Assembly: GCA_029261135.1 (NCBI GenBank)
Contig: JAJDBX010000058.1
Coordinates: 1 to 45,548, forward strand
DNA length: 45,548 nucleotides
Source: Nitrospirota bacterium
GTDB taxonomy: Bacteria > Nitrospirota > Nitrospiria > SBBL01 > JAADHI01
Reading direction: 5' to 3'
This document shows positions 1 to 45,548 of this stretch, in pieces. The stretch's first letter is position 1; each line of letters begins with the position of its first letter. The notes below the pieces were generated by a model. The model did no database searches. It was not told the DNA's origin and saw only the letters and a program-made list of their open reading frames with translations. Made by a program: the position numbers and the translations under genes.

Positions 1-675
1 GTTCATACCCCGTGAAATAAAAACACTTCGGAACATTGTCAGAGCCGCTCTTTATTCAGGCTCCTAGATTCACCCGGTGACACGGGTGGTCTCCTCCTTT
101 TTAGAGTAGAGACAACTCTTCTTGGCGACTTCGTGTCGCACAGGGTTTAATCCTGCAAAAGAACGTAATCGGCCACAAGGCTCTGTAGTAAAGCGATCTC
201 ATAACGTCATTTTTTGATATATAACTGGCGCTTAAAAACAGGCAGACTCGCCCATCTCAGGAATTTAATTCAGCAACCTAACGATTTCTCTTGGCTATAC
301 CTAACATATCCTGCTTTTTGTTCAGTTGTTTATTTCTGCCGCGATGTAATTGTGTAATCCTAATCCTTCTCTGCGCTTTGGTGACTTCTCTTGAGACCGA
401 CCTCAATGGGTTATAATAGTCTCTCTGAACTTTAAGATTTGATACCCGACAAATCAGCGTTATTAATATTTGCGTTTGGGAATCGGATCAGGAGATAGGT
501 ACCGCAATTCAGGTTCGTTGAGGGGGAAAAAGGGGGCAGATATTTTTTTCTTATATTTCTTAATATTTAAATTTTTGTTAACTTTGGATAGGTGGAGATA
601 TTTGATTTGAAGCAAAAGCGACTCGGTTGAAGCTTTCCAAAAGAAAGGGTCTTTCTCCCCCCTTTTTTCATGCTT
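1..675. other. Intergenic region, no gene recognised
   Basis: No convincing coding frame is visible. Two short hairpins occur near the left end: CACCCG/CGGGTG at about 73-90, followed by a pyrimidine-rich stretch, and GCGAC/GTCGC around a TTCGT loop at about 126-140. A TATAAT at 412-417 lies 15 bases after TTGAGA (391-396), a weak plus-strand promoter candidate with nothing obvious to transcribe. A structured RNA cannot be excluded, but it matches none that I recognise. Confidence 0.4.
642..656 (-). terminator. Possible weak terminator after the CopZ-like gene
   Basis: On the minus strand, just past the stop codon at 676, AGAAAG and CTTTCT pair around a 3-base loop and are followed by TTT. 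The stem is short and AT-rich, so the call is weak. Its position at the end of the minus-strand operon is what makes it plausible. Confidence 0.3.
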
Positions 676-882
676 TTATTTCACCGTATAGCCATCTTCT
701 TCAATTGCTTTTGTCATCTGAAGAAGTGTCACTTTGTTTTCATCATAAGTGACCTGTGCATTATTTTCTGCGAGCATGACAGAAACTTCGGAAACCCCGT
801 CGAAAACTTCTAGTATCTTGGTGATACTACCCACGCAATGATCACAAGTCATGCCTTCGATATCAATCGTTGATGTTGCCAT
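676..882 (-). CDS. CopZ-like heavy-metal-associated (HMA) domain protein
   Basis: A 68-residue protein consisting of one HMA domain. The metal-binding motif GMTCDHC is at residues 10-16, the usual MxCxxC layout that binds Cu(I) or related soft metals in the cytoplasm. Length and the fold pattern fit stand-alone copper chaperones of the CopZ type, which hand metal to P-type ATPases. No such ATPase is visible nearby, so copper as the substrate is inferred from the family. It is the last gene of the minus-strand run ald, tRNA-Pro, acyP, sigma factor, apt, and starts 45 bases after apt. The motif is clear; the metal and partner are unknown. Confidence 0.85.
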   Translation of the reverse strand: MATSTIDIEGMTCDHCVGSITKILEVFDGVSEVSVMLAENNAQVTYDENKVTLLQMTKAIEEDGYTVK

Positions 883-927
883 AATAATGTTTCCTTCTCT
901 TGCTAAAGGGCAATATTGACTTCCGAC

Positions 928-1455
928 TCAATCATAAGTCAATAAAGAAAAAACAGCGTGTTCGTTTAGTTTTTCACGCCCATTGAGGCCAATCAGTTCA
1001 ATGAGGCAGGCGAGTGCAACGATGTCACCTCCTAAGCGTTTAATTAGTTTGGCTGTGGCAGCCATGGTTCCACCCGTTGCAAGCAGATCATCAACAATCA
1101 AGACCTGTTCTCCAGGCAAAATGGCATCTTTATGAATACAGAGCGCATCAGTCCCATATTCCAGGTCATAAGGTTCTTCAATCCGCTCTGAAGGGAGTTT
1201 GCCCGGTTTTCGAACAGGAACAAAACCGACATTTAATCGCTCTGCCAGTGGGGCGCCAAAAATGAAACCACGTGATTCGATGCCAACCACCTTATTGATA
1301 TTCTTGGTTAAGTAGGGTGCTGCGAGGCGATCCACTGCTGTTTTTAAGGCCAAGGGATCTGACAAGAGCGTCGTGATATCATAAAAAAGAATCCCCTTTT
1401 TGGGAAAATCAGGGACTTCTCTAATTTTTGTCTTTAAGTCCAAATCATACTCCAT
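928..1455 (-). CDS. apt: Adenine phosphoribosyltransferase
   Basis: This cytoplasmic purine-salvage enzyme converts adenine and PRPP to AMP and pyrophosphate. The 175-residue length is typical. The PRPP-binding loop VLIVDDLLATGGTMAA lies at about residues 118-133, and the N-terminal region contains the characteristic PDFPKKGILFYDITTLL. The conserved segment GIESRGFIFGAPLA is also present. The ATG at 1455 begins where family members usually begin. The gene starts 20 bases after the sigma-factor gene and precedes the CopZ-like gene, suggesting a shared transcript. No anomalies are visible. Confidence 0.96.
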   Translation of the reverse strand: MEYDLDLKTKIREVPDFPKKGILFYDITTLLSDPLALKTAVDRLAAPYLTKNINKVVGIESRGFIFGAPLAERLNVGFVPVRKPGKLPSERIEEPYDLEYGTDALCIHKDAILPGEQVLIVDDLLATGGTMAATAKLIKRLGGDIVALACLIELIGLNGREKLNEHAVFSLLTYD

Positions 1456-1475
1456 TCATTTTACTTGAAAATAAT

Positions 1476-2465
1476 CTAAAGAAGCTCACTGGACTCAATC
1501 GATTTTTCTGCAATGATGTTTCTGAGCTTGCGCAGTGCGACGGCTTCAATTTGGCGTACCCGCTCACGTGTGAGGCCAAACACTTTCCCGATTTGTTCCA
1601 GGGTATTGGGGTCATCGCCTTGAAGTCCAAATCTGAGAACAATCACCTTGCGTTCATTGGGGTTCAATCGTGCGAGCCAACGTGTCAGACCTTCTCTTCG
1701 TTCGACACCTTCTGCACGACTCATGGGTGAGACTTGCTTGGTATCTTCAATCACATCTTTTAGTGAGATTGTTTTTCCAGCCGCGATCGGGCTATCTAAG
1801 GAATAGGTTTTCCTCATGAGACGTTGAATGTTGTCGATGTCTTTTTCTTTCATCTTCATTTTTTTTGAAATTTCAATCACTTCAGGTTCTCGTCCCAATT
1901 CCTGAACAAGATCATCTAGATGTGCAAGATAATGATTGACCCGCTCAACAACATGAACCGGAAGTCGAATGAGCTTGCCCTGGTTGATGATGGCTCGTTC
2001 AATGGATTGTCGAATCCACCAGGAAGCATAGGTTGAAAACCGGAAACCCTTTTCATGGTTATATTTTTCTACCGCTTTAATGAGACCGATATTGCCTTCT
2101 TCGATAATATCCGAAAAAGGGAGTCCACGATTAAGGTAACGTTTCCCAATGCTCACAACCAGGCGCAGGTTTGACTCAATCATGCGCTGACGTGCGGGCT
2201 CGTCACCCTTTTTAATCAGTTTGGCAAGTTCGACTTCGTCTTTAAATGTGAGGAGGGTTGATCGCCGGATATTATTTAAATAGGATTTCACCGCATCACC
2301 GGCCGGTTGGTCTTGTTCCGATGCAGTTGAGGTAGAAGACGCAGGCCTCTCCGCCTCTTCTCGCTCGGTCGTTAAACCCGGGAGTGTCCCGACTAAATCT
2401 TCTGTACGGTCTTCTGAGGATTCACTCTCTTCCTCTGTTTCTTCTTGAGTCCACTCGTCTGCCAT
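1476..2465 (-). CDS. rpoS: RpoS/RpoD-family RNA polymerase sigma factor (RpoS-like)
   Basis: A 329-residue group 1/2 sigma-70 factor. An acidic, Ser/Glu-rich N-terminus (about residues 1-55) replaces region 1.1. Region 1.2 begins at [10 protein letters not shown]. Region 2 contains [14 protein letters not shown] and the core-binding and -10-melting segment [19 protein letters not shown]. Region 4 contains the helix-turn-helix [18 protein letters not shown]. The size, single-block regions 2-4 and missing RpoD non-conserved insert fit RpoS better than RpoD, but a group 1/2 paralogue under another name is possible. The start is supported by an AGAGGGA ribosome-binding site (RBS) just upstream. 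It lies 25 bases after acyP and 20 before apt. In other bacteria RpoS controls stationary-phase and stress genes; that role is inferred here. Confidence 0.88.
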
Positions 2466-2490
2466 GATTTCCCTCTAATTCGTCATTGCC

Positions 2491-2787
2491 TTAATTATAG
2501 GTAATTGAAAAAGTGTCGTCATGCCTTGGAGCCACATCCCATCTTACATCGACTTTGTCTACTCTAGCATGGCGAGGCCCCTCCTGAAGATTCAGGATAA
2601 GTGTTTCTATTTTTTCTCGTTCCCCCTTGACTTGGAGGGCCACGCGACCGTCAAGCAAGTTTTGAACCGAGCCTTTCAAATGGAGCGCTGTGGCACAGTC
2701 GTGTGTAAATTTTCTAAACCCCACACCTTGAACCAAACCACTCACAAAAAGATGTGCCGAGGTCATTTTCTTTGGGTTTTTCATCAT
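2491..2787 (-). CDS. acyP: Acylphosphatase
   Basis: A small 98-residue cytoplasmic enzyme that hydrolyses acyl phosphates. The signature [12 protein letters not shown] carries the phosphate-binding loop and catalytic Arg. The second conserved part, [18 protein letters not shown], carries the catalytic Asn (VQN). The ATG at 2787 is only 9 bases after the 3' end of tRNA-Pro. The probable RBS (AAGG) begins at the last A of the tRNA-encoded CCA, so tRNA 3' processing and acyP translation could influence each other. The next gene is the RpoS-like factor, 25 bases on. The physiological substrate of such proteins is generally uncertain. Confidence 0.94.
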
Positions 2788-2795
2788 TTCTTACC

Positions 2796-2873
<78 letters not shown>

Positions 2874-2876
2874 ACT

Positions 2877-3974
2877 CTAGTTTTCCATTTCTAAGCCAAA
2901 TGCTTCTGCGACAGAAGGATGTGCAATTTTCCCTTGCGCAACGTTAAGCCCTTTTTTTAAGGCATCATCAGAAGCGATTGCAGACTCAAACCCAAGCGTG
3001 GCGAGTCGTTCAATATAGGGAAAGGTTTCGTTTGATAAGGCAAAGGTCGCTGTTTTTGGAACCACACCCGGTATATTCGCGACACAATAATGAATCACAC
3101 CCTCGACAGTGTAAATGGGATCTGAGTGAGCGGTTTTCCGGGACGTTTCAAAACACCCTCCTTGGTCAATCGCAACATCGACCACCACAGATCCTTTCAT
3201 CATGTTCGAAACCATTTTTCTTGTCACGAGATGAGGCGCCGCTTCTCCTGATTTTGAAGCCGCGCCAATGACAAGGTGACTTTCTTGAATCACAGCGGAG
3301 ATTTCATCGACGTAAGGGGGGAGTGTGACCACTGCTCCCTTAAAATAATCGTCCAGATAGGATCGCTGCATAGAGCTTTGTTCAAAAATCGTGACATCCG
3401 CGCCCAAGGCCAAAGCGACCTGTGCTGCATTTTTCCCGACAATGCCGCCGCCAATGATGGCAACCTTCCCTTTTGGTACCCCGGCGACGCCCGAAAGAAG
3501 TACCCCAATACCGCCGTGGATTTTCTGAAGATAATGTGTCCCGATCAAGACAGACATGCGTCCGGCCACTTCACTCATGGGTTTAAGCAAAGGACGTTTC
3601 CCGTTTTTGAGTTCAATCGTATCATAGGCGATGGCGGTGACATTCCGTCCTATTAAAAAATCAAGAAGGGGGCGATCTGCGGCTAGGTGGAGATAGGTGA
3701 TAATGATTTGCTCACTGCGAAAAAAATCAAATTCTTCCGGCTGAGGTTCTTTAACTTTAACAATGAGCTCAGCAGAATTAAAAAGCACTTTTTTTGATGT
3801 AGAGATCTCCGCTCCTGCTTTTTGAAAGGCTTCGTCGGATAAACCGCTGCCATTGCCGGCTCTTGTCTCGACTAAAACAGTGTGTCCCTTTTGACAGAGC
3901 GATGAGACCCCGATGGGGGTAATCCCAACACGGTACTCTTGGTCTTTGATTTCTCTCGGTATGCCAATAACCAT
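2877..3974 (-). CDS. ald: Alanine dehydrogenase
   Basis: A 365-residue enzyme that reversibly deaminates L-alanine to pyruvate and ammonia using NAD. The N-terminus has the family signature [17 protein letters not shown] with substrate-binding Arg and nearby Lys residues. The nucleotide-binding Rossmann motif [16 protein letters not shown] is at about residues 169-184. The conserved segment [21 protein letters not shown] lies towards the C-terminus. Length is standard. The TAG stop is 3 bases upstream of tRNA-Pro, suggesting that ald, the tRNA and acyP are cotranscribed. A candidate promoter lies at 4024-4053. The RBS before the ATG is poor. Function is clear from motifs. Confidence 0.96.
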
Positions 3975-4023
3975 CTATTTCATCGGATCAAGAACATTAT
4001 ATTTTCAATAAGCACATCTTCGG

Positions 4024-4053
4024 AGCATAACCAGCTTAAGGCATGAAAGTCAA
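4024..4053 (-). promoter_or_regulatory. Candidate sigma-70 promoter for ald and downstream genes
   Basis: Read on the minus strand, TTGACT (4053-4048) and TATGCT (4029-4024) are separated by 18 bases. They sit about 50 bases upstream of the ald start in an otherwise empty intergenic region. It would drive ald, tRNA-Pro and the genes after them. A second TTGACA just upstream lacks an equally good partner. Confidence 0.45.
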
Positions 4054-4169
4054 TCTGATGTATTGTCAAGTCTGTGCCAATGCGTTGAAAGTCTCTTGAA
4101 TTTTTTTTATATTTTTCAATAGGTTTTGGCGAAAACAGAAGCACTATTTCGTGAAGTTATGGTTCTGAC

Positions 4170-4595
4170 TTATGCCCCGATGAGATGACAAGAAATCACT
4201 CTCGTGTGCATTGCGGATCGGTGCTCATAGAGAAAAATTCCTTGCCATGTTCCCAGCAGCAGTGCGCCATGATTGATTGGAATGGAGAGTGAAACGGCTG
4301 TCAAGGCAGCGCGGATGTGTGCAGGCATGTCATCCGGTCCTTCAGCGGTATGCTTAAAAAGGGGGTTCCCTTGTGGCACGAGTTGATTGAAGAAGCGCTC
4401 CATATCTCGAAGCACTTCCGGGTCATCATTTTCTTGAATGACTAATGAGGCAGAGGTGTGCCGAATATAAAGGGTGAGTAGCCCTTCTTGAAGTGGGAAT
4501 AGGGAAAGCCATTCCTTGACTAGTTGGGTGATATCGTAAAGTTTTCGACCTTCGGTCTGAACTGTGAGTTCAGCGCTTTTTTGAAAAATGGGCAC
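4170..4595 (-). CDS. YjbQ / UPF0047 family protein
   Basis: A 141-residue protein of the YjbQ family, some members of which have weak thiamine-phosphate synthase activity. The hallmark segments are present: LYIRHTSASLVIQENDDPEV with His and Asn/Asp residues near residues 44-60, FKHTAEGPDDMPAHIRAAL in the middle, and GTWQGIFLYEHR near the C-terminus. The start is a GTG with an AAGGA almost touching it, tighter than normal, but the N-terminus aligns with the family. It is transcribed divergently from nadK together with the membrane protein upstream of it. The physiological role is unproven even in model bacteria. Confidence 0.9.
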   Translation of the reverse strand: MPIFQKSAELTVQTEGRKLYDITQLVKEWLSLFPLQEGLLTLYIRHTSASLVIQENDDPEVLRDMERFFNQLVPQGNPLFKHTAEGPDDMPAHIRAALTAVSLSIPINHGALLLGTWQGIFLYEHRSAMHTRVISCHLIGA

Positions 4596-4627
4596 TCCTT
4601 TTGATCGAAATGTTGTTGTGGTGCTTT

Positions 4628-5230
4628 TTATGAAAGTTTTGTGGCATGGTCTTTTTTTGTGATTTCTTCTGAAAGTGCCAGGGCACTTTCTTTCATATTT
4701 TTTCTGATCCCCCGGCTAATTTTTAATCCGATACACATGACGATTGTGCCGAAAACAACATAAAATGGAGCGAGATAGGCCTGTATTGGTAAAGTGGAAT
4801 TCCCCGGGGTTTGTAAAAAAATATAAAAACGATAACTCCAAATTGCAAGTAAGACAGACCCGGATCGGATGAGAGAAATGGCCCCTTTTCGATTCAGTTC
4901 TTTTTTTTTCAGGCCAATTTTAAGCAATGAATAGGAGATCCAAGCCGAAAGGCTTGCGCCCAAGAGATGCGGGGCAAAAAGCGGATCTTCCTGGTGCATC
5001 CGTATTACACGATATAAACGAATAATGCCCAGTATGAGTAGGATGGAACCTGAAGTGATTAAAAATTGATGAATTTTCTTTGACACGGATGCGTAACCCC
5101 CTTCAAAAAACGTATAAAAAGGGAAATAATGTACCATTCCTGTCGTAAAGAATTCAAGCGAATCAGAGGGAGCGGGCGCGTTGACAAAGAAAAAATGGAT
5201 CGTTAGAATCATCCTTTTGTTTATCAACAA
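4628..5230 (-). CDS. Hypothetical integral membrane protein
   Basis: Not recognised. The 200-residue frame has about four strong hydrophobic segments, near residues 55-72, 88-105, 121-138 and 149-169. A hydrophobic N-terminus could be a signal anchor, and a charged, Lys/Glu-rich tail follows after about residue 172. The longest frame starts at a TTG (5230); an in-frame ATG at 5212 is an equally likely start, though its AAAGG is too close. It stands 32 bases upstream of the YjbQ-family gene, so the two may be cotranscribed. It starts about 40 bases from the divergent nadK. A small inner-membrane protein is the safest description. Confidence 0.6.
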   Translation of the reverse strand: MLINKRMILTIHFFFVNAPAPSDSLEFFTTGMVHYFPFYTFFEGGYASVSKKIHQFLITSGSILLILGIIRLYRVIRMHQEDPLFAPHLLGASLSAWISYSLLKIGLKKKELNRKGAISLIRSGSVLLAIWSYRFYIFLQTPGNSTLPIQAYLAPFYVVFGTIVMCIGLKISRGIRKNMKESALALSEEITKKDHATKLS

Positions 5231-5272
5231 GCAGCGGACTTTTTAGGGATCTTTTCTATCAATGGCGATGCC

Positions 5273-6097
5273 GTGAAACAGATTGGAATCACACTCAGGC
5301 CGGATCACCCCAAGGGAGACGAAACCTTACAAGCTCTGAGGCTTTGGCTTCAAAAGCGAGGGAAATCTGTTGTGCTTGTTGATCCGCTGTATCAAAATGA
5401 TGCTCCCGAGAAACTCGACCTACTTATTGTCTTGGGGGGCGATGGCACTTTCCTTTCAGCGGCGCGTCAGGTGGAAGGACGAGATGTCCCCATTTTGGGT
5501 GTGAACTTGGGGAGTTTGGGTTTTTTAACTGAGGTGACGCTGGATGAACTTTACAGTAGTTTAGAACGTATTTTTGAGATTGGTTTTTCGGAAGACTTGC
5601 GTCAAACTCTGCAAAGTAGCGTTGTCAGAGGATTGGAAGACCATCCTCAACCCCCTGTTTTAAATGATGTCACGATCCATAAAGGTGCGCTTGCAAGGTT
5701 GATACACCTCGAAATTACGATTGACGGGCAATTTGTGACTGCAATTCGAGCGGATGGGGTCATCATTTCAAGTCCAACGGGTTCAACCGGTTATTCGCTT
5801 TCTTCTGGAGGGCCAATTGTTCATCCCTCGGTTGAGGCTTTAGTTATTACGCCAATCTCGCCGCATATGCTGACAAATCGTCCACTCGTGGTTCCGAGTT
5901 CATCCCTTGTGGAGGTGGTCTTGAAAACGGAGGGAGAAGGGCCAGTGGCGATGTTGGATGGGCAAGAAATCTTTCCTCTTGTATCTGATGATGTGGTGAA
6001 GATTACGGCGGCGAAAAAACGTCTTCGAATGATTCTTTCCCCGAATCGAAGCTATTACCAAGTCTTGCGTCAAAAACTGAAATGGGGAGAATTTTGA
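5273..6097 (+). CDS. nadK: NAD kinase
   Basis: This enzyme phosphorylates NAD to NADP with ATP or polyphosphate. The 274-residue length fits. The catalytic GGDGTFLSAAR motif is at about residues 60-70. The family's NAD-binding segment ADGVIISSPTGSTGYSLSSGG lies near residues 162-182, and the surrounding GVNLGSLGFLTE is also conserved. The start is a GTG at 5273; upstream ATGs are out of frame. Its 3' end overlaps the next gene by 16 bases, so the propeller-protein gene is probably translated from the same message. Identification is secure. Confidence 0.96.
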   Translation: MKQIGITLRPDHPKGDETLQALRLWLQKRGKSVVLVDPLYQNDAPEKLDLLIVLGGDGTFLSAARQVEGRDVPILGVNLGSLGFLTEVTLDELYSSLERIFEIGFSEDLRQTLQSSVVRGLEDHPQPPVLNDVTIHKGALARLIHLEITIDGQFVTAIRADGVIISSPTGSTGYSLSSGGPIVHPSVEALVITPISPHMLTNRPLVVPSSSLVEVVLKTEGEGPVAMLDGQEIFPLVSDDVVKITAAKKRLRMILSPNRSYYQVLRQKLKWGEF

Positions 6098-7218
6098 AAG
6101 CAGGGACACCGGTTTTTATCGCACTTTTATTTGTTCTCGTTGTATTCAAGTTGCCCACAAGGGCGCAAACCCCACCCCCATTGGGTCGATCTTTCGATTC
6201 CCGATGGACGGGTTGGTCCATTGGAGAAGTGGTCATCAGGGGCTTAGCCGCAAAGGGTGATGACATCTGGATCGGTACCTCTAACGGCCTGATCCGTTTT
6301 GACCGTAAAAAAGAAATCCCGCAAGTCTTTAATGCCAGAAAGGCAGGTCTTCTTTCAAATGTCATAGTGGCGATCAAACCCGATGATCGAGGTAATGTCT
6401 GGATCGGTACTTACGGTGGTGGGCTTGTCCGCTTCGACGGAACAAACTGGGAACTCTTCACACCCTACGGGCATGGGCAAAAAACCTATGGGGCGAATTG
6501 GGCACAATATGCCCCGAAGGCAGGTTTGGGTGACCTATGGGTTTATGATTTGCTCTTCGATGCAGATGGATCAATGTGGGTGGCGACATGGAAAGGAGCC
6601 AGCCACTCCAACAAAGAAGGTTTTGTGACCTATACCATGGATGATGGGCTTGTCGACAAGTGGGTTTATACCGTAGAGCGTGAGCCTTCCGGTGTCCTCT
6701 GGTTTGGAACAGAAGGGGGCGTTAACCGTTTTGACGGAAAAACATGGGAGGGATGGACACATAAAGATGGTCTTGGCGCATCCATGCGAGAACCACTCAA
6801 GCGGCCTGAGAAAGAAGACAACTATTCCGATGATGAGGATCACCACTTGCAAAGTGGCCGGGAAAACCAAGAGACCAATCCAAACTATGTCATTTCTTCG
6901 GCCATTGATCAAAAAGGCGACAAGTGGTTCGGGACTTGGGGCGGCGGGCTTTCACACTTTGACGGAAAAACATTTAAAAACTACACTACAAAAGATGGGC
7001 TGCCGGGTAATATCATCAATGCCATCGAAATCGACCCCAAAGGCATCATGTGGATCGGGACAAACAAGGGTCTGAGTCGTTATGATGGAACATCCTTTAA
7101 AACATTTACCCGGAAGGATGGTTTGTTGGGGGATTATATTTTTGCGATCACCATTGACGACGATGGCCACAAGTGGTTCGGCACCTTTGGTGGTGTCAAT
7201 CGATATACTGGCAATTGA
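6082..7218 (+). CDS. Secreted seven-repeat beta-propeller protein (two-component-regulator propeller repeats)
   Basis: A 378-residue protein with a signal peptide (hydrophobic core about residues 10-23, likely cut after RAQ at 29). It then has seven repeats of the type xxWIGTxxGGLxRFDG: DIWIGTSNGLIRFD, NVWIGTYGGGLVRFD, SMWVATWKGASHSN, VLWFGTEGGVNRFD, DKWFGTWGGGLSHFD, IMWIGTNKGLSRYD and HKWFGTFGGVNRYT. These are the repeats found in periplasmic sensor domains of hybrid two-component regulators, but here no membrane anchor, kinase or output domain follows. Seven repeats could close one propeller. An acidic insert (about residues 236-266, EKEDNYSDDEDHH region) separates repeats four and five. 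Coupled to nadK by a 16-base overlap. The ligand is unknown; an extracytoplasmic binding or scaffold role is likely. Confidence 0.85.
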   Translation: MGRILKAGTPVFIALLFVLVVFKLPTRAQTPPPLGRSFDSRWTGWSIGEVVIRGLAAKGDDIWIGTSNGLIRFDRKKEIPQVFNARKAGLLSNVIVAIKPDDRGNVWIGTYGGGLVRFDGTNWELFTPYGHGQKTYGANWAQYAPKAGLGDLWVYDLLFDADGSMWVATWKGASHSNKEGFVTYTMDDGLVDKWVYTVEREPSGVLWFGTEGGVNRFDGKTWEGWTHKDGLGASMREPLKRPEKEDNYSDDEDHHLQSGRENQETNPNYVISSAIDQKGDKWFGTWGGGLSHFDGKTFKNYTTKDGLPGNIINAIEIDPKGIMWIGTNKGLSRYDGTSFKTFTRKDGLLGDYIFAITIDDDGHKWFGTFGGVNRYTGN

Positions 7219-7315
7219 TCCTCTCTGAATGGGTTTGTGATTATTTTGGCAAACTGTTGGTCTACGATATCTGTTCTGTCCTTCCTTTCTTAAAATAAAA
7301 AACTCGATCTGATTA

Positions 7316-7343
7316 AGACAGAGTGCTTATTCTCTGTTTTTTT
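7316..7343 (+). terminator. Intrinsic terminator downstream of the propeller gene
   Basis: ACAGAG and CTCTGT pair around an 8-base loop and run directly into seven T residues (7337-7343). It lies about 100 bases after the propeller gene's stop and is the best terminator for the nadK-propeller unit. Confidence 0.75.
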
Positions 7344-7429
7344 CAATGCTGTGATGCACGTTCTGCCCAATAAATGTGAACTTTGTTTCAGGATTCAGCG
7401 AAATCTCCCATAAAATTATTTGTGTAAGA

Positions 7430-7461
7430 ACTTGAAATAATTGATTAATTTATTTTCAAGT
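7430..7461. repeat. AT-rich inverted repeat in the leader of the small exported protein
   Basis: ACTTGAAATAA (7430-7440) and TTATTTTCAAGT (7450-7461) are inverted copies with a one-base bulge and a 9-base centre. It lies between the terminator at 7343 and the gene at 7608. It could be an operator or a leader hairpin; nothing distinguishes these. The rest of 7219-7607 shows no gene. Confidence 0.4.
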
Positions 7462-7607
7462 CGCCACTTCTCATAGGCATTAATATTGCATTTTAGGAAA
7501 GCATTCTTGAATTTTGAATAAGTACTATGTTGGGTTCTGTCTGTTTCAGGGTTAATGCGACATCTGAACGACTTTCTATCCAATTATTCTTACGAGGAGG
7601 TTTGTTG

Positions 7608-7982
7608 ATGAAACGTTTTAAAAAAATACAAATAATGATCGTCGCTGTTATGGGGGTCTTTTTCTTATTGGCTGTCTATTCATCTCAATCCACAAATATG
7701 CGTCAAATGACTAATGCCCGGGTTGTTTTGAATGAACAAGGGATATATCAAGAAGCGATTGGGCGTGAGATAAAAACAGCCGCTTGGCTCGAATGGAATC
7801 AGGGCCTTGTACAAGAACAGATTGGAGCATTTATTCTGGATTCCAGGGGACAAAGCAGGATGTCTCAGGAATCCCTTGGAAGTGGAATCGCCGCCACAGA
7901 TCAGATTAAGTTTGAATCAATGAAGACACAAGAGCGGCTTGGGGGAGTTATTCTAAAAATGTCCATGGGCGCCACAATTTAA
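7608..7982 (+). CDS. Small exported or membrane-anchored hypothetical protein
   Basis: Not recognised. The open frame extends upstream to 7527, but a strong GAGGAGG at 7594-7600 seven bases before the ATG at 7608 fixes the start, giving 124 residues. A basic N-terminus (MKRFKK) and a hydrophobic stretch at about residues 8-25 form an uncleaved anchor or signal peptide. The remainder is polar, with Gln/Glu-rich stretches such as QGLVQEQIGAFILDSRGQ. It is a single-gene unit: a terminator stands upstream at 7316-7343 and a 33-base hairpin follows its stop. The unusually strong RBS suggests high expression. Confidence 0.65.
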   Translation: MKRFKKIQIMIVAVMGVFFLLAVYSSQSTNMRQMTNARVVLNEQGIYQEAIGREIKTAAWLEWNQGLVQEQIGAFILDSRGQSRMSQESLGSGIAATDQIKFESMKTQERLGGVILKMSMGATI

Positions 7983-8337
7983 TCTCGTTTTTTAGTCAAG
8001 CATTGGCTAAAAAACGAACAATGAGGTGCTTTCTGTTTGAACACCAACGATTCGATTTCTTACTTAATACAAAAAGGATACCATGCAGAGATCCCCCTTG
8101 TCTTAGAGTGATCTCCTGTAGGGCCCCTTCATCTGATTTTATCCCTTCTTTCCGAACACAGAGTGCTTTAAAGAGACTCTGATGAAGTCTGGGTTTTTCC
8201 TAGACCCTGATGATTTCTCGCAAAAAATCCAGGTTTGACCTGTTCTCATATAGATCTGATTGAATATTTTGATGTTTGACTTGCTGAAGGTCGAACATTA
8301 TAATTTCGTTGGATTTATGTTTTTTTGAGAAACCTGA
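7983..8337. other. Intergenic region with several hairpins
   Basis: No gene is seen in these 355 bases. Besides the hairpin at 7985-8017, inverted arms occur as GAGATC/GATCTC (about 8088-8115), CAGAGT/ACTCTG (about 8159-8181) and GTCTGGG/CCTAGAC around a T5 loop (about 8187-8205). The 11-mer ACAGAGTGCTT at 8158 also occurs at 7318 in the upstream terminator. A structured leader for yicC or a small RNA is possible; neither is shown. Confidence 0.4.
7985..8017 (+). terminator. Long AT-rich hairpin after the small exported protein gene
   Basis: An 11-bp perfect stem, TCGTTTTTTAG/CTAAAAAACGA, continues inward as TCAA/TTGG (one wobble pair) to a 3-base loop GCA. Together this is a nearly uninterrupted 15-bp hairpin starting 3 bases after the stop codon. 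No T run follows, so it may act as an mRNA-stabilising 3' structure as well as or instead of a terminator. Confidence 0.6.
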
Positions 8338-9216
8338 ATGATTCAGAGTATGACAGGTTACGGACGGGCAGAAGGGGTTTTAAAAGGCCAGGCCCTCTTG
8401 GTGGAGATTCGTTCCGTGAATCATCGCCATTCCAGTGTTGTGGCACGACTCCCGCGAGCGCTTTCCGCTTTTGAAGAGACGGTTAAAAAGAAAGTTCAGA
8501 GCCGTTTTGAACGAGGACGCATGGATCTCTCGGTCATCCTTGAGCTCCCTCAGGAAACAAAAAAAGAATATGCCTTAAACCTTGAAGCCGCCGAATCCTA
8601 TTATGAGTCACTAAAAAAATTAAAAAAAACGTTAGGCCTTTCGGGTGAAATTGATATTGCCCTGATGAGCCAGTTTCGGGACGTCATTACGGAAAAAGAA
8701 AAAGAAGAGCCTTCTGAGTCACTTGAACCCTTCCTAAACAAAATACTTTCTAAGGCGATGAACGCAATTGAGAAAATGCGAAAAGCAGAAGGGAAGGCGC
8801 TTGTGACGGATTTGATCGGGCGATTAGATTATTTGAGTCAACAACTTTCTATTGTGAAAGGGAAAGAAAAGCAGGTGATCCTAGTACGGCAAAAGCGCCT
8901 GAAAAGCCGTGTGGCTGAGTTAAGCTCAAGTGTTGATGTGGATCATGCACGGATCGCGCAGGAAGTCGCAATTTTTGCGGAGCGTGCGGATATCAGCGAA
9001 GAGCGGACGCGCCTGAAGGTTCATATCGATCAATTCAAAAAAATGTTGCGAAAGGGAGGCGTGGTTGGTCGATCCTTGGATTTTTTACTTCAAGAGATGT
9101 TTCGTGAAGTCAATACCTTGAGCGCGAAATCGGGTGATCAGGACATATCGATGGCGGTTGTTGCAATGAAAAGTGAACTAGAGAAGATGAGAGAGCAGGT
9201 CCAGAATATTGCGTAA
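8338..9216 (+). CDS. yicC: YicC family endoribonuclease
   Basis: A 292-residue member of the YicC family, shown in other bacteria to be an endoribonuclease acting on small RNAs and mRNAs. It starts with the diagnostic MIQSMTGYGRAE, followed by VEIRSVNHRHSSV. The C-terminal DUF1732 part has EERTRLKVHIDQFKKMLRKGG and a conserved GRSLDFLLQEMFREVNTLSAKS. The central region is rich in Lys/Glu helices, as usual. It precedes gmk with an 11-base gap, the arrangement seen in many genomes where yicC, gmk and rpoZ form one operon. No anomaly is seen. Confidence 0.95.
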   Translation: MIQSMTGYGRAEGVLKGQALLVEIRSVNHRHSSVVARLPRALSAFEETVKKKVQSRFERGRMDLSVILELPQETKKEYALNLEAAESYYESLKKLKKTLGLSGEIDIALMSQFRDVITEKEKEEPSESLEPFLNKILSKAMNAIEKMRKAEGKALVTDLIGRLDYLSQQLSIVKGKEKQVILVRQKRLKSRVAELSSSVDVDHARIAQEVAIFAERADISEERTRLKVHIDQFKKMLRKGGVVGRSLDFLLQEMFREVNTLSAKSGDQDISMAVVAMKSELEKMREQVQNIA

Positions 9217-9227
9217 GGACGGTGCTG

Positions 9228-9845
9228 ATGGATAGAACCGGCATCCTCTTTGTGATTTCTGCCCCTTCGGGGGCGGGAAAAACCACACTTTGTAAGGCGG
9301 TATTGGATAAGGTGGAAGGCTTGCAGTTCTCTACATCCTATACCACCCGTCGTCCGCGGAAGGGTGAGATTGAAGGAAAAGACTATTTTTTTGTGGATGA
9401 GGCGCGGTTTAAGGCGGATGTTGCGGAAGGGGCGTTTATCGAGTGGGCTGAGGTTCATGGAAATTTGTATGGGACATCTCAACAACAATTGCACCGTCTT
9501 ACATCGGAAGGCGTTGATATCCTGCTCGACATCGATCCTCAGGGCGCGATGAATTTGCAAAAGCAATCAGAAGATGCCGTTTATATTTATATTCTTCCCC
9601 CTTCTTTTGATATTTTAAAAAAACGCTTGCTTATGCGTGGGGCAGATTCTCCAGAGGTGGTCGAGAAGCGACTGCAGAAAGCGGGAGATGAGATACGCTG
9701 TTATCATCGGTATCAGTATTTAATCGTGAATGAAGATTTTGAAGTCGCACTAGAAAATCTAGAGTCGATTATCCGGGCTGAACGCGTTAAAATGCGAGAG
9801 AAATATCGTGCTTGGGTGGAAGAACGCTTTATTCATCTGTTATAA
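9228..9845 (+). CDS. gmk: Guanylate kinase
   Basis: This enzyme phosphorylates GMP to GDP with ATP. The P-loop SAPSGAGKTTL is at about residues 11-21. The GMP-binding part contains STSYTTRRPRKGEIEGKDYFFV and later FIEWAEVHGNLYGTS. The open frame could begin at a GTG (9222), but AAGGA at 9215-9219 is better spaced for the ATG at 9228, giving 205 residues, the usual length. It is the second gene of the yicC-gmk-rpoZ-coaBC run. Identification is secure. Confidence 0.97.
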   Translation: MDRTGILFVISAPSGAGKTTLCKAVLDKVEGLQFSTSYTTRRPRKGEIEGKDYFFVDEARFKADVAEGAFIEWAEVHGNLYGTSQQQLHRLTSEGVDILLDIDPQGAMNLQKQSEDAVYIYILPPSFDILKKRLLMRGADSPEVVEKRLQKAGDEIRCYHRYQYLIVNEDFEVALENLESIIRAERVKMREKYRAWVEERFIHLL

Positions 9846-9888
9846 TCCCCAATTGTTTAATTGCCCCCATCTTTCAGAAAGGAATTTT

Positions 9889-10272
9889 ATGGACATTGTT
9901 TCTTTACCCATTGAGTTGGACACTTCTGTGATTGATTCGAAATATCGTCTTGTGATTGTGGCGGCGCAACGCGCACGCCAACTGATGGAAGGTGAACCCC
10001 CGAGAATTATCCCTCAACGTGATCAGAAAGAGACGACCATTGCGATTGAGGAGGTTTTATCGGGTAAGCTTGAGATTCTCTATGGGCAAGAGGCCGTGTC
10101 GGCCTTGAGGGAAGAAAGGCGCGTTCGAGAAGAAACCAGACGTCGTGCAATGCTCGCAGAAAGAGAAGGAGAAGGGGTTAGCCAGGCCAGAAAAGATTTA
10201 GATATTCTCCTGGGTGCACCTAGTGCGAAAGATGAGATCCTTACAGATCCATCAAGCCCCGGGAAAATATAG
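9889..10272 (+). CDS. rpoZ: RNA polymerase omega subunit
   Basis: The omega subunit chaperones beta' during RNA polymerase assembly. The open frame starts far upstream inside gmk, but AGAAAGGA 7 bases before the ATG at 9889 marks the real start, giving 127 residues. The conserved omega core is visible: DSKYRLVIVAAQRARQL near residues 16-32 and KETTIAIEEVLSGKLEI near residues 46-62. The C-terminal half is a charged helix rich in Arg and Glu that is longer than in E. coli. Its position between gmk and coaBC is the standard context and supports the call. Confidence 0.92.
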   Translation: MDIVSLPIELDTSVIDSKYRLVIVAAQRARQLMEGEPPRIIPQRDQKETTIAIEEVLSGKLEILYGQEAVSALREERRVREETRRRAMLAEREGEGVSQARKDLDILLGAPSAKDEILTDPSSPGKI

Positions 10273-10299
10273 CTTTTTTATCTTCAAATAAGGAAAGAG

Positions 10300-11499
10300 A
10301 TGCTTGCTGGAAAAAAGGTTCTCCTGGGGATTACAGGAAGCATCTCCGCCTATAAATCACTCCAAATCGTGAGGGATTTGACCCAGGCCGGAGCCCAGGT
10401 TCAGGTTGTTCTGACAAAAGCGGCTGAGCGTTTTGTCCCATTTCTCACACTTCAGATTTTTTCAGGACGCCCTGTCTTGAGAGATCTTTCCGAGGCCAAT
10501 CAAGAAATGGCCCATGTGACTTTGGCGGGAGAGTCGGATCTTGTCTTGATCGCCCCGATTACAGCACATTTTATTTCTAAGATGGCCATGGGGTTGAATG
10601 ATGACCTCCTGTCGAGCCTCATTCTTTCGACGTCTTCTCCCGTTGTCATTGTACCTGCGATGGATATCGGCATGTGGGAGCATCCGGCTGTTCAAGCCAA
10701 TGTAGATCGATTAAGGAGACGCGGTGTCCAAATTATCGGCCCTGAGACCGGACTGCTTGCATCTGGAAAAGTAGGGCTGGGTCGCTTTTCAGATGAAAAA
10801 AAGATTGTAACGCAGGTCATCTCTTTACTGTCAGAGGATCACCCTTCTTTGCTTGGAGAAGTGGTTCTTATTACAGCGGGGCCGACGGAAGAGGCGATCG
10901 ACCCCGTGCGTTATATTTCTAATCGTTCGTCTGGGAAGATGGGTTATGCTTTGGCTGAAATCGCCCAAAAATGGGGTGCTCGCGTGATCTTGATCAGCGG
11001 GCCAACCTCGATACCTGTTCCGGAGGGACTGAGCACTATTTCTGTGAATACCGCAGATGAGATGAAAAAGGCGGTAGATCAATATCTTCCTGGAGCAAGC
11101 ATAGTGATTATGGCTGCTGCGGTGAGTGATTACAGACCGAAAATCGTTTCTTCTAAAAAAATAAAAAAAAGCGGTGCTAATCAATCGATTGAACTCGAAG
11201 AGACCGCAGACATCCTGGCTGAAAGGCCGAATGGAAAACCCGGGCAGGTCGTTATCGGGTTTGCGGCAGAAACAGAAGATCTTATTCAAAATGCGCGAAA
11301 AAAACTAAAAAAGAAACGACTGGATCTCATTGTCGCGAATGATGTTACGGCAGAAGGTGCTGGTTTTGATGTGGATACAAATAGAGTTCAACTGATTCCT
11401 GCGCATGGTAAGACGATCTCTTGCCCCAAAATGTCTAAACACCGGATTTCCGTTTGTATTTTAAAAGAAGTGCTCAGGATTAAAGCGGAGGCTTGTTGA
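10300..11499 (+). CDS. coaBC: Bifunctional phosphopantothenoylcysteine decarboxylase / phosphopantothenate-cysteine ligase
   Basis: This 399-residue fusion carries out two successive steps of coenzyme A synthesis. The N-terminal flavoprotein (CoaC, about residues 1-185) has GITGSISAYKSLQIVRDL, the active-site His in MAHVTLA and a PAMDIGMW motif. In the best-studied enzymes this motif is PxMNxxMW, so here Asn is replaced by Asp122. The substrate-flap Cys found in ACGDIG-type enzymes is Ser155 here (LASGKVGLGR). The C-terminal CoaB part has ITAGPTEEAIDPVRYISNRS, then SGKMGYALAE, and later the KIKKS and GFAAETED segments. Similar substitutions exist in other lineages as I recall, so activity is still expected. 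Last gene of the yicC-gmk-rpoZ-coaBC run. Confidence 0.95.
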   Translation: MLAGKKVLLGITGSISAYKSLQIVRDLTQAGAQVQVVLTKAAERFVPFLTLQIFSGRPVLRDLSEANQEMAHVTLAGESDLVLIAPITAHFISKMAMGLNDDLLSSLILSTSSPVVIVPAMDIGMWEHPAVQANVDRLRRRGVQIIGPETGLLASGKVGLGRFSDEKKIVTQVISLLSEDHPSLLGEVVLITAGPTEEAIDPVRYISNRSSGKMGYALAEIAQKWGARVILISGPTSIPVPEGLSTISVNTADEMKKAVDQYLPGASIVIMAAAVSDYRPKIVSSKKIKKSGANQSIELEETADILAERPNGKPGQVVIGFAAETEDLIQNARKKLKKKRLDLIVANDVTAEGAGFDVDTNRVQLIPAHGKTISCPKMSKHRISVCILKEVLRIKAEAC

Positions 11500-11600
11500 T
11501 TTTTATTCGATTTGCTATGATTCCCCTCGGATTTTTATTGGGAGATACTGCTCTAGTATCACACGTTCAATGCGAATTAAAATCATCGAAATAGGTGGTC

Positions 11601-12491
11601 ATGGCCGAAAAATTAATCACTCCTGAAATATCGAGGCTGACGGGTCTTCTGAGTGAAAATCCTAGATCAAGATTATTTGTTCCTTTGGCAGAAGCCTACC
11701 GTCTTTCGGGGATGCTGGATGAAGCCATTGCCGTTTTGTCTGATGGGATCAAAGTGCATGAGACATTCATTGCGGCACGGCTGATGTTAGGGAAAATTTA
11801 TCTCGAAAGGGAGGCACTTTCAGAGGCAAAAATGCAATTTGAATATGTCGTGGCCATTGCGCCTAGCAATATTTCCTCTCTAAAAAGCTTAGCCAATGTT
11901 TTGGAAAAAGAAGGCCACATTCAGGAGGCAAAAGAACCTTATCAGAGCATCCTTCAAATTGATCCGACGGATAAAGAGGCCGGGGAATTTTTAGAAGAGC
12001 TGGATAAAAAGATGAAATCTCCACTTGAGCCCCCCGAAGAAGCCACTTCCACTGTTTTGCCTCCCGTGGGTGATGAGACAGTGACTCTCCGTGAGGTGGT
12101 GGAGAATGGCTCAGAAGTTGAGATGTCTCTTACAGAAGCGACAGCCAAAAATCTGGTTTTCAAAGAAGATCTTTTACTTGATGAACAGGGAGTGACCACC
12201 CCCATGACCGAAATGGTTCCCGCGCTAATAGACAATGAACCCCATATGACCCAGACGCTTGCTACGCTGTATCTATCGCAGGGGCATTATAAAGAAGCCG
12301 TAGATGTCTATGAAAAATTACTGATGAATGACCCTTCTGACCTGACCTTTCAAAAAGGTCTTGGGGAGGTACTTCAACATCTTCGGGGCAAAGATAAGCC
12401 GATGACAGGTACTACGGTTTCATCTGTCGAAAAAAGAATAAGGCGTTTGCAATTGTGGCTTGACGCGATCCAAAAAGAAAGGCATCAATGA
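11601..12491 (+). CDS. TPR-repeat protein upstream of a Roadblock gene
   Basis: A 296-residue cytoplasmic protein starting at the ATG at 11601 (a GTG at 11595 is also in frame). Tetratricopeptide repeats occupy about residues 15-135; the pattern AEAYRLSGMLDEAIAVLSDGI is typical. Further repeats at about 215-255 include ATLYLSQGHYKEAVDVYEKL. An acidic, Pro/Thr-rich linker lies between. The end overlaps the Roadblock-like gene by ATGA, so the two are translationally coupled. In several phyla such pairs form small scaffolds with GTPase-regulating Roadblock proteins; that link is inferred here. No signal peptide is seen. Confidence 0.8.
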   Translation: MAEKLITPEISRLTGLLSENPRSRLFVPLAEAYRLSGMLDEAIAVLSDGIKVHETFIAARLMLGKIYLEREALSEAKMQFEYVVAIAPSNISSLKSLANVLEKEGHIQEAKEPYQSILQIDPTDKEAGEFLEELDKKMKSPLEPPEEATSTVLPPVGDETVTLREVVENGSEVEMSLTEATAKNLVFKEDLLLDEQGVTTPMTEMVPALIDNEPHMTQTLATLYLSQGHYKEAVDVYEKLLMNDPSDLTFQKGLGEVLQHLRGKDKPMTGTTVSSVEKRIRRLQLWLDAIQKERHQ

Positions 12492-12850
12492 CCTTTCAGG
12501 AACATATGGCACACGCAGTCAAGCGAATAAAAGATCTATCGGGTGCAGCCATTTCCGACAGCGATGGTATTATTGTTGAGGAATATCATAAAGATGCCTC
12601 GATTGATATGGCTTTGCTTGTTGCGGAATATGGCCCACTATGGAATTTGGCCGATAAGGCGGGAACCGCGTGTCATTCAGGCATCGTACATGAGATGAGC
12701 ATTGTTGCGGATAAAATGAATCTGATTATTAGGAAAATCGCGCCAGGCTACAACCTGATTTTTGCAATGGGTTCGAAAGAAAGTTTGGGTAAAGGTCGCT
12801 TTTATGCCGGGATCATCGCAGAGGATTTGATGGAAGATTTGGGCCTGTGA
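12488..12850 (+). CDS. Roadblock/LC7-like domain protein
   Basis: A 120-residue single-domain protein. The pattern of an N-terminal helix, then GAAISDSDGIIVEEY, a central helix around LWNLADKAG, and strands MSIVADKMNLIIRKIAPGYNLIFAM matches Roadblock/LC7 (MglB-like) folds. These bind and regulate small Ras-like GTPases or form dimeric scaffolds. No MglA-type GTPase is in the window. The start overlaps the TPR gene (ATGA) and the stop overlaps aroQ (GTGA), so all three are tightly coupled. The assignment rests on the fold pattern and not on a strict motif. Confidence 0.75.
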   Translation: MTFQEHMAHAVKRIKDLSGAAISDSDGIIVEEYHKDASIDMALLVAEYGPLWNLADKAGTACHSGIVHEMSIVADKMNLIIRKIAPGYNLIFAMGSKESLGKGRFYAGIIAEDLMEDLGL

Positions 12851-13305
12851 AGCAGATCCTCGTGTTACACGGTCCGAATTTAAACCTTCTCGGCAGTCGA
12901 GAACCTGAACAATATGGAACCGAAACCCTCGAAGAAATTAATTGGGAGATGGCGACTACTGCAAAGAAACAAGGGATTGAAGTCGTTGCTTTTCAGTCCA
13001 ATTCAGAAGGAGAATTGGTCAGTCGTATTCAAGAGGCGCGGGGTCGATATGAAGCCATTATTATTAATGCAGCCGCCTATACCCATACCAGTATTGCCAT
13101 TCGAGATGCCATTCTCGCGGTGGCGCTCCCGGTCGTCGAAGTGCACTTGTCCAATATTTATCAGCGGGAATCATTTCGTCACGTCTCTCTGATTTCTGAT
13201 GTGGTGATTGGACAAGTCTGTGGCTTTGGAGCACAGAGTTATCTCTTGGGCTTGTCGGGTGTCATTGATTATTTAGAAAACCTCGGGGATTCGGCAAAAA
13301 AATAA
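12847..13305 (+). CDS. aroQ: Type II 3-dehydroquinate dehydratase
   Basis: This enzyme performs the third step of the shikimate pathway, dehydrating 3-dehydroquinate. The 152-residue length and motifs are typical. LVLHGPNLNLLGSREPEQYG at residues 5-24 carries the catalytic Tyr and Asn region. QSNSEGELV is the lid and following helix, NAAAYTHTSIAIRDA the substrate-binding region, and EVHLSNIYQRESFR the C-terminal active-site part. The start is a GTG whose GTGA overlaps the stop of the Roadblock gene. The order aroQ-efp-accB-accC is common in bacteria. Confidence 0.96.
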   Translation: MKQILVLHGPNLNLLGSREPEQYGTETLEEINWEMATTAKKQGIEVVAFQSNSEGELVSRIQEARGRYEAIIINAAAYTHTSIAIRDAILAVALPVVEVHLSNIYQRESFRHVSLISDVVIGQVCGFGAQSYLLGLSGVIDYLENLGDSAKK

Positions 13306-13388
13306 ATGGAACAGTCCATTCTAAAGTTCCTGCTGTTTAAGTCTCATGTATGAAATAATAGAATTATTTGAGGATTTAGGATAGCGTT

Positions 13389-13949
13389 ATGATATCAACC
13401 GCAGATTTTCGAAACGGCGCAAAAATAGAAATTGATGGCGCACCTTATATTATTGTCGAGTTTCAGCATGTGAAGCCCGGAAAAGGGGGCGCCTTTGTGC
13501 GGACAAAGTTAAAAAATCTGAAAACCAATCATATGTTGGATAAAACCTTTCGCTCAGGCGAACGTTTTGAAGAACCAGACCTTTCTGAAATGGAGATGCA
13601 GTTTTTATACGCACAAGGTGATGAATATCATTTCATGAATACGGAGACCTACGATCAGTTGTTTGTGACAGAAGCGCAGCTTGGATCCTCAAAAGATTTC
13701 TTGAAGGAAAACATAGTTGTAAAAATTTTGTTTTATGAGGGGAACCCGCTTGAGATTTCCTTGCCTCTTTTTGTAGAATTAAAGGTTGTTGAAACCCCGC
13801 CAGGGGTGAAAGGGGATACTGCAAGTGGAGGGACGAAGTTGGCGACCTTAGAAACGGGTGGATCTGTCAAAGTTCCATTGTATCTGGAAGAAGGGACCGT
13901 GATAAAAATTGATACGCGAACGGGAAACTATGTTGAGCGTGTAAAATGA
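13389..13949 (+). CDS. efp: Elongation factor P
   Basis: EF-P relieves ribosome stalling at polyproline runs. The 186-residue protein has the three expected domains. At the tip of domain I, HVKPGKGGAFVRTKL puts Lys32 at the position that is modified in Lys-type EF-Ps; no modifying enzyme is in the window. Domain III ends with VPLYLEEGTVIKIDTRTGNYVERVK. The RBS is AGGATAG before the ATG. Its stop overlaps a 24-codon open frame by ATGA, and accB follows 81 bases later. Confidence 0.96.
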   Translation: MISTADFRNGAKIEIDGAPYIIVEFQHVKPGKGGAFVRTKLKNLKTNHMLDKTFRSGERFEEPDLSEMEMQFLYAQGDEYHFMNTETYDQLFVTEAQLGSSKDFLKENIVVKILFYEGNPLEISLPLFVELKVVETPPGVKGDTASGGTKLATLETGGSVKVPLYLEEGTVIKIDTRTGNYVERVK

Positions 13950-14020
13950 AGCAAAAATCTCGTCATCGATTCTTGTTGAGACCCCTTTTTGCCGCTGTTT
14001 TTCTTCTGATGCCTAAATGA
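13946..14020 (+). CDS. Possible 24-residue peptide between efp and accB
   Basis: An ATG overlapping the efp stop (ATGA) opens a short frame encoding a basic N-terminus (MKQKSRHR) followed by a hydrophobic stretch (LLRPLFAAVFLLMPK). It ends 10 bases before the accB start and fills most of the gap. Coupled translation is possible, but nothing besides position and the signal-like composition supports a real product. Confidence 0.2.
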   Translation: MKQKSRHRFLLRPLFAAVFLLMPK

Positions 14021-14030
14021 GAGGCCCACA

Positions 14031-14480
14031 ATGGACTTAAATGAAATTAAAAAATTAATCGCTCTTATGGATGATGGAGCATTATCTGAAATCGAGGTTG
14101 AAGACTCCGAACGGCGGATTTGTCTCAAAAGAGCGCTGACTGTACCTGCGGTACCAAGTGCGGCACTTATTTCGACTCCAGTAGAAAACCTTTCCCCTTC
14201 CCAAGAAGTGACAGAAGAAAAAACGGAACTCCTTGCCAGGCAACACCTGATTACATCGCCGATTGTCGGGACATTTTATATCTCGGCCTCCCCCGCCACT
14301 AGTGCTTACGTCGAGGTAGGGGATTTGGTCAAAAAAGGTCAAATCATTTGTATTGTTGAGGCGATGAAGCTGATGAATGAGATTGAGTCTGATGTGGATG
14401 GCCGTGTGGTCAGGGTGTGTGTTGAAGATGGTGCAGCAGTGGAATATGCCGAAGCGCTCTTCGCGATCGAACCCGCATAA
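14031..14480 (+). CDS. accB: Biotin carboxyl carrier protein of acetyl-CoA carboxylase
   Basis: The carrier holds biotin and swings between the carboxylase and transferase sites of acetyl-CoA carboxylase. The 149-residue protein has the usual N-terminal helix (MDLNEIKKLIALMDDG), a Pro/Ser-rich linker at about residues 45-70 and the biotinyl domain. The biotinylation site is EAMKLMNEIE with Lys113. The insertion known as the thumb (SASPATSAYVEVGD) marks the AccB type. It is followed by accC after 14 bases. The biotin genes bioF and bioD occur 3-5 kb away, so carrier and cofactor supply are neighbours. Confidence 0.96.
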   Translation: MDLNEIKKLIALMDDGALSEIEVEDSERRICLKRALTVPAVPSAALISTPVENLSPSQEVTEEKTELLARQHLITSPIVGTFYISASPATSAYVEVGDLVKKGQIICIVEAMKLMNEIESDVDGRVVRVCVEDGAAVEYAEALFAIEPA

Positions 14481-14494
14481 GAGGAATAAACACG

Positions 14495-15844
14495 ATGTTT
14501 CGTAAAGTCTTGATCGCAAACCGAGGGGAAATCGCTCTCCGAATTATTCGTGCTTGTCGGGAGTTGGGGGTTCAGACCGTCGCGGTTCATTCTGAAGCCG
14601 ATGCCACTTCACTTCCCGCCCGATTTGCAGATGAAAGAATCTGTATCGGCCCTGCAGATCCGGCAAAGTCCTATCGCAATATCCCCAATATCCTCAGTGC
14701 AGCTGAGATTGCCGGGGCAGACGCCGTGCATCCCGGTTACGGTTTTTTGGCTGAAAACAGCCATTTTGCAGATGTTTGCGAATCGGCGGGCCTTAAGTTT
14801 ATTGGGCCATTGCCCGAATGTATCAGCCTAATGGGGGATAAAGCCAAAGCGCGTGATCTCATGGCAAAAAATGGGGTGCCCATTATCCCAGGAAGCGAAG
14901 GTGTAATTTCAGATGAGAATGAAGGGATCGATGTCGCTCGAAAAATTGGCTATCCTATCATTATCAAAGCGGTTGCAGGCGGAGGGGGGCGTGGCATGCG
15001 TGAGGTGCATGAAGAGACCTCATTTTCAGCTGCCTTTCACGCTGCGAAATCGGAGGCAGAATCTGCTTTTGGGAACGGGGATGTTTATGTCGAAAAGTTT
15101 TTTATTGAACCCCGACATATTGAAATACAGATTTTAGCAGATGACAAAGGAAAAATGATCTATTTGCCGGAACGGGATTGTTCTATTCAGAGAAGGCATC
15201 AGAAATTAGTTGAAGAAACGCCTTCTCCCGTGGTGGACGATCGACTCCGCAGGGAGTTGGGCCGTGCAGCATTGGCGGCGGTCACGGCTTCTCATTATGT
15301 GAATGCGGGGACGGTTGAGTTTCTTTTGGATCGAGATCATAATTTTTATTTTATTGAAATGAATACCCGAATCCAAGTGGAGCATCCGATCAGTGAGTGT
15401 GTGACAGGCATAGATTTGGTGAAAGAGCAGATTCGTATTGCTGCCGGAAAACCCCTTTCATTCAAACAAAGCCAGGTCAAACTCAACGGTCACAGTATTG
15501 AGTGTCGTGTCAATGCTGAATCACCAGAGACTTTTACCCCTTGTCCAGGGGCCATTACGGCCTTCCATCTACCGGGAGGGCCGGGAATTCGAGTGGATTC
15601 CGCAAGTTACATGGGCAGTGTCATTACGCCCTATTACGACTCACTCATTGCGAAATTGATTGTGCATTCCTCGACACGAGAAGGGGCAATTGCAAAGATG
15701 AATGGTGCCCTTTCTGAATTTGTGATTGAAGGGATTGAAACCAGTTTGCCTCTTCATAAAAGAATCTTCAAAGACTTGAATTTTCTGAAAGGTCGGTATT
15801 CGACCACATTTCTTGATCACTTTCTTGCTTCACCCAAAACCTAG
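14495..15844 (+). CDS. accC: Biotin carboxylase subunit of acetyl-CoA carboxylase
   Basis: This ATP-grasp enzyme carboxylates the biotin on AccB. Its 449 residues match the family. The N-terminal MFRKVLIANRGEIALRIIRA, the glycine-rich ATP lid KAVAGGGGRGMREV at about residues 159-172, and the catalytic segment FIEMNTRIQVEHPISE at about residues 285-300 are all intact. The HQKLVEETPSP segment is also present. The RBS AAGAGGAA precedes the ATG. It follows accB directly and is followed by thiE after 12 bases. Secure. Confidence 0.97.
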   Translation: MFRKVLIANRGEIALRIIRACRELGVQTVAVHSEADATSLPARFADERICIGPADPAKSYRNIPNILSAAEIAGADAVHPGYGFLAENSHFADVCESAGLKFIGPLPECISLMGDKAKARDLMAKNGVPIIPGSEGVISDENEGIDVARKIGYPIIIKAVAGGGGRGMREVHEETSFSAAFHAAKSEAESAFGNGDVYVEKFFIEPRHIEIQILADDKGKMIYLPERDCSIQRRHQKLVEETPSPVVDDRLRRELGRAALAAVTASHYVNAGTVEFLLDRDHNFYFIEMNTRIQVEHPISECVTGIDLVKEQIRIAAGKPLSFKQSQVKLNGHSIECRVNAESPETFTPCPGAITAFHLPGGPGIRVDSASYMGSVITPYYDSLIAKLIVHSSTREGAIAKMNGALSEFVIEGIETSLPLHKRIFKDLNFLKGRYSTTFLDHFLASPKT

Positions 15845-15856
15845 TTCATTGACTGG

Positions 15857-16498
15857 ATGTTGTTTTCCCCGCTTTATCTGATTGTTGACCCCTCGCTTTA
15901 TAAACAGAAGGGATCACAGCGCACATTTTTAGAATTCATAGACGAGGCCATTGAAGGCGGTGTGCGTTGGATTCAATATCGAGATAAAAATGCCTCCCGA
16001 AGAGAGCAGTTTGAAAGAGCGAAACAACTTCAGGGTCTGACACGGGAGCGCAATGTTGTATTGATTATAAATGATGAAATTGACCTTGCGCTGGCGGTCA
16101 AGGCCGATGGCGTTCATTTGGGACAGGATGATTTTCCAGTGGAAATGGCTAGAAAATTATTAGGGGAAGAAAGCATTGTGGGTCTTTCAACTCATAATTT
16201 GAAACAGGTGAAACAGGCTGAATCGGAAAACATTGATTATATTGGGATTGGTCCCATATTTCCAACGAAGACAAAACGGTCTCAAGAAATGCCTCTCGGT
16301 ATCGAAGGGCTTGCCAAGCTTTGTGCCGTAACCGCTCTTCCGGTTTATGCGATCGGAGGCATTCAATTTTCTCATCTTCCGAACATTATCTCTACGAGAG
16401 TAACAGGCCTTGCCATTGCTTCAGCACTGGCAGGTGCAGATCAATCTGAAGTCCAAAGATGGATCACTTGTTTGGATGATGGGATGCCGAGTGTATAA
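15857..16498 (+). CDS. thiE: Thiamine-phosphate synthase
   Basis: This TIM-barrel enzyme joins HMP-PP and HET-P to thiamine phosphate. The 213-residue protein has the expected motifs: IQYRDKNASRREQ (diphosphate-binding), LIINDEIDLALAVKADGVHLGQDD, GLSTHNLKQVKQAE, DYIGIGPIFPTKTK and LPVYAIGGI. It is the last gene of the aroQ-efp-accBC run, 12 bases after accC. An in-frame ATG at 15857 is used. A YjbQ-family gene, sometimes linked to the same activity, is at 4170-4595 but is not in this operon. Secure. Confidence 0.94.
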   Translation: MLFSPLYLIVDPSLYKQKGSQRTFLEFIDEAIEGGVRWIQYRDKNASRREQFERAKQLQGLTRERNVVLIINDEIDLALAVKADGVHLGQDDFPVEMARKLLGEESIVGLSTHNLKQVKQAESENIDYIGIGPIFPTKTKRSQEMPLGIEGLAKLCAVTALPVYAIGGIQFSHLPNIISTRVTGLAIASALAGADQSEVQRWITCLDDGMPSV

Positions 16499-16517
16499 GA
16501 TATAAAAACTGAAGGAT

Positions 16518-17216
16518 TTATACACTTAGATCAAGGTTAGATCCGATATTGTTCAATACCTGAAAGAATTGATCGACTTTCCGATTAAATTGGAAAACAG
16601 GGGCTGACTCTTGTTGTGATTGGGATGATGTTTCGGAAGGACTTTTTTTATTTTGAGTCGGATCTTTTTTTTTCTAAGCCCTATGTTTCCCCTATTTCAT
16701 CGATTTTTACTGCCCGAAGCGTAATGAGTTCTTGTCTCGCATTGGCTTCCATTGCAGAGGCTTGACTTGCAACACGCCGATCCAGCGCGGAGGGATTTCC
16801 CGGCGCATTGGCAGTCCGTCGGACTGCCCTGGCCTTTAGAATCGTCGCCTCGGGGGCCATTTCCAACGGGAGAAGAATCAATCCCCACCTCACCTCCGAT
16901 GGCATAAAGTTGTCCATCGGGTCCTTTTTGATAGGGATCGCTTGCCGCGCCTCTTGCGTAAGGACCTGCAGCCGCAAGGGGCGCGGCTGCAGGTGCCCGC
17001 ACGACACGATCTCGTGTTTTTAAATCCTGCACAATTTTTTGATCTTGTAAGCTAAGTTCCTCTTTTATTGGAGTGGAAGATGTCTCTAATTTTTTTCCCG
17101 CTAGGGGGGGGGTCTGTTTGCTGATGTTCTGAAGTGGTTTTTTGCAGAGAAGAAGTATTGTTTTCTCTGTTCGAGGAAAAGGCAAAGAATGTATTCTGTG
17201 AGGTTTGAATTCTCAT
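16518..17216 (-). pseudogene. Decayed SprA-related putative metalloprotease gene
   Basis: Two overlapping frames together match the SprA-related family (PF12118-type, from memory). The first gives KIVQDLKTRDRVVRA then GPDGQLYAIGGEVGIDSSPV; the second continues with PEATILKARAVRRTA and ASQASAMEANARQEL. Joining needs one extra C removed from the C5 run (16852-16856, G5 on plus). Removing one C from the C9 run (17104-17112) attaches a normal N-terminus starting MRIQTSQNTFFAFSSN at 17216. A TAG at 16681-16683, plus one extra A in an A9 run, separates a further coding tail ending QVLNNIGSNLDLSV (stop 16518-16520). The zinc motif expected as HExxH reads PAAAP. Three frameshifts, a nonsense codon and loss of the active site mark it as dead. 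It lies between thiE and bioD. Confidence 0.85.
16964..16994. repeat. 12-bp perfect inverted repeat inside the SprA-like pseudogene
   Basis: ACCTGCAGCCGC (16964-16975) and GCGGCTGCAGGT (16983-16994) are exact inverted copies separated by 7 bases. The palindrome covers the codons where the family has its zinc-binding HExxH. It is GC-rich against an AT-rich surrounding and includes two PstI-type CTGCAG sites. It may simply be a by-product of the base changes there. Confidence 0.7.
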
Positions 17217-17269
17217 GAGTATGACTATTTTCCCATGTTTTGTGAAGAGGGTGTTTGAATATCGTTCGA

Positions 17270-18004
17270 TTAGAGTAATTGATCAATTTTTTCCTTGAGT
17301 TCGAGATTCATTTCAAAAAACTGGCAAGACGCCTCGATTTGTTCCTCTGGGTCCTTTTTTGAGCCTAAACTCGGGAATGGTCCAAAGATGGGGACGACTG
17401 TTCTTTCCGACAATATTTTTAAGTTGCTCTCTTCAGAAGTTGCTCTCTTCTTAGATGTCCGATTTAGAACCACGCCTAAAAAAGTGATCCCTTGTGCCGT
17501 GCCATAGCGAAGAGTCAGTAAGGTGTGATTGAGGGTCCCCAGTCCGCTTCTCGCTACCAAAAGTACAGGGAGTTCTAAAAGGAGAATCAAGTCGATGAGG
17601 CTATGAGATTGGGTTAAGGGAACGAGCAAACCGCCCGCCCCTTCAACAATTAAAAAATCATGGTTTGTTGAGAGCTGATGGTAGGATTTTTGGATGTCCG
17701 CCAAAGACAACATGCCTTGTTCTCCCTCAAGTGTCGCAGCATAAGGGGAGAGAGGGTATCGAAAGCGGCAGGGTGTGATCTGTTCAATGGGATCTAGAGA
17801 GCGGGCCGCCTGTTTTAAGTAAAGCCCATCACTGGGCGTGAGTTCATTTTTCTCCAGGCGGCATCCTGATTCCACCGGCTTCATGACCCCGCAATGGATT
17901 CCTTTAGAAACCAGTGATCTCGCGATGGCACCGGAGATCAGTGTTTTGCCCACACCTGTGTCCGTTCCAGTAATGAAAATACCTTTAGGTTTGTTCTGTC
18001 TCAT
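17270..18004 (-). CDS. bioD: Dethiobiotin synthetase
   Basis: This enzyme closes the ureido ring of dethiobiotin from DAPA, CO2 and ATP, the penultimate biotin step. It has the P-loop GIFITGTDTGVGKTLISGAIA near residues 8-28, GVMKPVESGC and IVEGAGGLLVPLT. The ATG at 18004 overlaps the stop of the upstream reductase as TGATG (a TTG at 18007 is also in frame), giving 244 residues. It is the last gene of the bioF-reductase-bioD operon; bioA and bioB are not in the window. Secure. Confidence 0.95.
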   Translation of the reverse strand: MRQNKPKGIFITGTDTGVGKTLISGAIARSLVSKGIHCGVMKPVESGCRLEKNELTPSDGLYLKQAARSLDPIEQITPCRFRYPLSPYAATLEGEQGMLSLADIQKSYHQLSTNHDFLIVEGAGGLLVPLTQSHSLIDLILLLELPVLLVARSGLGTLNHTLLTLRYGTAQGITFLGVVLNRTSKKRATSEESNLKILSERTVVPIFGPFPSLGSKKDPEEQIEASCQFFEMNLELKEKIDQLL

Positions 18005-18723
18005 CAAATCCGGCTGTCGAGATTAAACACTTGCCCTGAGATATGTTTCATTTCAGAGAGCATTCTGATAAATTCGGAGACTTCTTCAAGGCTTGAAGGC
18101 CGCCCGAGCGTATTTTGAGAAGTCAGATGGTCGGTTTGTTCAGTGCTGAGTGTTGCAGTCATGTTTGTTTTCAAAAAACCCGGACAGACGGTATTGACTT
18201 GAATCCCGTATTTCCCGAGTTCCTTCGCGGCTGTTTTAGACAGTGCGATGAGGCCATTTTTAGATGCGGTGTAGGCTGATTGTCCGGCGCGTCCAGTCAA
18301 GGCCGAGAGGGATGCAATATTAATGATATGTCCTTTCTCTTTTTTTTTCATGAGATTTGCCGCTTCTCGAATACAGTAATAGGCTCCCGATAGGTTGAGG
18401 TAGATTTGCTGATCCCATTCTTCCGTTGTAATTTGATGAAAGAGTCGATCTTGATTGATAGCGGCATTGTTGATCAAAAGGTCAATCCCACCCCAGGCAT
18501 CGTAGAGTTGTTCAAATACTTTTTTGGCTAAAACAGCATTGCTTAGATCGCCAGAGAAAAGGATGACCTCGTTGCCTTTTTTACTCAATGTATTCAAAAG
18601 GGTTTTCCCTTTAGGATGGTTTTTAAAGAGATGAATGCCAATACGTGCCGGTTTTTTTGAAAAAGCGTAACAAAGGACTTCGCCTAATCCGCCTGTCCCT
18701 CCTGTAATCAGTATGTTTTTCAT
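18004..18723 (-). CDS. FabG-like short-chain dehydrogenase/reductase in the biotin operon
   Basis: A 239-residue NAD(P)-dependent SDR. It has the cofactor motif TGGTGGLGEVL at residues 7-17, the NNAA motif near residues 86-89, the catalytic Ser in NIASLSALTGRAG and the YxxxK in QSAYTASKNGLIA. It closely resembles 3-oxoacyl-ACP reductases. It is packed between bioF (6-base gap) and bioD (1-base TGATG overlap), so a step in making the pimeloyl thioester for BioF is a reasonable inference, parallel to FabG in the BioC-type route. It could also be a general FabG paralogue that happens to be coupled. The exact substrate cannot be read from sequence. Confidence 0.85.
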   Translation of the reverse strand: MKNILITGGTGGLGEVLCYAFSKKPARIGIHLFKNHPKGKTLLNTLSKKGNEVILFSGDLSNAVLAKKVFEQLYDAWGGIDLLINNAAINQDRLFHQITTEEWDQQIYLNLSGAYYCIREAANLMKKKEKGHIINIASLSALTGRAGQSAYTASKNGLIALSKTAAKELGKYGIQVNTVCPGFLKTNMTATLSTEQTDHLTSQNTLGRPSSLEEVSEFIRMLSEMKHISGQVFNLDSRI

Positions 18724-18729
18724 CTTAAA

Positions 18730-19896
18730 TTAGATCACCTTTAATGACCGACCCGCCTTTTCTAGTTGATAGAGCAGTGTGTCAATCTGGTGCTTTTTGT
18801 GATTGGCCATGATCGTCACGCGAAGCCGGGCGGTTCCCTTTGGAACGGTGGGGGGGCGTATCGCAGAAACATGGATGCCGTTCTCGAGCAGAGATTTTGA
18901 AAATGTGAGTGCTGTTTCACTGTTTCCAATCAATATTGGGAAAATAGGACTTTCAGTCTTGAGGGTGTTAAATCCGAGATGAGACACTTTTTCGTAAAAA
19001 TAATTCCTATTTTCCCAAAGCTGCTTAATGAGGGTTTGATCTTTTTCGAGCAGGGCCAGGGCAGCGATCCCAGAGGCGAGTACGCTGGGTGGGAGTGCGG
19101 TTGTGTAGACAAAAGGTCGCGCTTTGTTGATAAGATAGTCGATTAGTATCCGGTTACCAGCAATAAACCCCCCCAATCCTCCAAGGGCCTTACTGAGCGT
19201 GCCCATTTGGATGAGTCTCGGGCTTGTGAGCTGAAAATGTTCCGCTGTCCCTCCCCCGAAAGATCCGAGAACCCCTGTGGCATGGGCATCATCAAGAAAG
19301 ACCCCGACATCATATTCTTCTGCGAGGCGAAGTATTTCGGGAAGGGGAGCGATGTCGCCGTCCATGCTGAAGAGTCCGTCTGTGATAATAAAGGCCTTTT
19401 GATCCTTTTTTCGGTCTGAGAGAAGTTTTTTAAGGTGATCCATGTCGCAATGTTTATAGAGTCGAAATGTGGCTCCGGAGAGACGGCATCCATCGATGAG
19501 GCTCGCATGATTGAGACGATCCGCCAATATGAGATCGTCTTTTTGAAGAATCGCCCCGAGGCTTCCAATATTTGCCATGTAGCCTGTGCTGAAAACAAGC
19601 GCTGCCTCGGTCTTTTTTAGTTTCGCCAAAGCTTCTTCGAGTTGTTTATACAGATTAAGGTTTCCCGAAACGAGGCGAGACGCCCCTGAACCCACTCCCC
19701 AACCCTGGATCGCGGCGATCGCGGCGGATTTGAGTGATGGGTGGTTCGCTAGTCCGAGGTAATTGTTCGAGGAAAATAGGAGCAACTCTTTGCCATTTTC
19801 CGTGATGATGTCATCTGGGGCTGAATCAATTTCTCGTAGTGAGCGGAGAAGGTTTTGTTGTTTGAGTTGTCTGAGAAAATCTTTGTATTGATGCAC
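18730..19896 (-). CDS. bioF: 8-amino-7-oxononanoate synthase
   Basis: This PLP enzyme condenses a pimeloyl thioester with L-alanine, the first committed step of the biotin ring. The 388-residue length is normal. The PLP lysine is Lys236 in GTLSKALGGLGGF, and VFLDDAHATGVLG contains the Asp that binds the pyridine nitrogen. SSNNYLGLANHP and GSGASRLVSG mark the N-terminal substrate region. It begins the bioF-reductase-bioD operon. A promoter lies just upstream at 19926-19952. The transposon at 19971 begins 75 bases before the start and its transposase is read towards bioF, so read-through could add to expression. Confidence 0.96.
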   Translation of the reverse strand: MHQYKDFLRQLKQQNLLRSLREIDSAPDDIITENGKELLLFSSNNYLGLANHPSLKSAAIAAIQGWGVGSGASRLVSGNLNLYKQLEEALAKLKKTEAALVFSTGYMANIGSLGAILQKDDLILADRLNHASLIDGCRLSGATFRLYKHCDMDHLKKLLSDRKKDQKAFIITDGLFSMDGDIAPLPEILRLAEEYDVGVFLDDAHATGVLGSFGGGTAEHFQLTSPRLIQMGTLSKALGGLGGFIAGNRILIDYLINKARPFVYTTALPPSVLASGIAALALLEKDQTLIKQLWENRNYFYEKVSHLGFNTLKTESPIFPILIGNSETALTFSKSLLENGIHVSAIRPPTVPKGTARLRVTIMANHKKHQIDTLLYQLEKAGRSLKVI

Positions 19897-19925
19897 CTGT
19901 TTGTCCTATATTCTGTCACAAATAG

Positions 19926-19952
19926 ATAATATATTCGTACTTGAGGTGTCAA
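19926..19952 (-). promoter_or_regulatory. Candidate bioF promoter
   Basis: On the minus strand, TTGACA (19952-19947) is followed after 15 bases by TATTAT (19931-19926); a 17-base spacing gives TTATCT. It lies 30-55 bases upstream of the bioF start. The transposon target duplication ends 10 bases further upstream, so the core promoter is intact. Confidence 0.55.
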
Positions 19953-19962
19953 CGCGAGGTTT

Positions 19963-19970
19963 TAGAATAG
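19963..19970. repeat. Left 8-bp target-site duplication of the transposon
   Basis: TAGAATAG lies directly outside the left terminal repeat, and the same 8 bases lie directly outside the right one at 22867-22874. Both are in the same orientation. Perfect identity indicates a complete and fairly recent insertion. Confidence 0.93.
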
Positions 19971-19979
19971 GGTAGTGTC

Positions 19980-20831
19980 TCAGTTTGATTTTCTTTTTAT
20001 TTCATAATCATCAATAATATTCACAATATCTTCCATCCCCCAAAGTCGGCTTGAAACTCCTGCGGCAATAGCAGGACTGACTTTAAGTGATTTGTGAATC
20101 CGCACAAAATTATAATATATGAAATACAAAGCCAGTGCATGACAATGATTCTCTAGTTTTTTAGAGAAAGCATTTGTTAAGCGGGTAAATCGTCTCATAC
20201 TCATCCGCATATTCAAGTTATGATGCTCAACATGTGATGTGCTGATGTAATCATGTTCTGGGTTTCCTACTACATCTTTCTTTTTAGCTCCATTACAAAT
20301 AGAAGGACTATATTTTCTTTCTGGCCCTTTATTGGTGGGTTCTCCGTAGAGTTTTATTAGCATGGCGTAATCTACATCACCGCCGAATGCACCCTCTACT
20401 GCTTCAAGATAAGCTTTGTGTCCGTCTGTGGTGAGTTGAACGCGATTTTCTAGCCGTTTTCTGAGGTCATCCATGAACTCAATAGCATAATCAGAATCAC
20501 GACCACCAACCAGCCAAGAAATAATCAGCTTGCTGTCAGAATCCAGTGCTGTCCACGTCCATACGCTACCCGCTTCACCGATCTTATTCTCTGGGACGTT
20601 CTTTTGTTTTGAGTAGCAGAATGACCAGATTTCATCACACTGGACACGGGAGGCTTTTACATTCCGGACATGTTTATCATGGTAATCAGCACAAGCCTTG
20701 CCAGCATCCACTAAGAGCTTAGTGACTGTGTTGATTGATACGCCCACAACCCTTGAGATAGATCTCATAGAGGAACCTTCCACTAGCATGTGAAGGATTT
20801 GAGTGCGCTTTTGCATTGGCAGCTTGTTCAT
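19980..20831 (-). CDS. IS1-family-like DDE transposase
   Basis: A 283-residue transposase. The N-terminus is a helix-turn-helix ([33 protein letters not shown], about residues 8-40). The first catalytic Asp is probably in [10 protein letters not shown], the second in LTTDGHKAY. The third acidic residue lies after a Ser/Asn-rich part, followed by a helix with [15 protein letters not shown]. This resembles the single-frame IS1 relatives and not the frameshifting InsAB of classical IS1. The stop codon lies inside the left inverted repeat. Reading direction is towards bioF. It appears intact, so the element may still be mobile. Confidence 0.88.
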
Positions 20832-20879
20832 GGTCTTAATCTAACATGGTGAAACATTAATAGTAAGCATTAAGTTCAT

Positions 20880-20900
20880 TATTCCCTATCTAGGGGAATA
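20880..20900. promoter_or_regulatory. Palindrome upstream of the XRE-ImmA promoter
   Basis: TATTCCC (20880-20886) and GGGAATA (20894-20900) are perfect 7-base inverted arms around TATCTAG. The site ends 5 bases before the -35 box at 20906, in the gap between the divergent transposase and XRE genes. A natural guess is the operator of the XRE protein, controlling itself and perhaps the transposase. Confidence 0.5.
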
Positions 20901-20905
20901 GGGCA

Positions 20906-20934
20906 TTGACAACTCTTTTCCACCTCTGTATGAT
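20906..20934 (+). promoter_or_regulatory. Near-consensus sigma-70 promoter of the transposon cargo genes
   Basis: TTGACA (20906-20911) and TATGAT (20929-20934) are separated by exactly 17 bases. The first good ATG of the gene is at 20942, 8 bases after the -10 box, where transcription should begin. The transcript would then have almost no leader. Confidence 0.8.
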
Positions 20935-20941
20935 CCTGTGC

Positions 20942-22096
20942 ATGACTTCTTTGCCACTGGATCCGATACTCGGGAAACATCCTGGAATCTATCTCCGGGA
21001 ACTCCTAAAAGCTCGCGGTTGGAATCAAACCGACCTAGCCTTTGTTCTTGGTTGTCCGATAAAAGGCCTTAGCCTTATCTTTTCGCAAAAACGTGGTATT
21101 AGTCCTAAGACATCAAAAGCTCTTGGACATGCTTTTGGCCTTCCACTAGATTACTTTGCTGACCTCCAAAAAGCTTATGACTTGAGTCGCGCAGAGGAGC
21201 CAAGCCCCGACATTTCTTTGCGTGCAAGAATGCGATCCCAATATCCTATTAGAGAAATGATCAGGCGAGGATGGCTTAAGGCTGACGATGCTGCCGAACT
21301 CGAAAAGCAGTTGGCGAATTTCTTTGAAGTAGTTGATGCAGCCGAGATTCCCTATATGTCTCATGCTGCAAAAAAAAGTAGTTATGAGGAAAAAGAAATC
21401 CCGCCCGTACAGTTAGCTTGGTTATTTAGGGTAAAACAAATCGCAAAATCAATTGCTGTTCCTAAATATTCATCCAATGCTTTAAAAAAATCAATGGATC
21501 ATATGCGTGAGATGTTAATTGCGCCCGAAGAAGCACGGCATGTTCCTCGTATCCTTAACGAATGCGGTGTCCGGCTCATTATGGTAGAAGCGCTTCCAAA
21601 GTCGAAGATTGATGGAGTGGCATTCTGGTTAGATCAACATTCACCCGTGATAGGGCTATCGTTTCGCTATGATCGCATCGATAATTTTTGGTTTGTTCTG
21701 CGCCATGAAATCGAACATATCCTTAAAGGACATGGCAAAGACACGGAGATGATCGACGCTGAACTAGAAGGAGAGCGCGCTAATTCTTCATCGAGCAATA
21801 TCCCGGAAGAGGAACGGATCGCAAATGCCGCTGCCGCTGATTTCTGTGTCCCTTCTGAAAAGATAGAGTCTTTTATAAGGCGTAAAAAACCCTTCTTTTA
21901 CGAAAAAGATGTAGTAGCATTTTCAAAGATCAACAATGTTCACCCAGGGCTTGTGGTCGGGCAAATTCAACGACGGACACAACGATATGACTATCTACGA
22001 GCATATCAAGTGAAAGTACGCCAGATTGTGGTTCCTGGTTCAATAGCAGATGGATGGGGGCAATCAGTCCCATTTATTACAAGTAATTGGAGATAA
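20942..22096 (+). CDS. XRE-family HTH protein fused to an ImmA/IrrE-type metallopeptidase domain
   Basis: The longer open frame from 20906 overlaps the promoter, so the ATG at 20942 is preferred, giving 384 residues. The N-terminal HigA/XRE helix-turn-helix (about residues 13-60) includes PGIYLRELLKARGWNQTDLA and later GISPKTSKALGHAF. A linker follows, then an ImmA/IrrE domain with the zinc motif HEIEH at about residues 255-259 and a downstream acidic and AAADFCVP region typical of the family. Relatives act as repressors or as proteases that remove a repressor after a signal such as DNA damage; here both parts are in one chain. It probably regulates the transposon cargo. Its stop is 2 bases before the next gene. 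No toxin gene is recognised beside it. Confidence 0.87.
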   Translation: MTSLPLDPILGKHPGIYLRELLKARGWNQTDLAFVLGCPIKGLSLIFSQKRGISPKTSKALGHAFGLPLDYFADLQKAYDLSRAEEPSPDISLRARMRSQYPIREMIRRGWLKADDAAELEKQLANFFEVVDAAEIPYMSHAAKKSSYEEKEIPPVQLAWLFRVKQIAKSIAVPKYSSNALKKSMDHMREMLIAPEEARHVPRILNECGVRLIMVEALPKSKIDGVAFWLDQHSPVIGLSFRYDRIDNFWFVLRHEIEHILKGHGKDTEMIDAELEGERANSSSSNIPEEERIANAAAADFCVPSEKIESFIRRKKPFFYEKDVVAFSKINNVHPGLVVGQIQRRTQRYDYLRAYQVKVRQIVVPGSIADGWGQSVPFITSNWR

Positions 22097-22098
22097 CA

Positions 22099-22569
22099 AT
22101 GACTAAAACTGGGTTGATGCAAAAACTTTGGAAGCAATACGAGAAGGAACACCAATACCAACCAGCAGGGACAAGACCGGTTGTGGAATGGGCTTTAAGC
22201 AAGGGCTTGTTGGAGTTGCCTCCGGTGGATCCGAAAGATATCCTTGCATCTCAAATGGCGGCGGCTCTACGAGCTGAAACCGTTGTTGATAAAAAAGGTC
22301 GGGATCGCAGAGTTAATCACGCAGTCAAGATAACCAAGAATGGGGTTCAATCGACCTTTTGGGGAATTTTTGGATTTGCGAGTGATGAACATATGCAAAT
22401 GTCTTTTGGGCAACGCCGTGAACAGGTTGTCGGTGACTGTTTTCACCTTCGCACTGACGTTGACGCTTTCAATGATGAAAGACCGGTAGAAAAACAATAT
22501 GATTTGGATCTTAACTTTACAGAAGATGTTAACGAGCGGTTGGTCTATACGGACGGTGAAGTAGCTTAA
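22099..22569 (+). CDS. Hypothetical passenger protein of the transposon
   Basis: Not assigned to a function. With GGAG at 22089-22092 the ATG at 22099 is the start, giving 156 residues. It follows the XRE-ImmA gene by 2 bases and must be cotranscribed. Visible features are an N-terminal helix with WKQYEKEH and a middle containing KKGRDRRVNHAVKITKNGVQ. An aromatic stretch STFWGIFGFAS and a conserved-looking FGQRREQVVGDCFHLRTDVDAFN follow. It is soluble, with no membrane segment. I recall similar proteins next to HigA/ImmA-like genes elsewhere but cannot name a family. Its stop overlaps the convergent small gene by 4 bases. Confidence 0.7.
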   Translation: MTKTGLMQKLWKQYEKEHQYQPAGTRPVVEWALSKGLLELPPVDPKDILASQMAAALRAETVVDKKGRDRRVNHAVKITKNGVQSTFWGIFGFASDEHMQMSFGQRREQVVGDCFHLRTDVDAFNDERPVEKQYDLDLNFTEDVNERLVYTDGEVA

Positions 22570-22790
22570 TCCCTCTTCTTCCAGCGTGCTTGAGCAGCCA
22601 ATCTTGCAATCTCTGATCGTTCTTCGGGCGTGAGTTTTTTAGAGCGTGCTTCTGCGCCTGCTTTGCCCGAACGGACACGGCCAGATTTTTCTTCTGTTTC
22701 TTCTTCCTCTCCTGTTGCTATCTTGGCTACGGTAACGGCACAACCGACAACATCGGCGGGTCTTTTTTGTCCCTTTGGGCCTTTTGGCAT
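22566..22790 (-). CDS. Small charged passenger protein of the transposon
   Basis: A 74-residue protein convergent with the preceding gene. A good GGAGG RBS lies 7 bases before the ATG. It begins MPKGPKGQKRPADVVGCAV, has an acidic run GEEEETEEK at about residues 27-35, and ends with KAGAEARSKKLTPEERSEIA followed by RLAAQARWKK. The last part resembles a short motif repeated in small nucleic-acid-associated bacterial proteins. Proteins of this kind are known to me as uncharacterised. In combination with the two genes before it, it may be a conserved module. Function unknown. Confidence 0.75.
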   Translation of the reverse strand: MPKGPKGQKRPADVVGCAVTVAKIATGEEEETEEKSGRVRSGKAGAEARSKKLTPEERSEIARLAAQARWKKRD

Positions 22791-22866
22791 ATAAAACCTC
22801 CGAGTACATTATACTATTTTCCCGAAGGTTTTTAAATACGGCCATTATTCAAACTGAGACACTACC

Positions 22867-22874
22867 TAGAATAG
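22867..22874. repeat. Right 8-bp target-site duplication of the transposon
   Basis: TAGAATAG, the same octamer as at 19963-19970, directly follows the right inverted repeat and ends 2 bases before the -35 box of the clpC promoter. Confidence 0.93.
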
Positions 22875-22876
22875 CC

Positions 22877-22905
22877 TTGACATCTCTGGGCCTGATCGCT
22901 ACAAT
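22877..22905 (+). promoter_or_regulatory. Candidate clpC promoter
   Basis: TTGACA (22877-22882) and TACAAT (22900-22905) are 17 bases apart, 80 bases upstream of the clpC start, which has a GGAGGAG RBS. The transposon ends 10 bases before the -35 box, so any upstream activating sequence originally present has been displaced by 2.9 kb. Confidence 0.75.
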
Positions 22906-22984
22906 TAAATTGGATGCTTTGTCACGATTTTGATAGATAAAACCTTTAAAAAACAACTAGATCTGGTGTCTTTGGAGGAGAAAA

Positions 22985-25420
22985 ATGTTTGAGAAATTTA
23001 CCGACCGAGGGAGAAAAATTATTATTCTTGCTCGTGAGGAAGCGGAACGTCACCAGAACGATTATTTAGGAACTGAACACCTTGCCTTAGCCATTTTAAG
23101 GGAAAGAGATGGGGTTGCGATCGCCGTCGTCAAGAAGATGGGGCTTTCCGTCGAGCAGATTCGATTGGAGGTCGAACGTAATCTCCCCAGTGGGAGCAAT
23201 ACCATGACCTTTGGTGAAATCCCCTTTACCCCCAGAGTTAAAAAAGTCATCGAATATGCGGTCGAAGAAGCCAAATTACTCGGCCACAATTATATTGGAA
23301 GTGAACATCTTCTTCTGGGGCTCTTGAGAGAAGAAGAAGGCATCGGTGGAAAAATTGTGAGAAGCTTGGGAGGAAATCTCCTGACGGCGCGGCAGCTCAC
23401 TATTAACCTTTTAAGAAAATCTCCTCCCCGAGAAAAAGAGAAAAAAAGCAGTACCCCTGCCTTGGATGAGTTTGGTCGTGATCTGACTAAATTAGCCTCT
23501 GATGATGGTCTGGATCCCGTCATTGGTCGCCAAGATGAAATCGAACGGGTTCTTCAGATTTTAAGCCGACGTACAAAAAACAATCCTGTCCTTATCGGCG
23601 AATCCGGGGTCGGGAAGACCGCAATTGTTGAGGGTTTAGCCCAAAGAGTGGTTACGATGGATGTTCCAGAGAATTTATTTAACCATCGGGTGATTGCGCT
23701 GGATCTCGGGTCTCTTGTTGCAGGAACCAAGTATAGAGGCCAGTTTGAAGAACGCCTTAAAGTGGTCATGAAAGAGATTGCTACTTCAGGCAATGTCATT
23801 ATTTTCATTGATGAACTCCATACCTTGGTGGGTGCAGGTGCCGCAGAAGGAAGTATTGATGCAGCGAACATGTTGAAACCTGCTTTAGCGAGAGGGGAGA
23901 TGCAGTGTATCGGGGCGACGACCTTGGATGAATATCGAAAACATATTGAGAAAGATTCTGCCTTAAAACGACGATTCCAAGCTATTTATGTTCAGCCGCC
24001 GACCCCAGAACAAACTGTTGCAATTATCAAAGGGTTGAAAGACCGCTATGAGACACATCATCGGGTCGATATTTCGGATGAGGCTGTTGAAGAAGCGGTT
24101 CGTCTTTCAGATCGTTATATTACAGATCGTTTTCTTCCGGACAAAGCAATCGATGTGATTGATGAAGCCGGTTCTCGTTCTCGTCTGATTGCTTATTCTC
24201 GACCCGATGAGCTTCGGGGTCTTGAACAGGAATTAAAAGAAGTCGTCCACGAAAAAGAATTGGCCATCCGTTTGCAAGATTTTGAGGAGGCCGTTCGCTT
24301 CCGAGAGGAAGAAGAACGTATTAGAAAGCTACTTGAAGAAACTAAACGGGAGTGGAAGAAAAACCAGGAAAAAAACAGGCCCGTGATTAACCAGGAAGAA
24401 ATTGCCTGTATTGTCTCAAAGATGACGGGTATTCCACTTTTTAGAATTGAAGAAGAAGAAACACAAAAACTGATTCACATGGAGGATGAACTCCATAAAA
24501 GGATTATTGGCCAAGAAGAAGGGATTACAGCCATTGCCCGTGCGATTCGGCGTTCTCGTGCAGGATTAAAGGGAGATCGTCGCCCGATTGGTTCCTTTAT
24601 TTTCCTCGGCCCGACCGGGGTGGGTAAAACAGAATTAGCACGTGCATTAGCAGAATTCCTGTTCGATACCGATGAAGCACTCATTCGTATTGACATGTCG
24701 GAGTACATGGAAAAATTTTCAAGTTCGAGATTGGTTGGTGCGCCTCCCGGGTATGTGGGTTACGAAGAAGGTGGGCAGCTGACAGAAAAGGTTCGCAGGC
24801 GGCCTTATTCTGTGGTGCTTTTTGATGAAATTGAAAAAGCCCATCCTGACATGTTTAATCTTCTGCTCCAAGTTTTGGACGATGGGTATCTCACCGACAG
24901 TCTTGGCCGTAAGGTCGATTTTAGAAATACTGTTTTGATCATGACGTCCAATCTGGGAACGCGAGAACTTGGAAAAGGTGGTGGTCTTGGGTTTCAGAAG
25001 CCCTCTGAGTACAATCAATTAATGCGGATGAAGGATGCTGTTCAGGTCGAATTGAAGAAGTCTTTCAATCCAGAATTTTTAAACCGGATCGATGATATTG
25101 TTGTTTTTCACCCCCTTGAAAAAATCCATCTTGAGAAGATCATTCATCTCTTAATCAATGAATTGAATGATCGCTTGAGTGAGAAAGGTCTTCAGCTTGA
25201 AGTGAGTGATGAACTTCTGGATTGGTTGGTTCAAGAAGGATATGATCCGGTCTATGGTGCCAGACCCATGCGCCGTTGTGTTCAGAAAAAGATCGAAGAT
25301 CTTTTATCGGAAGATATCTTAAAAGGCCGGTTTAAAGACTGCAAGCGCATTAGTGCCATCTTAAAAGACGGGGCCCCCATCTTTGTTGAAATTGAGGAGA
25401 TGGCAGAGGCCGAAGTTTAG
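22985..25420 (+). CDS. clpC: ATP-dependent Clp protease ATP-binding subunit ClpC
   Basis: An 811-residue Hsp100 unfoldase that feeds substrates to ClpP. A double Clp N-domain (about residues 1-145) begins [20 protein letters not shown]. The first AAA module has Walker [10 protein letters not shown] with Lys211 and Walker [12 protein letters not shown]. The middle part contains a UVR-like helix pair ([20 protein letters not shown], about residues 432-451) that separates ClpC from ClpA and ClpB. The second module has GPTGVGKTE with Lys548 and [13 protein letters not shown]. No adaptor gene (McsB type) is seen nearby. A terminator follows at 25449. The upstream promoter region is interrupted by a transposon. 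Confidence 0.97.
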
Positions 25421-25448
25421 TCGAATGTTAGAGTTAAACTGGAAGCTA

Positions 25449-25487
25449 AGGGCCCAGCCGTTGTAGAAGCGACTGGGCCTTTTTTTG
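25449..25487 (+). terminator. Strong intrinsic terminator of clpC
   Basis: GGCCCAG (25451-25457) pairs with CTGGGCC (25473-25479), extended by AAG/CTT-type flanking pairs, and is followed at once by seven T residues. It starts about 30 bases after the clpC stop. Confidence 0.93.
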
Positions 25488-25604
25488 TTTCAGGGGAGAC
25501 AATCATTCAGCCAGATTATCTATGTAAGATATTATGAGCCGATAGAAATATGTCAGGCTTTACCCTTCACCCGAATCGAAAAAAAATAATGGGAAAATTC
25601 TATT

Positions 25605-25681
25605 TGGTCGGGACGACTGGATTTGAACCAGCGACCTCTCGCACCCCAAGCGAGTGCGCTACCAGGCTGCGCCACGCCCCG
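25605..25681 (-). tRNA. tRNA-Pro, anticodon GGG
   Basis: A full cloverleaf is visible. The acceptor is CGGGGCG/CGTCCCG with one wobble pair, and the anticodon stem CTCGC/GCGAG encloses TTGGGGT (anticodon GGG, codons CCC and CCU). The T arm is CTGG-TTCAAAT-CCAG, with encoded CCA, giving 77 bases. It follows merR by 20 bases, a familiar ihfA-merR-tRNA-Pro order. It is the second proline tRNA of the window, distinct from the CGG one at 2797. Confidence 0.96.
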
Positions 25682-25701
25682 ATTAAGAACAGTATCTATT
25701 C

Positions 25702-26028
25702 TTAATTTAACAGATGAAGTAAATCTTCTAGTTCTCTTTTGACGATGTGGAGGGTTTGATTTGCATCAACTTTCTTGATTTTATGTGAGGGTTGCCGCAA
25801 ACGCTTTCTGGCACCTGCGATTGTCATCTTTTCTTCGTAAAGTAAGTACTTAATTTCCTGGATCAGGTCAATCTCTTTTTTGATGTATATTCGTTGGTTC
25901 CCCTTGCTTTTTTTAGGGTGGAGTGTCGGAAACTCTGTTTCCCAAAACCGAACCACATAAGCTTCAAGTCCGGTCAGTTTGCAGACATCACTAATTTTAT
26001 AAAATAGTTTTTCCTGAACTCTGCTCAT
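25702..26028 (-). CDS. MerR-family transcriptional regulator
   Basis: A 108-residue protein with an N-terminal MerR winged helix: [24 protein letters not shown] (about residues 10-33) and [20 protein letters not shown], followed by a coiled dimerisation helix. There is no cysteine-bearing C-terminal sensor domain, so metal or redox sensing is unlikely from sequence. This short class is regularly found directly after ihfA in several Gram-negative phyla. Here it starts 8 bases after the ihfA stop and is followed by tRNA-Pro, so the three are probably one transcript. The regulated genes are unknown. Confidence 0.9.
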
Positions 26029-26036
26029 TTTGCCTG

Positions 26037-26312
26037 TTATTCATTCACAAACTTTTTAAATACCTGACTTGGTCGAAATGTGACAACACGACGAGGGGTA
26101 ATCCCGATCTCTTCCCCTGTTTTTGGATTTCGTCCTTTTCGTGCTTTTTTCTCTCGAACCACAAAATTTCCAAATCCTGCGATTTTTACCGTTTTGCCTT
26201 TCTCTAATTCAATCCTAATCGAATCTAGCACCATTTGAATGATGTCGGTTGATTCTTTTTTTGAGACACCCAACTTCTCAACGACCTCATCAGCAAGATC
26301 GGCTTTTCTCAT
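26037..26312 (-). CDS. ihfA: Integration host factor alpha subunit
   Basis: A 91-residue DNA-bending protein of the HU/IHF family. An open frame extends upstream, but AAGGAG 6 bases before the ATG at 26312 defines the start MRKADLADEVVEKLGVSKKE. The family signature GKTVKIAGFGNFVVREKKARKGRNP is followed by the DNA-contacting arm with TGEEIGITPRRVVTFRPS. Arm residues and length fit IHF alpha better than HU. It forms the first gene of an ihfA-merR-tRNA-Pro unit. The beta partner is not in this window. Confidence 0.92.
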   Translation of the reverse strand: MRKADLADEVVEKLGVSKKESTDIIQMVLDSIRIELEKGKTVKIAGFGNFVVREKKARKGRNPKTGEEIGITPRRVVTFRPSQVFKKFVNE

Positions 26313-26521
26313 CAAAACTCCTTTTCTAAACTGAAAGCGTGACTGAATACGAACAGACTTCAATACGAGAAACAACAAGCTAACTATATAATTTTATATT
26401 ATAAATACAATAGCTTAGAACGAAAGTCAAGAATTAATGATGTAAATTTTTGGTGAAAAGAGTGCGTTGTGAAAGAAAAGAGCTTGTCCATTGTGCCCAC
26501 TGTATTAACATTGTTGAAATA

Positions 26522-27892
26522 CTAACTTTTCGGAAAAAAAGAGAGCGGATAGAGTACGGTCGTTTCTCCCTCTATTGAGGAGGGAAATTTCCAAAGGCTG
26601 ATCGCTTGAATGAGTGCTTTTTCAAAAGAAGGGTTTCCAAAAGATGAGGTTAAGATGTGGCCTTTGAGTACCTTTCCCTTGGGAGAGATCGTAAACTCGA
26701 TAATGAGATTTCCCTGTAGATTGGGATTTTCTTGGAGCAAATGGTTGTAAACATTTGTAAGACGCCATTCTTCCTGTGCGATGGCGGAAGAGAGAATTCC
26801 AAAATTGTGGCCGACCCCTTGAACGATTTTGATTTTAGATTTTCGCGGATGAAGCGACGATTTTTGCTTCATGAGTCGGGTTTTTTCAGAAGAAAGCAGC
26901 GTTTGTTTTAAACGTGCGATTTTTTGAGTTACTTTAGACAACTCAGGTGAAGGTGTTCCTTTTACTAAGGGTGATGTCCTTAATTTTTTCTGTATGCGAT
27001 TTTTGGCAAAGAGCGGATTTCTTGATTTTTTCCCTTTTTTTTGATGATCCAATAAACCAAGCAATCCCGATTTTTTGATCTTTTCTTTTGAAGGTTTCCG
27101 TTTTGGGGGTGAGGGTGGTGGAAGCTTATTTTCTTCAATCTGTTTTTTGATTGAGGCCAGCCTCTTATTTCCTGGCGCGGGTAAGGTTGTGTCCTGTACT
27201 TCAGCAGGTTTTGCAATTTCTTGCGCTGAGGGATCGGGTGTTTTAAGTGCTGAAGGGACGATGAGTTCTGGAGCAGGTCCAGACTCAGATGTGGACGAAA
27301 CTGGATCGGAAGGATCTGAAGATATTGGCTCAGACATCGCGACTTTCTCTTCAATGGGCCCTGATATTCTTGGGATTGGTGCTGTACCAACAATCTCTTC
27401 TTCTGGTTCACCTTCTGGTTCGGCTTCAGGGATAACAGGTTCTTTTATGGTGGATTCTTGCTTTGGTATCTCTGCTGAAGGTGGGATCGGAATTGCAATA
27501 TTGTTTGGCCTCTTGATCAGCGAACCCAGGGTTTCTTCGGACATGTCTTCTAATTCTTCGTCTAATTCGGGATCCAAGATCGGTTCTGAAGGACTTGGAT
27601 CAAGTTCTTCGGCTTCCACTGAGAGAGCTTTTGCGCTGAGAGTGGGCGCAGGAGCGATGATTTGTTTCTCAATCGGTTTAGCAGGAGGTGGTGAAACCAC
27701 GACCGGGGGCGGTAACTCGCTGAGATCAACCATTGCGATCACCTCATCTTTTTTTACTTCCTCCGTCGTAGTGTGGTGACTCCCGACAATGGCAAAAAAA
27801 AGGAAGAGTCCGGTGTGGAATAGAATCGAAAAAATAGGAAAGAATAGAAATCGAGATGATTGTGAATGATTAGGATGAATAGCGTACTTCAT
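26522..27892 (-). CDS. TonB/AgmX-like energy-transducing protein
   Basis: A 456-residue inner-membrane protein. A single transmembrane segment lies at about residues 14-38 (FLFFPIFSILFHTGLFLFFAIVG). A very long Pro/Glu/Ser-rich periplasmic region follows with PPPVVVSPPPAKPIEK and repeated PxxPxxE stretches. A basic segment rich in Lys comes next. The C-terminal ~95 residues resemble the TonB/AgmX-PglI carboxy domain, with GNLIIEFTISPKGKVLKGH and a final SFEKALIQAISLWKFP. Such proteins link an inner-membrane motor to outer-membrane partners. No ExbB/ExbD-type motor genes are adjacent. It precedes no known receptor gene here; the small secreted protein and giant TPR protein upstream in the same orientation are probable partners. 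Confidence 0.8.
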   Translation of the reverse strand: MKYAIHPNHSQSSRFLFFPIFSILFHTGLFLFFAIVGSHHTTTEEVKKDEVIAMVDLSELPPPVVVSPPPAKPIEKQIIAPAPTLSAKALSVEAEELDPSPSEPILDPELDEELEDMSEETLGSLIKRPNNIAIPIPPSAEIPKQESTIKEPVIPEAEPEGEPEEEIVGTAPIPRISGPIEEKVAMSEPISSDPSDPVSSTSESGPAPELIVPSALKTPDPSAQEIAKPAEVQDTTLPAPGNKRLASIKKQIEENKLPPPSPPKRKPSKEKIKKSGLLGLLDHQKKGKKSRNPLFAKNRIQKKLRTSPLVKGTPSPELSKVTQKIARLKQTLLSSEKTRLMKQKSSLHPRKSKIKIVQGVGHNFGILSSAIAQEEWRLTNVYNHLLQENPNLQGNLIIEFTISPKGKVLKGHILTSSFGNPSFEKALIQAISLWKFPSSIEGETTVLYPLSFFPKS

Positions 27893-27936
27893 AAGTCTTT
27901 TAGTGCTGGGTCTTATAGTTGAATTCAGGCTTCAAT

Positions 27937-28254
27937 TTATTCCGATTCATCTTCTAAAAAATCCCGATCACGATTTCTGTTTTTGAAAAAAGAGAGATCA
28001 GATCGGGTCAAATGATCCAGTATTTCTTTGGGAATATCAAGTTCATCATTTTTATCCCCCTCCCAACGCAACGCTGTTGAGAGGGCTGGCCCTGCGATCC
28101 GTTTTTTTTGGCCAATCACAGCCTCACCCAATTGGGTGCCGACGATCAATGACTCGTCAAGCAAGATGGTTTGATCTTCAGCAAAGAGAAAATCGGGGGC
28201 AATGAAGGCCATCAAAAAAAATCCCACAACAATTGATCGGGAAATGGACTTCAC
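27937..28254 (-). CDS. Small secreted hypothetical protein
   Basis: Not recognised. The 105-residue protein has a signal peptide (MKSISRSIVVGFFLMAFIAPDFLFAE, cut likely after FAE or FA) and a short charged mature chain. It includes LIVGTQLGEAVIGQKKRIAGPALSTALRWEG and an acidic end with NRNRDRDFLEDESE. The start overlaps the stop of the giant TPR gene (ATGA), so it is translationally coupled. It lies 44 bases before the TonB/AgmX-like gene. Its coupling suggests it is a periplasmic component of the same apparatus. Confidence 0.7.
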   Translation of the reverse strand: MKSISRSIVVGFFLMAFIAPDFLFAEDQTILLDESLIVGTQLGEAVIGQKKRIAGPALSTALRWEGDKNDELDIPKEILDHLTRSDLSFFKNRNRDRDFLEDESE

Positions 28255-31200
28255 CCCAGCACCTCCTGCTCGCCGCGATTAAAGAGATCAAGCTGTTGTT
28301 CTAGCATAAAAAGATGCCGCTCACTTTTTGAAATCCACTCATTGGCCATTCCGGTTTCCCTGCCGACATCGATATTTTGTTGGTAGACCTCTTCTGCTTT
28401 TTCAATGTAAGGGAGCGCTTGCTCAATCAGTAGATTTTCATACAGTTCTTCTTCATCAAATGAAAGGTCTTCAGGACGTTCAGATTCTAAAAGCGCGCGG
28501 CTAAAGGTTTCAAAGAGTTCCCCAATCCGGTAGTTCGCATGCAGGGCGAGTATGGGAGAAGGGTGGGCCATCGCGGTGTCATAATTTTCGAGTAGTTGAT
28601 CAAAAAGTGTCCGTTTCTTTTGTAGGTTTTCTTCAAGGGGAGCGACAAGTTTGATTTCTTCATAATCATTCCGTTTAGATTCGGCTAAAATAAAGTGGGC
28701 TTTGGCAGCGTATTGTGACACGGTGTCTTCCGGGCGGGTCTCGTGAACAATTTGAGAAAGAATGCGATTTGCGGTGACGCCCCTGCCGATTTTAATGTTC
28801 GCTTCCGCTGCCATGAGCATCCATCGGCTCCGCCCATCTGTTTTTTGACCTGCTTTGAGGGTCTTGGCCCTTTTCATGGCCAAGAGAGAAACTTTTTCCC
28901 ATGACTCTGAGATTTCGTAAAGTGCGATAGCCTGTTCAAGCGCCTTTGTGGCCAAAGTCTTGTTAATGGGAAGCTGTGCCGCTTTTTCATAGGTTTCGGC
29001 ACTTTTGAACGGGCGTTCTGTTTCCTGGTAGAGCACCGCAAGTCGGATGAGCGCAGGATGATGTAGGGTCGATTTAGAATAAAGGGCTGAAAAAAGATGG
29101 AAGGCTGTTTCGGATTTTTCTTGTGTCGGAGGTTGCGCCCAAAGTACTGCAGCTTCAAAAAGAGAAAGAGGCCCCATTTCGTTCTCTGCCCCAAAGCGGT
29201 AGGCTTGCCAGAAAGCCTTGGCCGCCTCTTGATCTTCGCCCTGGCGTTTGAGCAATTCTCCCTGTTGAAAGTAAGCCAAGACCCGCATGGGGCTCATTAT
29301 TTTTTCTAGCCCCAGGTTTTTGTTTCCCGTTAAGAGATCGTTGATAAAGTGAATGGCCTCTAGATAGGATTGTTCCTTCAAAAAACCTTGTGCGACAAGG
29401 CGGTAAGCGGCCAAATCGATTTCCCGGGATGCGGTTTTATTGTGAAATTCAGGTGAAACTTTTTTTGCATAAAATCGGCTTTTTTCATAATCCCCGCGTT
29501 GAAATGCAAATTCGGCCAATCGCATCGCGATCTCTTTTGTGCGGTCATCGCTTGGGAAACGGGAAGCAAAGCGCTCATAAGCCGCTTCGATTTCAGGGCC
29601 TTCCAATGCGTGTTTTTCTAACAAAAGCACTTCCTGATAAGCCGCTTCTGCTGCCATTGAATGCAGAGGATCGCTGTAGGCGCTTTTCCGGTAGGCCAGT
29701 AGGGCTTTATTATTTTCTTTCAACTGAGTTAAAGCTTCGGCATAAATAAATCGGTCTTTCCCGATATCGTCTTCCTCTGGAAAAATAGAAAGATAGTCCG
29801 CATACCAGGTGAGTACGGATTGATACAGATTTTCTGTCCCTGTTTTTTTAGCTTCCGAATAATAGTGGGTCATCAGAAATCTTAAATGGGTTTTTAAAAG
29901 GGGTTTGACGCCATTTCTATCGGAAACCTTGTGTGCGCTTCCCCAAAGGCTGTCCGGTCGGTAGGTGTTCACAAATTCTGTTCTGGCTCGGACAACATTT
30001 TCCATCGGGACGCTTTCTGATTGCTTAATCAGGCGCACCATTTTTTCGTGAAGCAAGGGTGTTTTAAGATCGTATGGATAGGCCGTAATCCATGATCGGA
30101 TGAGTTGAAACATGTCATCCACTTTATCCTCACCTTGATAATGCTTGGCGACCTTTACATAGAAATTGTAGCGATCTATCGGATCAATCTTGTTGACCTG
30201 ATAGATCAATTCTCCGGGGCCACCGATTTTATCGAGGGCCAGTGCAAGCAAGCGAAAGGGTTCGCGCCGTTCTTGTGGTGTGCGCACCGACACACAAGGG
30301 CCTTCCCTTTTTTCTTGCAGTTCATCTCTAAAATCTACCTCTTGTTTGATTAAGGTGGAGATGGCCTCGAGCGGTTTTTGATCTAGATAAAAAGCCCAGG
30401 CCTGTTTATATAGCGCCAAATGTTGGAGTGGAGAATCGGGGCGATCAACGAGGTCTTGGTAGTAAGCGGCTGCTTTCCCGTAATCTCGCTGATTAAATGC
30501 AATTTCCCCCAAACGAAAGGCACTTTCCAAACCATAAGGCTGATGAGGCGCAAGAGCGAATATTGTTTCTAAATATCTAATCGTCTGGCCGATATTTTTC
30601 TCTAACATGGTCTGCCGAGCTTTTTCGTAAATCTCCCGAACCTTTACAGGGTATTCCTTTTTTGGGAAGTGCTCCGTGGGGTGTTGAGCGCTTTCATCAG
30701 GATGTGGAAAAGAAAAATCACCGGTCAAACGAAGCTCATGTCGTTTGAGTGAAAGGCAACGGCGGACCATCTCCATTTGAAGACGGCGTTGTTCGCGGTC
30801 AATCTCCCGCTCTCTCTCTTTTAGTTTTGACAAGATCTGTCGTCTCTGTTGAAGGTCTATATACCAAGAAAGTGTTGTGATTTCCCTTTTTTCTCCGACC
30901 TCTTTTTTTAGTTTTGATAAAGTTTCTAAAAGAAGAGATGCGGGCGGGATTGAGTGCGAAGAAATAGAAATTCCCCGACGGAGCATGGCGGTTTCCTCTT
31001 CCAATATTTTCATCTGTTTTTTTAATTCGTCCCGCTCTTTCTGATCCATTTCAATGGCGCCGCGAAGATTACCTTCTTCAATAAGGAAACGGCTTAAAAT
31101 TCGATAGATTTGGCTGTGATAAGGTGATTGTTCCTCAGAGACATCCAGTGCCTGAAGAATACTAAATAGGTTGTTGGTGGCCCCGAGTTTGAAGTAACCC

Positions 31201-31898
31201 CAAGTTAAGGCCAGTAAGGCAAGATCTGTATTGTTGTCAAAAAGGTTTCCCATGCTGGCAAATGCAAGGTCATATTCTTTTTGGTTGAGATGATAATACA
31301 CCTTCAACAGATGAATGCGGCTGACCCAAACAGACTCAGAACCCCCTTCAGCCCAGACAAGGGCTTGGGCCAATACGTCCTCGAGTTTTTTATTTTCCTG
31401 CAAGCCCCAGTAAGCCAAGGCTGAAAAATAGTACTGCTCTGGTCGCTCTTGCCCAGGAAAATGGAGTTGGTTCAGTAAGCTGAGCGCTGCTTGATACGCT
31501 CTTTTTTTTAAAGCACCCTGACTTGCACCCAAAATTAAATCCGGATACCCTTGAAAAAGCGCTCGATTTCCTTGATAGGTCTTATAGATCTCTGTATATC
31601 GCCCCTGTTTCAGGTTTAGCTTTAATTTGAGTCTTGCCCCCTCATCTGACACCGGTTCCGGGGCACGGGACAACAGTGCCTCTGCAGAAGACCAAAGCCC
31701 CGCATCTAAGTAGCCTTGAACCTGTTGAGTAAAAGTGGGGGGATTTAAAAGAGGGACATTCGGCGTATATTTTCTATGGAGCTGAATCAGGTTCTGTTCT
31801 AAGGAGAGCCAGGGGTCTGCTAGAGGCGGTTCTTTGGCAAATCCCAGTGCTGGGGAAAGCGCCATGAAGAGGAACAAAAAAAACCGGCAACTCTTCAT
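28251..31898 (-). CDS. Very large secreted TPR-repeat protein
   Basis: An in-frame start at 31937 exists, but the ATG at 31898 yields a proper signal peptide (MKSCRFFLFLFMALSPALGFAKEPP), giving 1215 residues. Helical repeats run through most of the chain, for example FRLGEIAFNQRDYGKAAAYYQDL and MRLAEFAFQRGDYEKSRFYAKK. A coiled segment (about residues 290-395) is rich in Glu, Arg and Lys. It is likely periplasmic or outer-membrane associated. Length, TPR content and linkage to a TonB/AgmX-like gene recall the periplasmic TPR proteins of Myxococcus gliding/Glt complexes, but that is an analogy. The next gene overlaps by ATGA. Confidence 0.8.
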   Translation of the reverse strand: MKSCRFFLFLFMALSPALGFAKEPPLADPWLSLEQNLIQLHRKYTPNVPLLNPPTFTQQVQGYLDAGLWSSAEALLSRAPEPVSDEGARLKLKLNLKQGRYTEIYKTYQGNRALFQGYPDLILGASQGALKKRAYQAALSLLNQLHFPGQERPEQYYFSALAYWGLQENKKLEDVLAQALVWAEGGSESVWVSRIHLLKVYYHLNQKEYDLAFASMGNLFDNNTDLALLALTWGYFKLGATNNLFSILQALDVSEEQSPYHSQIYRILSRFLIEEGNLRGAIEMDQKERDELKKQMKILEEETAMLRRGISISSHSIPPASLLLETLSKLKKEVGEKREITTLSWYIDLQQRRQILSKLKEREREIDREQRRLQMEMVRRCLSLKRHELRLTGDFSFPHPDESAQHPTEHFPKKEYPVKVREIYEKARQTMLEKNIGQTIRYLETIFALAPHQPYGLESAFRLGEIAFNQRDYGKAAAYYQDLVDRPDSPLQHLALYKQAWAFYLDQKPLEAISTLIKQEVDFRDELQEKREGPCVSVRTPQERREPFRLLALALDKIGGPGELIYQVNKIDPIDRYNFYVKVAKHYQGEDKVDDMFQLIRSWITAYPYDLKTPLLHEKMVRLIKQSESVPMENVVRARTEFVNTYRPDSLWGSAHKVSDRNGVKPLLKTHLRFLMTHYYSEAKKTGTENLYQSVLTWYADYLSIFPEEDDIGKDRFIYAEALTQLKENNKALLAYRKSAYSDPLHSMAAEAAYQEVLLLEKHALEGPEIEAAYERFASRFPSDDRTKEIAMRLAEFAFQRGDYEKSRFYAKKVSPEFHNKTASREIDLAAYRLVAQGFLKEQSYLEAIHFINDLLTGNKNLGLEKIMSPMRVLAYFQQGELLKRQGEDQEAAKAFWQAYRFGAENEMGPLSLFEAAVLWAQPPTQEKSETAFHLFSALYSKSTLHHPALIRLAVLYQETERPFKSAETYEKAAQLPINKTLATKALEQAIALYEISESWEKVSLLAMKRAKTLKAGQKTDGRSRWMLMAAEANIKIGRGVTANRILSQIVHETRPEDTVSQYAAKAHFILAESKRNDYEEIKLVAPLEENLQKKRTLFDQLLENYDTAMAHPSPILALHANYRIGELFETFSRALLESERPEDLSFDEEELYENLLIEQALPYIEKAEEVYQQNIDVGRETGMANEWISKSERHLFMLEQQLDLFNRGEQEVLG

Positions 31899-32076
31899 CG
31901 ATAATAACCCAAGCTTGTATCCCACACGTAAGCACACTCGAGTCGTAAGATGTCGCAGATGGTTCTATTTTGTCAAGGGAAATTGGGAAAACGGAGCGGG
32001 TTTTTAGGGCAGGTGAAAAGTCAGATTTTCTGGTGGGGTCATACCTTGAAATGATCCAATATGGAGTAATATTCGA

Positions 32077-33303
32077 TCAGGCCGCCTTATCCATCCCTTT
32101 AAAGCTTTGGTTGGCCCAATTCAGGGCTTGCATGTAAAGTTCAGAGACCCCTTCATCATCGATACGAAGCTTCTCATTGAGCTCAGGGATGGCCGTCCAG
32201 TTCCCTTGTTCGTAGGCAAGAACAAGATAGTAGATATCTCTAAACAAGCCTTCTTTCCCAAGGAGCGCATCTTTGATTGCTTCTTCAATCGGAATTTTTT
32301 GCAATACCTCACCAATAGGCATGTCCATAATCCCATCAATCAGAGAAAACATTCCCATCAAAAAAAGATCCTGAGAACGCGCGCTGAGCCTGAGCTTTGT
32401 CGCCAGTGACTCACAAAATTTGGCACGAACAATGGCTTGCACCACCACTTCATCTGCCTCAGAGTCGGCCATGCTGGCCAAGGCCATGAGTGAGGTCCAT
32501 TTCTTCACCTCCCTTTCACCCAAGAGAACCAGGGCATGGCCAATAGATGAAATTTTGACTTGCCAGCCAAAAAAAGCAGAATTGATGTAACGAAGCAGTT
32601 TATAGGAAAGAGACAATTCTCGTTTGATGATGTCTTCTAAACCCTGATAATTTAACTCAGGTCGCTGCACTTCTTGAAGGATTTGCATGTAGTGGAGTTT
32701 AAAACTGGGGATGTCTTTACTCGTCATGATCGTGGGCTTGCTAAAATAATACCCTTGAAAATAGGTATAGCCCATCTCTCTCGCCTCTTGATACACTTCC
32801 CAGGTTTCTACTTTTTCGGCCAACATTTCAATACCTTTTGGAATGAATATCTCAGCCATTTCTTTCTGCTCTTCTTTGTTGGAGAGCAGAAAATCAACCT
32901 TTACAATACTGGCCAAATCGAGAAAGGGTTCATACTTTTTTTCATAGACAAAATCATCGAGGGCAATCATGTATCCTGCCTCTTTAAGGTTTTGACAGGC
33001 CGCGAGGGTTTCCGGGTCGGGGTCGATATTCTCGAGTAATTCGATGACCGTCTGCTCCTTAGGCAGCATGGCACAATACTCTTCAATTAAGGTCTCTCGC
33101 GTACAATTAAAAAAGGCTTTTTTCCCGGCGGTCAGCACGTCGAATCCATGAACCAACACGCTGTCTCCAATGACTTTTGAAGAGGCCTGGTCAAGGTTGG
33201 AGCCATTAAAAAAATTATCCATCCCGGAACGAAAGAGAAGCTCATAGGCATACACTTCTTGTTTTTTATTGAAAATCGGTTGTCGGGCAATAAAGGTATC
33301 CAT
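32077..33303 (-). CDS. EAL-HDOD domain signalling protein (probably non-catalytic EAL)
   Basis: A 408-residue cytoplasmic protein of the YuxH/CdgJ type. The N-terminal EAL-like domain (about residues 1-200) starts MDTFIARQPIFNKKQEVYAYELLFRSG. The EAL motif itself reads YELLF, and the metal- and catalysis-related residues are not preserved in the usual order, although FQGYYFSKP is. The C-terminal HDOD domain (about residues 200-390) includes ELSLSYKLLRYINSAFF and SSIGHALVLLGEREVKKW. Such proteins often act in motility or biofilm control without hydrolysing c-di-GMP. It stands alone, with about 140 and 125 bases free on either side. Confidence 0.88.
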   Translation of the reverse strand: MDTFIARQPIFNKKQEVYAYELLFRSGMDNFFNGSNLDQASSKVIGDSVLVHGFDVLTAGKKAFFNCTRETLIEEYCAMLPKEQTVIELLENIDPDPETLAACQNLKEAGYMIALDDFVYEKKYEPFLDLASIVKVDFLLSNKEEQKEMAEIFIPKGIEMLAEKVETWEVYQEAREMGYTYFQGYYFSKPTIMTSKDIPSFKLHYMQILQEVQRPELNYQGLEDIIKRELSLSYKLLRYINSAFFGWQVKISSIGHALVLLGEREVKKWTSLMALASMADSEADEVVVQAIVRAKFCESLATKLRLSARSQDLFLMGMFSLIDGIMDMPIGEVLQKIPIEEAIKDALLGKEGLFRDIYYLVLAYEQGNWTAIPELNEKLRIDDEGVSELYMQALNWANQSFKGMDKAA

Positions 33304-33428
33304 CGTTCTCCAATATTAATGGCTTTTCTAAGGGAGAGAAGAAGGCCAATGAACTCTGATTCTAAGTATAGAAGAGAAATGGGAAAATGGTGGGATGAAC
33401 ACATTATTTTTCGAAAAATTAATATGTA

Positions 33429-34586
33429 TTAACCGGACGACAGACGGAGTATAAATCCGATGCCTTTTATTTGGTCATTCAATTGCTTAGAGCTATTTTT
33501 AATCGCAACACAGGTATTTTGAAACTCCCTTCGTGTCGGGTAAAGCCTCCGCAATTGTTCAAAAGCGTCTGGGCGGTCCTCTTCTGGGATCTCTAGTAGG
33601 CGCTGCATCTGTGAATGATCATGGTCTAGGTTGCAGACTTGTCGGGTTAAAGCGGACAAAATTTCAATCTCACTTTTTCCCTCGGCATCCATCTCAATGG
33701 TTTGGGTTTCATTCAGAGGGACATTACGGGGTGGATACCATGAAGCGGGTGTGCCGAGTGAGGCGCAAACCGCCTCATAGATCATCGACGTGCCTCTGAT
33801 TTTCCCATCCAAGGCATAACCTGCAATATGAGGCGTTCCGATTTCGACATGAGGCAATAGGTCCCAGTTGAGGGTGGGTTCCGCTTCCCAAACATCGAGT
33901 ATGGGTTTTGCCAGATGTTTCTGAGTCATGTCTTGAAATAAGGCTTTATTATCAATGACTCCTCCTCTAGATGTATTGATTAAAACAGTATCAGGGTGGA
34001 GTTTTGAAAATACGGATTGATCAAAAAGGTGGTAAGTTGGATCCTGACCTTTGTTAGTCAGTGGTACATGGAGGCTTATAAAATCTGCTTCACAGGCTTC
34101 GTGAAATGACCGAAAGTCTGATCCTCCTGTTTTTCTCTCAAGCGGGGGATCATTTAAAATCGTTTCCATTCCCAAAGCCTGTGCTTTTTCCGCAAGCAAT
34201 TTCCCAATATGGCCCACGCCGATGATGCCGAGGGTTTTTCCCTCCAAGTACATATTTTTCCGAAATGCGGTGAGCAATATTGCAGTGATGACATATTCGG
34301 CCACCGAGTTCGCATTGGTTCCGGCGGCGGAGGCAAAAAGAATCTTGCTTGCTATTAAATACTCGAGATCGACATGATCATCACCCGTCGTCGCTGTGCC
34401 GACAAATTGTATTCTGCTGCCTCGAAGTAAATTTTCATCCACTTTTGTAATCGAGCGCACCACCAGAATAGAGGCATCTTGAATGACTTTGGCATTAATG
34501 GCCGGACCCGCTGTTAAGGACACATTTCCCAGTGTCCCAAAAGCCTCCAAGCCAAAAGGGATATTTTCATCGACAACAAGCTTCAT
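33429..34586 (-). CDS. pdxB: Erythronate-4-phosphate dehydrogenase
   Basis: This enzyme makes an early step of the DXP-dependent vitamin B6 (pyridoxal phosphate) pathway. The 385-residue D-2-hydroxyacid dehydrogenase begins MKLVVDENIPFGLEAFGTLG. It has the substrate-domain TATTGDDHVD, the NAD motif LGIIGVGHIGKLLAEKA at about residues 118-134 and the catalytic set INTSRGGVIDNKAL, WEAEP and TPHIAGYALDGKIRG. The PdxB-specific C-terminal dimerisation extension (about residues 290-385) is present. This distinguishes it from SerA and other relatives. Stand-alone gene followed upstream by bolA. Confidence 0.94.
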   Translation of the reverse strand: MKLVVDENIPFGLEAFGTLGNVSLTAGPAINAKVIQDASILVVRSITKVDENLLRGSRIQFVGTATTGDDHVDLEYLIASKILFASAAGTNANSVAEYVITAILLTAFRKNMYLEGKTLGIIGVGHIGKLLAEKAQALGMETILNDPPLERKTGGSDFRSFHEACEADFISLHVPLTNKGQDPTYHLFDQSVFSKLHPDTVLINTSRGGVIDNKALFQDMTQKHLAKPILDVWEAEPTLNWDLLPHVEIGTPHIAGYALDGKIRGTSMIYEAVCASLGTPASWYPPRNVPLNETQTIEMDAEGKSEIEILSALTRQVCNLDHDHSQMQRLLEIPEEDRPDAFEQLRRLYPTRREFQNTCVAIKNSSKQLNDQIKGIGFILRLSSG

Positions 34587-34673
34587 CAGGGGCTTCTGTC
34601 AAAATTGTTTATTTCCATGATGTTTGGTTCTGATGGAAATAGGGGGATTTTAAACTAAGAAATTAGGGATAGC

Positions 34674-34955
34674 TTAATTACGAGAGATTTCCTTTGGTGT
34701 TTTTGCTTTAACCGCGAGGGCGTGTATCTCACCCTGCATTTCTTCTTTAAGTACATCGAACACCATTCTGTTGCGATCCAAAAGAGAAACGCCTTCAAAT
34801 TTTTCTGACACGAGGTGAACGATAAAATGTCCGCCGCCACCGGCAGCTGCGTGTCCGGCATGTTTCCAGCTTTCATCAATGACCTCAACCGATGTGGCTG
34901 AAAGGAGGTCTTTCATTTTTCGTTCGATCTTTTCTTGGGTTGTTTGATTAGACAT
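34674..34955 (-). CDS. BolA-family protein
   Basis: A small protein of about 93 residues from the ATG at 34955; the frame also opens at an ATG at 34973 (99 residues), and neither has a strong RBS. The core contains VEVIDESWKHAGHAAAGGGGHFIVHLVSEKFEGVSLLDRNRMVFDVLKEEM, with the conserved HAGH-type loop and RNRMV. BolA proteins partner with monothiol glutaredoxins in Fe-S trafficking; the glutaredoxin is not in the window. It is upstream of pdxB by 87 bases on the same strand. Assignment to the BolA superfamily is clear, the subfamily is not. Confidence 0.9.
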   Translation of the reverse strand: MSNQTTQEKIERKMKDLLSATSVEVIDESWKHAGHAAAGGGGHFIVHLVSEKFEGVSLLDRNRMVFDVLKEEMQGEIHALAVKAKTPKEISRN

Positions 34956-35022
34956 GTCTTTCTCATTTTCCATAAAGGATGTTTTCTGCGAAAATGATTA
35001 TCGCAAAGGCAAAGCCGTGACT

Positions 35023-35883
35023 TCAAGGTTTTTCTAGTACGAGACGAAATCCAAGACTGGTGTAGCGCTTATTTGGATAGGTCCAGTTTCGATGAGATGG
35101 CAGCAACCCTTGTGCCGAAACATACCATGAGCCACCCCGCATGACCCGGCCTTTTCCCGTTTCAGGTCCCTGAGGGTTGCTCCTCTCCGCACTGGCATAG
35201 TAGGTTTCACTGTAACGGTCTTGCGTCCATTCCCAAACATTGCCGCTCATATCGTAGAGCCCTAGCCCATTTGATTTCTTTTTGCCGATGGGATGGGTTT
35301 TCTTATTGGCATTTGTGCTGTACCAGGCGTATTGGTTCATTTCCTTGGGGCGAGAGGAAAACTTCATATGTAAACCGCCTCCTCTCGCGGCATATTCCCA
35401 TTCTGCTTCGGTTGGGAGCCGATATCTTAATCCTGTTTTTTGCCGTTTCCATTCTAGATATTCAGAAACGTCTTGCCAGCTCACACAAGTGACCGGGTGT
35501 TTGTCTGTTTGTAAAAAACCAGGCCGTTTCCAATTCACTTCCAATCCTTTTCGCCAGCCAGTCTTCATCCAAGAAAGACAACCGTCTTCTCTTTCAGCGT
35601 CTGTTTTATACCCTGTTTCATGTATAAATATTTTAAAGTCACCGACGGTCACTTCATATTTTCCAATATAAAAATCATTCAGGCAAACTTCATGCACCGG
35701 AATGGCTGAGTGAATCGCATCTTCTAAAAAATTCCCCATTTTGAAACAGCCTGCCGGTACTAATACAAATGGAATTTCGTGATCTAAACCAATTTCAAGG
35801 GGCGATGGCATGTCGAGCGCGAGGAGGGTTCCGCTAAATAAAAGTGAGATCGTGATTAAAATGCGGGCAATAATAACCTCCAT
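35023..35883 (-). CDS. Secreted SUMF1/FGE-like (formylglycine-generating enzyme fold) protein
   Basis: A 286-residue protein with an N-terminal signal (MEVIIARILITISLLFSGTLLALD). The sulfatase-modifying-factor domain then fills the rest: FVLVPAGCFKMGNFLEDA, FYIGKYEVTVGDFKIFI, HPVTCVSWQDVSEYLEW, RLPTEAEWEYAARGGG, GLYDMSGNVWEWTQDRY, GRVMRGGSWYVSA and LGFRLV. The two active-site cysteines of true formylglycine-generating enzymes (RxGSxxC...C region) are absent; GGSWYVSAQG has none. It is therefore a carbohydrate-binding-like or other lectin-type FGE-fold protein and not a sulfatase maturase. Three other Cys residues are present. Stand-alone gene. Confidence 0.87.
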   Translation of the reverse strand: MEVIIARILITISLLFSGTLLALDMPSPLEIGLDHEIPFVLVPAGCFKMGNFLEDAIHSAIPVHEVCLNDFYIGKYEVTVGDFKIFIHETGYKTDAEREDGCLSWMKTGWRKGLEVNWKRPGFLQTDKHPVTCVSWQDVSEYLEWKRQKTGLRYRLPTEAEWEYAARGGGLHMKFSSRPKEMNQYAWYSTNANKKTHPIGKKKSNGLGLYDMSGNVWEWTQDRYSETYYASAERSNPQGPETGKGRVMRGGSWYVSAQGLLPSHRNWTYPNKRYTSLGFRLVLEKP

Positions 35884-35978
35884 ATTTAACCTCTCCCTTC
35901 GAGTTTATCTTATTTTATGCGGATATGGATCGTTGAGAGGGAAATTTAAAAGTTTAAAATAGGATGGCGTAAATAGAA

Positions 35979-36536
35979 CTATCGTCCTCCTTCCATTTGG
36001 GCTCTAAATTCCCAGGGCGCAATCGGGTCTTCTCCCAGCCACAAACCCAGCTTGGCTTCTCTCGCCGCATTTTCTAAACGCCACAAAGAAAGATCTTCAG
36101 AATCATCCCGATACCACCAGGCAAACCCATTTTTTACAATTTCTCTATTTAAGCTCCGGCCATCTTCTAAGATCACCTCTGCAAGGAGTCTCCCGTCGGC
36201 ATCCATCCCTTTTAAATTGATCACAACCTTTTGTCCAAAAGAAATTTCTTCTGTAAAGTCTTTTGCTTGTTTGCTATAGCGTTGTTCTATGTCTGGGGTA
36301 TCAATCCCTTGCAGTCGCACCACAATGACCTGTCGGGATTTAAGTACTTTGATCATGTCACCCTCAAGCACAGCCACCACCTCTGCGATCATGGAAGATG
36401 GTGTTGCAAAACTCACTGAAGCAAAAAGAAGAAGAAAGAAGAAACTCAGCAAGGATGGTTGTAGAAGATGGTTTTGAGATGGCATCCCTTTTTTGATCAG
36501 ATGAGAAAAAAAACCGTTTAGTACTCGAAGATGCAT
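35979..36536 (-). CDS. Secreted staphylococcal-nuclease-like (thermonuclease family) protein
   Basis: A 185-residue protein. AAGGGA 8 bases before the ATG at 36536 supports that start; an ATG at 36485 is an alternative. A hydrophobic signal (SLLSFFFLLLFASVSFA) ends near residue 44. The SNase domain has VVAVLEGDMIKVL, VRLQGIDTPDIEQRYS, ADGRLLAEVIL and REAKLGLW. Compared with the classical enzyme, the Asp of the first motif, the Arg of VRL and the Asp of IDTP remain, and the later Arg of DGRLL remains. The glutamate after TP, the general base, is Asp. Activity may therefore be reduced or altered. Stand-alone gene. Confidence 0.87.
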   Translation of the reverse strand: MHLRVLNGFFSHLIKKGMPSQNHLLQPSLLSFFFLLLFASVSFATPSSMIAEVVAVLEGDMIKVLKSRQVIVVRLQGIDTPDIEQRYSKQAKDFTEEISFGQKVVINLKGMDADGRLLAEVILEDGRSLNREIVKNGFAWWYRDDSEDLSLWRLENAAREAKLGLWLGEDPIAPWEFRAQMEGGR

Positions 36537-36718
36537 TTAAAAAATCCCTTTCATTCTGTACCCGCATTGCCGATGTCAATTTGCAACTATACTGAACTCC
36601 GCCCAGTTTTAGCATATCCAGATATCGCTGACAATGCTGTTCTTAGTGATTGCGGATGAATCCCTAGGATTGTCACTATAAATCGCTTCTTTTGTCCTCC
36701 TGAAAAATCAAAACAGTT

Positions 36719-36994
36719 CGTTCAGATGTCACTAAAAATAGGATGTTTGGCAGCATGTGTTGAAGTATTATTAACGATCCCCGTGATGGCAAGAGTCGGC
36801 CAGATCAATATCAAGCAGCGCTCACCCGCCCTCACACCAGTGAAATGAATTTCACCGGAAGACCAATGAAGGGCTTTGTGTATGGGGATCCCGGAGGTTT
36901 TGAAGATGAGAACGAGCTTTGCAACTGGGTAGCGCTGTGCGAAAACTTCGTCAATGGGCTTCCGCCGAAGAAGAGAATTTTATCTCATGATTGA
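36719..36994 (+). pseudogene. Relic of a TfoX/Sxy N-terminal-domain gene
   Basis: Plus-strand frame 36719 reads RSDVTKNRMFG, then SMC and a TGA, then SIINDP. After a short out-of-frame patch it reads PDQYQAALTRPHTSEMNF, then TGRPMKGFVYGDPGGF and ALCENFVNGLPPKK. This is the pattern of TfoX N-terminal domain proteins. The patch (about 36779-36801) reads PVMARVG in the next frame, so a compensating pair of one-base indels occurred. A TGA lies after SMC and an internal piece seems missing after MFG. The gene is dead, though an ATG at 36845 could still open 49 codons. It lies in the decay zone between the nuclease-like gene and an IS110 fragment. Confidence 0.75.
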
Positions 36995-37249
36995 TATCAT
37001 CTGGTTTAGTGTAGTAAAGGTTTTTTTATTTCATATTTTCATTTTCATCTTGCATGCCCTGGGATTAACCTTAGGGGTTGCACCTTGCCCAACTCTGGTC
37101 ATTTGAGAGTCTCAACAGAGCTCTAACCTTGCTTCATTCGGGCTAAGGTGCAGATGGAGAGTTACAAATGCTTAAACCGAAGGTCGACAAGGTCGCCTTA
37201 ATGATGAAACCGGTAATCTCTCCATCTACACGCTAAGAACTAATCCAGG
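36995..37249. other. Intergenic stretch between the TfoX relic and the IS110 fragment
   Basis: No gene is visible. Near its right side, TGGAGAGTTAC (about 37153-37163) and GTAATCTCTCCA (about 37211-37222) form an imperfect inverted repeat with one extra base, possibly left over from the IS110-family element or its end. No classical terminal repeats would be expected, since IS110 elements often lack them. Confidence 0.35.
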
Positions 37250-37717
37250 TTAAGCTGCCTCCTTCAACACGGTTTTCATTTCGGTATAACCATGGACGTA
37301 TTCACTCTGATTTCGTACAAGGGCAAAGATAATCCGGAGAAGTTTTCTGGCGATCGCGACTAGGGCTTTCTTTTTTGCCATCCCCCGATCAAGATATTTC
37401 TGATAAGTCTGGCGCATAATGCCAACTGGGCATACCATATGGACAGCCATGCAATACAAAATCTTACTTAAGAAAGGTCGTCCTCTTTTGGAGATACGGC
37501 GATTCCCTTGATGTGAGCCGGAACTGATCTCAAAGAGGTCTAAGCCAGCAAGTTTCGTGACCTCTGATATGGTTTTATACTGTCTGAAATCACCGACTTC
37601 ACCAATCAGTCCAGCCGCCGTGACCTCCCCGATGCCTTTAATTGAAATGATGGATCGACTATAAGGAATCTGCTTACAACCTTCACTTTTTGGGAGGCTA
37701 GAAATAATCGGATTCAC
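37250..37717 (-). pseudogene. IS110-family transposase fragment (C-terminal part)
   Basis: A 155-codon frame with the Transposase_20 signature of IS110/IS116/IS902 elements. It reads SIISIKGIGEVTAAGLIGEVGDF, then AGLDLFEISSGSHQGNRRISKRGRPFLSKILYC, and a helix KKKALVAIARKLLRIIFALV. The N-terminal DEDD catalytic half, about 200 residues, is missing. The frame is cut at about 37717, beginning at a GTG with no RBS. It is a remnant and cannot transpose by itself. It lies between the TfoX relic and the higher-GC secretion gene block, so it may mark how that block arrived. Confidence 0.85.
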
Positions 37718-37851
37718 TTACCGATTTTTCACTTCAGAATTGTCGGAAATATTGATGGATATCACGTATAGGTATTTGACTCAGACTATTACCCATCACA
37801 GTTGATGAAATACCTTCCTCCGCTCAACATTCGGGTGTTTCTGGGGGTGCT

Positions 37852-38434
37852 TTACTGACAATCACTGCCCGCAGATGAGACCCTGGTCATCCGATAACCC
37901 GTGATCGTAATCCGGGACGATTCCGGGAGCGTAGTTGTCCACTGTCTCAAATGGTCACGACCGGCATCATCCAGGGTGGAAGAGGCGTGCTCAAAATAGA
38001 CAATTTCTTTACTGAAGGGCACATCTCTCCTGGACGGATCGGTCTTTTTATCTTGCACCCCTAAGCGGCAATCCCCCTCACCGCAGGGATAAATCGGATG
38101 CAGATAAGGGTGTGGATACAGGCGGAGGCGGCACCTGAAATCGCTTGTTTGGAAAAATAAACATCTGAAAGAGCTGATCCGGGGCTTGGGTGCTAAAGGG
38201 CACATCAATTACTCGAAGCTTCTTTGGCACCCCCTTTTCTTTCATGCCCTTCGTTCTTCCACTCGCTCCTATGCGGATGGATCGAAAAATATGCATCGGG
38301 AGCGGGTCGGAGGGGCTTATTTCTACCAAAGCCTTTGTTTCGGATGGTGAACGCATATCAGAGGGCATGCTTCCCCGCGAAGCGCAGGCCCCCATGCTCA
38401 GTACGGTTAGCAGAAGAACACACCATTTCAGCAT
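37852..38434 (-). pseudogene. Frameshifted lipoprotein with an OmpA-like C-terminus
   Basis: Two overlapping frames form one broken gene. The first starts at 38434 with a lipoprotein signal (MLKWCVLLLTVLSMGACAS, lipobox Cys at 17) and runs to VPPPPVSTPLSASDLS. Removing one T at about 38089 (TTT in GATTTATCC) continues it as YPCGEGDCRLGVQDKKTD, then SKEIVYFEHASSTLDDAGRDHLRQW and RITITGY, resembling an OmpA-like peptidoglycan-binding domain. Beyond that, other one-base shifts would extend it to a TGA at about 37824. Its ATG overlaps the secretin stop by one base (TGATG), so it belongs to the pilus/secretion operon. The OmpA-like identity is moderately sure, the frameshift is evident. Confidence 0.65.
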
Positions 38435-40623
38435 CAGCCTTCCTCTCCGGAAGGCCTCAGGACCTGCTCAAAAGGCCGGTCTGAAATCAGATAAATAAGG
38501 CCGCTGTCATCCCCGTCACCCTGCGCTAGAAGCCGGGGCCGCTCAAAACTCGCGGCCAGCCAGGAACCTTTCAGTGCCAGCGGATCTAAAACCACTACTT
38601 CAGTAGAGGGATTATAAAGACGTACTGCAGTCACATAAATGCCTCCCCGCCGCCAGCCTGCAAGCGGCTGGGCCACAATTTCTCCTTGAGCAATAAGGTC
38701 TGGAAAATTGTCCTTCGAAATCAAAACATCAAAAACCCCTTCGGGTGGAGCTTCCAAATCACCCCACATTTGCGAGGCGGCATAACGGGTCAGTGCGACA
38801 TAAGTCGCTTCGTCATCCCCTCGCCCCGCAGGCGGGACATTAGAATCTGTCCCCTCTATTGCCGCATCCAAGACCGTATCCCCCGATTCAAAATAGGGAT
38901 GCCGCGACAAGGTATCCACTCGACCCAGACTGCGTTTTTCCGCTTCTTCATCCGTGGTAAAGATGTGCGGCGTAATCAAAAGCACCAGCTCGGTTTTGGT
39001 CCGATCCCGCACCTCTCGGCGAAACAAGGCGCCGAGAATAGGAATATCGCCTAAGAACGGAACCTTCTGCATGCTCTCGCTCACACTGTTCCGGATCATC
39101 CCGCCGACCGCAACCGTCAAGCCGTCCTTGGCCAGCACGCTCGCTTCCAGGTTGGCTGTACTGACCGTATCAATCGGGAACTCCTGGATATTACCGGAGG
39201 CACCCGCAACGGGAATGACCGAGCCGCCGATCTGTACGGAGGACGTATCCTGCGCGATCGTCAGGCTGACAGTACGGTCTGCATTGATCCGGGGAAGAAT
39301 CTGAAGGGTATTCCCGATATCGCGTACTTCGGTTTGCGCAGAAATGGTCGTCACCGCGACGCCGGTGCTCCCCGTCGTGCTTTGGCTTGTGACGCCAGTC
39401 ACCAGCACACGTTCCTCCCCGATGAACAGCCGCGCGGGACTGTTGTTGGTCGCCAGCAACATCGGCGTCGCCAGGACATTGACCTTGTTGTCTCCCTCCA
39501 GCATCTGCAGCCTCAGACGGATCCGTTCGCTCAACGCCTGAAAAATAAAGGTGCCACCTTCAAGAGGGAAATTTCCCAGTCCCAGGGCCACATTCGGTCC
39601 GCGTTCATCCCCGATGCGAAGCGGGTTTCGTGCCTGACTGCTCGCAGGTCCGATAGCAGTCCCCGAACTGGTCAGGTCAAAATCAAAGACCGAGCGAAAG
39701 GAATTCCCCACTGTCAGTTCCAGAATCTTCATCTCAAGCAAAACCTGCGGCGGCCGCCGGTCCGTCTCGGTCACCAATCGAGCGATCTCTTTCAGCGCGG
39801 CCTTGTCACTCGTCCGGACAAACAGCAGATTGTGCAGTGGATTCACCGTAATAAAAATGGGAACCTCGCGCTGCGTCACATCGGCCAGCTTCTGCTCGGA
39901 AACCCGTTGCAGTGTGTCGTTACCGGCTCCCTCAGACAACACTGCGAGTTTATCCGCAGATAATTTAAGATTGTCTGTTCTGATCTGCCTTGAAGCGGAG
40001 CCGCCTCCGCCTGATCTGCCGCTGCCATCGCCTCTATCAGACGAACGCCCACCGCTATTGGTCTGACGCCGGTTCAAACCGGAAGAGCCCTGTCCGGACG
40101 CGCCGGGGCCCGATCCACCACCGAGGCTCGTCTCCCCCTCACCTTCAACATTGAGGGAAAGTTCAACCCGGTCGCCGAACAGGTTTTCGATCGTCTGCGC
40201 TGCGCTCCTGACGTTTTGATGACGCAGGGTAAAAACCTGCGTCATCTCATCCCGAAAGACAACGATGTCCTTTTGATATTCACCCGCCGTCATAATCCGG
40301 AAGATCCGGGTTTTTTCGTCGAAGCGATACCACAGCCCAGCCACCTTGCACAATGTATCCACGGCATCTTTAACCGACATGCCTTGAAGATAAAGCGTCA
40401 CCTTCTCTTTCCCCGCCTTGCGCGAGGAGACGATATTTACGCCTGAAAGCTCCGCCATCACCCGTACGGCATCGACGATTTCCGCATCCTTGAACTCCAG
40501 CTTTTCGATACGGAAATCCTGCCCGCTCCCGGCCCGGGCCGGATGAAATGCGGAACTTAAAATAAGCAGCGTGATGAACACACACATCACCAAGCCTCTC
40601 GAATATGGATTCCATTTTTTCAT
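38434..40623 (-). CDS. Secretin (PilQ/GspD/MshL-like) with an unusual C-terminal domain
   Basis: A 729-residue outer-membrane channel protein with a signal peptide (to about residue 31). The N0/N1-type domains (about 36-150) include EFKDAEIVDAVRVMAELSGVNIV. A Gly/Ser-rich linker with SGLNRRQTNSGGRSSDR lies near 170-220. An NPLHNLLFVRTSDKAALKEIA helper domain precedes the secretin core (about 300-580), with VLATPMLLATNNSPARLFIG and VPFLGDIPILGALFR as the usual signature. After the core come ~140 extra residues with LTRYAASQMWGDL, YVTAVRLYNPS and LKGSWLAASFERPRLLAQGD. These resemble the DUF3438/TIGR03749 proteins of integrating conjugative elements. It begins by overlapping the PilP-like gene (ATGA). 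Confidence 0.9.
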   Translation of the reverse strand: MKKWNPYSRGLVMCVFITLLILSSAFHPARAGSGQDFRIEKLEFKDAEIVDAVRVMAELSGVNIVSSRKAGKEKVTLYLQGMSVKDAVDTLCKVAGLWYRFDEKTRIFRIMTAGEYQKDIVVFRDEMTQVFTLRHQNVRSAAQTIENLFGDRVELSLNVEGEGETSLGGGSGPGASGQGSSGLNRRQTNSGGRSSDRGDGSGRSGGGGSASRQIRTDNLKLSADKLAVLSEGAGNDTLQRVSEQKLADVTQREVPIFITVNPLHNLLFVRTSDKAALKEIARLVTETDRRPPQVLLEMKILELTVGNSFRSVFDFDLTSSGTAIGPASSQARNPLRIGDERGPNVALGLGNFPLEGGTFIFQALSERIRLRLQMLEGDNKVNVLATPMLLATNNSPARLFIGEERVLVTGVTSQSTTGSTGVAVTTISAQTEVRDIGNTLQILPRINADRTVSLTIAQDTSSVQIGGSVIPVAGASGNIQEFPIDTVSTANLEASVLAKDGLTVAVGGMIRNSVSESMQKVPFLGDIPILGALFRREVRDRTKTELVLLITPHIFTTDEEAEKRSLGRVDTLSRHPYFESGDTVLDAAIEGTDSNVPPAGRGDDEATYVALTRYAASQMWGDLEAPPEGVFDVLISKDNFPDLIAQGEIVAQPLAGWRRGGIYVTAVRLYNPSTEVVVLDPLALKGSWLAASFERPRLLAQGDGDDSGLIYLISDRPFEQVLRPSGEEG

Positions 40624-41189
40624 CGTACGATGACCATCTCCCCTAATGTGCCAACTGTAACGGTTAATGTGAGATGATTCATCTCCAGGACTTTGATGAC
40701 CGTATTGCGTTCGGCGCCGTAAAGACTAATCGTATCCCCCTCCCGAACCAGGTAAACATCTCTTCCTGAAACATCAAGCAGGGCCAGCCGGGCGCCATCC
40801 GCGCCGCTGACAATACCGCGCAGCTTCAAGTCCGGCGTAGCAGAAGCCGCCGGAAGGGGCGTAAAATCAGGGCCGCTTTTCTGGCCGCGCGTCGCCGTCT
40901 GCTCCATCAGCCGCGTCGTTGCAAAAGGATCCCGATCAAGCTCAGGATGGGGGGGATCAGGCACAAACGATCTCGGAGCCCGTCGATTTTCGGCTGGGCG
41001 ATCTCCCGAAAATTTTTCCTCAAGCCGGTTTTTATGACGTCTCATGCTATCCAGCGCCGGGGTCAAGTCCTCCACCACATTCGTCAGTAAGTCCTCCAAA
41101 CCCTGTTTCTCCTGAGCATAGGCCGGAAGAAACGATGAAAAAACCATCCACAAAAAAACCCAAAAAATTACGATAATGCTTTGTTTCAT
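40620..41189 (-). CDS. PilP/GspC-like periplasmic protein
   Basis: A 189-residue protein from the ATG at 41189, with AAGGA about 9 bases upstream (a TTG 3 bases earlier is the longest start). A hydrophobic N-terminus (IIVIFWVFLWMVFSSFLPAYAQE) is a signal or anchor. A charged linker with PDPPHPELDRDPFA follows, and the last ~70 residues form a small beta domain: KLRGIVSGADGARLALLDVSG, YLVREGDTISLYG and VIKVLEMNHLTLTVT. This is the domain type by which PilP or GspC contacts the secretin. The stop overlaps the secretin start, consistent with partnership. Confidence 0.78.
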   Translation of the reverse strand: MKQSIIVIFWVFLWMVFSSFLPAYAQEKQGLEDLLTNVVEDLTPALDSMRRHKNRLEEKFSGDRPAENRRAPRSFVPDPPHPELDRDPFATTRLMEQTATRGQKSGPDFTPLPAASATPDLKLRGIVSGADGARLALLDVSGRDVYLVREGDTISLYGAERNTVIKVLEMNHLTLTVTVGTLGEMVIVR

Positions 41190-41239
41190 CAATACATTCC
41201 TTCCCCTGAGGAGTGGCCAACCACCCCAACTAAGACCCT

Positions 41240-42460
41240 TTATCCGGACAAAGACATGACCGCCTGGAAAAACGCGGCATAAACAAATCCCACCATGCCC
41301 CCGATGATTAAGATCAGGAGCGGTTCAATCGCCGCGCTCATACGCTTGATCCCCGCCTGTAGTTCCTTGTCATAATATGCCGCCAGTTCTTTCATGACTT
41401 CATCGAGCGCACCCGTCCGTTCACCCACTGCAGATAGATAAATCACCTCCTTTGGAATGACGGGAGACCGCGCTAAACTGCCCGACAAATCCTTCCCGTT
41501 CAAAATGGCTTCGGCCGCTTTTTCCACCGCACTCTGGATCACCCGATTCCCAATAACGCCTCCGCTGATACGAAGGGATGAGAGTAAATTCAAGCCGCTT
41601 TTCAGTAGGATGGCCAAAGACCAGGTTAGTTGCACCATGGCCGCCTTGGTAATGACCGTCCCAACGACCGGCAGAAACAGAAAGAAGCCGTCGAGGGACA
41701 GACGGCCTGCCTTTGTTTTATAAAACCGGATCAAAAAAACCACGAACAGCACAAATGCCAGTAGTAAGTACGGACCAGCCGTGATAAGCACGCTGGAAAC
41801 ATCTACGAGGCTTTGGGTCAGCGGCGGAAGGGTTCTGTTCGTTTTGGCGAAAAATTCAGAAAATTTGGGAATAATGACAAACATCAAGAAGATGGACACC
41901 CCGATGGCCGCAATCACCACAATCACCGGATAGATTAGACTGGTGATTAAATGTCGTTTCAAATCCGCCTTATGCTCCAGATGTTTAGCAATCCGATCCA
42001 TGATCACATCCAGCTCTCCGCTCGCTTCGGCACTGCGAATCAAGCAAACCCCCAGCGTGGGAAAGATCTTTGCCTCCTCCTGCATCGCGCCGGAAAAGGC
42101 ACTGCCACTCCGAATACGGCCACCTATCCGCTCAATCGCCGCAGCCAGACGGGGCGAGCGAGTCAATTCCCGGGAGGTGTCGAGACTTTGCAGCACCGTC
42201 AAACCCGAACGTAGCATCAAACCCATTTGCTGAAAGAAAAAAACCTGATCTTTAAGCCAAATCGGCATCAGGCCGCGGAAACTATACTGCTTGGGCCCCA
42301 CTTTCACGACCTGATCCACTTCGGCGGGATCTTCGATCCGCAGCACACGCAATGCCCGTCTGCGAAGCACAGCGGCCAGCATTCTCGGGTCAGCCGCTTC
42401 CAGACTGCCCGATTGTTCACTGCCCTGTTCATCCAAGGCCAAAAAACGGTAAAGCGGCAT
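41240..42460 (-). CDS. Type II secretion/type IV pilus inner-membrane platform protein (GspF/PilC family)
   Basis: A 406-residue polytopic protein with the two tandem T2SSF domains: QMGLMLRSGLTVLQSLDTSRE (about residues 75-95) and a second LTWSLAILLKSGLNLLSSLRIS (about residues 272-293). Transmembrane segments are near 168-190, 218-238 and 378-400. The N-terminal short domain is MPLYRFLALDEQGSEQSG. It is the platform that the assembly ATPase acts on. It is 14 bases after the ATPase gene and precedes the PilP-like gene by about 50 bases. Whether it is a pilus or a secretion-system component cannot be decided from this protein alone. Confidence 0.92.
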   Translation of the reverse strand: MPLYRFLALDEQGSEQSGSLEAADPRMLAAVLRRRALRVLRIEDPAEVDQVVKVGPKQYSFRGLMPIWLKDQVFFFQQMGLMLRSGLTVLQSLDTSRELTRSPRLAAAIERIGGRIRSGSAFSGAMQEEAKIFPTLGVCLIRSAEASGELDVIMDRIAKHLEHKADLKRHLITSLIYPVIVVIAAIGVSIFLMFVIIPKFSEFFAKTNRTLPPLTQSLVDVSSVLITAGPYLLLAFVLFVVFLIRFYKTKAGRLSLDGFFLFLPVVGTVITKAAMVQLTWSLAILLKSGLNLLSSLRISGGVIGNRVIQSAVEKAAEAILNGKDLSGSLARSPVIPKEVIYLSAVGERTGALDEVMKELAAYYDKELQAGIKRMSAAIEPLLILIIGGMVGFVYAAFFQAVMSLSG

Positions 42461-42474
42461 TTATTAAGACCTCG

Positions 42475-44121
42475 TCACGATGCTAATGGCTTCGGCGGGA
42501 CGGCCACCCGATTCAATTCTTCCAGGGCGGTCGAACCGGCCAATACTTTTTCACAGCCGTCAAACCAGAGCGTCGACAGACCTGCGGCCACTTCGGCAAG
42601 TTCCCCCTCACTTGCACCCTGCGCAATGCGATCAGAGACCTGCCGGTCAAGCCAAAGGGTCTCGAAGAGACCTAATCGGCCGCTATAACCAGTGCCCATG
42701 CAATTTGCACAACCCACCGGATCGAAAAGTGTGATTTGCCCCTCCCGTGCCAGCAGTGCTTTTTCTGCGTCTGTCGCCGGGCGGGCACGGCGGCAGCTTG
42801 TGCACAGTTGCCGGACCAAACGTTGCGCGACCACCGCCAAGAGCGTCGCCGCAATCAAATAACGCTCGGCGCCGATATCCGACAGCCGTGTTACAGCAGA
42901 AACGGCATCATTCGTATGCAGCGTGGAAAAAACAAGGTGACCGGTCATTGCCGCCTTAAGCGCCACACTGGCCGTCTCGGCATCGCGAATCTCACCCACC
43001 ATCAACACATCGGGGTCATGGCGCAGCAGGGAACGTAAGGCGGACGAAAAACTCACTTTACCTGAAACCTGTATCTGGGACAGCCCGTCAATAAGATGCT
43101 CCACCGGATCTTCCACCGTCATAATATTGCAATCGGGGTCATTAATTTCATTCAATGCGGCGTAGAGCGTCGTACTCTTGCCACTCCCGGTCGGGCCGGT
43201 CAGCAGAATCATCCCGTAAGGCCGTTTGATGACCTCGCGAAACTGCAGCAAACGCGTCTTTGACAAGCCCAGACCCTGCAAACTCAGGTCTTCCGCCCCC
43301 TGGCCCATGATCCTTAAGGTTGCCCGTTCACCGAAACGGGTCGGTATCGTCGCCACACGAATATCCAGATCTCTGGCGGCTGGCGGCGGCAGATGATAGG
43401 TAATGCCGCCGTCCTGCGGTTCGCGCTGTTCGGAAATATCCAGTCCGGAGAGGACTTTAACCCGGCTGATGAGACTCTGCCCCTCCTGTGTGCTGAATTC
43501 AGCGGGATAATCCTGCAGCCGCCCGTCAACACGCAGACGCACCCGGAGTCCATTCGCATGGGGTTCAAAATGGATATCGGTCGCGCGATTCAGGTAGGCC
43601 TGCTTGAAAATGCGATCCAGTTCGACAACCGATTCGGATGTGCCGAAATCGACCAAATCGGGATCCCCGACCGGGGGTTTTAACAAACGGCCCGTTTCAC
43701 GGATGGCGGCTTTCATCGCCTCCGGATCAGCCAGGGCCAAAAGGATTGGACGGCCCAGGATACGCCGCAACATATCGAGCGAGATCTGGTCGTCCGGATT
43801 GTCGGTTGCAACGAGAATCTTTCCCTCCTGCTCGGAAATCGGCAGCAAGGCTCGGCGGTAGAGCAGGGCGTCCGGGACTTTTGCCAGAAGTGAAGGATCG
43901 GCCTGAAGCGCGCGCGGCGCAATGTAGGGCAGACCGCGCACATCGGCCAAAGCCCGATAGAGCGCTGAGACCGGAAAGCGGCCATGATGGGTGACCGCAT
44001 CAAGCAGATCAATGCGTTCACGACGGGCCTTCACCTGCAAGCGCGCAAGCGTCTCGGCATCAATCATCCCGTTTTCCACCGCCGCGCTAATCAGCATACT
44101 CGGCTTAATTGGTATCCCCAT
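42475..44121 (-). CDS. GspE/PilB-family assembly ATPase
   Basis: A 548-residue ATPase with an N-terminal MshEN/GspE-N domain (about residues 1-150) and the RecA-like core. Walker A is LTGPTGSGKSTTLYAALNE with Lys315, the Asp box is MTVEDPVEHLIDG, and Walker B is PDVLMVGEIRDAETA. A tetracysteine zinc motif is present (CTSCRRARP later VGCANCMGTG). These mark a polymerising PilB/GspE and not a retraction ATPase. It lies 9 bases after the pilT-like gene, preceded by AAAGGG. Two ATPases of opposite type in one operon suggests a retractable pilus. Confidence 0.93.
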   Translation of the reverse strand: MGIPIKPSMLISAAVENGMIDAETLARLQVKARRERIDLLDAVTHHGRFPVSALYRALADVRGLPYIAPRALQADPSLLAKVPDALLYRRALLPISEQEGKILVATDNPDDQISLDMLRRILGRPILLALADPEAMKAAIRETGRLLKPPVGDPDLVDFGTSESVVELDRIFKQAYLNRATDIHFEPHANGLRVRLRVDGRLQDYPAEFSTQEGQSLISRVKVLSGLDISEQREPQDGGITYHLPPPAARDLDIRVATIPTRFGERATLRIMGQGAEDLSLQGLGLSKTRLLQFREVIKRPYGMILLTGPTGSGKSTTLYAALNEINDPDCNIMTVEDPVEHLIDGLSQIQVSGKVSFSSALRSLLRHDPDVLMVGEIRDAETASVALKAAMTGHLVFSTLHTNDAVSAVTRLSDIGAERYLIAATLLAVVAQRLVRQLCTSCRRARPATDAEKALLAREGQITLFDPVGCANCMGTGYSGRLGLFETLWLDRQVSDRIAQGASEGELAEVAAGLSTLWFDGCEKVLAGSTALEELNRVAVPPKPLAS

Positions 44122-44130
44122 TAAAACCCT

Positions 44131-45219
44131 TTATGGCCGGTGTAAGAGTTCATCAAAAAGCTTCGGGTCTCTCGCCATGCGCCGCGCCTGCTCGGCATCC
44201 ACCAAACGACGGCGCACGACTTCCGCCAAGGCCGCGTCGAGCGTCTGCATCCCCAGGGCCTGTCCCGACTCCATCGCGGACACCAATTGCTGCGACTTGC
44301 CGTTTCGGATCAGGTGGGCCACGGCGGGGGTTCCCATCAATATTTCAACTACAGGGACACGACCCTTGCCGTCCGCAGTCGGGACCAGATGCTGCGCCAC
44401 CACCGCCCGAAGTACCATCGATAACTGCTGACGCACCGCCTCCTGCTCGTTTCCGGGAAAGCCCCCGACAAAACGCTCCAGCACACCGACCGCATCGCCC
44501 GTATGGAGTGTGGAAAAGACCAGATGCCCCGTCTCGGCCGCCATCAAAGCCGCCCGCATCGTTTCGAGATCGCGCATTTCGCCGACTAAGATCACGTCCG
44601 GGTCTTCACGCATGGCGGCACGCACCGCGCTGGAAAAATCGGGCACATCTGTATGCAGCTCACGCTGATGCACCATGCTCAAGTGGTTCCGGTGAATCGT
44701 TTCGACCGGATCTTCGATGGTCAGGATATGACAGTTGCGCTGCAGATTAATGAGATGCAGCATCGCAGTTAAAGTCGTGCTCTTACCGCTGCCCGTCGGA
44801 CCCGTCACCAGAACCAGTCCATGGTGCGAACGGGTCAGATCCTCCAGGGCAGGGGGCAGCCCAAGGTCTTTCAGCGTGTGAAACGCAGTGTCGAGTCGAC
44901 GAATCGCAAGCGCGGCCTGCCCCCGCTCATAATAGGCGTTGATGCGAAAACGCTCCCCCAGAGCGAGAGAATACCCGATATCGATCGAACGCTGGCGCTG
45001 AAACAGCTCATATTGCGCGTCATTCACGACGGCCCGCACCAGAGCAACCACCTCTTCCGGTGTAAGCGGGTTTTCATCAAGCGGCCGCAGTTTCCCGTGC
45101 AGACGCAGTGTCGGCGGGCAATCCACTGAAAGATGCAGGTCGGAGGCGCCTGCCGCCGCACAGCGGCTCAGCAATGTCTCCAGGTGATGGCGATGATTCA
45201 AATCTCTTGCTTCGTTCAC
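44131..45219 (-). CDS. PilT-family retraction ATPase
   Basis: A 362-residue ATPase. The N-terminal SDLHLSVDCPPTLRLHGKL is typical of PilT. The Walker A motif is VTGPTGSGKSTTLTAML with Lys146, the Asp box is LTIEDPVETIHRN, and Walker B is PDVILVGEMRDLETMRAAL. The HLVFSTLHTGDAV segment is conserved. It lacks the zinc motif of PilB. The start is a GTG overlapping the upstream PilO-like stop (GTGA). In pili, PilT depolymerises the fibre, so the cluster is more pilus-like than a pure type II secretion operon. Confidence 0.93.
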   Translation of the reverse strand: MNEARDLNHRHHLETLLSRCAAAGASDLHLSVDCPPTLRLHGKLRPLDENPLTPEEVVALVRAVVNDAQYELFQRQRSIDIGYSLALGERFRINAYYERGQAALAIRRLDTAFHTLKDLGLPPALEDLTRSHHGLVLVTGPTGSGKSTTLTAMLHLINLQRNCHILTIEDPVETIHRNHLSMVHQRELHTDVPDFSSAVRAAMREDPDVILVGEMRDLETMRAALMAAETGHLVFSTLHTGDAVGVLERFVGGFPGNEQEAVRQQLSMVLRAVVAQHLVPTADGKGRVPVVEILMGTPAVAHLIRNGKSQQLVSAMESGQALGMQTLDAALAEVVRRRLVDAEQARRMARDPKLFDELLHRP

Positions 45220-45548
45220 AACGCCACCACGATTTCGGCGTTTAAATGCGCGCTGCCGCCGCCAGGAGGCAGCTTAGACATCGTCGTGAACCCGAACTGC
45301 AGTACCACCACTTGGCGGGTCAACTCAGCGCTTCCTTCAATAAAACGGCGCAAACTCTGATAGTTTCCCTCAAGGCGCAAACGTTTCAAAGGACGTAAAA
45401 ACCCTCCGATCTTGAAACGGGTCACCATGTTTTCAGGCAGGCCTGAAGTCGCGGATCTCGCTCCTGAACCGCCTTCACTTTCAAAGGGGAGGGTCTCTCG
45501 AATCGTCACACCGCTTGCCCGTGCGAGCGTCGAGATATCGACCATCAG
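45216..45548 (-). CDS. PilO/GspM-like protein, partial (continues beyond the window)
   Basis: The reading frame is open to the window edge, so its true N-terminus lies outside. The visible 110 residues end with LRLEGNYQSLRRFIEGSAELTRQVVVLQFGF and a strand AEIVVAL, the pattern of the PilO C-terminal ferredoxin-like domain that joins PilN and PilP in the alignment subcomplex. A small Ser/Gly-rich stretch occurs near its middle. Its position upstream of pilT and four pilus-type genes supports the call, but only a short C-terminal piece is seen. Confidence 0.6.
   Translation of the reverse strand: MMVDISTLARASGVTIRETLPFESEGGSGARSATSGLPENMVTRFKIGGFLRPLKRLRLEGNYQSLRRFIEGSAELTRQVVVLQFGFTTMSKLPPGGGSAHLNAEIVVAL

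What the first reader, a model, noticed from the sequence alone, without database searches (positions are those of the whole stretch)
38434..40623. Secretin fused to a DUF3438/TIGR03749-like conjugative-element domain
After a complete secretin core the protein continues ~140 residues with LTRYAASQMWGDL, YVTAVRLYNPS, DPLALKGSWLAASFERPRLL and LIYLISDRPFEQVL. These match, in order, the pattern I recall for the integrating conjugative element proteins of the PFL_4704 type. The following gene is a lipoprotein, as in those clusters. A single chain joining a pilus secretin to this conjugation-related domain would link an outer-membrane pilus channel with DNA-transfer machinery; I know of no such described fusion.
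Basis: partly seen in the sequence, partly recalled or inferred. Interest (0 to 1): 0.7.

Follow-up and report, generated by a model that had tools for sequence, protein, structure and literature searches.

The report
Pilus secretin with TraK-like tail domain
An outer-membrane pore of a type IV pilus machine carries, fused to its end, the ring-forming tail domain of a protein (TraK) otherwise known from DNA-conjugation machines; the fusion is real and conserved in two species, but the conjugation genes tested for are absent from the genome, so the domain was probably borrowed to anchor the pilus pore to the cell envelope.

Summary
The 729-aa ORF at 38434-40623 (minus strand) is a type IV pilus/type II-like secretin whose last ~120 residues match DUF3438 (E 3.6e-20) and TIGR03749 (E 5e-25), but only the C-terminal half of that family. 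The domain is a TraK-type C-terminal domain: AlphaFold models from 2-3 sequences find F-plasmid TraK as top PDB match (prob 1.00, TM 0.60, rmsd 2.9 A), and MPF_G operons align gene for gene with F traE-K-B-V-C. The fusion is no artefact: a second species (L036) has it full length, with dN/dS 0.25 in the domain at dS 0.9. An orthologue in the same family lacks it, as do the other class genomes searched (270) and a 396-genome phylum sample. Downstream is a lipoprotein gene, in L036 fused to an OmpA-type peptidoglycan-binding domain; in the window the OmpA part is frameshifted and truncated beside an IS110 remnant. No unfused TIGR03749, TIGR03744 or TIGR03752 was found in the genome, so the DNA-transfer link is not supported. 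Best reading: the TraK tail replaces the pilotin-binding tail and docks the secretin to its own lipoprotein. Domain identity is near certain; docking is inferred.

The parts
38434..40623 (-). Fusion gene: type IV pilus/type II-like secretin (729 aa) with C-terminal TraK/DUF3438 domain
   Evidence: ORF and HMM hits; full-length homologue L036:6001-8181
40144..40533 (-). Secretin periplasmic N-domains (residues ~31-160)
   Evidence: sub-threshold Secretin_N hit at 128-175; TIGR02517 alignment from residue 126; dN/dS 0.065 vs L036
38959..39501 (-). Secretin core (PF00263, residues 375-555)
   Evidence: dN/dS 0.040 for residues 251-562
38812..38937 (-). Junction / linker (residues 563-604): end of secretin homology (LSRHPY..GD..LD, shared with the orthologue without fusion) followed by a variable linker
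   Evidence: alignment with L003; dN/dS 0.55 vs L036
38449..38811 (-). Fused TraK C-terminal-like domain (DUF3438/TIGR03749 C-terminal half, residues ~605-725)
   Evidence: fold match to TraK; dN/dS 0.25
38078..38434 (-). Lipoprotein gene (lipobox LSMGAC), start overlaps the secretin stop; candidate docking partner; here it stops early, without its OmpA half
   Evidence: intact 256-aa homologue L036:8181-8951 with OmpA domain; dN/dS 0.39 (mature part 0.32)
37852..38208 (-). Frame holding the decayed OmpA-like half of the lipoprotein gene (early stop, frameshifts and 3' truncation relative to L036)
   Evidence: (DNA alignment)
37250..37717 (-). IS110 transposase remnant at the broken end of the operon
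   Evidence: PF02371 E 7.7e-19; other copies 80-82% identical in the same genome
40620..41192 (-). GspC/PilP-like protein gene of the same operon
   Evidence: weak T2SSC/PilP hits; conserved position in L036 and L003
41240..42460 (-). PilC/GspF platform protein
   Evidence: PF00482 E 1.2e-52
42475..44121 (-). PilB/GspE assembly ATPase with MshEN domain
   Evidence: PF00437 E 1.3e-116, PF05157 E 4.5e-16
44131..45219 (-). PilT/PilU-family retraction ATPase
   Evidence: TIGR01420 427 bits, above cut-off
45216..45545 (-). PilO-like gene, cut by the contig end (complete, 218 aa, in L036)

Best explanation
It is the outer-membrane secretin of a probably acquired type IV pilus operon whose C-terminal tail has been replaced by the C-terminal domain of a TraK/VirB9-type protein, the outer-ring subunit of conjugative type IV secretion core complexes. 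SHOWN: the fusion, its conservation in two species, the identity and predicted fold of the domain, the adjacent lipoprotein gene, the absence of the tested conjugation genes. INFERRED: in F-type systems the TraK C-terminal domain clamps the C-terminal hairpin of the lipoprotein TraV; here the fused domain does the same with the lipoprotein encoded next to it. It would thus take the place of the S-domain/pilotin pair: the lipoprotein pilots secretin subunits to the outer membrane, holds them as a peripheral ring around the pore, and in the complete version (L036) ties the ring to peptidoglycan through an OmpA domain. In the window species the OmpA half has been lost. The source was most likely a TIGR03749 gene of an MPF_G-type conjugative element; the nearest relatives sampled are in a genome of the same class and in Methylophaga.
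For: Domain: (hhalign 99.6%, 117 columns). Fold: a 2-row and a 3-row AlphaFold model both have F-plasmid TraK as best PDB hit (7spb_C1 prob 0.99, then 1.00, E 5.7e-4, TM 0.60, rmsd 2.9 A; 7oko_3 third, then second with prob 1.00) among 350,542 chains; chains identified as TraK. Two TIGR03749 proteins weakly hit Pfam TraK_C over the same region (E 0.03 and 0.11). Synteny PFL_4703-TIGR03749-TIGR03752-TIGR03751-ATPase equals F traE-K-B-V-C. TraK-CT binds TraV-CT in the F core complex (PMC8770708). Fusion conserved in L036 (78% aa identity, dN/dS 0.25 in the domain, in-frame indels). Lipoprotein gene directly downstream in both; OmpA domain in L036 (PF00691 E 2.5e-6, above gathering). Lipoprotein N-half under constraint (dN/dS 0.39, mature 0.32). 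Pilotin-dependent secretins bind a lipoprotein through their C-terminal S-domain (PMC6532946).
Against: No interaction was tested; complexes could not be predicted. The lipoprotein is not recognisably TraV/TIGR03751: no HMM hit and only a weak local hhalign match (P 0.0029, prob 11%; mature part reached by 5 of 300 shuffles). However, F TraV itself shows no sequence match to TIGR03751 either, so the test is insensitive. In the window species the partner gene is damaged. The AlphaFold models have modest confidence (pLDDT 53 and 65). Only two examples of the fusion are known, one on a contig of doubtful species assignment.
Confidence: 0.55

Rival explanations
1. The TraK-like tail works on its own as an extra ring or dimerising scaffold around the secretin (as TraK-CT dimers do in the F outer ring), or as a gate or pilus-guiding collar, without a dedicated lipoprotein partner.
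For: TraK-CT domains pack as dimers in the F outer ring complex (PMC8770708). The window species keeps the tail although the partner gene has lost its OmpA half.
Against: In F the TraK-CT dimer encloses two TraV-CT domains; a lipoprotein gene overlaps the end of the fusion gene and is conserved with it in both species.
Confidence: 0.22
2. The tail is a neutral leftover: an element inserted next to the operon and a deletion joined half a TIGR03749 gene in frame to the secretin; it has no role.
For: Only half of the family is present; the domain is absent from the orthologue; the operon end carries an IS110 remnant and a decayed gene; the domain evolves faster than the secretin core (dN/dS 0.25 vs 0.04).
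Against: Open reading frame and dN/dS 0.25 kept across dS about 0.9; residues invariant among the sampled family members are kept; a useless tail would be expected to be lost by a stop codon.
Confidence: 0.13
3. The chimera couples the pilus pore to DNA transfer (conjugation, DNA release or uptake).
For: Family membership of the tail in TIGR03749.
Against: No other TIGR03749, no TIGR03744 ATPase and no TIGR03752 in the genome; the tail is the envelope-ring part of TraK. In F, delta-traK and other outer-ring mutations mainly affect pilus production, not substrate transfer (PMC8770708). Relaxase, TraD and competence genes were not searched.
Confidence: 0.05
4. Assembly or binning artefact joining two unrelated genes.
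For: The operon is much richer in G+C (about 56%) than the rest of the contig (45%), with an IS remnant at the boundary.
Against: The G+C change is at about 37.8 kb, outside the fusion gene; an independent 10-kb contig has the same fusion at 78% identity; the other IS110 copies in the genome are only 80-82% identical, so they would not easily mislead an assembler. Which organism owns the operon stays less certain than the fusion itself.
Confidence: 0.02

Closest known systems
TraK of the F-plasmid type IV secretion system (VirB9-like; PDB 7SPB, 7OKO)
   Same: C-terminal domain: best PDB fold match, same order of one long helix and a beta-sandwich; lipoprotein gene nearby
   Different: No TraK N-terminal domain; instead joined to a complete secretin; no TraB/VirB10-like or TraC-like gene found in the genome
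TIGR03749 / DUF3438 (PFL_4704 family) of MPF_G integrative conjugative elements
   Same: Sequence homology over the C-terminal ~120 residues, 27-39% identity
   Different: N-terminal half missing; fused to a secretin; sits in a pilus operon
GspD/PilQ/MshL secretins with S-domain and pilotin lipoprotein (PulD-PulS, EpsD-EpsS)
   Same: Secretin core, operon of PilT-PilB-PilC-PilP genes, C-terminal tail position, lipoprotein gene next door
   Different: Tail is a TraK-type sandwich rather than an S-domain helix; the lipoprotein matched no named lipoprotein family apart from, in L036, an OmpA domain
Dot/Icm outer-membrane cap of Legionella (DotH with DotK and Lpg0657; PMC7511231)
   Same: A VirB9-like C-terminal domain in one complex with proteins of peptidoglycan-binding (OmpA-like) fold
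   Different: Separate proteins of a type IV secretion system; no secretin pore

Membership tests
TIGR03749 / DUF3438 (PFL_4704) | Significant match to the family model | tested here: met
   PF11920 72.9 bits over gathering 25; TIGR03749 E 5e-25
TIGR03749 / DUF3438 (PFL_4704) | Full-length match above the curated TIGR03749 cut-off (138.8 bits) | tested here: not met
   88.5 bits, profile 90-258 of 259 for the whole protein and 138-258 for the tail alone; the N-terminal domain is absent
TIGR03749 / DUF3438 (PFL_4704) | Lies in a conjugation cluster (PFL_4703, TIGR03752, TIGR03751, TraC-like ATPase) | tested here: not met
   Neighbours are pilus genes; no TIGR03744/TIGR03752 in the genome
TraK/VirB9-like C-terminal domain | TraK-CT fold (helix plus beta-sandwich) | tested here: met
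   Top PDB match is TraK in two models of modest confidence (pLDDT 53 and 65), best E 5.7e-4, prob 1.00
TraK/VirB9-like C-terminal domain | Sequence match to Pfam TraK_C (PF23536) | tested here: inconclusive
   Only two of eight TIGR03749 proteins hit it, below cut-off (E 0.03, 0.11); the fused tail itself does not
TraK/VirB9-like C-terminal domain | Binds a VirB7/TraV-type lipoprotein | not testable with these tools
   Needs complex prediction or a binding assay
Secretin of type IV pilus / type II secretion | Secretin core domain and pilus/secretion operon | tested here: met
   PF00263 E 4e-38; PilT above cut-off, PilB, PilC
Secretin of type IV pilus / type II secretion | Above a curated cut-off of one named secretin model (GspD, PilQ, MshL) | tested here: not met
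   Best GspD 190.9 of 351; PilQ 133 of 284; MshL 116 of 250
TIGR03751 conjugal transfer lipoprotein (proposed partner) | Match of the downstream lipoprotein to the family | tested here: inconclusive
   No HMM hit; weak local profile match at PDQ..MF.FPN vs PNP..MY.FPH
OmpA-like peptidoglycan-binding lipoprotein | OmpA domain above gathering score | tested here: met
   L036:8181-8951, PF00691 28.2 bits over 27.2; in the window the domain is frameshifted and truncated

The most novel reading that the evidence does not exclude
A hybrid outer-membrane machine: a type IV pilus secretin that has exchanged its pilotin tail for the outer-ring domain of a conjugative type IV secretion core complex and is held by a dedicated lipoprotein with a peptidoglycan-binding domain. 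This would show that the secretin-pilotin and VirB9-VirB7 anchoring modules can replace each other.
Probability: 0.45. Interest if true: 0.65.

Novelty: new variant of a known kind. Interest (0 to 1): 0.5.

Why it matters
Secretins (pili, type II and III secretion) and the VirB7-9-10 core of type IV secretion are regarded as separate ways of building a large pore in the outer membrane. A natural chimera in which the ring domain of one is grafted on the pore of the other suggests that the anchoring module is portable, and it gives a simple system in which to test what TraK/VirB9 C-terminal domains do apart from conjugation. It also gives the unnamed family DUF3438/TIGR03749 a structural identity (TraK).

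Tried and rejected
Scans of viral contigs with the tail domain (alignment A2 and the single protein) found nothing; a scan with the ICE family alignment gave only one contig, L069, with an unfused TIGR03749 cluster. A genome-contig scan with the tail alone found nothing. A profile of the tail family against PDB sequences gave no TraK (best E 0.4, unrelated), and F TraK alone did not align to the TIGR03749 profile: the sequences are too diverged and only the fold comparison shows the link. The lipoprotein was tested as TIGR03751 by HMM, hhalign and shuffles: inconclusive; TraV against TIGR03751 also failed. A plasmid search listed only conjugation-type TIGR03749 proteins or unannotated places, no annotated secretin. 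The idea that L036 shows the fusion in Hyphomicrobiales was considered and doubted: no other genome of that order sample (297) has it, and the tetranucleotide pattern of its contig correlates 0.67 with the window's pilus segment but 0.10-0.24 with three other contigs of that MAG.

Full report
WHAT IS THERE. The reading frame 38434-40623 (minus strand) encodes 729 residues: signal peptide, secretin N-domains, a Ser/Gly-rich linker (about residues 161-250), the secretin core (PF00263 375-555, E 4.4e-38) and a tail matching DUF3438 (606-725, E 3.6e-20) and TIGR03749 (E 5e-25). Only the C-terminal half of the family is present (profile 122-245 of 252), so the score is below the TIGR03749 full-length cut-off. 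Profile-profile comparison of the tail with eight true TIGR03749 proteins gives 99.6% probability over 117 columns. Upstream on the same strand are PilP/GspC-like, PilC, PilB, PilT and a PilO-like gene cut by the contig end; L036 has the same set complete, with one further gene in the position of PilN. This is a type IV pilus/type II-like operon.

IS IT REAL. A genome-contig scan with the secretin pair found L036 (contig JAJFHE010000012.1, labelled Hyphomicrobiales MAG OFTM97), which encodes the same fusion, 726 aa, 78% identical over its length, with the operon in the same order. Nei-Gojobori estimates: secretin core dN/dS 0.04, tail domain 0.25 (dS 0.90), junction 0.55. The tail is thus under clear purifying selection, weaker than the core. 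In the same family as the window genome, G005 (the same sequence as L043, OFTM244, Nitrospirota) has the orthologous operon, with a secretin 47-51% identical up to about residue 590, but it ends in a polar tail without the domain. The other orthologues returned by the scan (Planctomycetes, Methylotenera and others) gave no match to a profile of the family in six-frame translation. Across the class genomes searched (270) only the window genome has the fused domain; one other genome (G156) has an ordinary unfused TIGR03749 in a conjugation cluster (L032/L056). A phylum sample of 396 gives the same two.

WHAT THE TAIL IS. In the conjugation clusters the order PFL_4703, TIGR03749, TIGR03752, TIGR03751 lipoprotein, TraC-type ATPase matches F-plasmid traE, traK, traB, traV, traC. 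Two TIGR03749 proteins weakly hit Pfam TraK_C over the same stretch. AlphaFold2 models of the tail from two and three sequences reach only pLDDT 53 and 65, yet Foldseek ranks F-plasmid TraK first in both and, with the better model, first and second of the PDB: 7spb_C1 E 5.7e-4, probability 1.00, TM 0.60, rmsd 2.9 A; 7oko_3 probability 1.00, rmsd 3.3 A (chains identified as TraK). The tail is therefore a TraK/VirB9-type C-terminal domain. In the F core complex this domain (four strands and one helix) pairs with the C-terminal hairpin of the lipoprotein TraV to make the outer ring (PMC8770708). A FastTree tree of C-terminal domains places the two fusions together, next to the element from the same class and the Methylophaga elements (support 0.97), so capture from an MPF_G element is likely.

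THE PARTNER GENE. The next gene overlaps the secretin stop codon. In L036 it is one 256-aa lipoprotein with a C-terminal OmpA domain. In the window the lipoprotein half (118 aa) is open and moderately constrained (dN/dS 0.39; mature part 0.32), but it ends at an early stop and the OmpA half is frameshifted and truncated before an IS110 remnant. Both versions hold a short motif (PDQ..MF.FPN) resembling the core of TIGR03751 lipoproteins (PNP..MY.FPH), but the statistics are weak; since F TraV also fails against TIGR03751, sequence tests cannot decide. In Legionella's Dot/Icm cap a VirB9-like domain likewise occurs with proteins of peptidoglycan-binding fold (PMC7511231), although those authors doubt that these bind peptidoglycan.

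HOW IT PROBABLY WORKS. In pilotin-dependent secretins the C-terminal S-domain is bound by an outer-membrane lipoprotein that brings the subunits to the outer membrane (PMC6532946). The TraK-type tail sits in that place and belongs to a class of domains that bind lipoproteins. The most likely role is docking of the adjacent lipoprotein, giving outer-membrane targeting, a stabilising ring and, with the OmpA domain, attachment to the cell wall. The first part is shown, the docking is inferred. DNA transfer is unlikely: no other TIGR03749, no TIGR03744 and no TIGR03752 in the genome. Relaxases, coupling proteins and competence genes were not searched.

ORIGIN. The pilus operon is about 56% G+C against 45% for the rest of the contig, with the change at about 37.8 kb. 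Only G005 among the close relatives has a clear orthologue of this PilB (52% identical; the next best are about 41-46%), so the operon looks acquired. The rest of the contig belongs to the genus (a neighbouring 1228-aa protein has 61-63% orthologues in three same-genus genomes). The L036 contig looks misbinned.

VERDICT. The DNA-transfer reading is not supported. This is a new variant of a known kind: a secretin with a TraK-type anchoring tail. No published description was found in the open-access library searched; subscription papers and preprints are not covered.

Noticed in passing
window 37800-45548: Pilus operon is about 56% G+C while the rest of the contig is 45%: a probably acquired block ending at an IS110 remnant and at the contig end.
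   Followed up: partly
window 37852-38434: Lipoprotein-OmpA gene broken in this species by an early stop and frameshifts, and truncated; intact in L036.
   Followed up: yes
L036 1-9259 (contig JAJFHE010000012.1, also L075): 10-kb contig with the fusion assigned to a Hyphomicrobiales MAG but compositionally close to the window's pilus operon and unlike three other contigs of that MAG; probable misbinning.
   Followed up: partly
L056 4243-9753 (G156:C5:14000-33000): An MPF_G-type conjugation cluster (TIGR03749, VirB10-like, TIGR03751-like lipoprotein, ATPase) in a genome of the same class, the only unfused TIGR03749 hit in the 396-genome phylum sample.
   Followed up: partly
L033 8626-9396 (and other TIGR03749 loci): The unnamed family DUF3438/TIGR03749 appears to be the TraK/VirB9 protein of MPF_G systems, by synteny with F tra genes and by the fold of its C-terminal half.
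   Followed up: partly
window 35979-36536 (-): Staphylococcal-nuclease-like protein (PF00565, E 1.9e-20) with an N-terminal hydrophobic segment.
   Followed up: no
window 32077-33303 (-): Protein with EAL and HDOD domains (PF00563, PF08668).
   Followed up: no
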